A program made the translations under genes and the position numbers. The notes below the pieces were generated by a model. The model was given only the letters and a program-made list of their open reading frames with translations. It was not told the DNA's origin and did no database searches. Shown here piece after piece: positions 1 to 40,016 of a stretch of DNA of 40,016 bases (positions within the stretch are counted from its first letter, which is position 1; each line of letters begins with the position of its first letter). The stretch comes from Armatimonadota bacterium (GTDB lineage: Bacteria > Armatimonadota > JAAZEB01). The stretch covers positions 1 to 40,016 of the forward strand of contig JACQGM010000334.1 of assembly GCA_016199585.1 (NCBI GenBank), given 5' to 3'.

Positions 1-1722
1 GTTCGCTGTCGTCGCGGTCGCCTTCTGGCGTTGGTCGGCCTCCAGGTAGTGATCCACCAACTGCTTCAGGCTGGTGGCGGGCGGCATCGGCGGCGGGCCG
101 ATGCGAAGCCCCCCGCCCCCCGCGCCCTCGCCCTGGCCCGCCGGGGCCACCATCATCATCCCGCCGCCGGCGCCGCCACTCACGCGCAGCACCACCCGGC
201 CATTCGGCGCATGCTCGGGGATCTTCAGCGACAACGTGCGCTTGACCGGCTCCTTCTCCCAGGGGCGCAGCGTCACATCCACGTTCACCGTGTCGCCCGG
301 CTCGTACTTCTCGCGGTCTGCCACCGCCCGCTCGATGGTCGCCGTCCGCCGCGCGCTGTCAATGTCTACATTCACCTTGACTTCGCGAACGCTCACGCTC
401 TCCCAGGGATTGCTGCTCAGCAGGTTGAGGCCCGTGACCAGGTCCCCCAGTGAAGCGACGTCAATCCCGGAAGCGCCGTAGTAGAGGTTCTCGCGGCGGA
501 TCGGCCCCAGCTCCCGGGTCACCATCTCGGTATGTACCCTTGCCGTGGCGTCGCCCAGCCCGCTGTGCGCGCGCAGGATCGCCTCGTTGGTGACGATGGC
601 GACGAGCTGCGACGTGAGGAACCGGTTGTCAATCACCCGCGCCCGGAGCGTCCGCCGTCGGCTGCTGCCGAAGTCGCGCACGTTCACCTCAACGGGGATC
701 AGGTCCGGCACCCGTCCGACCATCGCAGCCACGCCCCAGGGCCGGTCCTGGCGGACGCTCCCGACCATCTTCACCGGCGAGGCGAGCTTGAAGGATGTGT
801 AGACGCTCGGCACCACGTCGTGTACCCAGGCGGTGCAAAGCGGCATGTCCACCGCGCCGGCGGTCATAAAGGGATGGCCGAAGGCGAGGATCTGACCGCC
901 TTTGCGGTAGGTGATCGTGCCGACCGCGGAGATGTCCACGTCGCCGACGGCGAGGGAGACGGCGGCCGCCGAGCCGGGCTCCAGCGGGATCGGCCTATCG
1001 TACTCCATGCCCCCGGGCCCGGAGACCGCCTCGATGCCGAAGGGCTGGAGGGCCTCGGAGAGGCGCTTCAGCCCGGGCGCGCTCAACCCGGAGACCATGA
1101 CCGGCGTGGTCATCGGCACCATCTCCATCGTGCCGGACTTCGCTCCGCCGTCCGGGCGCTTGCGGGCGTCGGGCACCAGGCGGATGCGCCGGATCGCCTT
1201 GCCCTCGACGGTGACCGGCCGGGGAAGGCTCCACTCCTGCGGCGCGGCCCGGGCGAGGCGCGCCCGACCGGACCAGGCCGGTTTCGCCGGCAGCGAGGGA
1301 TCGAGGGCTTCCAGCATGTCTTCGATCGGCGTCACCAGGCCGAGCGGCTCGCTCCCGAAGGGGTAGGTGGCGGAGACCGCGCCGAGCATTCGCCCGTTGA
1401 TGTAGACCGGGCTGCCGCTCATCCCCTGCATCACGTTGGCGCGTCGCTCGGTGATCGGCCCCCCGGAGACGCGCACCAGCACGTACGACCCCCCGAGGTT
1501 CTGCTTGGGGAGCACGCCGAGGACCGTCACGTCGAACGCCTCGATCTTCACCCCCTTGAAGACCGTGCGCCCGACGCCCTTCATGCCGGGGCGCACCTCG
1601 CCGGCGCGGATCATCTCCCGTGGATCGAACTTGACCGCCGCCGACGCCGCCGCCACCGAAGCGGACAGGAGGACGAGCAGACTGAGCAAACCGCGACCGC
1701 AGCAACAGGAAAGACGCTTCAA
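1..1722 (-). CDS. SpoIVB-type (peptidase S55) domain protein, secreted, 3' part outside window
   Basis: The frame is open for 574 codons from a TTG at 1722 to the window edge, so the C-terminus is missing. The ORF track shows only shadows here because the start is TTG. I chose it because AAGGAG sits 6 nt upstream and a signal-peptide-like stretch follows (basic residues, then LLSLLVLLSASVAAASA). The mature part opens with RAGEVRPGMKGVGRTVF. It carries GMSGSPVYING around residue 102, the serine-nucleophile signature of the S55 family, and ILAFGHPF around residue 283, a histidine in the expected GH context. The region after about residue 400 is a beta-rich domain. It is followed by a Gly/Pro/Met-rich linker and a segment with LKQLVDHYLEADQ. 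SpoIVB cleaves partner proteins in sporulation signalling. Relatives of this longer type in non-sporulating bacteria have unknown substrates. The family is clear; the function is inferred. Confidence 0.85.
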   Translation of the reverse strand, partial: MKRLSCCCGRGLLSLLVLLSASVAAASAAVKFDPREMIRAGEVRPGMKGVGRTVFKGVKIEAFDVTVLGVLPKQNLGGSYVLVRVSGGPITERRANVMQGMSGSPVYINGRMLGAVSATYPFGSEPLGLVTPIEDMLEALDPSLPAKPAWSGRARLARAAPQEWSLPRPVTVEGKAIRRIRLVPDARKRPDGGAKSGTMEMVPMTTPVMVSGLSAPGLKRLSEALQPFGIEAVSGPGGMEYDRPIPLEPGSAAAVSLAVGDVDISAVGTITYRKGGQILAFGHPFMTAGAVDMPLCTAWVHDVVPSVYTSFKLASPVKMVGSVRQDRPWGVAAMVGRVPDLIPVEVNVRDFGSSRRRTLRARVIDNRFLTSQLVAIVTNEAILRAHSGLGDATARVHTEMVTRELGPIRRENLYYGASGIDVASLGDLVTGLNLLSSNPWESVSVREVKVNVDIDSARRTATIERAVADREKYEPGDTVNVDVTLRPWEKEPVKRTLSLKIPEHAPNGRVVLRVSGGAGGGMMMVAPAGQGEGAGGGGLRIGPPPMPPATSLKQLVDHYLEADQRQKATATTAN

Positions 1723-1818
1723 CGCAAGCTCCTTCGCTCCCAAGAAAGAGGAGAACCCGTTTCGGCAGCGCCGCCGCAGGATTCGGGCCGGAACTCCCGC
1801 CACCGCAACAGCGACTGG

Positions 1819-1898
1819 CGAGAGGTGAGGCGAGGCATCGCGGGCTACGGAGGCACAAGGCGCCCTTGGCCGCACGCGATGTCTCGCCCCACCCTCTC
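1819..1898 (-). repeat. long imperfect hairpin in the leader of the S55 gene
   Basis: The arms GGTGAGGCGAGGCATCGCG (from 1824) and the complement of CGCGATGTCTCGCCCCACC (ending 1893) pair over about 20 nt with a G-U pair and one or two mismatches. An inner hairpin CAAGG-CGC-CCTTG lies in the loop. The pairing extends outward through GAGAGG with a small bulge. It lies within the predicted 5' leader, so it could be an attenuator, an mRNA stabiliser or a palindromic dispersed repeat. There is no T-run after it, which argues against a simple intrinsic terminator. Confidence 0.6.
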
Positions 1899-1981
1899 TG
1901 CCACCGCGGCGCCGGCGCATGCCGATACGGGTTCTTCTGGCGGGAGCGGCGATCCCCGCCGCCCCCTTCCGATCTGAAGAC

Positions 1982-2011
1982 AGTATATCATCGTGCGGAA
2001 GAGAGCGTCAA
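1982..2011 (-). promoter_or_regulatory. sigma70-type promoter for the S55 gene
   Basis: On the minus strand TTGACG (2011-2006) and TATACT (1987-1982) are separated by 18 nt. Transcription would start near 1976 and give a leader of about 250 nt before the TTG start at 1722. Nothing else on the minus strand lies between, so the promoter most likely serves the S55 gene. Confidence 0.55.
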
Positions 2012-2242
2012 TAGCGCCCCGGCCATCCTCAGGCAAGCGGCGAACGCGGGGCGGCAAGGGGAATCGGCCGCGAACGGGGAATACCGATGGTGGGCGCGAG
2101 CAGCAAGCACCTGCTCGTACTGCTCCCGGGTGGTTTCGGCCGCCCGGCGGCACCGGAAGGCACGGGAGAGACCCGGGACGCCCCTGCCGGCCCCGCCACT
2201 CGGGGCGGCACGGCGCATCCAAGAGCGGTATAAACTCAAGAG

Positions 2243-5200
2243 GTGATCATGCGGAACGGAGCGCAGCTATCGCTCTTCGGGGGTGCCGGCAAGGGGCACC
2301 TGTTTGATCCAGAGATGCTATCCCGCTACCTCAGGGAGCACAGGACCACGCTCCTCCCGGACCTTGACGCTCGAGCCAGGGCCATCCGCGACTGGGTTGA
2401 CGGGATCTCGGCCACTACGGCAGGGGAAGCGACGCTGGAACACAAGTTCGTCAGCGACATCCTCCACCAGGTGCTCGGGTATGTGGCGCACCCGCAACTG
2501 CCGGCGTCGCTCTACCCGAAGCCGGGAACCGCGACTACCGGCATCAGAGGCACACCCGATGTCGCGCTGGGCGAGTTCACCGCATCCGAGACGCGCTTCA
2601 CGGCCGTGATGGAGCTCAAGTCCCCGGGCGCGGATCTGGACCTGCCGCAGCCGGGGCACGGGAACAAGACCCCGGTTGAGCAGGCGTTTGACTATGGGAG
2701 ACGGATCCTGGGCGTGCGATGGGTACTCGTCTCGGACATGCGTGTGATCCGGCTCTACTCCGTGGAGTCGGCCGGCGAATACGAGGAGGTCGCCCTCGGA
2801 GACTGTGTTACCGCGGACGGCAAGCCCACCGAGTCATTCACCAGACTGCACTTCCTCCTGCACCATGACTACCTGGTGAGCGGGCACGAGGGCTCGCAGG
2901 TTGCGCTTCTGCACGACAAGTCCGCCGCCTCGCGGCTGAAGATGCGGGACAGCTTCTACGACGCCTACTACAACGTCCGCGCTGACCTGTACAACGAGAT
3001 CCGCCTTGCGTCGTCGCAGCTTCCCCGCGCTGCCACGCGCGACGACATCCTGGAAGCCACGCAGAGACTGCTCGATCGGCTGCTGTTCATCTACTACTGT
3101 GAGGACCATCCGCAGGGCCTCGTCCCGAAGGCGACCCTTGAAGATGTAATCGCCGCTGCACGGAGACTGCCTGGAGCAAGTCAGACGAAGACGTACGACT
3201 ACATGAAGGCGCTCTTCCGTGAGATCGATGCGGGAAGCCCGCCCGGAAGCGGCGTCGGGGTCTACGGTTACAACGGGGAGCTCTTCAAGGACCACTGGAT
3301 CATTGACCACATATCGCTGCCGGATTCGCTGCACGACAGGCGGTACGCGCTCGAGGAGCCGGATGGGAACACGCGCTGGATCCGCGGCGTCTGGGGGCTG
3401 CACGTCTACGACTTCTGGACCGAGCTGAGCGAGCACCTCCTGGGCCACATCTTCGAGCAGTCACTGTCGGATCTCAGTGAGCTGGGCAGCACAGAGGAGG
3501 TGCCGCTGTCGGAGAAAATGAGGGAGCGGAAGAGAGGCGGCGTCTTCTACACCACCAGCATCCTGTCCGATTTCCTCAGTGCCGGCGCTCTCACCGCTCT
3601 CCTGGACGAGGCGGCGCCGCTCGAGCATGTTCCGGCCGAGGAACTTCCCGGGCGGCTGCAGGAGCGCCTCAACCGCTTGCTTGCCCTTCGGGTGGCGGAC
3701 TTCGCTTGCGGGTCCGGCGCGTTCCTCGTCTCCGCGTACGGCGAGATGCTCCAGGAGTTCTGGCGGCTCCGGTCGTCCCTGGACGTGCTCGTTGCCAGAG
3801 ACCGCAGTTTCGACACGCTGCTGGAGACGGAGACGCAGGCCGGCCTTCTCCGTCATTGCCTCTTCGGGGTGGACAAGCTGCCCCAAGCGGTGGAGATCGC
3901 CAAGCTGGCGCTCTGGCTTCGGTCGGCGCGCAAAGAGGAGAAGGTGCCCGACCTGAGCGGGAACGTGGTCGCCGCCGACAGCCTGGACGTGGCAGCGGTG
4001 TTCGATAGACTGCACATGGGCGAGGCTGGCTTCGACCTCGTGATCGGCAATCCTCCCTGGGGAGGCGAGATGGACGAGGAAATCCGTGCGCGTGCGCTGC
4101 ACATTCTCAACCTCCCTGAGGGAAGCACGTGGGACTCCTGGGAGCTCTTCCTGCTCCTCGCCATCCGGGCACTGCGCGAGGGAGGCAGACTCGCCCTCGT
4201 GCTCCCGGATAGCTTCTTCTACCCTGAGAAGGCGCGCACGAGGAGGGGCCTGTTTGAAGCGACGGCCGTCGAGAAGGTCTACAACCTCGGCCCGGACTGG
4301 TTCGGCAGCATGGTCCGGATGGGGACGGTGGTCGTCCAGGCGCGTCGAGGGGCATCCGACCTCAACAGCCACCTGCACGGCCTCCTTCTCACCGGCAAGC
4401 TGCGCCGCGAGGCGATCCGCGCGAAGGTGCCGCTGACGCAGATCGAGGCGCAGTGCAGCCGACCGGTTCCCATCCGGCGCGTCGTCGAGAGCCCGACTTG
4501 TGAGGTGGAAGTGTTCCGCGGCGCCAGAGACGACGCGATCATGCGGCGGATGACCGACCGCAGCATTCCACTCGGGACTCTGTGCGAGCGCGGCCGAGGT
4601 GAGGAGGTAAACAAGGCGGGGCTGGTGTGGGAATGCCCCAGTTGCCTTGGCCTCACCACACCGGGTACGAAGAGGAAGGGCGGCGGCCACAACGACAAGC
4701 TGTGCGAGCAGTGCGGGCACCGCCTCACGGAAGCGTCAGTAGCAACGACTGCCTTCGTGGTCGAAGCGCAACCCCAGACCGGCTCCCGGGCGCCATTCAT
4801 TGATGGCGATGACCTGAACGAACGCTATCGTAGGATCGTGCCGAGCAAGTGGATGTTATTGGATCCATCGCGCTGGTCGCACAAGAGCGCCGGTCTCTAC
4901 AAGCCGCCCAAGATCCTCCTCCGCCAGGCCGGTGTGGGCATCCTTGCCGCCCTGGACGAGACCGACGCGCGTTGCCCCCAGTCGGTCTACATCTACCGCC
5001 TGCGCGACGCGTATCTAGCCAGGGGGTACCGGCACGAGTTCGTGCTCGGCGCGCTCTTGTCGCGAACCATGTCCTACTTCGTGCTGAAGCGGTTCTCGGA
5101 GGCCGACCCCGCGAAGGCATTCGCCAAGCTCACCCATGAACGGTTGGCGGACCTGCCGGTGCCGGATGTCCAACTCACGGACGCCGCGCACCGAACGGCC

Positions 5201-5437
5201 CACGATACCATCGTCGAGAACGTGGGATCCCTACTGCGCGGAACCGCCCACCTGGGGGGCAAGGAGGACCTGGAGATCGAGCAGGTACTTCGCGACCTAT
5301 GGGCCATCAGCAACGCGGATGGCGCCTACATCAACGGGGAGTTCCATGACCTGCCCGACAGCCAACCGATCCGCGATCTCTTTCCGAACGGACGCCCGAG
5401 GCCGGTCGCCGCGCTTTCGGACAGCGACGGCGGCTGA
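2243..5437 (+). CDS. Type IIG-like restriction endonuclease/N6-adenine DNA methyltransferase fusion
   Basis: The protein has about 1060 residues, in the size range of single-chain Type IIG/IIL enzymes. The N-terminal part holds a PD-(D/E)XK nuclease signature: E66, TPDVALG with D106, then MELK with E124 and K126. The middle holds the methyltransferase: FACGSGAF near 486 (AdoMet-binding motif I) and NPPW at 603-606 (motif IV of adenine-N6 enzymes). The C-terminal third would be the target-recognition region. It contains a four-cysteine zinc-ribbon-like element, CPSC near 798 and CEQC near 821. Numbering is from the GTG at 2243. That GTG lies inside the ribosome binding site AAGAGGTGATC, so ATG at 2249 is the likelier start. 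No separate specificity, helicase or methylase gene is adjacent, so it probably cuts and methylates alone. The recognition sequence cannot be read from sequence. Confidence 0.88.
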   Translation: MIMRNGAQLSLFGGAGKGHLFDPEMLSRYLREHRTTLLPDLDARARAIRDWVDGISATTAGEATLEHKFVSDILHQVLGYVAHPQLPASLYPKPGTATTGIRGTPDVALGEFTASETRFTAVMELKSPGADLDLPQPGHGNKTPVEQAFDYGRRILGVRWVLVSDMRVIRLYSVESAGEYEEVALGDCVTADGKPTESFTRLHFLLHHDYLVSGHEGSQVALLHDKSAASRLKMRDSFYDAYYNVRADLYNEIRLASSQLPRAATRDDILEATQRLLDRLLFIYYCEDHPQGLVPKATLEDVIAAARRLPGASQTKTYDYMKALFREIDAGSPPGSGVGVYGYNGELFKDHWIIDHISLPDSLHDRRYALEEPDGNTRWIRGVWGLHVYDFWTELSEHLLGHIFEQSLSDLSELGSTEEVPLSEKMRERKRGGVFYTTSILSDFLSAGALTALLDEAAPLEHVPAEELPGRLQERLNRLLALRVADFACGSGAFLVSAYGEMLQEFWRLRSSLDVLVARDRSFDTLLETETQAGLLRHCLFGVDKLPQAVEIAKLALWLRSARKEEKVPDLSGNVVAADSLDVAAVFDRLHMGEAGFDLVIGNPPWGGEMDEEIRARALHILNLPEGSTWDSWELFLLLAIRALREGGRLALVLPDSFFYPEKARTRRGLFEATAVEKVYNLGPDWFGSMVRMGTVVVQARRGASDLNSHLHGLLLTGKLRREAIRAKVPLTQIEAQCSRPVPIRRVVESPTCEVEVFRGARDDAIMRRMTDRSIPLGTLCERGRGEEVNKAGLVWECPSCLGLTTPGTKRKGGGHNDKLCEQCGHRLTEASVATTAFVVEAQPQTGSRAPFIDGDDLNERYRRIVPSKWMLLDPSRWSHKSAGLYKPPKILLRQAGVGILAALDETDARCPQSVYIYRLRDAYLARGYRHEFVLGALLSRTMSYFVLKRFSEADPAKAFAKLTHERLADLPVPDVQLTDAAHRTAHDTIVENVGSLLRGTAHLGGKEDLEIEQVLRDLWAISNADGAYINGEFHDLPDSQPIRDLFPNGRPRPVAALSDSDGG

Positions 5438-5584
5438 TGCCGGCGCGCGGGCTTCGCTCCTGCACGCGGCGCGTGGGGAGACGTCCCCGGCATCTTCCAG
5501 ACACCCGAGCGCGCCGCCGCCCCGGTGTCTCACCCGATCACGGGGTTCGACGCCCTGTTCGGCTCTCTGATGAGGAGGAACCCG

Positions 5585-8500
5585 ATGCGCAGGATCCTGG
5601 TCGTTCTGCTGGGGTGTGTCATTGGCCTGAGCCAGGCCAGCGCCCAGGCGCCACTGGAGCCGACGATGCGCGACCTCTTCCGCGCCCAAGCCTTCCTGGT
5701 GCCCGCCACCGAGGAGGAACTGGGCCGGGATCTCTACCACCGCGACTGGGCCTTCGACCGGCCCGACCGGGGCAACTTCACCTACTTCTCCCCCGAGGTG
5801 GCCGACCTGCAGGTGACGCCGGAGAAGGTCCTGCGCTTCCGCATGGGAGCGGGCAAGGCCGTCCTCGGGTGGGGCAACTACGAAGGGAAACAGCCGCTCG
5901 CCGCCCGGCTTGCGCTCTGGCCCTGGCACGACAGCGTGGAGCTCCGCGTCAGGCAGTCGTCGGCCCCGAGCGCGTGGCGGCTCCACTTCTGGAGCGACGG
6001 CGAGCGGCTTGAGACCCCCGTGGCGGCGACGCTGGCGTCGGCGGACTGGCAGACGCTCACCTTCTCCCCGCTTCTGGGCCCGTACCAGAGCCTGGCGGAC
6101 GTGGCGCCGGACGGGTTCGATCTGGAAGTGGATGGCGAGCCGGGGAGCACCGTCGAGATCCAGTCGCTGCGCATCACGCGGCGCCTGCACGAGGGGTATC
6201 TGCGCAAGGAGTTCGATCTTCCCCGCGGGCGGGTGTGGCGCGCCATGGCCGAGGTGGGCATCGGCGGCTACCTCTACGTCAATGGGCGGGAGGTGCCGCT
6301 CGAGAGCAGCGTCTTTCGGCGCCCCGCGCTGAGCGGCCCGGCGGCCAGCAGGCTCTATCGCACCGCTCCCGGGGGCACGGTTCCCGTGGAGATCACCTCC
6401 TACCTCAAGCCCGGCAGGAACTGCGCCGGCCTTTACTGCCGGCAGGTGAATGACAGCCAGCTCGTCTACTTCCAGGGCCGGGTCGTCATGGCTTCGGGAG
6501 AGACGGTTCGCGTGGATGGCGACGAGACGTGGCGGATCAGCTCCCGAGCGAAGGATGGCTGGAGCCGGCCGGGATTCGACGATAGCGGCTGGCAGACGCC
6601 GGAGACGACCCACTGGGACCACCCCAAGAAGGTCGGGCTGGTCCACTACTACGACTTCCTCATCCACTCGTGGCTCATCGGCTCCGGCGGGGGATGGGTC
6701 GGCCCGAGCATCCCCGTCTGGGATGGCCGCCTGGTGCTGGAGAACCCCTACGAGCGCAGGCTCTTCTACGACGCCGCGAAGCCCGCGGTGGTGCGAGTCC
6801 GGGTGCCGGAGGGCCTGGCGGCGCGCCGTCCCGCGATCCGGTGGACGCTGACGCGCTCGGAGGAAGAGGGGGAGCATCCCGTCGCCCGGGGAGAGGCGAC
6901 CCGGTTCCGCCGCTCCGGGGGATCCCTGGTCTACGAGATTGACTGCGGCCGCCGGGAGCGCGGCGTCTACGCCATCGAGGTGGCGCTCCGGTCGGGCGGC
7001 GCCGTCATCGAGGAGCGCCCCCGCGAGCCGCTGGTCGTGATTGGCCGGATCCCGATGAAGGAGGTGGAAGGGCGGGCCTACGATGAGGGGATGAAGCTCA
7101 CCCTGGAAGATACCATTGACTTCACCGACCCCAACGACCCCCATCCCTGGGTGGAGGCCGCGGGCATTACGGGACCGCGAAGCAAGCCCGCCCCGGCGGT
7201 GACCACGCCGAACATCGTGCGACGGAATGGCCTGCGCTACCGCGAGACCGTTCGCCGCGAGCCGGGCCACGCCGATCCCCCGATGTTCTCCTACCAGTTC
7301 CGCTTCCAGCGCCCCGGCGACCTCTACGTGATGGCCCTGGAGTACCCCGACGACGCCGACCGCTGGATCGGCGTCTCCTGCTCCACCACCCTCACCGACA
7401 TCTTCACCAACTCCAAGGCGGCCCCCTCGGTGTGGACGGGCGACAAGTACCCGCTCACCAACACGGTGCAGGAGCTGCGGTGGGTCTACCGCTCGGGGCC
7501 GGGTCCGCACACGATTGATGTGCTGGCCCTGCAGGTGGGCGCCACGGCCGCCGCGGCCCGCCTGCGCATCTACCACGTGGATGCGCTCCCGGCGCTCAAG
7601 GTAAGGCCACCCGGGAAGGACGCACGCTCCTTCGGCACCTACACCGAGCGCACCACGCTCTACACCAGCTTCGGCAAGACGTTCGGCCCCACCCGCCAGC
7701 TTGCCACCCTGACGCCGCTCGGCACCGAGCCCGCCGACTTCCCGCCCCTTCCCGAGAGACTGCGCTACTTGCGGGACTGCCTGGATGCCTGCGAGCACTA
7801 CGCGCAGTACCTCCGCTTCACCGGGCAGAACCTGCTGGTGATGGGGGGCTTCCAATACGACAACGGGAACTCTCCCTTCACGCCGGCGGCTCACCTTCCC
7901 ACCTCCCGTGTTCCCCGCGATCTGCGCGAGATGGCGGTGCGCGTCTTCGGGCTGAACGGCATTGATGTCATCGCCGGGATCGAATACGACGGACACACGT
8001 GCTTGCGCGAGGAGTACCCCGTCAACGACGGACAGGTGGCCCTCGGCGCCGACACCGCGCTGATGGTTTCCCGGGAGGGCCGACAGTCGACCGGGAGGGG
8101 GGCGCGGCGGGCATACTCCCCCGGCTGGAGCTTCCTTCACCCCCGCGTTGAGGCGCTGATGCTCTCCGTGGCCGAGGAAGTCGCCGAGAAGTTCAAGGAT
8201 CAGCCCAACGTCAAGGGGGTAAGCTGGACCCATTACCTCACCGGCGAATGGAGCCCCGGCTTCAGCTCCTTCCAATGGTCGTCGCCCTTCCTCTACAGCT
8301 ACGACGACGCGACCATCGCGCGCTTTGGGAAGGACACCGGGATCCGCGTGCCGGGAGAGCCGAAGGACCCGGCGCGGTTTCAGCAGCGCCATGAGTTCCT
8401 GACCACCGGCGCCATGAAGGAGCAATGGACCGCCTGGCGCTGCCGGAAGGTACACGACTTCTTCCTGAAGGTCCGCGACCGCGTGCGCGCCCGGCGCGGC

Positions 8501-9574
8501 GACCTGGACCTGATCGTGTCGCCGTACGTGGACGTGGGGCACGACCGGGCATGGGTGGCGGACGGCAGGCCGCTGCGCGCGTTCCTGCGCGAGTGGGGGC
8601 ACGATCCCATCCTCTACCGCGACGACGAGGGCCTCTGGCTCTCCCGCTGGATGCACCCCACCCTCCACAACGAGCCGGCCTCCCGCAAGCCGGGTTATGC
8701 CACCGGATGGGAACAGAGCGTCGGGCAGGAGTTCACCGACCTGTACGCGCGCGAGCGGAACCGCTCGGCCGTGGTCATGCACCAGTTCTGGGAGCCGCAG
8801 TACCGCGCCCCGGGAGCCATCTACGACGAGGAGTCGCAGCGATTCCAGTTCACCGACAAGAGTGATTGGCCCCTTCCCGGCAACCGCGGCCAGGTGCTGG
8901 CGCAGCCGGGGGGTGAGAACGCGCGCGAAACCTTCATGCTGGCGCTCGTCGGGGCGGATCCCGACCTCCTGACATACGGGTTCATGGATGTGAACATGAT
9001 GGTCGGCCAGGAGCAGCAGATCCGCGAGTTCGGGCAGGTGCTGCGCGCCCTCCCACGAGAGAAGCTCCTGCCCGCGCTCGGCACCGGGCTGCAGACCAAC
9101 CTCGCCATCCGGGAGCTATCCAGGGATAACCACGGCTTCTTCTACGTCGCCAACCCCGGCTACTGGCCGATGGAGGGCAGCGTCACCCTCTCCGGCACGG
9201 CGGACGTGGTGGACCTGGCCTCGGGCCAACCGGTGGCAACCACGATTCAGGAGGGGAAGAGCGTGGTGCCGGTGAGTCTCAAGCCGTTCGGCGTGGCGGC
9301 GTTCCGCGCCGACGCGGCGGTGAAGGTGGCCGCCTGGAGCAACCGGCCGCTCCCGGAGGCCGAGCTGTCTCACGTGCGGGGGATCCTCGCCGATGGCGAG
9401 CAGCGCCTCGCTCAGGCGGCACCGCCCCTGAAGCCGGAGGACCGCGACTACCTGCAGACGGCCATCGCGGCCGCCAAGGCCGACATGGAGCGGGGGGCCT
9501 ATGCCTGCGCCTGGAGCCGGCTGACGCACTGGCGCTACTGGGGCCTGGCCCGGGAGAGCGTGGCGCATCGGTAG
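5585..9574 (+). CDS. very large secreted carbohydrate-related protein, glycoside-hydrolase-like, family not recognised
   Basis: The track starts at 5525, but ATG 5585 is preceded by GAGGAGG with 6 nt spacing and opens a textbook signal peptide (MRRILVVLLGCVIGLSQASAQA). That gives 1329 residues. After about 200 residues there is a jelly-roll segment of the GH2/beta-galactosidase sugar-binding kind. It includes LYVNGREVPLE and, near residue 320, the WSRPGFDDSGWQTPE signature typical of such domains. A second beta-rich region follows (about 500-680). A longer alpha/beta part comes next (about 720-1150), with GVSWTHYLTGEWSPG and YVDVGHD that could be a TIM-barrel-like catalytic domain. A small beta domain closes the protein (NPGYWPMEG...). 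I cannot assign a CAZy family or point to a catalytic acid pair. A role in extracellular glycan breakdown is inferred. Confidence 0.7.
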   Translation: MRRILVVLLGCVIGLSQASAQAPLEPTMRDLFRAQAFLVPATEEELGRDLYHRDWAFDRPDRGNFTYFSPEVADLQVTPEKVLRFRMGAGKAVLGWGNYEGKQPLAARLALWPWHDSVELRVRQSSAPSAWRLHFWSDGERLETPVAATLASADWQTLTFSPLLGPYQSLADVAPDGFDLEVDGEPGSTVEIQSLRITRRLHEGYLRKEFDLPRGRVWRAMAEVGIGGYLYVNGREVPLESSVFRRPALSGPAASRLYRTAPGGTVPVEITSYLKPGRNCAGLYCRQVNDSQLVYFQGRVVMASGETVRVDGDETWRISSRAKDGWSRPGFDDSGWQTPETTHWDHPKKVGLVHYYDFLIHSWLIGSGGGWVGPSIPVWDGRLVLENPYERRLFYDAAKPAVVRVRVPEGLAARRPAIRWTLTRSEEEGEHPVARGEATRFRRSGGSLVYEIDCGRRERGVYAIEVALRSGGAVIEERPREPLVVIGRIPMKEVEGRAYDEGMKLTLEDTIDFTDPNDPHPWVEAAGITGPRSKPAPAVTTPNIVRRNGLRYRETVRREPGHADPPMFSYQFRFQRPGDLYVMALEYPDDADRWIGVSCSTTLTDIFTNSKAAPSVWTGDKYPLTNTVQELRWVYRSGPGPHTIDVLALQVGATAAAARLRIYHVDALPALKVRPPGKDARSFGTYTERTTLYTSFGKTFGPTRQLATLTPLGTEPADFPPLPERLRYLRDCLDACEHYAQYLRFTGQNLLVMGGFQYDNGNSPFTPAAHLPTSRVPRDLREMAVRVFGLNGIDVIAGIEYDGHTCLREEYPVNDGQVALGADTALMVSREGRQSTGRGARRAYSPGWSFLHPRVEALMLSVAEEVAEKFKDQPNVKGVSWTHYLTGEWSPGFSSFQWSSPFLYSYDDATIARFGKDTGIRVPGEPKDPARFQQRHEFLTTGAMKEQWTAWRCRKVHDFFLKVRDRVRARRGDLDLIVSPYVDVGHDRAWVADGRPLRAFLREWGHDPILYRDDEGLWLSRWMHPTLHNEPASRKPGYATGWEQSVGQEFTDLYARERNRSAVVMHQFWEPQYRAPGAIYDEESQRFQFTDKSDWPLPGNRGQVLAQPGGENARETFMLALVGADPDLLTYGFMDVNMMVGQEQQIREFGQVLRALPREKLLPALGTGLQTNLAIRELSRDNHGFFYVANPGYWPMEGSVTLSGTADVVDLASGQPVATTIQEGKSVVPVSLKPFGVAAFRADAAVKVAAWSNRPLPEAELSHVRGILADGEQRLAQAAPPLKPEDRDYLQTAIAAAKADMERGAYACAWSRLTHWRYWGLARESVAHR

Positions 9575-9625
9575 GAGGCGCCGGATGGTACCAAGACGGA
9601 GGGAAACGCCCCAACGGGCCAGGCC

Positions 9626-10012
9626 TCACCAGATCGTGTCTACGGCGTAGCGCCCGAACACCACGTCGCCGGTGAGCAGCGGGATCCCCTCCACTCCGCT
9701 CTGGGCGATGAGGAGCCGAACAAAGGGGTCGCGGTGGTGGTGCGGCAAGTCAAAGACGCGCAGAACATGGTCCATCTGGATCGGGAGCACGACGAATCCG
9801 TGGACCTGGATCTGGTCTGCCACGAAAGCTGCCGGCGGATCCGCGAGTGAGAGCTTGCCAAGCTGCGCCTTGATGTCGATCTCCCACCCGGTTACGGCAC
9901 TGAGAAGCACCTCGTTGCGCTTATCCAACAGGACAGCTCTCGCGGTCGCGGACAGCCGTGGGTCATCTACAGCCCACCACAGGAACACGTGCGTGTCCAG
10001 CAGCACTCTCAT
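9626..10012 (-). CDS. vapC: PIN-domain ribonuclease toxin (VapC family)
   Basis: The 128-residue protein has the compact PIN fold pattern. LLDTHVFLWW holds the first acidic residue (D6), SAVTGWEIDIKAQLGKL the conserved glutamate, RDPF the third acidic residue, and LLTGD the last. It matches the VapC subgroup that usually partners Phd/YefM-like antitoxins. In that group the motif is normally DPFDR; here it is DPFVR, so one acidic residue is replaced. The start overlaps the antitoxin stop by 4 nt (ATGA), which indicates translational coupling. VapC toxins cleave tRNA or rRNA; the target of this one is unknown. Confidence 0.88.
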   Translation of the reverse strand: MRVLLDTHVFLWWAVDDPRLSATARAVLLDKRNEVLLSAVTGWEIDIKAQLGKLSLADPPAAFVADQIQVHGFVVLPIQMDHVLRVFDLPHHHRDPFVRLLIAQSGVEGIPLLTGDVVFGRYAVDTIW

Positions 10013-10239
10013 CTCTCGAACGAATCCAGGATGTCATCGGGCAGTGGCGCATCGAAGTCTGGCGCGAGCACCACTCTCCCCTTGGCCGTGCCCGGTACCC
10101 GCTGCCGCGCAGCCGATACCCGCGTCACCCGGGCCACAAGAACACCCTCTCGAGAGATGACCACATCTTCACCCCGGAGCACTCGGTTCAGCACCGACTC
10201 GAAGTCAGCCTGAACGTCCTGCACGGTTACCGTAATCAT
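10009..10239 (-). CDS. Phd/YefM-type antitoxin
   Basis: The 76-residue protein has the Phd/YefM N-terminal pattern VQDVQADFESVLNRVLRGEDVVISREG followed by a beta strand (VLVARV). The variable acidic C-terminus (PLPDDILDSFER) should wrap the toxin. It precedes the PIN toxin with a 4-nt overlap. Members of this family bind their own promoter through the N-terminal domain and neutralise the toxin through the C-terminal tail. A G-rich ribosome binding site (AAGGGGGGG) lies upstream with a longer than usual spacing. Confidence 0.85.
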   Translation of the reverse strand: MITVTVQDVQADFESVLNRVLRGEDVVISREGVLVARVTRVSAARQRVPGTAKGRVVLAPDFDAPLPDDILDSFER

Positions 10240-10281
10240 CGTGGGACTACCCCCCCTTCCGCGGCCTCCTACCTACCGACC

Positions 10282-10310
10282 ATTGTACCCGTTTGCACGG
10301 TATGCTGCAA
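10282..10310 (-). promoter_or_regulatory. promoter of the first toxin-antitoxin operon
   Basis: On the minus strand TTGCAG (10310-10305) and TACAAT (10287-10282) are separated by 17 nt. Transcription would start near 10275, about 35 nt upstream of the antitoxin ATG at 10239. The -10 box is close to consensus and the -35 box is partial. Confidence 0.5.
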
Positions 10311-10405
10311 GCCCGAGGGCAGCGGCGCTCGCGTGCTCCGAATGGCGCATCGGGGAAGCTCCGTGGATGTCTGTGGAGGCCGGCCACTGCGAACCGCGGT
10401 CGGGG

Positions 10406-12367
10406 CTATGCCACCAGCGCCACCATTCCCTCTGCCGCCATCACGCGCAGGTACTCCACCACGGTGGGCAGGGCGATGGCGCCGCCGTGCTGGAGGCGCT
10501 CCCAGACCTCGCGGGCGGTGCGGCGGCCATCAATCCACTGCCAGACGCGGGCAGTGTCCGCGGCCCCTCCCGGGGCGGAGAGGCGGAGGCGAGCGTTGCC
10601 GGAGAGGAGGGCCGCGCCGGGGACACGCCAGCGCAGCCGGCGGGCCACGATCTCCTCGCCGGGCACCGAGGCCACCCGGGCGACCGCCGGAAGATCGGCG
10701 TCGGGCGCCAGGATCTTCGCCACGAGCGCCGCTTCGCGCTCGGCCGCGGCCCGCACGTCCTGCGCCAGGGCGCGGAGTTCGGCCGCCAGGGCGCCATCGT
10801 CCGGGGCGAAGCACGCCGCCTGCGCGACGGCATCCTGCCCCTGCAGGCCGAGGTGCCGCACCAGCGAAACCAGGTCGGCGGCGCCCGAGCCCTGTGCCAG
10901 CACGGCGGTGGCGCCGTCGCTCACGCTCTGCGAGATGCGCCGCTTCCAGTCCTGGGCAGCCAGGAGGCCGAGCCAGCGCGACTGCGGGGCGCCGGCCGTG
11001 GCGAGGAGATGGAGGTAGGTGCCGACGACCGCGCCGACGCGCCCGAGCGTGTCGCGGCTCATCTGGTCGGGCGTATCCTGCGAGCTGTGGTAGAACCGAT
11101 CCGGCCACCCGGAGAGCTGGGGCGTGGGGATGCCGAAGAAGCCGTCGGAGATGAAGGCGTCGTTGCCCCAGAAGGGCGCGGTGCGCCAGGGGAAGACGGC
11201 GTAGTTGTCACTGCTGAAGCGCGATGCCGGCTCGGCCGCCACCGCGCCGAGGAGCGTCTCGATGAGGGCATCCGTAAAGGAAGCAGCCTGCTCCCGCGCC
11301 CGGTAGAGGACCATCTGGCCGCCGCAGACGGCGAAGTCCTGCCCCACCGAGTCGAGGCAGACGGCCGCGACGACGTTGGAGAGACGGTCCCGGTGGGCAT
11401 CGAGATACGGAACGAAGCCACCCACCTCGACGGCGTGCATGAAGCGGAGGGTGCGCCGCGGGGGCGGGAGCTTGCCCGAGGCCGTGAGAACGGCCAGCGT
11501 GCGCGCCAGCTCCAGGCTGAGGCAGCACCCCGACGCGTTGTCGCGGGCGCCCGGCTCCGAGAGGTGCGCGAGGACCCAAACCTCCTCGTCGGCCAGATCG
11601 GTGCCCGGGAGCGCGGCGTGAACGAAGTCGGAGCTCCCCTCTCGCAGCTCGGCATCCACCACGGCGCGGAGAAGCACCGGCTCGGGGGAGCGGGCGATGA
11701 GCTGGCGGAGGCGCCGGCCCTGACGCGGGGAGAGGTTGAACCCGAAGAGGGGCGTCTCGTCCCGCCGCCCGGCGAAGATGCTCCACATCACCAGGTCGGG
11801 CGCGTCCTCGGGCTCGCGCACGGGGGGATAGGAGACGAGCCAAGGCGGGCTGATGCCGTCGGAGAGAACGCCGAGAGCGCCGCCCTTGCGCGCGGCCGCC
11901 TCGGTGATCATCGCGGGCTGGTCCACCAGGAGGAGCTTGCCCCTGAACTCGCCCGGCGCCACGTCCGCCTCGGTGAGCGGGGCGCTGCGCACCACCACCG
12001 GGGCGCAGATGCCTTCCGGGGGAGTGCCGGTGCTGTTGGACACCAGGGAGAGCGGCTCGTCCCGGTAACGGCAGATGACGCCCGCCGCCGACGCGGGGGC
12101 CACAATCGCCAGCGAGGCGTCGCGCGCCCGCCACTCCAGGGGGTTGCGGCGGCCATCGAGGAACTCGGTGCGGTCGTCGGCCGGGTAAGGGATCATCTCG
12201 GCCTCGGCGGCGCCGTTCTCGCGGTAGCGCTCCACCAGCAGCCCGCCGGCCTTCCGCATCCCCGGACCCGGCACCGTGCAGCGGCAGGCCCAGTGGTTGG
12301 CGATGTCTCTCAGGCAGAGCCCGAGGTTCAACTCGTCAGTGATGGCATTCAGGATCGGGCGGTACAT
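10406..12367 (-). CDS. M28-like zinc aminopeptidase with PA-type insert
   Basis: The 653-residue protein has no obvious signal peptide. Residues about 80-240 look like a protease-associated insert (KLLLVDQPAMITEAAARKGG...). The catalytic part follows, with the M28 metal-binding order H268 (VLAHLSEPG), D276 (ARDNASG), E314 (HAVEVGGF), D339 (CLDSVGQ) and H427 (FYHSSQDTPDQ). Normally two adjacent glutamates occupy the 314-315 site; here the second is valine. So activity may be altered, or the metal site may be of the DUF4910-like aminopeptidase type. The last 60 residues resemble a small winged-helix domain (WIDGRRTAREVWERLQ). It is the last gene of a minus-strand series after a DegT aminotransferase and a UroD-like gene. 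The substrate is unknown. Confidence 0.75.
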   Translation of the reverse strand: MYRPILNAITDELNLGLCLRDIANHWACRCTVPGPGMRKAGGLLVERYRENGAAEAEMIPYPADDRTEFLDGRRNPLEWRARDASLAIVAPASAAGVICRYRDEPLSLVSNSTGTPPEGICAPVVVRSAPLTEADVAPGEFRGKLLLVDQPAMITEAAARKGGALGVLSDGISPPWLVSYPPVREPEDAPDLVMWSIFAGRRDETPLFGFNLSPRQGRRLRQLIARSPEPVLLRAVVDAELREGSSDFVHAALPGTDLADEEVWVLAHLSEPGARDNASGCCLSLELARTLAVLTASGKLPPPRRTLRFMHAVEVGGFVPYLDAHRDRLSNVVAAVCLDSVGQDFAVCGGQMVLYRAREQAASFTDALIETLLGAVAAEPASRFSSDNYAVFPWRTAPFWGNDAFISDGFFGIPTPQLSGWPDRFYHSSQDTPDQMSRDTLGRVGAVVGTYLHLLATAGAPQSRWLGLLAAQDWKRRISQSVSDGATAVLAQGSGAADLVSLVRHLGLQGQDAVAQAACFAPDDGALAAELRALAQDVRAAAEREAALVAKILAPDADLPAVARVASVPGEEIVARRLRWRVPGAALLSGNARLRLSAPGGAADTARVWQWIDGRRTAREVWERLQHGGAIALPTVVEYLRVMAAEGMVALVA

Positions 12368-12390
12368 CAGTTTCCTCCCGGGAAGACCCG

Positions 12391-12465
12391 TGTAGGGGCG
12401 AACCGCGTGTTCGCCCGGCCGGCGTGGAGAGAACAGGCAGGGGGAACACGCGGTTCGCCCCTACA
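12391..12465. repeat. inverted dispersed repeat, copy 1
   Basis: TGTAGGGGCGAACCGCGTGTTC (12391-12412) and its exact reverse complement (12444-12465) form a 22-bp inverted pair around a 31-nt centre. Short TAGGGGCG... repeats of this style occur as non-coding dispersed repeats in several GC-rich phyla. This copy fills the gap between the UroD-like gene and the M28-like gene. Confidence 0.85.
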
Positions 12466-12527
12466 GGAGCGGCTCTTGCCGACCATCAAAGAACCTTCGG
12501 CACCCGGGATCCCGTCTCCTGCCCCGG

Positions 12528-13511
12528 TCAGGCGTATTCCCGCGCCACGGCGATGAAGGCGTGGATGTTCTCCGGGGGCGTGTTCCGGCACAGCTCCACC
12601 ATGATCGCCCGCGCGCCGCGGGCGACGGCATCCTCGTAGGCGCGGCGGATGCTCTCCGGCGTCCCCTGCGCCATCTCCGCCACGGTCTTCAGGTTCCAGG
12701 TGAAGGGGAGACCGGGGGCGGCGCCGCGGATATCCTCGATGGTGAGATACTGGTCCTGGCCCGGATCGAACGAAGTGACGCCCAGCTCGAGCAGGAAGGG
12801 GAGGTGCCCGGGGCGGAGGAGCTCGCTGTGGTGGCCGCGCGGCCCCTCGCCGAAAGCGTGGTATATCCGCCGGTAGTAGGGCATCACGAACTCGGGCCAC
12901 ATCGCGGGGGAGATGAGGCCGGCGAAGTCGTCGGCGATCCCGGTGCCCCGGTCGGTCGGGGCGCCATTGAAGCGGCGCACCTGGCGTGAGAAGCGGATGA
13001 TGCTCTCCGTGACCACGTCGAGGAGATGGTGGGCGGCCTGCGGGTTCTCGTAGAGGTCGAGGAAGAAGTCCTGGCCGCGCAGGAGCTTGGCGGTGGTGAT
13101 CGGCCCCTCCAGGCCGGAGCCGAGGGGGACGCGCTGCTCGTCGCCGGCGCGCGCCTGCACCCAGCGCTGCAGCGCCACGAAAGGACGCATCGGCGGGGTG
13201 TCCAGGTAATCCTCGGGGATGGCGAGGGAGAAGACATCTTCGGGCCGGCGCAGGGCGTGGCCGACGACCTGCGGCATGTGGTCCTCGGGGTAGACCAGCT
13301 CCGCCCCGAGCGCGGCGGCGCCGACGTAGGCGGGCACCTCCGCCGAGGGCCGGCCCCCGCCGATGCCGAAGAGATCCCGCAGGCGCCCGCGGCCCACCTC
13401 TTTCGTCCGCCACTGCGTCTCGGGATCCAGGTAGTAGGCGCCGAGCTTCGTGCCGGCGTACTCGGTGGTGACCTCCGCGGGCACCGCCACGCTCCAGCGG
13501 ACTCCTGCCAT
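12528..13511 (-). CDS. uroporphyrinogen decarboxylase-like (UroD) family protein, divergent
   Basis: ATG 13511 is preceded by AGAGGAG with 7 nt spacing, so the true protein is 327 residues. The 64 extra residues in the track read through an inverted repeat and are not real. The C-terminal two thirds follow the UroD barrel (GLEGPITTAKLLRGQDFFLDLYENPQAAHHLLDVV, and ISPAMWPEFVMPYYRRI). It lacks the HxCxN zinc motif of corrinoid methyltransferases (here HHSELL) and is unlikely to be HemE itself. Proteins of this type are numerous in sugar-degrading bacteria and have no assigned reaction. It sits between DegT and M28 genes in one direction. Confidence 0.8.
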   Translation of the reverse strand: MAGVRWSVAVPAEVTTEYAGTKLGAYYLDPETQWRTKEVGRGRLRDLFGIGGGRPSAEVPAYVGAAALGAELVYPEDHMPQVVGHALRRPEDVFSLAIPEDYLDTPPMRPFVALQRWVQARAGDEQRVPLGSGLEGPITTAKLLRGQDFFLDLYENPQAAHHLLDVVTESIIRFSRQVRRFNGAPTDRGTGIADDFAGLISPAMWPEFVMPYYRRIYHAFGEGPRGHHSELLRPGHLPFLLELGVTSFDPGQDQYLTIEDIRGAAPGLPFTWNLKTVAEMAQGTPESIRRAYEDAVARGARAIMVELCRNTPPENIHAFIAVAREYA

Positions 13512-13600
13512 TCCGTCTCTCCTCTGCCACGGAACCTCGCCGGCCAAGCAGGATGGCGGATTGAGAGGGCAGATCGCACACCCCCGTGACGAAACCGGGC

Positions 13601-13679
13601 CGTGTAGGGGCGGACCGCGTGTCCACCCGGCACCGCGAGTGCGCCACACCCGGGCGGACACGCGGTCCGCCCCTACACG
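13601..13679. repeat. inverted dispersed repeat, copy 2
   Basis: CGTGTAGGGGCGGACCGCGTGTCC (13601-13624) is matched by its exact reverse complement (13656-13679), a 24-bp pair around 31 nt. It is the same family as the copy at 12391, differing at a few positions (GGACC for GAACC). It lies between the DegT stop and the UroD start. Transcribed, it would form a very stable hairpin. Confidence 0.88.
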
Positions 13680-13708
13680 AAAGCTGCCCCCTCCCTCCAC
13701 CGACCTGC

Positions 13709-14992
13709 TCAGAGCAAATGCCGGTAGTTCTCCGCCACCTTGGTGATCGCCGTCGCCACCTGGGCGATGAGGCCGGGCGCCGGCTCGATCCAGCCGCGAA
13801 GAGAGAGCACACGCCCCGACAGCGCCTCGGATACGGGGAAGTCGCCTTCACGGTAGCGGGGCAGCGGCACGTTGGCGGGGCCGGGATGACCCTTGCCCCA
13901 CAGACCCGGCAGGTCCTGCGTGAAAAGAGAGCGCCGGTACTCGGCGTGTCCGGGCCGGCCGCTGTGCATCGGCACACCCTCGGCGTTGAGCGCCTGGCAC
14001 AGCCGCTCGGCCGGGAGACCGCCGAAGGCCGCCGGATCGTAGAGGAGCTTCAGGCCCCCGTACAGCTCGGTGCCCTTCGCCTTGGGGTAGTTGTGGACGA
14101 ACTCGATGCCGGGGGTGCCCTGGATCCGCTCCCTGAGCTCGTCGCGCGCGGCGGCGAACTTGGTGAGGCGCTCGGGCAGCGTCTTCAGCGATACCCTGGC
14201 GATGGCGAGCGCCAGCGGGTGGGCGCGCCACTTCCAGCCGAGGAGCTGCTCCTCGAGCTGGCTGTAGACGGGGCTCGTCAGCTCCTTGCGGACACCGGAG
14301 CGGTGCAGGTGGCAGTAGACCAAGGCGCGCTCGTACAGTTCCCGGTCGTTCGTAGCGACGATGCCGCCCTCACCGGCCGACACCGGCTTGCCGCCGGGGC
14401 AGGCTCCCTGGAGGCTGAAGGCCGCGATGTGCCCCACGTTCCCGATCTTCACGCCGCCCCACTCGCTCCCGGCGGCGTGGGCGGCGTCCTCCACCAGCAC
14501 CAGGTCGTGCTTCTCGCAGAGCGCCAGGAGGGCGTCCATGTCGCAGGGGCGCCCGGCGGAATGGATCGGGTTGATCACCCGCGTCCTGGGCGTGATCCGT
14601 TTGGCGATGTCGGCGGGGTCCGCCAGGAGTGTCTCGGGGTCCAGCTCGCAGAAGACGGGAGTAGCGCCCATGTGCAGCGCCCCGGCGTAGCTGCCGAGGT
14701 AGCCGAAGGCCGGATGGATGAACTCGTCCCCCGCCCCCAGGCCGGCCGCGAAGAAGCCGCTCGCCAGCGCCGTGTGGCCGTGACTGGTGGCCAACACGTA
14801 CTTGCACCCGATGTACTCCTTGAACTCCTCCTCAAACTGCTTCGGCAAGCCGGAGCCCGAGCCGGTGAGGACGCCCTCGTCAATGAGCGCGCACACCGCG
14901 GCTTTCTCCTCTTCCACGCGCCGCCGCCATCCCTCGGCCGTACTGACCGTGACGGCGGGCGCGCCGCCATGGATCGCCAGTGCTTGTGCCAT
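13709..14992 (-). CDS. DegT/DnrJ/EryC1/StrS family PLP aminotransferase
   Basis: ATG 14992 follows GGAG with 8 nt spacing and gives 427 residues; the track start 16 codons upstream has no support. The fold-type I pattern is clear. TSHGHTALASGF marks the cofactor-binding region, VLVEDAAHAAGSEW holds the aspartate contacting the PLP ring nitrogen, and GGKPVSAGEGG holds the Schiff-base lysine K202. The family makes amino sugars or related amino compounds from keto sugars. No sugar-nucleotide dehydratase or epimerase is next to it. Close relatives outside sugar pathways are common in this kind of genome, so the substrate is open. It is first in a minus-strand set with a UroD-like and an M28-like gene. 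Confidence 0.87.
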   Translation of the reverse strand: MAQALAIHGGAPAVTVSTAEGWRRRVEEEKAAVCALIDEGVLTGSGSGLPKQFEEEFKEYIGCKYVLATSHGHTALASGFFAAGLGAGDEFIHPAFGYLGSYAGALHMGATPVFCELDPETLLADPADIAKRITPRTRVINPIHSAGRPCDMDALLALCEKHDLVLVEDAAHAAGSEWGGVKIGNVGHIAAFSLQGACPGGKPVSAGEGGIVATNDRELYERALVYCHLHRSGVRKELTSPVYSQLEEQLLGWKWRAHPLALAIARVSLKTLPERLTKFAAARDELRERIQGTPGIEFVHNYPKAKGTELYGGLKLLYDPAAFGGLPAERLCQALNAEGVPMHSGRPGHAEYRRSLFTQDLPGLWGKGHPGPANVPLPRYREGDFPVSEALSGRVLSLRGWIEPAPGLIAQVATAITKVAENYRHLL

Positions 14993-15440
14993 CACTTCTG
15001 CTCCAATCCCCGGGGTGCCCTCACCCGGCCGCCCGCGCACGGCGGCCCGTCGGCGTGGAGGCGTGGGTCCACCGGAAGCTCTCTCCTGGAACCGGGTTCC
15101 ACCCGGAGAGCTCGTTTCCTTCTCGAACGAAGCCGGGGAGCCGGAGGCCGGGGGCGGATGGGCATCACGATGGCACCAACCGCAGTCCGTAGACTATGGG
15201 ACAGCGGCCAACTCTGGATACGCGGGCAGACCGGCAAGGGCGGTCATCCCCGACTCGCTCTCCTCCTCGATGCGGAAGGGAAGCATCCCTTATTTGAACA
15301 GCCCCAGCTTCTCACGCCCAGTGATCCTCTGCTCGACACTCAGGGGGGCCGTTGCGGCATGGGGCTGCTCGCCGCCGCCAAGCGCTTCTGATGGCGAACC
15401 GAGGATGCCCCCTCCTGCGCTCGGCAGGGAGGGGATCGCA
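14993..15440. other. gene-poor stretch with no convincing gene
   Basis: Neither strand has a reading frame with recognisable family motifs over this stretch, apart from a 30-codon transposase-like scrap. The long plus-strand frame in the track (13586-15391) is a shadow of the DegT gene and the repeat. There are short palindromes (CCGGAAGC..., GGAACCGGGTTCC) but no clear promoter. Confidence 0.5.
15194..15286 (-). pseudogene. possible transposase N-terminal scrap
   Basis: A 30-codon frame begins MLPFRIEEESESGMTALAGL and ends at a stop. It resembles the opening of IS1380/IS4-type DDE transposases, which typically begin with a short beta strand, then LTxxAGL and a helix. AAGGG lies just upstream. 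Nothing downstream continues the family. If real, it is the remnant of an insertion sequence. The match is short and from memory only. Confidence 0.3.
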
Positions 15441-15450
15441 GACGTGCATT

Positions 15451-15615
15451 CGTAAGAGTTCAGGATGTATGATTACGGCACACCGCTTACGGGCGCAGAC
15501 GGAGCAGCGCCCCTACGAATAGGGGCTGCGATCCGTTGGACCACCACACGTAGGGGCCGTCCTCTGTGCCGGCCCGCTCCCTGCAAATCGTACTCACACA
15601 TCCTGAGCTCTTACG
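15451..15615. mobile_element. MITE-like element with 27-bp terminal inverted repeats
   Basis: The ends CGTAAGAGTTCAGGATGTATG... (15451-15477) and CGTACTCACACATCCTGAGC... (15589-15615) are inverted copies matching at 24 of 27 positions. The element is 165 bp and non-coding. It is flanked by TGCATT on both sides (15445-15450 and 15616-15621), and the match extends to ACGTGCATT if the element end is allowed to overlap. This is what a target-site duplication looks like. The interior holds an imperfect palindrome (ACGGAGCAGCGCCCCTA...TAGGGGCTGC) and a TAGGGGC unit, both related to repeats elsewhere in the window. Confidence 0.75.
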
Positions 15616-15629
15616 TGCATTCTGGGGGC

Positions 15630-15658
15630 TTGACAGTCATATTTATTAGTGGTATCAT
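15630..15658 (+). promoter_or_regulatory. near-consensus sigma70 promoter for the WbdD-like gene
   Basis: TTGACA (15630-15635), 17 nt, TATCAT (15653-15658), in a strikingly AT-rich patch (TTTATTAGTGG, ATAATATAACTTAATATATG). It begins nine bases after the MITE-like element's flanking duplication. Transcription would start near 15665, leaving a 170-nt leader before ATG 15836. Confidence 0.65.
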
Positions 15659-15835
15659 AATATAACTTAATATATGCCTTGAGCGGTGACCGGGTGCCTC
15701 TCCCCTGTGCCCAAGGCGCCTACCGGAATCGCACTCAGTCGCTTGCTCATCCGATCATGTGGCAGGCGGCATGACCACCGTGGGGGAAGCCTGCGTGACT
15801 GGCAGTGATCAACTTCTGGACTGCGAGGCTTCTTG

Positions 15836-17416
15836 ATGATCCGGAAACTCATTCATCCTTCGCTTGTGTCTTCTCGCTACTTCAGGAGGGCTTTCAATCT
15901 CATTCGCAAAGCAAGGGCCATCATCATCGGAAAAGGCAGATCGGTTGTGTCTTTGAAGCAGGCGCAAGCCGACCCTGACGAACAGGCTCAGGACGGAACC
16001 GATGGTATCGCGACCCTGCGGAACGCCTTGTCCGAAGTAGAGTTCTATCAACCGCTCTACAGGCTGGACCAAGCTTTGTTCACTTCCGCGATGCCGCGGC
16101 GCCCTTGCCTGGACCGTGCCGACGCGATCTTGAACGCGTGCGGGGGAAACGTCGCAGGAACCAGGTTCCTGGACGTGGGTTCCTCCCTCGGTTTCTTCTC
16201 GTTCTACCTGGCGGATCGCGGCGCGCAAGTCATGGGATTGGAGAACAACGAGGGGAATCTTCGGGTGGCGCAGCTTGTGAAGTCGCTCGTGGGATTGAAC
16301 CCGGAGTTCATGGCCGGCGCGCTCGACCAGCGTTTTGTTGACCAACTGCCGGATGATCGCTTCGAATGCGCCCTGCTCCTGAGCGTATTGCACCATATTG
16401 TCCACTATCGTGGGATACCGTTCACCCAGGTCCTCTTGAGGAAGCTGCTGCGGAAGATTCCGGTGCTGTTTGTGGAACTGGCCTTGAAGGATGAGAAGGC
16501 GGACGTTTTCTGGAGGCCTGCGCAGCCGGATGACCCATTGGCGTTGTTTGCGCTTTGCGAGAACGCGCAGATAGAGTTGTTGGGGGAGTTCCCCACGCAC
16601 TTGTCGGAAGCGAAGCGCCCGTTTTACAAGATCACCCGCGGGGGTACCTTCTACGTCAACCGGCGTCCTTACAACATCGAGAAGGTGTTTCACCGCGCGT
16701 ATCGCGATTCGCCGATTGGCGCGACGCGGACCTATTACCTGGCTCCCGGGGCGTTCATCAAGGCCTACCGGTTTGCGGAAGACAGCGACTTGGCGCGCTG
16801 CAACCAGGAACAGATCATCCGGGAGATCGCCAACTACACTTCCATCAGGCACAGCGGAGCGCAGCCCCGTTGTCTTCCACAAATGCTGGGCTTTGAGATA
16901 GGCGCCGGCCAAGCGTCCATTGTTCTGACACGCCTGGACGGGGAGTTGTTGTCCGACCGGCTGGGGCACCTCAGCCCGAGGGAACAAGCGCAAGTGCTGC
17001 AAGGCATCATTCGCGGCCTCGCGGAGCTCAGATCCCTCGGTCTGCACCATAATGACCTGCGCTGCTGGAACATCGTCGTGGGCGAAAGAGACGTATACCT
17101 GATTGACCTGGGGTTTGCTTCGGGAGTGCAGCTTGAGGAAACCAAGTCGGCCTTGTTGTGGCTCATGGCTGAGATGGCGCGGGCAAGGGTTCTAACCTAC
17201 GAGTACCCACGGCGCGGCGTGCCTCTGGCGGAAGCCGCCCAATACGGCCCGGTTTTCGAGGAGATTGCGGAGTGGCTCTTGCGCTCGCCCGACCCCGTTG
17301 ATCTGGACGCCTTGGACCACGAGATAGCGAGTAAGGTCAGGGTGCGCAGGCGGAACTCCTTCCGCCATGTGCCTTCTCCGTCGCTACGCGGCCATCTTCA
17401 CGGGAAATCACACTGA
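15836..17416 (+). CDS. WbdD-like methyltransferase-kinase fusion
   Basis: The start is ATG 15836 with GAGG 7 nt upstream; the track uses the preceding TTG. The 526-residue protein has an N-terminal Rossmann methyltransferase: LDVGSSLGFF with D113 is motif I and GLENN the acidic motif II. It is followed from about residue 275 by a protein-kinase-like domain. HHNDLRCWNIV holds catalytic D407 and N412, and IDLGFA holds the metal-binding D424 (DLG in place of DFG). This order and spacing recall WbdD, which caps O-antigen chains with methyl and phosphate groups and so sets chain length. No glycosyltransferases or ABC exporter are nearby. T-rich codons such as TTG and TTT are more frequent than in neighbours, and a MITE-like element sits upstream, suggesting transfer. 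The fusion is well supported; the O-antigen role is inferred. Confidence 0.75.
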   Translation: MIRKLIHPSLVSSRYFRRAFNLIRKARAIIIGKGRSVVSLKQAQADPDEQAQDGTDGIATLRNALSEVEFYQPLYRLDQALFTSAMPRRPCLDRADAILNACGGNVAGTRFLDVGSSLGFFSFYLADRGAQVMGLENNEGNLRVAQLVKSLVGLNPEFMAGALDQRFVDQLPDDRFECALLLSVLHHIVHYRGIPFTQVLLRKLLRKIPVLFVELALKDEKADVFWRPAQPDDPLALFALCENAQIELLGEFPTHLSEAKRPFYKITRGGTFYVNRRPYNIEKVFHRAYRDSPIGATRTYYLAPGAFIKAYRFAEDSDLARCNQEQIIREIANYTSIRHSGAQPRCLPQMLGFEIGAGQASIVLTRLDGELLSDRLGHLSPREQAQVLQGIIRGLAELRSLGLHHNDLRCWNIVVGERDVYLIDLGFASGVQLEETKSALLWLMAEMARARVLTYEYPRRGVPLAEAAQYGPVFEEIAEWLLRSPDPVDLDALDHEIASKVRVRRRNSFRHVPSPSLRGHLHGKSH

Positions 17417-17489
17417 ACAAAGTGTTGGCAACAGCCTGACGGCATCATCGGGCTCCCGGCGACCGAGGGCGCGGGCAAGGAAGGCACGA

Positions 17490-17507
17490 AGTCGGCAGGC
17501 GCCGACT
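17490..17507. terminator. candidate bidirectional hairpin between convergent genes
   Basis: AGTCGGC-AGGC-GCCGACT forms a 7-bp stem in the 180-nt gap where the WbdD-like gene (plus) and the alpha/beta hydrolase (minus) converge. There is no strong T-run on either side, so termination is only a positional guess. Nothing else is seen in this gap. Confidence 0.35.
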
Positions 17508-17597
17508 CGGCTTCCCAGTCCGCGTCGGCTCCTTGAGCGGCCTTTCATCCCCCTTCTTCGGTCGGCTACGCTTCCCCCGGCCCTCTCGCACACGCTC

Positions 17598-19655
17598 TCA
17601 ACCGGACGCGGCAATCACCTCCGGCCGCCAGTCAGCCGGGGCGCCCGCGCGGTGGGCCGCGGCCCGGTAGCCTTCGGTGAAGTCGCCGGGGGCGACCGGC
17701 TCGCCGCGGGCGTCGCAGGGCGCCTCGAAGCAGGTGGGGCGCGGCGCCAGGCAGGCTCCGAGCTCCGGGAGGTCGCAGTCGGGGAGCAAGCCCCAGGCCA
17801 TCCACTGCAGCCCGAAGCGGTCGCGGTTGTAGAGGCGCGTCTCCACCAGGCTGCGGTAGGAGGCGAGCATCCCGGCGAAATGGAGGTCGCTGAAGCCGGG
17901 CTCCAGGGCGGCAGCCAGGTAGCCGAGGATCGCCCCGGTGCCCACCCCCACCAGGCCGATGCGGGCCGCGTCCACGTCCGGGCGCGTGAGGAGGTAGTCG
18001 TAGCCCCGTAGGACGTCGAAGACCCGAAGGCCCAGCGTGGAGATGCCGAGCATCATCGCATCCGATGCGAGGCGGTACTCGTTGCCGGTGGGCGGCGTCG
18101 TCAACTCCGGCGCCACGGCGCCGGTCGCCCGGGCGTCGAAGACCAGGAGGCGATGGCCGGCGGCGAGGAGCCGCTCGAGGCGGGGGCGCTCCGCCGGGAT
18201 GTCGTTCGTGCCGTGCTCCAGGAGGACCAGGTCGGTCTGCGCCACGGTCTCCCCGGCGGGCGGGTGGATCATGACCGCGGCCGCGGCGATCTCCGGGGCG
18301 CTGAAGAAGTATATCTTCTCGCAGGGGTAGCCGTCCACCGTCTCCTCGTGGATGACGCGCGGATAGATTGTCCGGTATCGCCCCCCGGGCACGCCCAGGA
18401 TCGCGGCGAGACGGCTGCGCCGCTCCGGGGGCGAGAGAGGAGCGCGCTCTTTGCCGCGCGCAGCCATACGCTCGCGGCCCAGATCGAAGACCGTGCGGCT
18501 GTTAGGGAAGGCATCCAGCACCTTGCCGGTGGGCGTGACGTAGAGCGCCTCTTCCGTGAGGATGTCGCGCTCGATGGCTCGATAGCCGGAGTCCGTTCCG
18601 ACGAGGTGCTTCAGGAAGAAGCGCACCACCGCCTCACGCATCGGCGCCGGATAGGTGTGGCGCACCGGCGAGATGGAGAGCGCCAGCCGCTCCTCCGCCC
18701 CGTAGAGAGCCCACGCCGCGCGGGCGCGCTGCACGCTCTCGATGGTGCCCTCAATCGGGAAGAAGTCGTAGGCGGCGGCTCCCACAATCACCGGCTTGGG
18801 GGCCATCGCTCTCAGGTAGTCGTCGTGGTCCGGGCCGAAAGCGATGGCGCCGCGCACGATCTGCTCGCCATCCTGGGGCTGCCCCGTTTTCAGGTAGGTT
18901 TCCAGGGAGGTGACGAAGGTGCAGGGGGCGGCCGCGGCGAGGCGCGGCTCGGCGAGCATCAGGAAGCAGCTCTGCGTGCCGCCGCCGGAGTTGCCGGTCA
19001 CCGCGATGCGCGCGGGGTCCACCTCGGGGCGGCTGCAGAGGTAGTCCACGCTGCGGATGCCGTCCCAGATGAAGTTGCGGGCGACGCTGCCGCCGGTCAG
19101 GACGTGCTGGAGTCCGGAGTGAGTGTGCTCGGTGGTGCAGCCGCCGATGAGTCGCTGTTGGGTCGCCGGATCCCAGTACTGGAATCGCTCGCCCTGGCCG
19201 ATCGGGTCCATGAGGAGGGCGACGAAGCCGTTCTCGGCGAGACTGGCGCAGAGGGTCTGCTCCTCGAAGTAGGCCTTCCCCAGGTCGGTGTGGCCGATGA
19301 CGAAGAGCACGGCGGGCGCCGGCCGGGCCAGGCTCTTCGGCACGTAGAGCGAGGCGGTGACGTAGAACTCCGGCTGGCTCTGGTAGAGGGTCTTCTCGAT
19401 GGTGAAGGACCCGCGGTCAATCGTTCCGGTACAGGTTGCGCGCAGTGGGGTGCGCTCCTCGGGGAGACCCCCGATCGCCTCGAGGAATCGCTCGCGGACG
19501 CGGTCGCGGTACGCCTCGAAGTCCGCCCGTGTGGTCAGCGCCGCCTTCTCCCGCTCGCGCTCGCGGAAGCGCACCGTGGCCCGGCGCCGCAGGTCGGCAG
19601 CCATCTCGCCGCTCGCGCTGTGGTAACCATCCAGGCTCCGCTTGAAAGTCAGCAT
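17598..19655 (-). CDS. tandem alpha/beta hydrolase, second domain lacking the nucleophile
   Basis: ATG 19655 is preceded by GGGAGG with 6 nt spacing, giving 685 residues; the track's extra 122 residues are out-of-gene. The first half is an acetyl-xylan-esterase or peptidase-like alpha/beta hydrolase. It has VIGHTDLGKAYFEE, LLMDPIGQGER, and the nucleophile elbow GNSGGGTQS (S223). The second half (about 480-685) repeats the fold: LVLLEHGTND, LLVFDARATG, a helix with the YDYLLTRPDVDAARIGLVGVG block. Its elbow is GVGTGA, with glycine 572 where serine should be. So one active and one probably dead domain. There is no signal peptide. It is the last gene after DppA. An ester- or peptide-bond substrate is likely but unknown. 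Confidence 0.8.
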   Translation of the reverse strand: MLTFKRSLDGYHSASGEMAADLRRRATVRFREREREKAALTTRADFEAYRDRVRERFLEAIGGLPEERTPLRATCTGTIDRGSFTIEKTLYQSQPEFYVTASLYVPKSLARPAPAVLFVIGHTDLGKAYFEEQTLCASLAENGFVALLMDPIGQGERFQYWDPATQQRLIGGCTTEHTHSGLQHVLTGGSVARNFIWDGIRSVDYLCSRPEVDPARIAVTGNSGGGTQSCFLMLAEPRLAAAAPCTFVTSLETYLKTGQPQDGEQIVRGAIAFGPDHDDYLRAMAPKPVIVGAAAYDFFPIEGTIESVQRARAAWALYGAEERLALSISPVRHTYPAPMREAVVRFFLKHLVGTDSGYRAIERDILTEEALYVTPTGKVLDAFPNSRTVFDLGRERMAARGKERAPLSPPERRSRLAAILGVPGGRYRTIYPRVIHEETVDGYPCEKIYFFSAPEIAAAAVMIHPPAGETVAQTDLVLLEHGTNDIPAERPRLERLLAAGHRLLVFDARATGAVAPELTTPPTGNEYRLASDAMMLGISTLGLRVFDVLRGYDYLLTRPDVDAARIGLVGVGTGAILGYLAAALEPGFSDLHFAGMLASYRSLVETRLYNRDRFGLQWMAWGLLPDCDLPELGACLAPRPTCFEAPCDARGEPVAPGDFTEGYRAAAHRAGAPADWRPEVIAASG

Positions 19656-19747
19656 CGCGTTCCTCCCGTCATCCCGGGGTCCAGCCCCTGATAGGGGGCG
19701 CAGTAGCGCATGATCTGCTCTTCGAAGGTGATACCGGGCTCGTTCAT
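19649..19747 (-). CDS. tiny 32-residue ORF between LamG remnant and hydrolase
   Basis: The frame reads MNEPGITFEEQIMRYCAPYQ..., starts 6 nt after the LamG remnant's stop, and overlaps the hydrolase start by 7 nt. GGTGA lies 6 nt before its ATG, so it could be translated by coupling. I recognise no family. It may be the residue of a larger gene or a leader-like peptide. Confidence 0.3.
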   Translation of the reverse strand: MNEPGITFEEQIMRYCAPYQGLDPGMTGGTRC

Positions 19748-19753
19748 CTCTGT

Positions 19754-19975
19754 TCACCGTTCCGCGGCGAAGAGCGCCGCCACTTCCTCGGCGCGCAGCA
19801 CCCTGCGGTAGAGGCGCGCCTCGCGCACCCTGCTCCGTCCATCGAAGAGGGCGCCGCACGGACTCCACTCCACGTGGCGGGCGGCGCCGTGGTGGCCGTT
19901 GCCCGATACATCGCGGGCGCTCCCCGGGAGCGGCCAGTGGGCCGCCAGTTCCGGGGCCGGATCGTGGCTCATCAT
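19754..19975 (-). pseudogene. internally deleted LamG/concanavalin-like domain remnant
   Basis: The 73-residue frame begins after GGGGAG with 5 nt spacing. It contains the opening of a LamG domain (LAAHWPLPGSARDVSGNGHHG, ALFDG) joined directly to its ending (RVREARLYRRVLRAEEVAALFAAER). A complete LamG domain has about 130 more residues between these two parts, so the middle has been deleted in frame. It is placed between DppA and the hydrolase. It is unlikely to fold as a lectin. It could be a decayed gene or, less likely, a selected mini-protein. Confidence 0.6.
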
Positions 19976-20039
19976 CACTTCTCCCCAACGGCGCCGCCTG
20001 CACCCGCGCGTGCCGCGGCAAGACATCCGCGGCGATCGG

Positions 20040-20897
20040 TTACTCGGCCTCTTCGATGTACGGCTGCGGGTCACGAGTCATGGTCATGTTCATCAGGGCG
20101 ATCACGCTGGTGGGGTGGGTGTCCCGGGTGACGGCCTTGCAGGGCCACGGCTCACCCTTCTTGAACTCGGTGCCCTGCCGCCAGATCACCGCGCGCTCAA
20201 AGGGAGGGCTCAGCTTGATGAGGCCGAAGTCCTCCTCTTTGGCCCGCCGGATCGCTCTCTCCGCCCCCTCCCGGATCAGGTCGCGCGACTTCGCCGGGGA
20301 GAGGTGGATGGCGCCGGCGTTTCTGGCCCGGTACTGATCGGGAGTACACTCATCGCCCTTGCCCGGCCGGATGCCCCACTTGACGGTGACGGTTTCGATG
20401 CCGGGGAACAACGCCTCGGCTTCCTTGCAGAACGCCGCGTCGCCGGAGCCGAAGATGGCGCGCTTCCCCAGCTCGCAGCCGCACAGCGCGCTCTGGCCGA
20501 ACTCGCCGACGGAGATCCCGTTGATCGACACGTCTATCAGGGGCATGCCCTGGGTGTGGCAGAGGTGGGCGTACTCGGTCCCTGCCTTCGCGTGCTGACC
20601 CACCCAGGCCATGACGTCGTAGAGATCGCCCAGCGTTCCGTACCCGGTGGAGCCTCGCTTCAGCTTCGCCTCCTTGTGGAGCAGCTTGGGGTTCATCCCT
20701 CCCGGCCCGTGGCCGTCGCTCACCAGGATGTCGGTGGCCCCGCCGGCCAGGAACCCGTCAACGGCGGCATTCACCTCCAGCGTCAGCAGCTCCTTGGCAT
20801 CCTCGTAGTAGCGAGAGCCAGCAGCCGGAAGGCACCAGTCGGAGGAGTTCAGCACTCCGGCCACGCCCTCGAGGTCGGTCACGATGAGGATTTTCAT
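20040..20897 (-). CDS. dppA: D-aminopeptidase, M55 family (DppA-like)
   Basis: ATG 20897 follows AAGGAG with 6 nt spacing and gives 285 residues. The upstream 425 residues in the track belong to a shadow frame. M55 signatures are all present: TDLEGVAG with D8 and E10, VSDGHG with D61 and H63, and WVGQHAKAG with H102, which bind the paired zinc ions. NGISVGEFG and RARNAGAIHLSP complete the pattern. The prototype, DppA of Bacillus, is a decameric self-compartmentalising enzyme that frees D-alanine from D-Ala dipeptides or amides. Here it probably recycles peptidoglycan-type peptides. It heads the minus-strand set with the hydrolase and is divergent from another hydrolase. Confidence 0.92.
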   Translation of the reverse strand: MKILIVTDLEGVAGVLNSSDWCLPAAGSRYYEDAKELLTLEVNAAVDGFLAGGATDILVSDGHGPGGMNPKLLHKEAKLKRGSTGYGTLGDLYDVMAWVGQHAKAGTEYAHLCHTQGMPLIDVSINGISVGEFGQSALCGCELGKRAIFGSGDAAFCKEAEALFPGIETVTVKWGIRPGKGDECTPDQYRARNAGAIHLSPAKSRDLIREGAERAIRRAKEEDFGLIKLSPPFERAVIWRQGTEFKKGEPWPCKAVTRDTHPTSVIALMNMTMTRDPQPYIEEAE

Positions 20898-21075
20898 GGT
20901 CTTCTCCTTCATACCGCACGGCGGCCACGGACGGAGCAGCGCCCCTGCGCACCGCGCCGGTTCCGTGGGTGCGGTCAGATCCTGCTTCGCCGGTGGCGGG
21001 GGATTCCCTGCCTGCCCGAAAGGGGTTCGACCGGAGGGCGTGGAATGCTCAGGGGTGGGACGGCCGGCCCGGCCC

Positions 21076-21110
21076 GGAGCTCGGGGAGCGAGAACCCCCG
21101 CGCGAGCTCC
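21076..21110 (+). repeat. hairpin in the leader of the second hydrolase
   Basis: GGAGCTCG (21076-21083) pairs with CGAGCTCC (21103-21110), and GGGG pairs with CCCC inside the loop. It lies about 30 nt upstream of the ATG at 21141 and just before the GGAGGAG ribosome binding site. It may modulate translation or be incidental. The 240-nt divergent gap also holds a partial GGAGCAGCGCCCCT repeat unit near 20933. Confidence 0.4.
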
Positions 21111-21140
21111 CGGCGCCGGCCGGGAGAGTGGAGGAGTTCG

Positions 21141-22187
21141 ATGAGCAGGAGAGATGGGACCACAGCAGCCGCGCTGCCGTGGCTGGCGGAAGTCCAGACC
21201 CCGCCGGCGTCTCTGCCGGCAGACGCGCCGCGCCTGAGCCCGTTGATGGTGGACGGCGCGGGTCGGCCCATCGCCACCGTCGCCGCCTGGGAGCGGCGGC
21301 GGGCCGAGCTGCGCGAGCAATGGCTCGACTACATGGGGCGGTTCCCGGAAGAGCGCGGCCCAGTGAGCCTGACTGTCCTGGAAGAGGACCGCGACACGGG
21401 TTGCGTGCGCCAGCTCGTGCAGTACGAGTCGGAGCCCGGCCTCCCCGTGGAGGGGTACCTTCTCTTCCCCGAGAACCCGGAAGGCTCCGTGCCGGGAGTG
21501 GTGGTGCTGCACTCGACCATCACCTACAGCATCCGGCAGCCGGCCGGGCTGGAGGGGCCGGAATCGCTCTTCTTCGCGCTGAAGCTGGCGCAGCGAGGCT
21601 ACGCCGCCTTCGCGCCCCGGTGCTTCAGCTTCCAGTACCGAGAGCCGGGCTCTCGCGACGTGATGGCGTGCGTTCACTGGCTGAAAGCGCGGCGCCCGGA
21701 CGTGCGCGGCATGGCGAAGCTCCTCCACGACGCCCGGCGCGCCGTGGACGTCCTCGAGAGCCTCCCCATCGTAGACCGCGAGCGCATCGGGGCGATCGGG
21801 CACTCCCTCGGCGGCAAGGAGGCGCTCTACCTGGCGGCGTTCGACGAGCGGGTGAAGGCGACGGTGAGCAGCGAGGGCGGCGTGGGCCTTGCATTCTGCA
21901 ACTGGCACGCGCCGTGGTACCTCGGGGAGGAGATCCGTCGGGAAGGCTTCCCGATGGAGAATCACCAGGTGCTGGCGCTCGTGGCGCCGCGCGCGTTCCT
22001 GCTCCTGGGCGGCAACCACTCCGACGGCGACCGGAGCTGGCCGTTCATCGAGGCGGTGCAGCCGGTCTACCGCCTCTACGGGGCAGAGGAGCGCATCGGC
22101 CTGCTGAACCACCGGCAGGGGCACGCCGTGCCGCCGGAAGCGGGAGAGCGCGCCTATGCCTGGCTGGATCACTTCCTGGGGGAGTGA
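21141..22187 (+). CDS. alpha/beta hydrolase (dienelactone hydrolase/acetyl-xylan esterase-like)
   Basis: ATG 21141 follows GGAGGAG; the frame upstream in the track is not coding. The 348-residue protein has an N-terminal lid-like helical region and then the hydrolase core. VVVLHSTITY is strand 3 with the oxyanion region, IGHSLGGKEAL is the elbow with nucleophile S222, LLLGGNHSDGD is near the acid position, and RQGHAVPPE holds catalytic H328. There is no signal peptide, so it is probably cytoplasmic. It leads a plus-strand series with a UroD-like gene and a GH95-like gene, divergent from dppA. A role in removing acyl groups from glycans is inferred. Confidence 0.85.
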   Translation: MSRRDGTTAAALPWLAEVQTPPASLPADAPRLSPLMVDGAGRPIATVAAWERRRAELREQWLDYMGRFPEERGPVSLTVLEEDRDTGCVRQLVQYESEPGLPVEGYLLFPENPEGSVPGVVVLHSTITYSIRQPAGLEGPESLFFALKLAQRGYAAFAPRCFSFQYREPGSRDVMACVHWLKARRPDVRGMAKLLHDARRAVDVLESLPIVDRERIGAIGHSLGGKEALYLAAFDERVKATVSSEGGVGLAFCNWHAPWYLGEEIRREGFPMENHQVLALVAPRAFLLLGGNHSDGDRSWPFIEAVQPVYRLYGAEERIGLLNHRQGHAVPPEAGERAYAWLDHFLGE

Positions 22188-22296
22188 GGGTCCTTATGGG
22201 TCTTGCCGACCAAAGCCGGTAGTCGTCGTTCCGGCGCGGGGCGGCGTGTCCGCCGTAACCCCGTGCTCGCCGCGGCGGCGCCAGATGGAGCGCCCA

Positions 22297-23319
22297 ATGA
22301 ACTCACGAGAGCGCGTGCAGGCGGTTCTCCGGCACCGGGTTCCCGACTCGGTGCCACACGGCCTGTACGACGTCACGATTGAGAATTACAACGACACCAC
22401 GCTGGAGTTCTTCCAGAAGATGACCGGGAAGCACCCGCGCGACTGCTTTCGGCACGACATTCGGAACGTGAACATGAAGGCGATCCCGCGCGCTCCCGAT
22501 CCTGGGCCGCGCGACCGCGCGCCGGACGGCCGGTCCTGGCGAGCCGTGATGTCCGAAGTCGAGTCCGTGGACGACCTGCGGAGGACCGGGTTCTACGAGG
22601 CATGGGTACCCACACCCTGGCGGGTGGAGGATGTCAAGCCCCAGATTGACGCGCTGCACGCCGACGGTTACGCCTGCTTCGGGGGCATCCAGGGCACGAT
22701 CGGCATGACTGTCTGGCGCTTGAGGGGACAGTCGCAGTTCCTGATGGACCTGGCCGACCGGCCGGCGTGGCTCGAGGTCCTGCTGGACTGGGTTACGGAG
22801 GCGACGATCGCGGACATGTGCGTCTCCGCCCGGGCACACCCCGACATCCACTGTTTGTGGGACGACTTCGGAACGCAGCGGGGTCTGCTGTTCTCCCCAC
22901 AGACCTTCCAGGAGCTCTTCGTGCCGCGATACAAGCGGGTCGTGGACGCGATCAAGCGCGTGGATCCAGAGGGGGCGGTCTTTTACCATTGCTGCGGCGA
23001 CGCGACGCCGATCATCCCCGCCTTGATCGAGGCGGGCATTGACATCCTCAACCCCCTCCAGCCGGAAGCGATGGACCCCGTCGCCGTGAAGCGGGAGTTC
23101 GGGAAGGACCTGGTGCTCTGGGGCGGGCTCGGCGTGCAGAGCACCCTATCGAGGGGCACGCCGCAGGACGTGGACGACGCGGTCGGACGCCTCATGGAGA
23201 CGGTCGGGAAGGACGGCGGGTACATCCTGACCCCGGCGCACATGATCAACCCCGACATCCCGTGGGAGAACATCGTCGCCTTCTTCGAGGCGGCGGAGAG
23301 GTACGGGAACTACGGGTAA
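22297..23319 (+). CDS. UroD-family protein with HCCG metal motif
   Basis: The likely start ATG 22297 has TGGAG 6 nt upstream; ATG 22285 in frame is possible. The 340-residue protein reads as a UroD barrel: MNSRERVQAVLRHRVPDSVP at the start, WDDFGTQRGLLFSP at mid-length, and VFYHCCGDATPIIPALIEAGIDILNPLQP. The HxC pair is the zinc-binding half-motif of MtaA/MtbA-like corrinoid methyltransferases. The later cysteine expected in those enzymes is replaced (GGYILTPAH). So the chemistry may be methyl transfer or something else; no corrinoid protein is nearby. It lies 109 nt after the hydrolase and 58 nt before the GH95-like gene. Confidence 0.85.
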   Translation: MNSRERVQAVLRHRVPDSVPHGLYDVTIENYNDTTLEFFQKMTGKHPRDCFRHDIRNVNMKAIPRAPDPGPRDRAPDGRSWRAVMSEVESVDDLRRTGFYEAWVPTPWRVEDVKPQIDALHADGYACFGGIQGTIGMTVWRLRGQSQFLMDLADRPAWLEVLLDWVTEATIADMCVSARAHPDIHCLWDDFGTQRGLLFSPQTFQELFVPRYKRVVDAIKRVDPEGAVFYHCCGDATPIIPALIEAGIDILNPLQPEAMDPVAVKREFGKDLVLWGGLGVQSTLSRGTPQDVDDAVGRLMETVGKDGGYILTPAHMINPDIPWENIVAFFEAAERYGNYG

Positions 23320-23377
23320 CTCTCGAATGATCGCTCGTGCGGTCGCCGGGATTCCACCGAGCCGGAGAAGGAACCGC

Positions 23378-25606
23378 ATGAAGAATGATCCCACCCTTGA
23401 GTGGAGCTTTCCGATCCCGCGCACCCACTGCGGCGTGGCGCTCGGGAACGGCAACTTCGGCGCCCTGGTGTGGGGCCGGGAGCGCCTGCGCATCACCGTC
23501 AACCGCGCCGACTTCTGGGACCATCGCGGCGGCGAGGCGCTGATCGAGGGCACGACCTACGAGCGCCTCAAAGCCGCCTACGACCCGGCGGACGGCGCCC
23601 GGCTGAACGCCGCCTTCATCCGCGAGAAGCGCCCCGAGGGCGTGAACCGACCCTCCCGGCTGCCGGTTGGCCGCTTCGAGTTGGCGCTCGCGCCGGGCCT
23701 GGCGCCGCGCCGGGCGGTGCTCGACGTCCGCACCGGACGCCTCTCCATCGCGGTGGCGGATGGCGGCGGCCAGCCGGCGGGCACGCTGCTCCTCGTCCTG
23801 GCGCCCGACCGCAACCTGCTCTTCATCGCAGACCCGGACCGCCTGGTCGGGGCGGTGCAGAGCCGTCCCGCCCGGGAGTGGGTGGGGGAGCACCTGACGA
23901 AGTACCGCTTCACCCCCCCGACCGTCATCTCGGGCCCGGAGGGCGAGGGGTGGATCCAGGACTGCCCGGCGGATCCCTCGCTGGCGAGCCTCTGCCGGCG
24001 CGTGCCGGGAGGGTTGGCGATCTGTCTGGCCCTCGGAACCGATGCTGGCGCCGCCGTGGCCGCGGCACGGGCGGAGATCGAGCGGCTGGCCGCTGAAGGC
24101 GCCCCGGCGCTCCTGGAGCGCAGCGACGCCTGGTGGCGCGACTACTGGGCCGGGATGCCCGAGGTGGAGATCCCTTCGGAGTTCTTCACGCGCTTCCTGG
24201 AGTACGCGCTCTTCAAGTTCGCCGGCGCCACCAACCCGAACAGCCCCCTGCCGTCGGGGCTCCAGGGCCCATGGATCGAGGAGTACCAGCCGGCGCCCTG
24301 GTCGGGCGACTACCACTTCAACGTCAACATTCAGCAGATCTACACGCTCGCCTTCCCCACGGGCCGCTTCTCGCACCTGATGCCCCTTTTCGACATGGTG
24401 GATCGATTCCGGCCGGTGATGCGGCACAATGCCCGCGTCCTCTTCGGCATCGAGGACGGTCTCTCGCTGGCGCACGCCGTGGACGACCGCGGCCGCGCCT
24501 GCGGCGGCATCTCTTCCGGGGCGAGCCTGGACCCGGCGGTCTCGGGCTGGACGGCGCAGCTCTACTGGCTCTACTACCAGTACACGTTGGACACCGACTT
24601 CCTGCGCGAGCGCGCCTTTCCCTTCATGGCGGGCGTGATGCGCGTCTACGAGGAGATGCTGGAGGAGAAGGAGGGGCGGCTGTCGCTGCCGCTCGCCATC
24701 TCTGCGGAGTACGCGCAGCCGCTGCCGGGGGGCAAGCGCCAGAACGCGGGGCGGGACCCCTCCAACCAGCTCGCCTGCGCCCACATGCTGGCGGAGGCGC
24801 TGCTCCAGGCCGCGGAGACGCTCGGCGTGCCGCCGCGCCCGATCTGGCGCCGCATCCGGGAGGCGCTGCCGCCCTATACCCTGATCGGCGAGCCGGGGGA
24901 GGAGCGGATCGCCATCTGGGAGGGGCAGGATCTCGACATCTGTCACCGCCATCACGGGCACCTGGCGGCCATCTACCCCTTCGATACCCTCGGTGAGATC
25001 ACGCCCGAGAAACAGCGGGTGATTGACAACACCGTTGACCACTGGATCCTGAAGGGGATGGGTCAGTGGAGCGAGTGGTGCATCCCCTGGGCCGCCATCC
25101 TCCAGGCGCGGCTCGGCTTCACCGAGGCGCCGCGGGTGCTGTTGGAGATGTGGCGCGAGGTCTTCGTCAACGAGGGCCTCACCACCGTCTACCTGCCCCG
25201 CTTCCGCGGCATCACCGCCCACCGCCGCGCCGACCTGGTGAAGCCGAAGGAGACGAGCGAGATCATGCAGCTCGACGGCTGCATGGCGGGCGCCACCGCC
25301 CTCTACGAGATGCTGGTCCACACGCGCGGCGGCGTCACCTACGTCTTCCCCGCCGTCTCCGAGCGCTGGCCGGACGTATCGTTCCGGAACATCCACCTGC
25401 CGGGCGCGTTCCGCATCGCGGGCGCGCGCCGGGGGGGCGTCACCGTCGGCGTCGAGATCGAGAGCCGGCGCGGCGGCACGATCCGTCTGGCCGTGCCCGG
25501 CTGGGAGCGCGCCACGCTGCGGCGCGGCGGCCGCGAGGAGGAGGTCGCCCTGCCCGCCGCCCTGGCGCTCGCGCCCGGGGAGACGGTCTCGCTGCGCGCG
25601 CGGTGA
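23378..25606 (+). CDS. GH95-like glycosidase (alpha-L-fucosidase/galactosidase type), cytoplasmic
   Basis: ATG 23378 follows AAGGA and gives 742 residues. The domain order is as in GH95: N-terminal beta-sandwich (about 1-260, opening WSFPIPRTHCGVALGNGNFG), linker, (alpha/alpha)6 barrel (about 280-690), then a short C-terminal beta domain. Active-site equivalents are visible. GDYHFNVNIQQ has the NxN pair N315 and N317, LAISAEY has the candidate acid E444, and MQLDGCMAG has D633. In characterised GH95 enzymes these residues position water and donate the proton during inverting hydrolysis of fucosides or galactosides. No signal peptide is present, so it probably acts on imported oligosaccharides. 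It ends the plus-strand series with a hydrolase and a UroD-like protein. Confidence 0.8.
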   Translation: MKNDPTLEWSFPIPRTHCGVALGNGNFGALVWGRERLRITVNRADFWDHRGGEALIEGTTYERLKAAYDPADGARLNAAFIREKRPEGVNRPSRLPVGRFELALAPGLAPRRAVLDVRTGRLSIAVADGGGQPAGTLLLVLAPDRNLLFIADPDRLVGAVQSRPAREWVGEHLTKYRFTPPTVISGPEGEGWIQDCPADPSLASLCRRVPGGLAICLALGTDAGAAVAAARAEIERLAAEGAPALLERSDAWWRDYWAGMPEVEIPSEFFTRFLEYALFKFAGATNPNSPLPSGLQGPWIEEYQPAPWSGDYHFNVNIQQIYTLAFPTGRFSHLMPLFDMVDRFRPVMRHNARVLFGIEDGLSLAHAVDDRGRACGGISSGASLDPAVSGWTAQLYWLYYQYTLDTDFLRERAFPFMAGVMRVYEEMLEEKEGRLSLPLAISAEYAQPLPGGKRQNAGRDPSNQLACAHMLAEALLQAAETLGVPPRPIWRRIREALPPYTLIGEPGEERIAIWEGQDLDICHRHHGHLAAIYPFDTLGEITPEKQRVIDNTVDHWILKGMGQWSEWCIPWAAILQARLGFTEAPRVLLEMWREVFVNEGLTTVYLPRFRGITAHRRADLVKPKETSEIMQLDGCMAGATALYEMLVHTRGGVTYVFPAVSERWPDVSFRNIHLPGAFRIAGARRGGVTVGVEIESRRGGTIRLAVPGWERATLRRGGREEEVALPAALALAPGETVSLRAR

Positions 25607-25624
25607 GGGGGCGCCCGGCTGATG

Positions 25625-26521
25625 CTACTCGCCCAGCAGGCTCATCAGGGCGCGGGCGGCGGCGGTCAGGTGCTTGCGTCGGTGGTAGGCCAGGCCAAAC
25701 TGCCGCTGGATACGCACTCCCTCGATGGTCACTTCCTTCAAGACGCCCCGGGCCAGCTCGTCGGCAACCGTGAGGCGAGAGAGGATCCCGATGCCCAGCC
25801 CGGCCCGGATCGCCTGCTTGATTGCTTCGGTGCATCCCAGTTCCATCGCCACCCGGTAGGAGATACCCGCGCTTCTCAGGGAGCTCTCGGTAATGGCCCG
25901 GGTGCTGGATCCCGGCTCCCGGAGGATGAGCGACTCCGCGGCGAGGTCGTCGCCCCGAACCGCTTCGCGGTCGGCGAAAGGGTGGCCCGGCCTCACAACC
26001 AGCACCAGCGTGTCGGTCGCCAGCGGCCGCACTACGAGCTCGGGCGGGGCGCACGGCTCGCCCAGCACTCCGAAGTCGCTCTCGTTGGCAAGCAGCCAGC
26101 GCACGACCTGCTCGGTGTCTGCGATGCGCAGGAAGAGATCCACCCCCGGGTACCGCTGCTTGAGCCGTCCCAAGACGGGCGGCAGAACGAACGTGCCGGG
26201 CGTGGTGCTCGCGGCCACGACTACCCGCCCGCGCTCCATCCCCCGGAACTCCTCCATCGCCGACCGGGCTTCCGATGCGGCCATCAGCAGGACGTCGGCG
26301 TGACTGAGGAGGATGCGACCTCCCTCGGTCAGGTAGACCTTCCGCCCCATCTGCTCCAGTAGCTCCACGCCGATCTGTCGCTCCAGTTCCTTCACGTGCG
26401 CCGATACGCCGGGCTGACTGATGCGCAGTTCCTCGGCAGCGCGCGAGTAGCTGCCTCGGCGCGCCACCGCCTGGAACACGCGCAGTTGCTGCAGCGTCAT
26501 GGGTAATTCATTACCTTTCAC
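25625..26521 (-). CDS. LysR-family transcriptional regulator (CysL-like)
   Basis: The 298-residue product (or 291 from ATG 26500, the usual LysR opening MTLQQLRVFQAVA) has the N-terminal winged helix. AVARRGSYSRAAEELRISQPGVSAHVKELE is the DNA-reading part. A helical linker and a substrate-binding domain follow (VVAASTTPGTFVLPPVLGRLKQRYPGV..., GLGIGILS). The start is ambiguous: GTG 26521 lacks a ribosome binding site and ATG 26500 has AAAGG at an over-long distance. It is divergent from selD-tauE across an AT-rich gap. LysR proteins often control the divergent operon, and CysL relatives respond to sulfur compounds. So control of selenium/sulfur handling is a reasonable inference. Confidence 0.9.
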   Translation of the reverse strand: MKGNELPMTLQQLRVFQAVARRGSYSRAAEELRISQPGVSAHVKELERQIGVELLEQMGRKVYLTEGGRILLSHADVLLMAASEARSAMEEFRGMERGRVVVAASTTPGTFVLPPVLGRLKQRYPGVDLFLRIADTEQVVRWLLANESDFGVLGEPCAPPELVVRPLATDTLVLVVRPGHPFADREAVRGDDLAAESLILREPGSSTRAITESSLRSAGISYRVAMELGCTEAIKQAIRAGLGIGILSRLTVADELARGVLKEVTIEGVRIQRQFGLAYHRRKHLTAAARALMSLLGE

Positions 26522-26582
26522 TTATACTAAAGATAAGAAACTGGTATTGGATAATTATACTCCATCTGTGCTACAGTGGGAA
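26522..26582. promoter_or_regulatory. AT-rich divergent control region between lysR and selD
   Basis: On the minus strand TATAAT (26559-26554) has TTCCCA (26582-26577) 17 nt upstream, a plausible lysR promoter. TTATACT occurs twice on the plus strand (26522 and 26555), 33 bp apart, and could be half-sites for the LysR protein. The base composition stands out against the GC-rich surroundings. A good selD promoter on the plus strand was not identified (TTGGAT-19-TACAGT is the best, with an over-long spacer). Confidence 0.45.
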
Positions 26583-26614
26583 GTACAAGGAACGAGAGAT
26601 CGCAGGTGGGCGAC

Positions 26615-26678
26615 GGACGAGCATCGTCCCTCCGCACGGGCGTGGACCGCGCGGGGGCCGCGCTTCGTGTCGGTCCAC
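26615..26678 (+). repeat. two hairpins in the selD leader
   Basis: GGACGA-GCA-TCGTCC (26615-26629) is a perfect 6-bp stem. GTGGACCG (26642-26649) pairs with CGGTCCAC (26671-26678) around an inner CGCG/CGCG stem. Both lie between the presumed promoter and the ribosome binding site of selD. They may be regulatory or incidental in GC-rich DNA. Confidence 0.4.
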
Positions 26679-26703
26679 AGATAGTAAGAGAAAGGGTGAA
26701 GCG

Positions 26704-27768
26704 ATGACAAGCGAAGGGATTCGGCTCACGACGCTTTCGCACGGCGCCGGGTGAGCGTGCAAACTGAGGCCGGCGGACCTCGCGCAGGTACTGCGCCATC
26801 TGCCACCCATCAGCGACCCGGATGTTCTGGTCGGCGCTGCCACCGCCGATGACGCCGCCGTGTATCGTATCAGCGATGATCTGGCACTCGTGTTCACCGT
26901 GGACTACTTCACGCCCGTGGTGGACGATCCTTTTCTGTTCGGCGCTATCGCGGCGGCCAATGCCTTGAGCGACGTTTACGCCATGGGTGGCCGCCCGGTC
27001 CTCGCCCTCAACCTCGCGGGCTTCCCCGCGCGCGACCTGCCGCTTTCGGTCCTGGAGGACATCCTCCGGGGTGGCGCCGAAAAAGCTGTGGAAGCGGGCG
27101 TCGCCATCGTGGGTGGGCACACCATTGATGATGCCGAGCCCAAGTACGGCATGGCGGTGATCGGGTTTGTGCGCCCGGATCACGTGCTTGCCAACGTGGG
27201 CGCCCGGTCCGGCGATGCGTTGGTGCTGACCAAGCCGTTGGGAACAGGGATCGTGACCACCGCCGTGAAGCGCGGCGCGGCCCCCGCGGCAGCGGCGGAT
27301 GCGGCTGTCCGGACGATGGCCATGCTCAACCGTTCGGCGGCGGAGGCGCTGGCGCCCTTCACCATCCACGCATGCACCGATATCACCGGCTTCGGCCTCA
27401 TCGGGCACCTCTGCGAGATGGTGTCCGGCAGCGCCGTGGGGGCAGAGGTCTACGCCGGGGCCGTGCCCCTCCTTCCCGACGTGGTGCCGCTGGCTGAGAG
27501 CGGCATGGTGCCAGGCGGCACCTACGCGAACCACCAGCACTTCGGCACGCACGTTACCTGGGGGGCGGGAGTTGATGAGACCACGCAACTCATCTTGTGC
27601 GATGCCCAGACTTCTGGAGGGCTCCTGGTCGCCTTGCCGGAAGCGGAGGCGCCCGATCTGGTCGCTGCGCTGGAACGAGCCGGAACGCTTGCGGCCGTGC
27701 GGATCGGGCGGATCCTCGCTGCCCCGGAGGGAGCGATCCGGGTACGCAGCGCGAGGGATGAAGCGTGA
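26704..27768 (+). CDS. selD: selenide, water dikinase SelD, itself a selenoprotein (in-frame UGA = Sec17)
   Basis: Translation from ATG 26704 (AAGGG 7 nt upstream) reads MTSEGIRLTTLSHGAG, then TGA (26752-26754), then ACKLRPADLAQVL, and continues in frame to 27768. The stop falls exactly where SelD carries its catalytic Cys or Sec (G-U/C-x-C-K), so UGA must encode selenocysteine: GAGUACK with U17 and K20. The track begins only at GTG 26860. The rest is typical of the family: ATADDAAVY (metal and ATP binding), VDYFTPVVDDPFLFGAIAAANALSDVYAMGG, and ACTDITGFGLIGHL. The full length of 354 residues is normal. SelD makes selenophosphate from selenide and ATP for Sec-tRNA or selenouridine. The next gene overlaps by 4 nt. 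Confidence 0.95.
26782..26796 (+). promoter_or_regulatory. candidate bacterial SECIS hairpin of selD
   Basis: GCGCAG-GTA-CTGCGC is a perfect 6-bp stem with a GTA apical loop, starting 28 nt after the UGA. Bacterial SECIS elements lie within the coding sequence shortly after UGA and usually expose G-U in the apical loop to SelB; the distance here fits. A second weak stem GAGG/CCTC (26766-26781) lies between. Which hairpin SelB would use is not certain. Confidence 0.6.
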
Positions 27769-28535
27769 GTGGGGTGTGTGTCGCCCTGGGCTTCGTGGGC
27801 GGCGTCATCGCGGGGACGCTCGGGATCGGGGGCGGGATCATCATGGCGCCACTCCTGCTCTATGCGCCGCCGGTGCTGGGTGCAGGGCATCTCGATATGC
27901 GCGTGGTGGCCGGGCTGACCATGGTGCAGAGCCTGGCGGCCGCATCCTCGGGGGCTGTCGCCCACCGCCGCCAGGGGAGGGTTCAGCTCTCGCTGGTGGG
28001 ATGGCTCGGCGGCGCGGCCGGCGCGGGCGCTCTCGCCGGGGGCATCCTGTCCCACGCCGTGAGTAGTCGGACGCTGGCGATGTTGTTCGCCTCCCTGGCG
28101 CTGCTGGCGGTGGCATTGATGCTGCTGCCAGCGCCGCCGGCTGCGGACGAAGAGCACGTCCGTTTCAGCAAGGCGATCGGGATTCCCATGATGCTCGGCG
28201 TCGGCCTGCTGGGGGGCACGGTAGGCCAGAGCGGCGCCTTCCTCATCGTTCCGCTGATGTTGCGGGTCCTGCGAGTGCCGCTGCGCGCCACGGTGGGAAA
28301 CACCCTGGGCATCGTGTTCCTGACCGCCCTGGCAGGCGTGGCGGGGAGACTGGCGACGATGCAGATCGCCTGGCTGCCGGCGCTCGCGCTCGTGGCGGGC
28401 GCGTTTCCGGGCGCGCAACTGGGGGCCCGGCTGAGCGCGCGCATCCGAGGCCGCCATCTGCACGCGGCTTTGAGCCTGTTGATCGCGGCGACGGCGGCCA
28501 GGATGTGGTGGGACATTCTCGTTGGTCGCCTGTAG
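27765..28535 (+). CDS. TauE/SafE family membrane permease
   Basis: The GTG start at 27765 overlaps the selD stop (GTGA), so the two are translationally coupled. The 256-residue protein has eight or so hydrophobic segments and the duplicated family signature. The first is GFVGGVIAGTLGIGGGIIMAPLL at the N-terminus and the second is MLGVGLLGGTVGQSGAFLIVPLM at mid-length. Known members move sulfite, sulfoacetate or other organosulfur anions. Coupling to selD suggests transport of a selenium or sulfur oxyanion, but this is inference from position. Confidence 0.9.
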   Translation: MSGVCVALGFVGGVIAGTLGIGGGIIMAPLLLYAPPVLGAGHLDMRVVAGLTMVQSLAAASSGAVAHRRQGRVQLSLVGWLGGAAGAGALAGGILSHAVSSRTLAMLFASLALLAVALMLLPAPPAADEEHVRFSKAIGIPMMLGVGLLGGTVGQSGAFLIVPLMLRVLRVPLRATVGNTLGIVFLTALAGVAGRLATMQIAWLPALALVAGAFPGAQLGARLSARIRGRHLHAALSLLIAATAARMWWDILVGRL

Positions 28536-28600
28536 TCTGTGCCGCGGCGGCGAGCAGGCGCTCCCACACCACTCCTGCCGCGGACGGTCGGTGGAGCTCG

Positions 28601-28620
28601 CTCTCCCTGCCCGGGGAGAG
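28601..28620 (+). terminator. hairpin downstream of the selD-tauE pair
   Basis: CTCTCCC-TGCCCG-GGGAGAG forms a 7-bp stem 65 nt after the tauE stop and just before the next promoter. No T-run follows, so factor-independent termination is uncertain. A wider CCGCGGC...GCCGCGG pair (28541 and 28577) lies upstream. Confidence 0.35.
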
Positions 28621-28637
28621 GAGGCCTGTCCCTCGCG

Positions 28638-28667
28638 TTGACACGCCCGGCGCCCCTGTGCTATACT
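28638..28667 (+). promoter_or_regulatory. near-consensus sigma70 promoter for the DUF4432 gene
   Basis: TTGACA (28638-28643), 18 nt, TATACT (28662-28667). Transcription would start near 28674, leaving a leader of about 155 nt before ATG 28829. This separates the DUF4432 gene from the selD-tauE unit. Confidence 0.65.
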
Positions 28668-28828
28668 GACGGCGAGCGAACCCGGCAGGGAGGAGGATTC
28701 GGCGAGCGGCGCTCCCACCCCGGTCGTCTCGTTCACGGCTCGACGCGGCCGCCGGCCGTTCCCGCGCCGCACTCCGCCCCTTCGTCCCCCGCCGGTCACC
28801 GTCCGTACCGACAGACAGCGAGGGAAAC

Positions 28829-29926
28829 ATGCCCAACGTTTTCGGCAGAGAGTTCACCCGGGAGGAGCTGGAGCAACGCACCGGACGCATGGACCAGGTC
28901 TGCGGCGTCCGAGCCGCCGTGCTCACCGACGGGCGCGCCGCCGGGGTTCGCGTCGCCGACGTCTGGACCGGCAGCGGCCTGGAGTTCACCGTCCTCCTCG
29001 ACCGCGCGATGGACATTGGCGCGGCGCGCTGGCAAGGGAAGTCCCTCTGCTGGCGCTCGTCGGTCGGCGATGTCCACCCGGCTTACTTCGAGCCGGATGG
29101 CATCGGCTGGCTGCGCAGCTTCGGCGGCGACCTGATCACCACCTGCGGGCTCACCCAGGCAGGGGCGGCGGGTGTGGACGAGGGCCGGGCGCTCGGGCTG
29201 CACGGCCGCATCTCGAACCTGCCGGCGGAGAACGTCCACCTGGATGCGGCGTGGGATGATGACGGCCACTACGTCGTCTGGGCCGCGGGGAGGGTGCGCC
29301 AGGCGAGTGTCTTCGGCGAGAACGTGGTCCTCACCCGGCGGGTGTTCACCCAACTCGGGGAGAACCGCGTCTGGATCCACGACTCGGTGCGCAACGAAGG
29401 CTACGAGCGCGCCGAGCACATGCTGCTCTATCACGTCAACCTCGGCTTCCCGGTGGTGGACGACGGCACCGTCCTCGTCGCGCCCAGCCGGGCGGTGACT
29501 CCCCGCGACGCCGAGGCCGAGGAGGGAAAGGAGGCCTACGCCGAGTTTCGCGGGCCGCGCCGGGGGTATCGGGAGAAGGTCTACTACCACGAGATGCGCC
29601 CGGAGAGCGACGGACTGGTGCCGGTGGCGCTCGTGAATCGCCATGCGAACGCGGGCGCCGGTTTTGGCGTCTATCTGTTATACGGGCATCGAGAGCTGCC
29701 GCACTTCGTCGAATGGAAGATGCTGGGGCAGGGAACCTACGTGGTGGGTCTGGAGCCCGCAAACTGCCTGGTGGAGGGTCGGGCGAAGGAACGCGCCGAG
29801 GGCAGGCTGCAGTTTCTGGAGCCGGGGGAACAAAGGAATTACCGGCTTGAGATCGGCGTGCTGCCCTCACTGCTGGAGATCGCCGCCTTCGAGGAGCGCG
29901 TGGGAGCGATAGCGCGTAAGGAGTGA
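28829..29926 (+). CDS. aldose-1-epimerase-like protein, DUF4432 family
   Basis: The 365-residue protein is a galactose-mutarotase-like beta-sandwich. Typical blocks are TVLLDRAMDIGAARWQGKSLCW, GGDLITTCGLT, LHGRISNLPAENV, HMLLYHVNLGFPVVDDG, and EWKMLGQGTYVVGLEPANC near the end. DUF4432 proteins bind sugars and are thought to be epimerases or mutarotases, but no reaction is settled. There is no signal peptide, so it is cytoplasmic. It stands alone behind its own promoter; the SRPBCC gene follows 73 nt later. Confidence 0.87.
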   Translation: MPNVFGREFTREELEQRTGRMDQVCGVRAAVLTDGRAAGVRVADVWTGSGLEFTVLLDRAMDIGAARWQGKSLCWRSSVGDVHPAYFEPDGIGWLRSFGGDLITTCGLTQAGAAGVDEGRALGLHGRISNLPAENVHLDAAWDDDGHYVVWAAGRVRQASVFGENVVLTRRVFTQLGENRVWIHDSVRNEGYERAEHMLLYHVNLGFPVVDDGTVLVAPSRAVTPRDAEAEEGKEAYAEFRGPRRGYREKVYYHEMRPESDGLVPVALVNRHANAGAGFGVYLLYGHRELPHFVEWKMLGQGTYVVGLEPANCLVEGRAKERAEGRLQFLEPGEQRNYRLEIGVLPSLLEIAAFEERVGAIARKE

Positions 29927-29949
29927 TCCGTAATCACGCGTGTGCGCTC

Positions 29950-29971
29950 GGCATTACGCACTACGCATTAC
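29950..29971. repeat. short direct repeat GCATTACGCA
   Basis: GCATTACGCA-CTACGCATTAC is a simple near-duplicate of the GCATTACGC/ACGCATTAC unit, seen as filler in intergenic DNA of many genomes. It lies between the DUF4432 and SRPBCC genes. Confidence 0.4.
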
Positions 29972-29999
29972 CCAGGACCCCTGCCCGGGAGGATGGGCG

Positions 30000-30560
30000 A
30001 TGGAGAGAAAGCGGACGGCAGGAGCGATGGCTGGAGCCGCTCTTGCCGCCGCAGTGGTCGGAGAGATGCTCCGGCGCAACGGGTATTCGGTCAGCGTGCG
30101 CCTGCAGCGGTTGGTGAAGGCCGACCCGAAGGCGATCATCGAACTGGTGAGCCACGTGGAGCGCGAGACGGAACTCATCCCTTCAGTTCGCAAGGTGACG
30201 ATCCTGGAGACGTCGCCCGAAGCGGTGCGCTACCGCGTGGACGGGTCCAGCCCCCTCGGGCCGTGGTGGTCCCTCTACCACAAGTGGTGGGACTACGAGG
30301 CCAACAGTGTGGGATGGGCCAGCGACAAGGGGTCGTTCGGCCTGCGCCAGCGCGGCCAGCTCAACCTGGAGCCGACGCCGGCGGGCACGGAGATCATCCT
30401 CACCTCGGAGTACACCTCCGAGTGGCCGGTGCTCGGCCCGGCCATCGCCGCCGCTGGCCGGGGGCTGCTGGTGGAGCCGAGCTTCAGCGCCTGGCTGGAC
30501 AACATCGCCGCCGCCCTGGAGGGGGAGGGCCAGGCGCGCGAGGAGCGGGCCGCGGACTGA
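30000..30560 (+). CDS. SRPBCC-fold (START/polyketide cyclase-like) protein with N-terminal anchor
   Basis: ATG 30000 follows GGGAGG with 7 nt spacing; the track start 20 codons upstream lies in repeat DNA. The 186-residue protein begins with a basic stretch and a short hydrophobic segment (AGAMAGAALAAAVVGEML), possibly a membrane anchor. Next comes a helix-grip domain: IIELVSHVERETELIPSVRKVTILE, a beta region with YRVDGSSPLGPWWS, and a long C-terminal helix (WLDNIAAALEG). Such domains bind hydrophobic ligands or mediate lipid traffic. No ligand can be named. Confidence 0.7.
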   Translation: MERKRTAGAMAGAALAAAVVGEMLRRNGYSVSVRLQRLVKADPKAIIELVSHVERETELIPSVRKVTILETSPEAVRYRVDGSSPLGPWWSLYHKWWDYEANSVGWASDKGSFGLRQRGQLNLEPTPAGTEIILTSEYTSEWPVLGPAIAAAGRGLLVEPSFSAWLDNIAAALEGEGQAREERAAD

Positions 30561-30580
30561 CGGGTTCGGCGGAGATGGTA

Positions 30581-30608
30581 GACGGGGCGGGGTCTTCCTC
30601 GCCCCGTC
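30581..30608 (+). terminator. strong hairpin after the SRPBCC gene
   Basis: GACGGGGCG (30581-30589) and CGCCCCGTC (30600-30608) form a perfect 9-bp GC stem with a 10-nt loop, 21 nt after the stop. The following bases are GCTCTG, a weak T-tract. The position and stability fit a terminator. Confidence 0.5.
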
Positions 30609-30734
30609 GCTCTGTACGGGGGCGCAGAAGTTGGGGCGAGGGTGGGCGAAGGGGATGGTGTGCCTCCTGTCCGGCACCCGCGAATGAACACGTATTGAAA
30701 TAGTCGCTGAGCAGTGACATGCGATCCATGCATC

Positions 30735-30773
30735 TTGACATCCTCGCACCATGATGCTATGATGCCACCATGA
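30735..30773 (+). promoter_or_regulatory. promoter and probable operator of the second toxin-antitoxin operon, leaderless
   Basis: TTGACA (30735-30740), 17 nt, TATGAT (30758-30763) is near consensus. The antitoxin ATG is at 30770, only 7 nt after the -10 box, exactly where transcription should begin. There is no ribosome binding site, so the mRNA is probably leaderless. CACCATGA occurs at 30747-30754 and 30766-30773, flanking the -10 box 19 bp apart, and is a good candidate for autoregulatory binding by the antitoxin. Confidence 0.65.
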
Positions 30774-30994
30774 GGACCACCGTGACGCTGGATGATGACG
30801 TGCTGCGGGCGGCCAGAAGCCTCGCGAGGGCCCGGTCGGTCAGCCTCGGTGCGGCGCTCTCCGAGTTGGCGCGGCGGGGCCTGCGGGAGGACCAGACCAT
30901 CGTGGCCGACGATGGCCTGCCCGTCTTCCGCGTGCCGCCGGGCGCCCGGCCGATCACGCTGGAGGATGTGAGGAAGCTGGAGGATGAGGCATGA
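30770..30994 (+). CDS. vapB: ribbon-helix-helix type antitoxin (VapB-like)
   Basis: The 74-residue protein opens MRTTVTLDDDVLRAARSLARARSVSLGAALSELARRGL, the classical beta strand plus two helices of a ribbon-helix-helix DNA-binding dimer. A proline-rich and acidic tail follows (VPPGARPITLEDVRKLEDEA) for toxin binding. The stop overlaps the toxin start (ATGA). The translation start coincides with the predicted transcription start. Confidence 0.85.
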   Translation: MRTTVTLDDDVLRAARSLARARSVSLGAALSELARRGLREDQTIVADDGLPVFRVPPGARPITLEDVRKLEDEA

Positions 30995-31437
30995 GCGCCT
31001 TCCTGCCGGATGTGAACGTGCTGATCGCCTTTGCCTGGCCCTCGCACGTGCACCATCGCCTGGCGCGCGCCTGGTTCGCCCGGAGTGCGGCGGCGGGTTG
31101 GGCGACCTGCCCGTTCACGCAGTCCGGCTTCGTCCGCATCTCGTCGAACCCGAGGATCGTTGACGGCGCGGTCACACCTCGGGAGGCGCTCGCTCTCCTG
31201 CGGCAGATGACCGAGATCGGCCGGCACGCCTTCTGGCCGGATGACCTCGACTTCACCCGCCCCGCCGACGTGCCCACGGGTCTGCTGGTGGAACGCCGCC
31301 AGGCCACCGATGCCTACCTGCTGGGGCTGGCAATTCGGAGGGGCGGCCGGCTCGTCACGCTGGATCGGTCGGTTGCTGACCTGCTGCCCGCCGCTTCCGC
31401 GCACCGGGGCGTGATCAAGGTGATCCCGATCACCTGA
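30991..31437 (+). CDS. vapC: PIN-domain ribonuclease toxin (VapC family)
   Basis: The 148-residue protein has the PIN acidic residues in LPDVNVLIAFAW (first Asp), RQATDAYLLGLA (third) and VTLDRSVADL (fourth). The second, usually Glu in a TE-GF-R context, is Gln here (FTQSGFVRISSNP); that substitution is common in this VapC subgroup. It overlaps the antitoxin by 4 nt. It differs from the first VapC in the window in length, partner type and motif details, so the two pairs are not recent duplicates. Confidence 0.88.
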   Translation: MSAFLPDVNVLIAFAWPSHVHHRLARAWFARSAAAGWATCPFTQSGFVRISSNPRIVDGAVTPREALALLRQMTEIGRHAFWPDDLDFTRPADVPTGLLVERRQATDAYLLGLAIRRGGRLVTLDRSVADLLPAASAHRGVIKVIPIT

Positions 31438-31450
31438 CAGGGAGAACGCG

Positions 31451-32647
31451 ATGAGCCGCCGCTGGATGCGCTATGGTCTCCCCGCCCTGCTGGTGGCGGC
31501 CGGGGCGGGGCTGTGGTGGGGGGACGTGCGGGTGCCGCCGGCGTTCTGGGTGCAGGCGATGCGAGACCCGAAGGACCCCCGCACGGTGGTGCTGCGCTAC
31601 CCGGGGACGGTGGACGTGGAGGTGACGCCGGATGGGGAGCGACTGCAGCGCCAAAGGCCGATCCGCTGCTCCATGGTACAGGGGTACGTTCAGCGCTGGT
31701 GCCTCTCTCCTGACGGACGAACGCTGATATGTGCTTCAGAGGACTGGTCCGCCTACGCCGCCGGCAGGAGTGCCAGTCCCGGCAGTCTGGCCTTCTGGGA
31801 AACGCGCACGGGGAAGGTTATCCGGCGCGTGCCCGTGTCCCAGGAGTTTGAGGCGTTGACCTGTTCTCCGAATAACCGGTTGCTTGCAGGGAAGACGACT
31901 GACACCCGTTCATCACGCGCGCACGACCGGGTGTGCATCTGGGACCTCGGAAGCGGTCGAATCGTTCGCGAGCTGCCAGTCGCGGGGCTTGGCACGCACG
32001 CATTCTCGAATGATAGCGGCGTAGTTGCTGTTGAAGGCGAAGGACCGTCTGTGACGCTCTATGACACCACGACCTGGCGTCCTCGCGCTGTGCTGAGAGA
32101 CGCTTGGGGGCAGTCGGGAATGCTCGTTCGTCGGCGCTCCTACGTCTGCGGCATCACCTTCTCCCCGAATGGGGGCCGGATGGCTGTCGCCACGTGTCGG
32201 GCATCCGGGATCGACGCTTGGGAGGGAGCCGTGACGGTATGGGATATGGCGACCGGCCGTCTCGTCTCCAGCACCATCCAGTGCCCGGTTGACCCATACA
32301 CCGAAGCCACGTTCCTCGGCGAAGACACACTCGCGGTAGGTGGGCGGCGATTCAGCGTGGCTCGGCCGGATACAGCGCCCGAGGACCTGATCGCCGCGCC
32401 GGGCAGACAACTCATCGACTTCCTCTCCGTCCCCGAGGGCCTCGCCATGTACCACGTTGACGGGCAGAGCGACACTCTGGAGGTATGGAACGTGCGGACA
32501 AAGAAGCGACAGCATCGCTGGCGCGGTGCGGCGTGCTACACGGAAGTAGGGTTCGGCGGCTGGAGAGCATACCCGGTTCCAGGGGCGCTGCTGGTGGTGG
32601 AGGAACCCCGGCACGACAGCTTCATCACGGTGCGCCGCCTGGAGTAG
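31451..32647 (+). CDS. WD40-like beta-propeller protein, membrane-anchored or secreted
   Basis: GGGAGA lies 5 nt before ATG 31451. The 398-residue protein opens with a signal-anchor-like segment (RRWMRYGLPALLVAAGAGLWW). Repeated propeller strands follow: WCLSPDGRTLICAS, LAFWETRTGKVIRRV, VCIWDLGSGRIVRELP, ITFSPNGGRMAVATC, VTVWDMATGRLVS and LEVWNVRTKKRQHRW. About six or seven blades can be counted, enough for one ring. No catalytic motif is seen; a protein-interaction role is likely. It starts 13 nt after the vapC stop, but a functional link is not implied. Confidence 0.8.
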   Translation: MSRRWMRYGLPALLVAAGAGLWWGDVRVPPAFWVQAMRDPKDPRTVVLRYPGTVDVEVTPDGERLQRQRPIRCSMVQGYVQRWCLSPDGRTLICASEDWSAYAAGRSASPGSLAFWETRTGKVIRRVPVSQEFEALTCSPNNRLLAGKTTDTRSSRAHDRVCIWDLGSGRIVRELPVAGLGTHAFSNDSGVVAVEGEGPSVTLYDTTTWRPRAVLRDAWGQSGMLVRRRSYVCGITFSPNGGRMAVATCRASGIDAWEGAVTVWDMATGRLVSSTIQCPVDPYTEATFLGEDTLAVGGRRFSVARPDTAPEDLIAAPGRQLIDFLSVPEGLAMYHVDGQSDTLEVWNVRTKKRQHRWRGAACYTEVGFGGWRAYPVPGALLVVEEPRHDSFITVRRLE

Positions 32648-32784
32648 CCGCCGCACAGCAGGCCCCACCCGCCCGCCAGGAACCCACCCCCACCAGGGCG
32701 AAGAAGACTCCGGGACGGGGCCCGGACCGGGAGCGCCGCCGGCGTTCTCTCGCGGCTTCTGGCGCCGTCCTTGTGGAGACAGTG

Positions 32785-33882
32785 ATGACCCAGACCAGCA
32801 GCCTTGTGAGCACCCCCATCACCCCCGACTGGCAGAGCCTGGTGCGCTGCATCCGGCGCGAGGGCACCCCCCGGCGGGTCCACCATATCGAGCTCCTCCT
32901 GGACGCCGAGATCCAGACCGCCGTCTGCGAGCGCTTCGGGCTCCTCGCCGGCCTCGATCCTTTTGATCCCTTCTATGCCCAGAAGCGCCTGGTGGCCGTG
33001 CAGCGCTTCCTCGGCTACGACTACGTGCGCTGCGGGCTGGAGGGGATGGCCTGGCCCCTCAATCGCGCCGAGGTCGAGGACACCGCCGTCCACAAGCGCG
33101 CCGCCGGGCGCAGCTTCGTGGACGAGCACCGCGGGCCGATCACCACCCGGGAGGAGTTCGAGCGCTACCCCTGGCCCGACGCCGAGACCGCCAGCACCCG
33201 CTCGCTGGAGTGGTACTCCGAGAACCTCCCCGAGGGGATGTGCATCATCGCCAGCGGCGGGTTCGCCCACTTCGCCGAGCACCTCGCCTGGCTCCCCGGT
33301 TACGAGACCCTCTGCTACCTCCTCTACGACCAGCGCGACCTGGTGAAGGCGATCGCCGACCGGCTGACCGACATCTTCGAGACCTCCCTCCGGCGCATGC
33401 TCCAGTTCGAGCGCGCGAAGATCATCTGGGGCAGCGACGATATGGGCTTCCGCTCCGGCACGCTCATCAGCCCCGACGACCTGCGCGAGTTCGTGCTCCC
33501 GGGCCACAAGCTGATGGCGCAGATGGCGCACGCCGCCGGCCGCCCCTACCTGCTCCACTCCTGCGGCAACCTCAGCGCGATCATGGACGACCTGCTCGAC
33601 GACGTGGGCATTGATGCCAAGCACTCCTTCGAGGACACGATCGAGGACGTGCGCGAGCTGAAGGGGAGCTACGGGCGCCGGATCGCTCTCCTGGGCGGCA
33701 TTGACGTGGACTTCCTCTGCCGCGCCGACGAGGCCGCCATCCGCCGCCGCGTCCGCGACACCCTGGAGAAGTGCCATCCCGGCGGAGGCTACTGCCTCGG
33801 CACCGGCAACAGCGTCGCCAACTACATCCCCGTCGAGAACTACCTGACGATGCTGGACGAAGGCCGGCGGTTCACTGGGTGA
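32785..33882 (+). CDS. UroD-family protein with intact HxC...C zinc-type motif
   Basis: ATG 32785 follows GGAG with 6 nt spacing; the 100 upstream residues in the track are not coding. The 365-residue protein is a UroD barrel with AVQRFLGYDYVRCGLEG, MCIIASGGFAHFAEHLAW, WGSDDMGFRSGTLISP, YLLHSCGNLSAIMDDL and GGYCLGTGNSVANYIPVENY. HSCGN plus the later cysteine in GGYCLGTGNS match the zinc-binding set (His, Cys, Cys) of MtaA/MtbA-type methyl-cobamide methyltransferases. Of the three UroD-like proteins here it is the one most likely to be such a methyltransferase. No corrinoid protein gene is adjacent, so the partner is unknown. Confidence 0.85.
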   Translation: MTQTSSLVSTPITPDWQSLVRCIRREGTPRRVHHIELLLDAEIQTAVCERFGLLAGLDPFDPFYAQKRLVAVQRFLGYDYVRCGLEGMAWPLNRAEVEDTAVHKRAAGRSFVDEHRGPITTREEFERYPWPDAETASTRSLEWYSENLPEGMCIIASGGFAHFAEHLAWLPGYETLCYLLYDQRDLVKAIADRLTDIFETSLRRMLQFERAKIIWGSDDMGFRSGTLISPDDLREFVLPGHKLMAQMAHAAGRPYLLHSCGNLSAIMDDLLDDVGIDAKHSFEDTIEDVRELKGSYGRRIALLGGIDVDFLCRADEAAIRRRVRDTLEKCHPGGGYCLGTGNSVANYIPVENYLTMLDEGRRFTG

Positions 33883-33937
33883 GGAGGATCCGCGCCCTCC
33901 CTGGCGAACGCACTCTATGAGCCTAACGAAGGTGTCT

Positions 33938-34131
33938 TCACCACAGAGGGCGACAGAGGCTGGGACTCACAGGGTTTCATCTTCAGCGTGCGGATGAGGG
34001 GGCGGTGTCCGGCTTCGTCATCGCGCGCGTGATCGTACCCGCGATCAGTGGCGGAGCGGCAGGCTGGCGGCTGCGAACCCGACAGATGCTCTCGTGCGCC
34101 CCTCAGTGTTCCTCAGAGTCCTCTGTGGTGA
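33938..34131. repeat. 194-bp region bounded by CACCACAGAGG inverted repeats
   Basis: TCACCACAGAGG (33938-33949) and CCTCTGTGGTGA (34120-34131) are exact 12-bp inverted copies. Inside them are further ACAGAGG/CCTCAGAG-like pieces. CACCACAGAGG-type repeats are common non-coding dispersed repeats. The stretch between the UroD and pheS genes (33883-34220) holds no other feature. Confidence 0.55.
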
Positions 34132-34220
34132 GAGGCCTTTCCGGGCCGGGTTGGACGTGCGATTCGCGTTCATTCGCGGTTGAGCGCGGTTGCGGAATAG
34201 AGGAGGGTTTGCAGGCTACC

Positions 34221-35786
34221 ATGACAGATGAGGATGCCGGACGGGATGCGTTGTTGGAGAGCCTCCACAACCTGGAGGCGCGTGCCCTGTCGGCATTGGA
34301 GAAGAGCACCCGGGCGGACGAGCGCGCCCTCGTGGAGGCGACCGGCCTCCACGAGGCGCAGGTGCGTACCGCGATGGGCTGGCTGTTGAGTAAGAACCTG
34401 GTCGAGGTGGCGCGCGAGGAGACGCGCCGCGAGGTGCGCCTCACCGACGCCGGGCGCGACACCGTGGCGCGCGGCACCCCCGAGGAGCGCATCTGGAAGC
34501 GCCTCCGCTCGGCCGGGCCGACGCAGATGGACGCGCTGATGGAAGCGTCCGGCGTCGAGAAGGAGGATCGGAGCGGTGCCGTCGGCACGCTGCGCGCCGC
34601 CAAGGCGATCACTATCGGCCCCGGCGGCATCGTCGCGGCCCCCGACGGCCCGGAGCCGGAGGCGATCGCGCGTGACCGCGGCCTCCTGCGCGCCGCCCAG
34701 GAGCGCGAGCCGGCGCCCCTGGAGAGCTTTGCCGCCGCGGAGCAGCAGCGCCTGCAGGAGATGGCAGGCGGCAAGCGCAAGGGGAAGGGCCTGGTCTCCA
34801 TTGACCTGCGCCGCGAGCGCACGTTCGTGCTGACCCCGGAGGGACAGGCGATCGCGCGCCTTCTCGCCGAGCGCGGCTTCCGCGAGGAGGTCTCGCAGCT
34901 CACGCCGGAGATGCTGCAGGACGGCTCGTGGCGCAACGTGCGCTTCCGCTCCTACTACATCGGGCTGCAGCCCCCGCGCAGTCTGGCCGGGAAGAAAAAC
35001 TCCTACGGGCAGTTCCTCTCCTTCGTGCGCAGCAAGCTGCTGGCGATGGGCTTCACCGAGATGCGCGGCTCCATGGTCGAGAACGAGTTCTGGGACATGG
35101 ACGCCCTCTACATGCCCCAGTTCCACCCGGCGCGCAACGTCCACGATGTCTACTACGTGAAGGAGCCGGAGTACTCCGACCCGGTGGCCGAGCCCTTCGC
35201 CTCGCGCGTGGCGGCCGCGCACGAGAACGGCGGCGACACCGGCTCGCGCGGCTGGGAGTACCGCTTCGATCCCCTGCGCAGCCGGCGGCTGATCCTGCGC
35301 TCGCAGGGCACGGCGCTCTCGGCGCGCGCGCTCGCCTCCGGCCCGAAGGTGCCGGGGAAGTACTTCGCCATCGCCCGCTGCTTCCGCTACGACCAGGTGG
35401 ATGCCACCCACGCCAGCGACTTCTTCCAGGTGGAGGGGATCGTCCTGGCGGAGAAGGTGAACTTCCGCACGCTGCTAGGCCTGCTGAAGCTGTTCGCCGT
35501 GGAGATCGCCCGCGCCACCGAGGTCGAGTTCGCGCCGGCCTATTTCCCGTTCACCGAGCCCTCGGTGGAGATGCACGCCCGGCACCCAAGCCTGGGCTGG
35601 ATGGAGCTGGGCGGCGCCGGCCTCTTCCGCCCGGAGGTGAGAGAGCCGCTCGGCGTGAATGTGCCGGTCATCGCCTGGGGCCTGGGCATCGACCGCATGG
35701 CGATGCTCGCCCTCGGCCTCCACGACATTCGCGATCTCTTCTCCGCGGACCTGGACCTGGTGCGGACGCGGAAGTCGGTGCTATAG
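34221..35786 (+). CDS. pheS: phenylalanyl-tRNA synthetase alpha subunit, archaeal/eukaryotic type
   Basis: ATG 34221 gives 521 residues; GCAGG is 5 nt upstream and AGGAGG lies further out. The track's upstream 72 residues cross repeat DNA. The N-terminal 200 residues are winged-helix repeats (ALVEATGLHEAQVRTAMGWLLSKNLVEV, RSGAVGTLRAAKAI). These are the mark of the cytosolic/archaeal alpha subunit rather than the short coiled coil of bacterial PheS. The class II core follows: LRSQGTALSARAL, motif 2 CFRYDQVDATHASDFFQVEG, and motif 3 AWGLGIDRMAML. It charges tRNA-Phe together with PheT, whose gene is about 2.5 kb downstream. Confidence 0.93.
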   Translation: MTDEDAGRDALLESLHNLEARALSALEKSTRADERALVEATGLHEAQVRTAMGWLLSKNLVEVAREETRREVRLTDAGRDTVARGTPEERIWKRLRSAGPTQMDALMEASGVEKEDRSGAVGTLRAAKAITIGPGGIVAAPDGPEPEAIARDRGLLRAAQEREPAPLESFAAAEQQRLQEMAGGKRKGKGLVSIDLRRERTFVLTPEGQAIARLLAERGFREEVSQLTPEMLQDGSWRNVRFRSYYIGLQPPRSLAGKKNSYGQFLSFVRSKLLAMGFTEMRGSMVENEFWDMDALYMPQFHPARNVHDVYYVKEPEYSDPVAEPFASRVAAAHENGGDTGSRGWEYRFDPLRSRRLILRSQGTALSARALASGPKVPGKYFAIARCFRYDQVDATHASDFFQVEGIVLAEKVNFRTLLGLLKLFAVEIARATEVEFAPAYFPFTEPSVEMHARHPSLGWMELGGAGLFRPEVREPLGVNVPVIAWGLGIDRMAMLALGLHDIRDLFSADLDLVRTRKSVL

Positions 35787-35821
35787 GCGTTGAACGTTGA
35801 ACGTCCGCCCGGAGTGATACC

Positions 35822-37576
35822 ATGGACACCGAACGCTTCCGACTGCGTGCGCTGCTGGCGGTGCTGCTGTGCCTCTCAGCGCTGGGACCGGTGTGGGGTG
35901 CGGCGGGTGGGGCACACCTGGTGGTGCTGCACCTCAACGACGTGCATGGGCAACTGGAGCCGGGGGTGACGGTCACCGGCGAGAGCGTGGGTGGGATGGC
36001 GCGGGTGGCAACGCTGGTGCGGCAGGTGCGGGCGGAGAACCCCGACCGGGTGCTGTTGCTGCACGCGGGTGACATCCTCTCGCGCGGCGATGCCCTCACG
36101 GTCCACGATGGCGGGGCCCTAAGCTTCCGGCTGCTGGAGATGATCGGCGTGGATGCCCTGGTGCCCGGGAACGGCGAGTTCTACTTCGGCCTGGACAACC
36201 TGATGCATCTGACCCGCCATGCGCGCGTCCCCGTGCTGTTCTCGAACCTGGCGCGCCGCTCCGATGGCAAGCGGCCCTTTGGGTCGTTCGTCGTCAAGCG
36301 CGTGGGTGGGGTGACGGTCGGGATCCTCGGGCTTGGATTCATCCGTGTGGAGCATCCCGCCTCGCGCACGCTGGAACTCCGCGACGCCATCGCGGAAGCC
36401 CGGCAGCGGGTGCCCGAGCTGCGCCCGCGCGTGGATCTGCTCATCGCGCTGACGCACATCGGCTTCGGCGCCGACCAGAAGCTGGCCGCCGAGGTGCCGG
36501 AGCTGGACCTGGTGGTGGGTGGGCACAGCCACACCCGCCTGCTGAAGCCACGGCGCGTGCCCCGGACGGGTGCCCCCGGCGAGGTGGTGGTGGTGCAGGC
36601 CGGCGAACTCACCCGCGACCTGGGACGGGTGGATATTGACCTGGAGCCGGACGGTTCGCGGATGCGCGTCGCCCGCATCGAGGCGAAGCCGCTGCCGGTG
36701 AACGCCGAGGTGCCGGAGGACCCGCGTATTGCCGCGGCCCTGAAGAAGGCCCGCGCGCCCATGGAGCGGGTGATCTTCGAGTCGGAGGTGGCCCTGGCCA
36801 ACCCGAAGGAGGGGGAGATCCCCGCGGGGCAATTCGTCGCCGAGGTGGTACGCCGTGAAGCCGGCGCGGACCTGGCGCTGCTGGACCGGGGCTCCGTGGC
36901 CGGCGATATCCGCCCCGGCAAGAACACCTGGGCAGACATCTATCGCATCCACCCCTGGCGCAACCGCGTGCTGCTGCTCACCAGCACCGGCGCGCAGGTG
37001 GTCGAGGCACTGGCGAAGCTGGATGCTCACTCCGGCGGGTGCATGTTCGGCAAGGAAAAGGGTGCCGTGCGCGACATGGTGGTTGGCGGCCGAGCCCTTG
37101 AGCCCGAGAAGCACTACCGTCTGGCGGTGGACCATTACCTCTACGGCACGATACCGATGCTACAGGCGATCCCGAGCCGCGATACGGGTCAGCGGATCGA
37201 TACACTCCTGGTGCGCCACCTGAAGCGCGTGAAGGTGCTGCGCACGGCGCCCACGGGCGGGCGTAAGATGTATGCAAACACGCAGCGTGGGCCGAGACGG
37301 AGCGCGGCCCCTACGAAGACACTGGGGCAGGGTCGCTGCTCCGTCCGCGACCACAACGCGCATTGCCAGCGGAGGACTCCCGCCCAACCCGGCCCGGCAG
37401 GATTCGCGCGAGCCAGGACAGAACCCGGGGCCTGGCAGGTCACGGGAGTAAGAGGGCGGATCCCGCCCCCGTCCTTGGCGCGGGCGCGTCTCGATCCGGG
37501 GGTAGCTCCCGGTCCGAGGCACGGCGTTCTGCGTCCTGGTGGGGTGCAGGACCGCGGTGGGAGTAGGTGGCAATGA
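35822..37576 (+). CDS. secreted 5'-nucleotidase-like metallophosphoesterase with altered catalytic motif and repeat-derived tail
   Basis: GGAG lies 7 nt before ATG 35822. The protein has a signal peptide (LLAVLLCLSALGPVWGAAGG), an N-terminal calcineurin-like domain and a C-terminal 5'-nucleotidase domain. Metal ligands are present: LHLNDVHGQ (D40, H42), HAGDILSRG (D84), N117, LTHIG (H212) and GGHSHT (H235, H237). The GNHE motif reads GNGE: G118 replaces the histidine that assists phosphoryl transfer in UshA. After residue about 478 the family similarity ends. About 100 Arg/Pro-rich residues follow, encoded by a dispersed repeat (NTQRGPRRSAAPTK) and intergenic-like DNA. The natural stop seems lost by repeat insertion. 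It lies between pheS and pheT. Confidence 0.83.
   Translation: MDTERFRLRALLAVLLCLSALGPVWGAAGGAHLVVLHLNDVHGQLEPGVTVTGESVGGMARVATLVRQVRAENPDRVLLLHAGDILSRGDALTVHDGGALSFRLLEMIGVDALVPGNGEFYFGLDNLMHLTRHARVPVLFSNLARRSDGKRPFGSFVVKRVGGVTVGILGLGFIRVEHPASRTLELRDAIAEARQRVPELRPRVDLLIALTHIGFGADQKLAAEVPELDLVVGGHSHTRLLKPRRVPRTGAPGEVVVVQAGELTRDLGRVDIDLEPDGSRMRVARIEAKPLPVNAEVPEDPRIAAALKKARAPMERVIFESEVALANPKEGEIPAGQFVAEVVRREAGADLALLDRGSVAGDIRPGKNTWADIYRIHPWRNRVLLLTSTGAQVVEALAKLDAHSGGCMFGKEKGAVRDMVVGGRALEPEKHYRLAVDHYLYGTIPMLQAIPSRDTGQRIDTLLVRHLKRVKVLRTAPTGGRKMYANTQRGPRRSAAPTKTLGQGRCSVRDHNAHCQRRTPAQPGPAGFARARTEPGAWQVTGVRGRIPPPSLARARLDPGVAPGPRHGVLRPGGVQDRGGSRWQ
37296..37345. repeat. dispersed repeat unit inside the 3' end of the nucleotidase-like gene
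   Basis: GACGGAGC (37296-37303) and GCTCCGTC (37338-37345) are inverted around GCGGCCCCTACGAAG. The unit resembles the interior of the MITE-like element at 15451 (GACGGAGCAGCGCCCCTACGAA) and the partial copy near 20933. It is read through in frame. Confidence 0.6.
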
Positions 37577-37920
37577 CCATAGTGGATGCAGACCGGAAGA
37601 TCGCCTTGTCGGAACTGCAAGATATGGCGAGCAGGTTGTTCGGCGACCTGGTCAAGGCGGTCGTTGATGTTCGGAAGCGGACCATGGTCGTGGATGCTGA
37701 GCTTCATGCCGACCAGGAGGCCTACCTGCTCGAAGAGGGGTCGGACCAGGACGACCTGTGGGGGATCAACCTTCACCCGGACCAGCCTGAGGAGGACTGG
37801 ATAGAGTTCGACTCGATGATCAACGTGAGACCCCGACAAGGGAATCCCTCGCGCGGGGTCCTCGATGAGGAGGTTCGCCGCGAGATCGCGAGCGTCGTCA
37901 ACGGCCTGGTGACGAGATGA
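37573..37920 (+). CDS. DUF5674 family protein
   Basis: The 115-residue protein (117 if the GTG at 37567 is used) matches DUF5674 as I know it: LFGDLVKAVVDVRKRTMVVDAELHADQEAYLLEEGS, DDLWGINLHP, then WIEFDSMINVRPRQGNPSRGV. These blocks are highly regular in the family, whose function is unknown. Conserved His, Glu and Asp residues hint at metal or nucleotide binding. The next gene overlaps by 4 nt (ATGA). Confidence 0.8.
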   Translation: MTIVDADRKIALSELQDMASRLFGDLVKAVVDVRKRTMVVDAELHADQEAYLLEEGSDQDDLWGINLHPDQPEEDWIEFDSMINVRPRQGNPSRGVLDEEVRREIASVVNGLVTR

Positions 37921-38285
37921 CGTACCAGCACAAGACACAGGCAGAGGGCGCATGGAACAAGCTCAGCCTGGTGGAGCAGATGGCCAACGTCGGCTCCGAG
38001 GTGGGCCGGGCAATCAACTGGCGGGAGAAGAGGCCGGAGTACGCCACGTCGTGCTTCTACCGCTCTCTTGAGCTGCTATCGCTGACTCTGGCCGACCCGA
38101 AGAACAAGGGCCGCCTGAAGGAGGTTGCCAGAGCCAAGGAACTCTGGACCGACTTCTTCTTCGGGGAGAACGTCTACCACTCCGACGCCGCCTCCTTCGA
38201 GCGCTACTTCTACGCCTTTGCCTGTGCCGCGCAGTTGCGCCGGCGGCAGGCGCGCTCCCACGCCATGGCATCCGAGGAAGGGTGA
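37917..38285 (+). CDS. small helical protein coupled to DUF5674
   Basis: The 122-residue protein is predicted mostly helical (LSLVEQMANVGSEVGRAINWREK, CFYRSLELLSLTLAD, RLKEVARAKELWTDFFFGENVYHSD). It overlaps the DUF5674 gene by 4 nt, so the two are made together. Small helical proteins of this kind appear beside DUF5674 in other bacteria, to my recollection. No function is known. It ends 16 nt before pheT. Confidence 0.65.
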   Translation: MTYQHKTQAEGAWNKLSLVEQMANVGSEVGRAINWREKRPEYATSCFYRSLELLSLTLADPKNKGRLKEVARAKELWTDFFFGENVYHSDAASFERYFYAFACAAQLRRRQARSHAMASEEG

Positions 38286-38301
38286 ACCATAGGATAGAGA
38301 C

Positions 38302-39996
38302 ATGCCGACGATTACTGCAAGATTGGATGACCTGCAGCACCTGATGGGCGAGACGCTCGCCGCGGCCGAGCTGGCGAAGCGGCTGCCGCTGGCGAAGGCC
38401 GAGCTGAAGCGCGACGAAGAGGGCGAGCTGACCATCGAGTTCAACGATACCAACCGGCCGGACCTCTGGTCGGCCGAGGGACTGGCCCGCCAACTGCGGG
38501 CCCACACCGAGGGCGGGCCCCAGGCCTATCCCTGCTTCGTGGTGCCAGCTCAGCCGGCAGTCGAACTTGGGGGCACCATTGAGGTGAGCCCCGGCCTGCG
38601 CGAGATCCGGCCCTACATCGCGGGCTTCGTGGTGAAGGGGATCACTATTACCGACGAGGGCCTGAAGCAGTTCATCCAGAGCCAGGAGAAGCTCTCCGAG
38701 AACTTCGGCAACAAGCGCTCGGCGGTCTCCATCGGTATTTACGACGCCGCGCGCATCGCCTGGCCGGTCCGCTACTGCGACGCCGACCCGCAGACCGCCG
38801 CCTTCGTGCCCCTCGGCTTCGACGAGCCGATGACGCTGCGCGAGATCCTGGAGCGCCATCCCAAGGGCATTGACTACCGCTACACCCTGGAGGGGCAGCC
38901 GCGCTATCCGCTCCTCATAGATGCCAAGGACGAGGTGCTCTCCTTCCCGCCGATCATCAACAGCCGCGCCCTGGGCGAGGTGAAGGTGGGCGACGACCAC
39001 CTCCTGGTGGAAGTGACCGGCAGCGAGATGCACCAGGTGATCCTGGCGTGCAACATCCTCGCGGCCAACGCCGTGGACCGCGGCGGCACCATCCACCCCG
39101 TCCGCTGCGCCCACCCCTACGACACACCCTTCGGGCGCGACGTGGTCACGCCGTTCGATTTCCAGGACACCGTGGCGGTCGAGGCGGCGGACGTGGCGGC
39201 GATGCTCGGGCAGGAGGTGCCGGTGGAGGCGCTGCGCCGGGGCCTGGCGGCCTACGGGCTGGGCGTCGAGGCGCGCGATGGCCGCCTCGTTGTCAGGCTG
39301 CCGCCCTATCGCCGCGACTACATGCACCCGGTAGACGCCATCGAGGACTATGCCATCAGCGCCGGCTACAACACCTTCGAGCCGGAGATGCCCGCCGAGT
39401 ACACCGTCGGCGAGCAGAGCGCCATCGAGGGGCTGGCCGACCAGGTGCGCGACCTGATGGTGGGACAGGGCTTCGCGGAGATCATGACCAACGTCCTCAC
39501 CGCGAAGCCCGACTCCACCACGCGCGTCGGCCTCCCCGAGGGGCGCGTCGTCGAGATTGACAACGTGATGTCGGAGCTGTACGCGGTGCTGCGCAACTCG
39601 CTGGTGCCGTCGCTGCTGCGCATGGAGAGCATCAGCTCGCGCGCCACCTACCCGCACCGCGTCTTCGAGCTGGGCGAGGTGCAGGTCTACGACGAAGGCG
39701 CCGACCTGAAGAGCCGCACGGAGGTCCGCCTGGGCGCCCTCATCGCGCACTCCGCCGCCAGCTTCTCCGAGGCGCACTCCTGCCTCGATGGCCTCCTCTA
39801 CTACCTGGACCGGAAGTACGAGCTGGCCCCCGTGGCGCACGGCACCTTCATCCCCGGCCGCGCGGGCGAGATCCGCATCGGCGGCCGCCCCGCCGGCTTC
39901 ATCGGCGAGGCACACCCCGCGGTGCTGGAGGAGTGGGGCATCGCCATGCCCTGCGCGCTGTTCGAGGTGGTGGTGGACGTGCTGGGGGAGGGGTGA
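38302..39996 (+). CDS. pheT: phenylalanyl-tRNA synthetase beta subunit, archaeal/eukaryotic type
   Basis: The 564-residue length is that of the archaeal beta subunit; the usual bacterial PheT is about 800. The opening MPTITARLDDLQHLMG, then IEFNDTNRPDLWSAEGLARQLR (B1 domain), VTGSEMHQVILACNILAANAVDRGGTIH (B3/B4, editing region), RLPPYRRDYMHPVDAIEDYAISAGYNTFEP (B5 region) and VFELGEVQVYDE (catalytic-like core) all fit that type. No tRNA-binding EMAP domain is present at the N-terminus, as expected for this type. It pairs with the archaeal-type pheS upstream, the two being split by four unrelated or unknown genes or repeats. Confidence 0.93.
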   Translation: MPTITARLDDLQHLMGETLAAAELAKRLPLAKAELKRDEEGELTIEFNDTNRPDLWSAEGLARQLRAHTEGGPQAYPCFVVPAQPAVELGGTIEVSPGLREIRPYIAGFVVKGITITDEGLKQFIQSQEKLSENFGNKRSAVSIGIYDAARIAWPVRYCDADPQTAAFVPLGFDEPMTLREILERHPKGIDYRYTLEGQPRYPLLIDAKDEVLSFPPIINSRALGEVKVGDDHLLVEVTGSEMHQVILACNILAANAVDRGGTIHPVRCAHPYDTPFGRDVVTPFDFQDTVAVEAADVAAMLGQEVPVEALRRGLAAYGLGVEARDGRLVVRLPPYRRDYMHPVDAIEDYAISAGYNTFEPEMPAEYTVGEQSAIEGLADQVRDLMVGQGFAEIMTNVLTAKPDSTTRVGLPEGRVVEIDNVMSELYAVLRNSLVPSLLRMESISSRATYPHRVFELGEVQVYDEGADLKSRTEVRLGALIAHSAASFSEAHSCLDGLLYYLDRKYELAPVAHGTFIPGRAGEIRIGGRPAGFIGEAHPAVLEEWGIAMPCALFEVVVDVLGEG

Positions 39997-40016
39997 GGGG
40001 CATAGGCGTTAACATA

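What the first reader, a model, noticed from the sequence alone, without database searches (positions are those of the whole stretch)
15836..17416. WbdD-like methyltransferase-kinase in an isolated, apparently transferred locus
The methyltransferase and kinase domain order and motifs (D113; D407, N412, D424) match enzymes that cap O-antigen chains. Here it stands alone, with no glycosyltransferases, and in a less GC-biased style than neighbours. It could be a new capping system or act on another surface polymer.
Basis: partly seen in the sequence, partly recalled or inferred. Interest (0 to 1): 0.65.

Follow-up and report, generated by a model that had tools for sequence, protein, structure and literature searches.

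The report
Lone WbdD-type glycan-capping enzyme, ruler missing
A bacterium outside the known hosts of this enzyme family carries a lone, probably horizontally acquired enzyme that looks able to phosphorylate and then methylate the end of a sugar chain, like E. coli's O-antigen 'stop' enzyme WbdD, but without the long coiled-coil tail that WbdD uses to measure chain length.

Summary
Window 15836-17416 (+) encodes a 526-aa protein whose only strong solved relatives are the WbdD structures (phmmer 6e-36 over methyltransferase plus kinase; Foldseek 6.5e-30 against 5e-9 for the next protein). Key residues are kept: methyltransferase Y71, H186, H187, R261; kinase E330, D407, N412, D424. Composition is foreign: GC3 0.74 against 0.89±0.03 in 31 host genes. 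No relative occurs in 290 other genomes of its phylum.

It is not a canonical WbdD. It ends 102 residues after the DxG Asp, against 286-358 in six WbdDs from O-antigen clusters, so the helix bundle, coiled-coil ruler and C-terminal anchor are absent. A basic amphipathic N-terminal helix could anchor it instead.

It stands alone on its contig, but another contig of the genome carries a manno-heptose / Wzm-Wzt / glycosyltransferase cluster whose Wzt has a weak Wzt_C domain.

Best reading: a horizontally acquired, ruler-less WbdD-type sugar kinase / phosphate methyltransferase capping a lipid-linked glycan. The chemistry is supported by homology; the substrate is inferred. A second short orphan lies in an alphaproteobacterial MAG (L013).

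The parts
15836..17416 (+). WbdD-type methyltransferase-kinase gene (526 aa)
15860..15928 (+). N-terminal basic amphipathic helix (residues 9-31), possible membrane anchor; absent from most WbdDs at this end
   Evidence: predicted helix 14-31; hydrophobic moment 0.68 and net charge +6, highest in the protein; WbdD C-terminal helix gives 0.77 and +6
16013..16630 (+). SAM-dependent methyltransferase domain (residues 60-265) with WbdD active-site residues Y71, H186, H187, R261 and pocket R89, C91, R94, H255
   Evidence: roles of the equivalents Y16, H132, H133, R203 from PMC3482155
16646..17185 (+). protein-kinase-like domain (about residues 271-450) with E330, D407, W411, N412, D424
17186..17413 (+). 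short C-terminal helical tail (residues 451-526), low-confidence model; stands where WbdD has its helix bundle and coiled coil
15630..15658 (+). sigma-70-like promoter TTGACA-17-TATCAT (11 of 12, TG before the second hexamer), about 178 nt upstream of the ATG
   Evidence: 1 found, 0.4±0.6 in shuffles; a consensus match only
15452..15614 (.). MITE-like element with 27-nt terminal inverted repeats and flanking GTGCATTC duplications (15444-15451, 15615-15622); separates the gene from the divergent DegT gene
   Evidence: sequence; 18 copies of the terminal repeat in the genome against 0 in the control

Best explanation
A horizontally acquired, stand-alone, ruler-less member of the WbdD superfamily. 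Proposed mechanism: (1) the N-terminal amphipathic helix holds the protein at the inner face of the cytoplasmic membrane (inferred). [quoted passage not shown] substrate guessed). (3) The methyltransferase domain (Y71, H186, H187, R261) methylates that phosphate with SAM, leaving a methyl-phosphate cap that blocks further extension (inferred from WbdD). Lacking helix aV, the coiled coil and the polymerase-recruiting C-terminus, it cannot measure chain length as WbdD does. It resembles the laboratory truncation WbdD459, which is monomeric, less active and no longer prefers the disaccharide acceptor. So it should act as a plain end-capper of short or loosely selected acceptors. A candidate recipient is the manno-heptose/Wzm-Wzt glycan made from contig C54 of the same genome.
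For: Both domains match WbdD over residues 90-427 and Foldseek ranks all five WbdD entries first. Every published MTase catalytic residue and the kinase metal/catalytic residues are kept (roles from PMC3482155). The tail after the DxG Asp is 102 residues, against 286-358 in six WbdDs of O-antigen clusters and 152 in the orphan L013. The N-terminal helix is the most amphipathic stretch. Foreign composition, no relative in 290 phylum mates, and 1 of 399 sampled genomes of the alphaproteobacterial MAG's phylum (that one being the known L013 genome) argue for transfer. LpxC is present in 20 of 21 genomes of the group, so the lineage makes LPS. The same genome has HddA-like, HddC-GmhB, Wzm, Wzt with a weak Wzt_C match (20.7 bits) and several GTs.
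Against: No glycan gene cluster lies on the contig. Comparable exporters in relatives (L042, L043) lack a WbdD-like gene, so they do not need one. WbdD without its C-terminal bundle is much less active (PMC3482155), so a naturally bundle-less form may be weak. The catalytic Tyr (Y230) cannot be placed with certainty: the MAFFT alignment puts R287 there, the phmmer alignment the nearby Tyr of 'RAY'. Identity is only 26-34%, the branch is very long, and the model has mean pLDDT 66.6. No activity data exist.
Confidence: 0.55

Rival explanations
1. A true chain terminator of the genome's own O-antigen-like polymer (manno-heptose cluster on contig C54): it caps the chain and the cap is read by the Wzt C-terminal domain to license export, with chain length set by some other ruler or not at all.
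For: C54 encodes GDP-manno-heptose-type synthesis, Wzm, Wzt with a divergent C-terminal Wzt_C domain and GTs, but no recognisable terminator. Heptose has the manno configuration that the WbdD kinase prefers (inference).
Against: The genes lie on different contigs. The enzyme is foreign in codon usage while the C54 genes are native. Homologous exporters in G033 and G035 have no WbdD nearby.
Confidence: 0.2
2. It modifies something other than an exported polysaccharide, for example a glycoprotein, flagellar or S-layer glycan, or a small glycolipid, adding methyl phosphate as decoration.
For: Not in a polysaccharide cluster. The other short orphan form (L013, 566 aa) lies beside flagellar FlgE/FlgD genes. 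Loss of the ruler fits decoration better than length control.
Against: No protein-glycosylation or flagellar genes were recognised near the window gene. L013 shares only about 31% identity, and its neighbourhood may be coincidence.
Confidence: 0.2
3. A degenerate or non-functional transferred WbdD: a former O-antigen gene that lost its tail and is drifting.
For: Foreign composition, lone position, missing C-terminal bundle, N406 where most WbdDs have D350, possible loss of Y230, very long branch.
Against: 526 intact codons with the other catalytic residues kept, codon-position bias typical of coding DNA (GC1/2/3 0.62/0.42/0.74) and a promoter-like site. Drift would not keep H186-H187, R261, D407, N412 and D424 together.
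Confidence: 0.12
4. A mis-binned contig or contaminant, not this organism's gene.
For: Genome 80% complete with 3.4% contamination; foreign composition of the gene; no relative in the phylum.
Against: Only this gene is odd; the flanking genes share the composition of other contigs. The MITE 222 bp upstream of the start codon belongs to a family spread over about 16 contigs of the genome. The adjacent DegT gene has a 67% relative in the phylum.
Confidence: 0.03

Closest known systems
WbdD of E. coli O9a / K. pneumoniae O3 (PDB 4AZS, 4AZW, 4UW0)
   Same: Domain order; MTase active site Y16/H132/H133/R203 and phosphate pocket R31/C33/R36/H197; kinase E274, D351, W355, N356, D369
   Different: 28-31% identity. 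No aV trimer helix, coiled-coil ruler, WbdA-recruiting region or C-terminal membrane helix. Extra basic N-terminal helix. Not in a wzm-wzt-wbdA cluster
Orphan short WbdD-like protein in an Alphaproteobacteria MAG (L013: 7809-9509, JARLJC010000108.1)
   Same: MTase-kinase without long coiled coil, possible N-terminal extension, no O-antigen genes within 8 kb
   Different: 41% identical to WbdD but 31.5% to the window protein; 152 residues after the DxG Asp; lies beside flagellar hook genes
Klebsiella O7 terminator ORF6-N (methyltransferase plus AmiN-like kinase; PMC11231755)
   Same: Adds methyl phosphate to a glycan end with an MTase-kinase pair
   Different: Kinase described as unlike WbdD's in sequence and structure; in one polypeptide with a coiled coil and GT2 polymerase modules
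Legionella Lcin_0519 kinase-MTase (PMC9758233)
   Same: Kinase-methyltransferase predicted to decorate LPS
   Different: Its authors describe it as clearly different from and only remotely related to WbdD

Membership tests
WbdD chain terminators | N-terminal SAM MTase followed by a kinase domain, homologous across both | tested here: met
WbdD chain terminators | MTase catalytic residues Y16, H132, H133, R203 and phosphate-pocket residues | tested here: met
   Y71, H186, H187, R261; R89, C91, R94, H255 kept; N34/Q35/D195 differ, as in other WbdDs
WbdD chain terminators | Kinase metal and catalytic residues E274, D351, N356, D369 | tested here: met
   E330, D407, N412, D424
WbdD chain terminators | Kinase acceptor residues Y230 and R270 | tested here: inconclusive
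   MAFFT puts R287 and C322 there; phmmer aligns a nearby Tyr. Four of eight other WbdDs have His at 230
WbdD chain terminators | Helix-bundle aV and coiled-coil molecular ruler after the kinase | tested here: not met
   only 102 residues after the DxG Asp against 286-358
WbdD chain terminators | C-terminal amphipathic membrane helix and polymerase (WbdA) recruitment region | tested here: not met
   absent at the C-terminus; a comparable helix is at the N-terminus
WbdD chain terminators | Gene within a manB/manC-wzm-wzt-wbdD-wbdA cluster | tested here: not met
   none in the 40-kb contig; at least wzt adjacent in nine of the ten loci compared (all but L013) and clusters in the five plasmid loci opened
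WbdD chain terminators | Methyl-phosphate transfer to the non-reducing end of polymannose | not testable with these tools
   needs enzyme assay
Bud32 / RIO / other protein kinases | Curated family score | tested here: not met
   Bud32 32.7 bits against cut-off 125; Pkinase 26.7 against 31.7; canonical WbdD also hits these weakly
Klebsiella O7-type MTase-kinase terminators | AmiN-like kinase, coiled coil and GT2 modules | not tested
   sequence not compared here; architecture from PMC11231755 differs

The most novel reading that the evidence does not exclude
A new, deep-branching, ruler-less class of WbdD enzymes exists outside polysaccharide operons, anchored at the N-terminus. Members (window gene, perhaps L013) cap or decorate short lipid-linked or protein-linked glycans with methyl phosphate rather than controlling O-antigen length, and may cap manno-heptose chains.
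Probability: 0.3. Interest if true: 0.5.

Novelty: new variant of a known kind. Interest (0 to 1): 0.38.

Why it matters
WbdD is the model for how bacteria stop a growing surface polysaccharide at a defined length; ruler and catalysis are thought to work as one molecule. A natural MTase-kinase without ruler or polymerase-binding tail, in an unrelated LPS-making phylum, would separate capping from measuring. It would also test whether the methyl-phosphate cap has uses beyond O antigens.

Tried and rejected
Phage or virus origin: no relative in 50,697 phage records or in IMG/VR with two different queries. Plasmid-borne stand-alone WbdD: the nine plasmid hits looked like a lead, but the five I opened lie in O9-type clusters. 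Operon with the DegT aminotransferase: rejected, since it is divergent, host-like, separated by a MITE, and its 67% relative in G004 has no WbdD nearby. Empty-site comparison: attempted with the AXE and DegT neighbours, but synteny is not kept in the nearest relatives. 'Genome lacks a Wzt with sugar-binding domain': overturned by a direct scan of the C54 Wzt tail (Wzt_C 20.7 bits, below the 30.4 cut-off, E 4.5e-4). Tree placement: the window protein sits on too long a branch to be placed.

Full report
OBSERVATION. The ORF at 15836-17416 (+) is open for 526 codons from ATG. Pfam sees a class-I methyltransferase (residues 113-189) and a protein-kinase-like domain (321-437). phmmer against PDB chains gives WbdD first, E 6e-36, one stretch over both domains; the next protein is at 4e-3. 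The MT part (60-265) and the rest (266-526) each hit WbdDs alone (about 1e-29 and 1e-14), whereas shuffled copies stay above E 0.1. An AlphaFold2 model built with nine fetched relatives (mean pLDDT 66.6, best in 91-280 and 297-430) has a Rossmann-like domain and a bilobal kinase. Foldseek ranks the five WbdD entries first (6.5e-30 to 2.8e-27), then falls to 5e-9. The model rests on a WbdD alignment, so this supports rather than independently proves the fold.

ACTIVE SITES. In the WbdD structure paper (PMC3482155), MTase activity needs Y16, H132, H133 and R203 and uses a pocket with R31, C33, R36 and H197. The window protein has Y71, H186, H187, R261 and R89, C91, R94, H255. Kinase residues E274, D351, W355, N356, D369 correspond to E330, D407, W411, N412, D424 (ATG numbering). 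D350, whose alanine mutant lost only about 10% of activity in vitro but shifted chain length, is N406 here and Asn in one Hydrogenophaga WbdD. Y230, essential in O9a, cannot be placed with certainty (R287 by MAFFT, a nearby Tyr by phmmer), and four of eight other WbdDs have His there.

WHAT IS MISSING. WbdD continues after the kinase into a trimerising helix, a coiled-coil ruler, and a C-terminal region with a membrane helix and a site for the polymerase (PMC3482155; PMC11231755). The window protein stops 102 residues after the DxG Asp; six WbdDs from O-antigen clusters have 286-358 residues there, and the short L013 protein 152. It is therefore close to the laboratory truncation WbdD459, which was monomeric, much less active, and had lost its preference for the disaccharide acceptor. 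At the other end it has about 55 extra residues with a helix that is the most amphipathic segment of the protein (moment 0.68, charge +6), similar to the C-terminal helix of WbdD (0.77, +6). A switch of the anchor from C- to N-terminus is my inference.

CONTEXT. The window is the whole contig C287 (40,016 bp). Neighbours are catabolic or housekeeping genes: M28 peptidase, URO-D proteins, DegT aminotransferase, esterase-like hydrolase, M55 peptidase, GH95, DUF4432, PheS, PheT, and an Eco57I-type methylase. None forms a glycan export cluster. The gene is compositionally foreign (GC3 0.74 against 0.888±0.033; codon distance 0.457 against at most 0.286 for 31 other genes). Upstream lie a MITE-like element (15452-15614) whose terminal repeat occurs 18 times in the genome and never in the reversed control, and a strong promoter-like site. 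The MITE ties the locus to this genome and argues against mis-binning.

DISTRIBUTION. No relative in 100 near genomes, in 290 others of the phylum (overlapping set), in phages or IMG/VR. One scan of 84,980 genomes with a WbdD-based profile gave 11 loci, all Pseudomonadota. That scan used two short patterns drawn from the alignment, so it would miss divergent forms. Among 399 genomes of the alphaproteobacterial MAG's phylum, only that MAG matched. Nine of the ten loci I compared with the O9 cluster carry neighbouring O-antigen genes (wzt at least); the exception is L013, which lies beside FlgD/FlgE. In L017 the kinase part is in one frame with a WbdA-like part.

PARTNERS IN THE SAME GENOME. The lineage makes lipid A: LpxC in 20 of 21 genomes, absent only in this 80%-complete one. 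Using O9 Wzm as query, two ABC permeases appear in the genome. Contig C54 (12.5 kb) has an epimerase, an HddC-GmhB fusion, an HddA-like kinase, Wzm, Wzt, several GTs and a hexapeptide transferase. Its Wzt is 45% identical to O9 Wzt over the ATPase and has a C-terminal domain with a weak Wzt_C match (20.7 bits, E 4.5e-4, below cut-off). In O9a-type systems the Wzt C-domain reads the terminal cap (my knowledge of the field, not tested here). So a manno-heptose glycan is a plausible acceptor. Against a tight link: the cluster is native in codon usage, and comparable exporters in G033 and G035 have no WbdD-like gene near them.

CONCLUSION. By sequence, fold and active-site residues this belongs to the WbdD superfamily and probably does the same two-step chemistry. 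By architecture and context it is not a WbdD chain-length regulator. I call it a new variant of a known kind: an isolated, horizontally acquired, ruler-less WbdD-type enzyme. Shown: homology, conserved residues, missing tail, foreign composition, isolation. Inferred: activity, membrane anchoring, acceptor. Unknown: the polymer.

Noticed in passing
window 15444-15622: MITE-like element (163 bp, 27-nt inverted ends, 8-bp duplication GTGCATTC); 18 terminal-repeat matches on about 16 contigs of the genome, several at contig ends, where they may break the assembly.
   Followed up: partly
L013: 7809-9509: Second orphan, short WbdD-like methyltransferase-kinase in an Alphaproteobacteria MAG, beside flagellar hook genes FlgE/FlgD.
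   Followed up: partly
L017: 1484-6550: Kinase part of a WbdD-like protein and a WbdA-like glycosyltransferase in one 1688-aa frame, suggesting a terminator-polymerase fusion; a run of N interrupts the MTase part.
   Followed up: no
L002, L003, L005, L006: O9-type O-antigen clusters (manC, wzt and often manB, wzm, wbdD, wbdA) on plasmids of Enterobacter, Apirhabdus and Cronobacter, some next to IS5 elements.
   Followed up: partly
L022: 344-12475: Manno-heptose/Wzm-Wzt/glycosyltransferase cluster in the same genome, with a Wzt C-terminal domain below the Pfam cut-off.
   Followed up: yes
window 28881-28969: ARAGORN reports a tRNA with a two-base anticodon inside the DUF4432 gene; probably spurious.
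   Followed up: no
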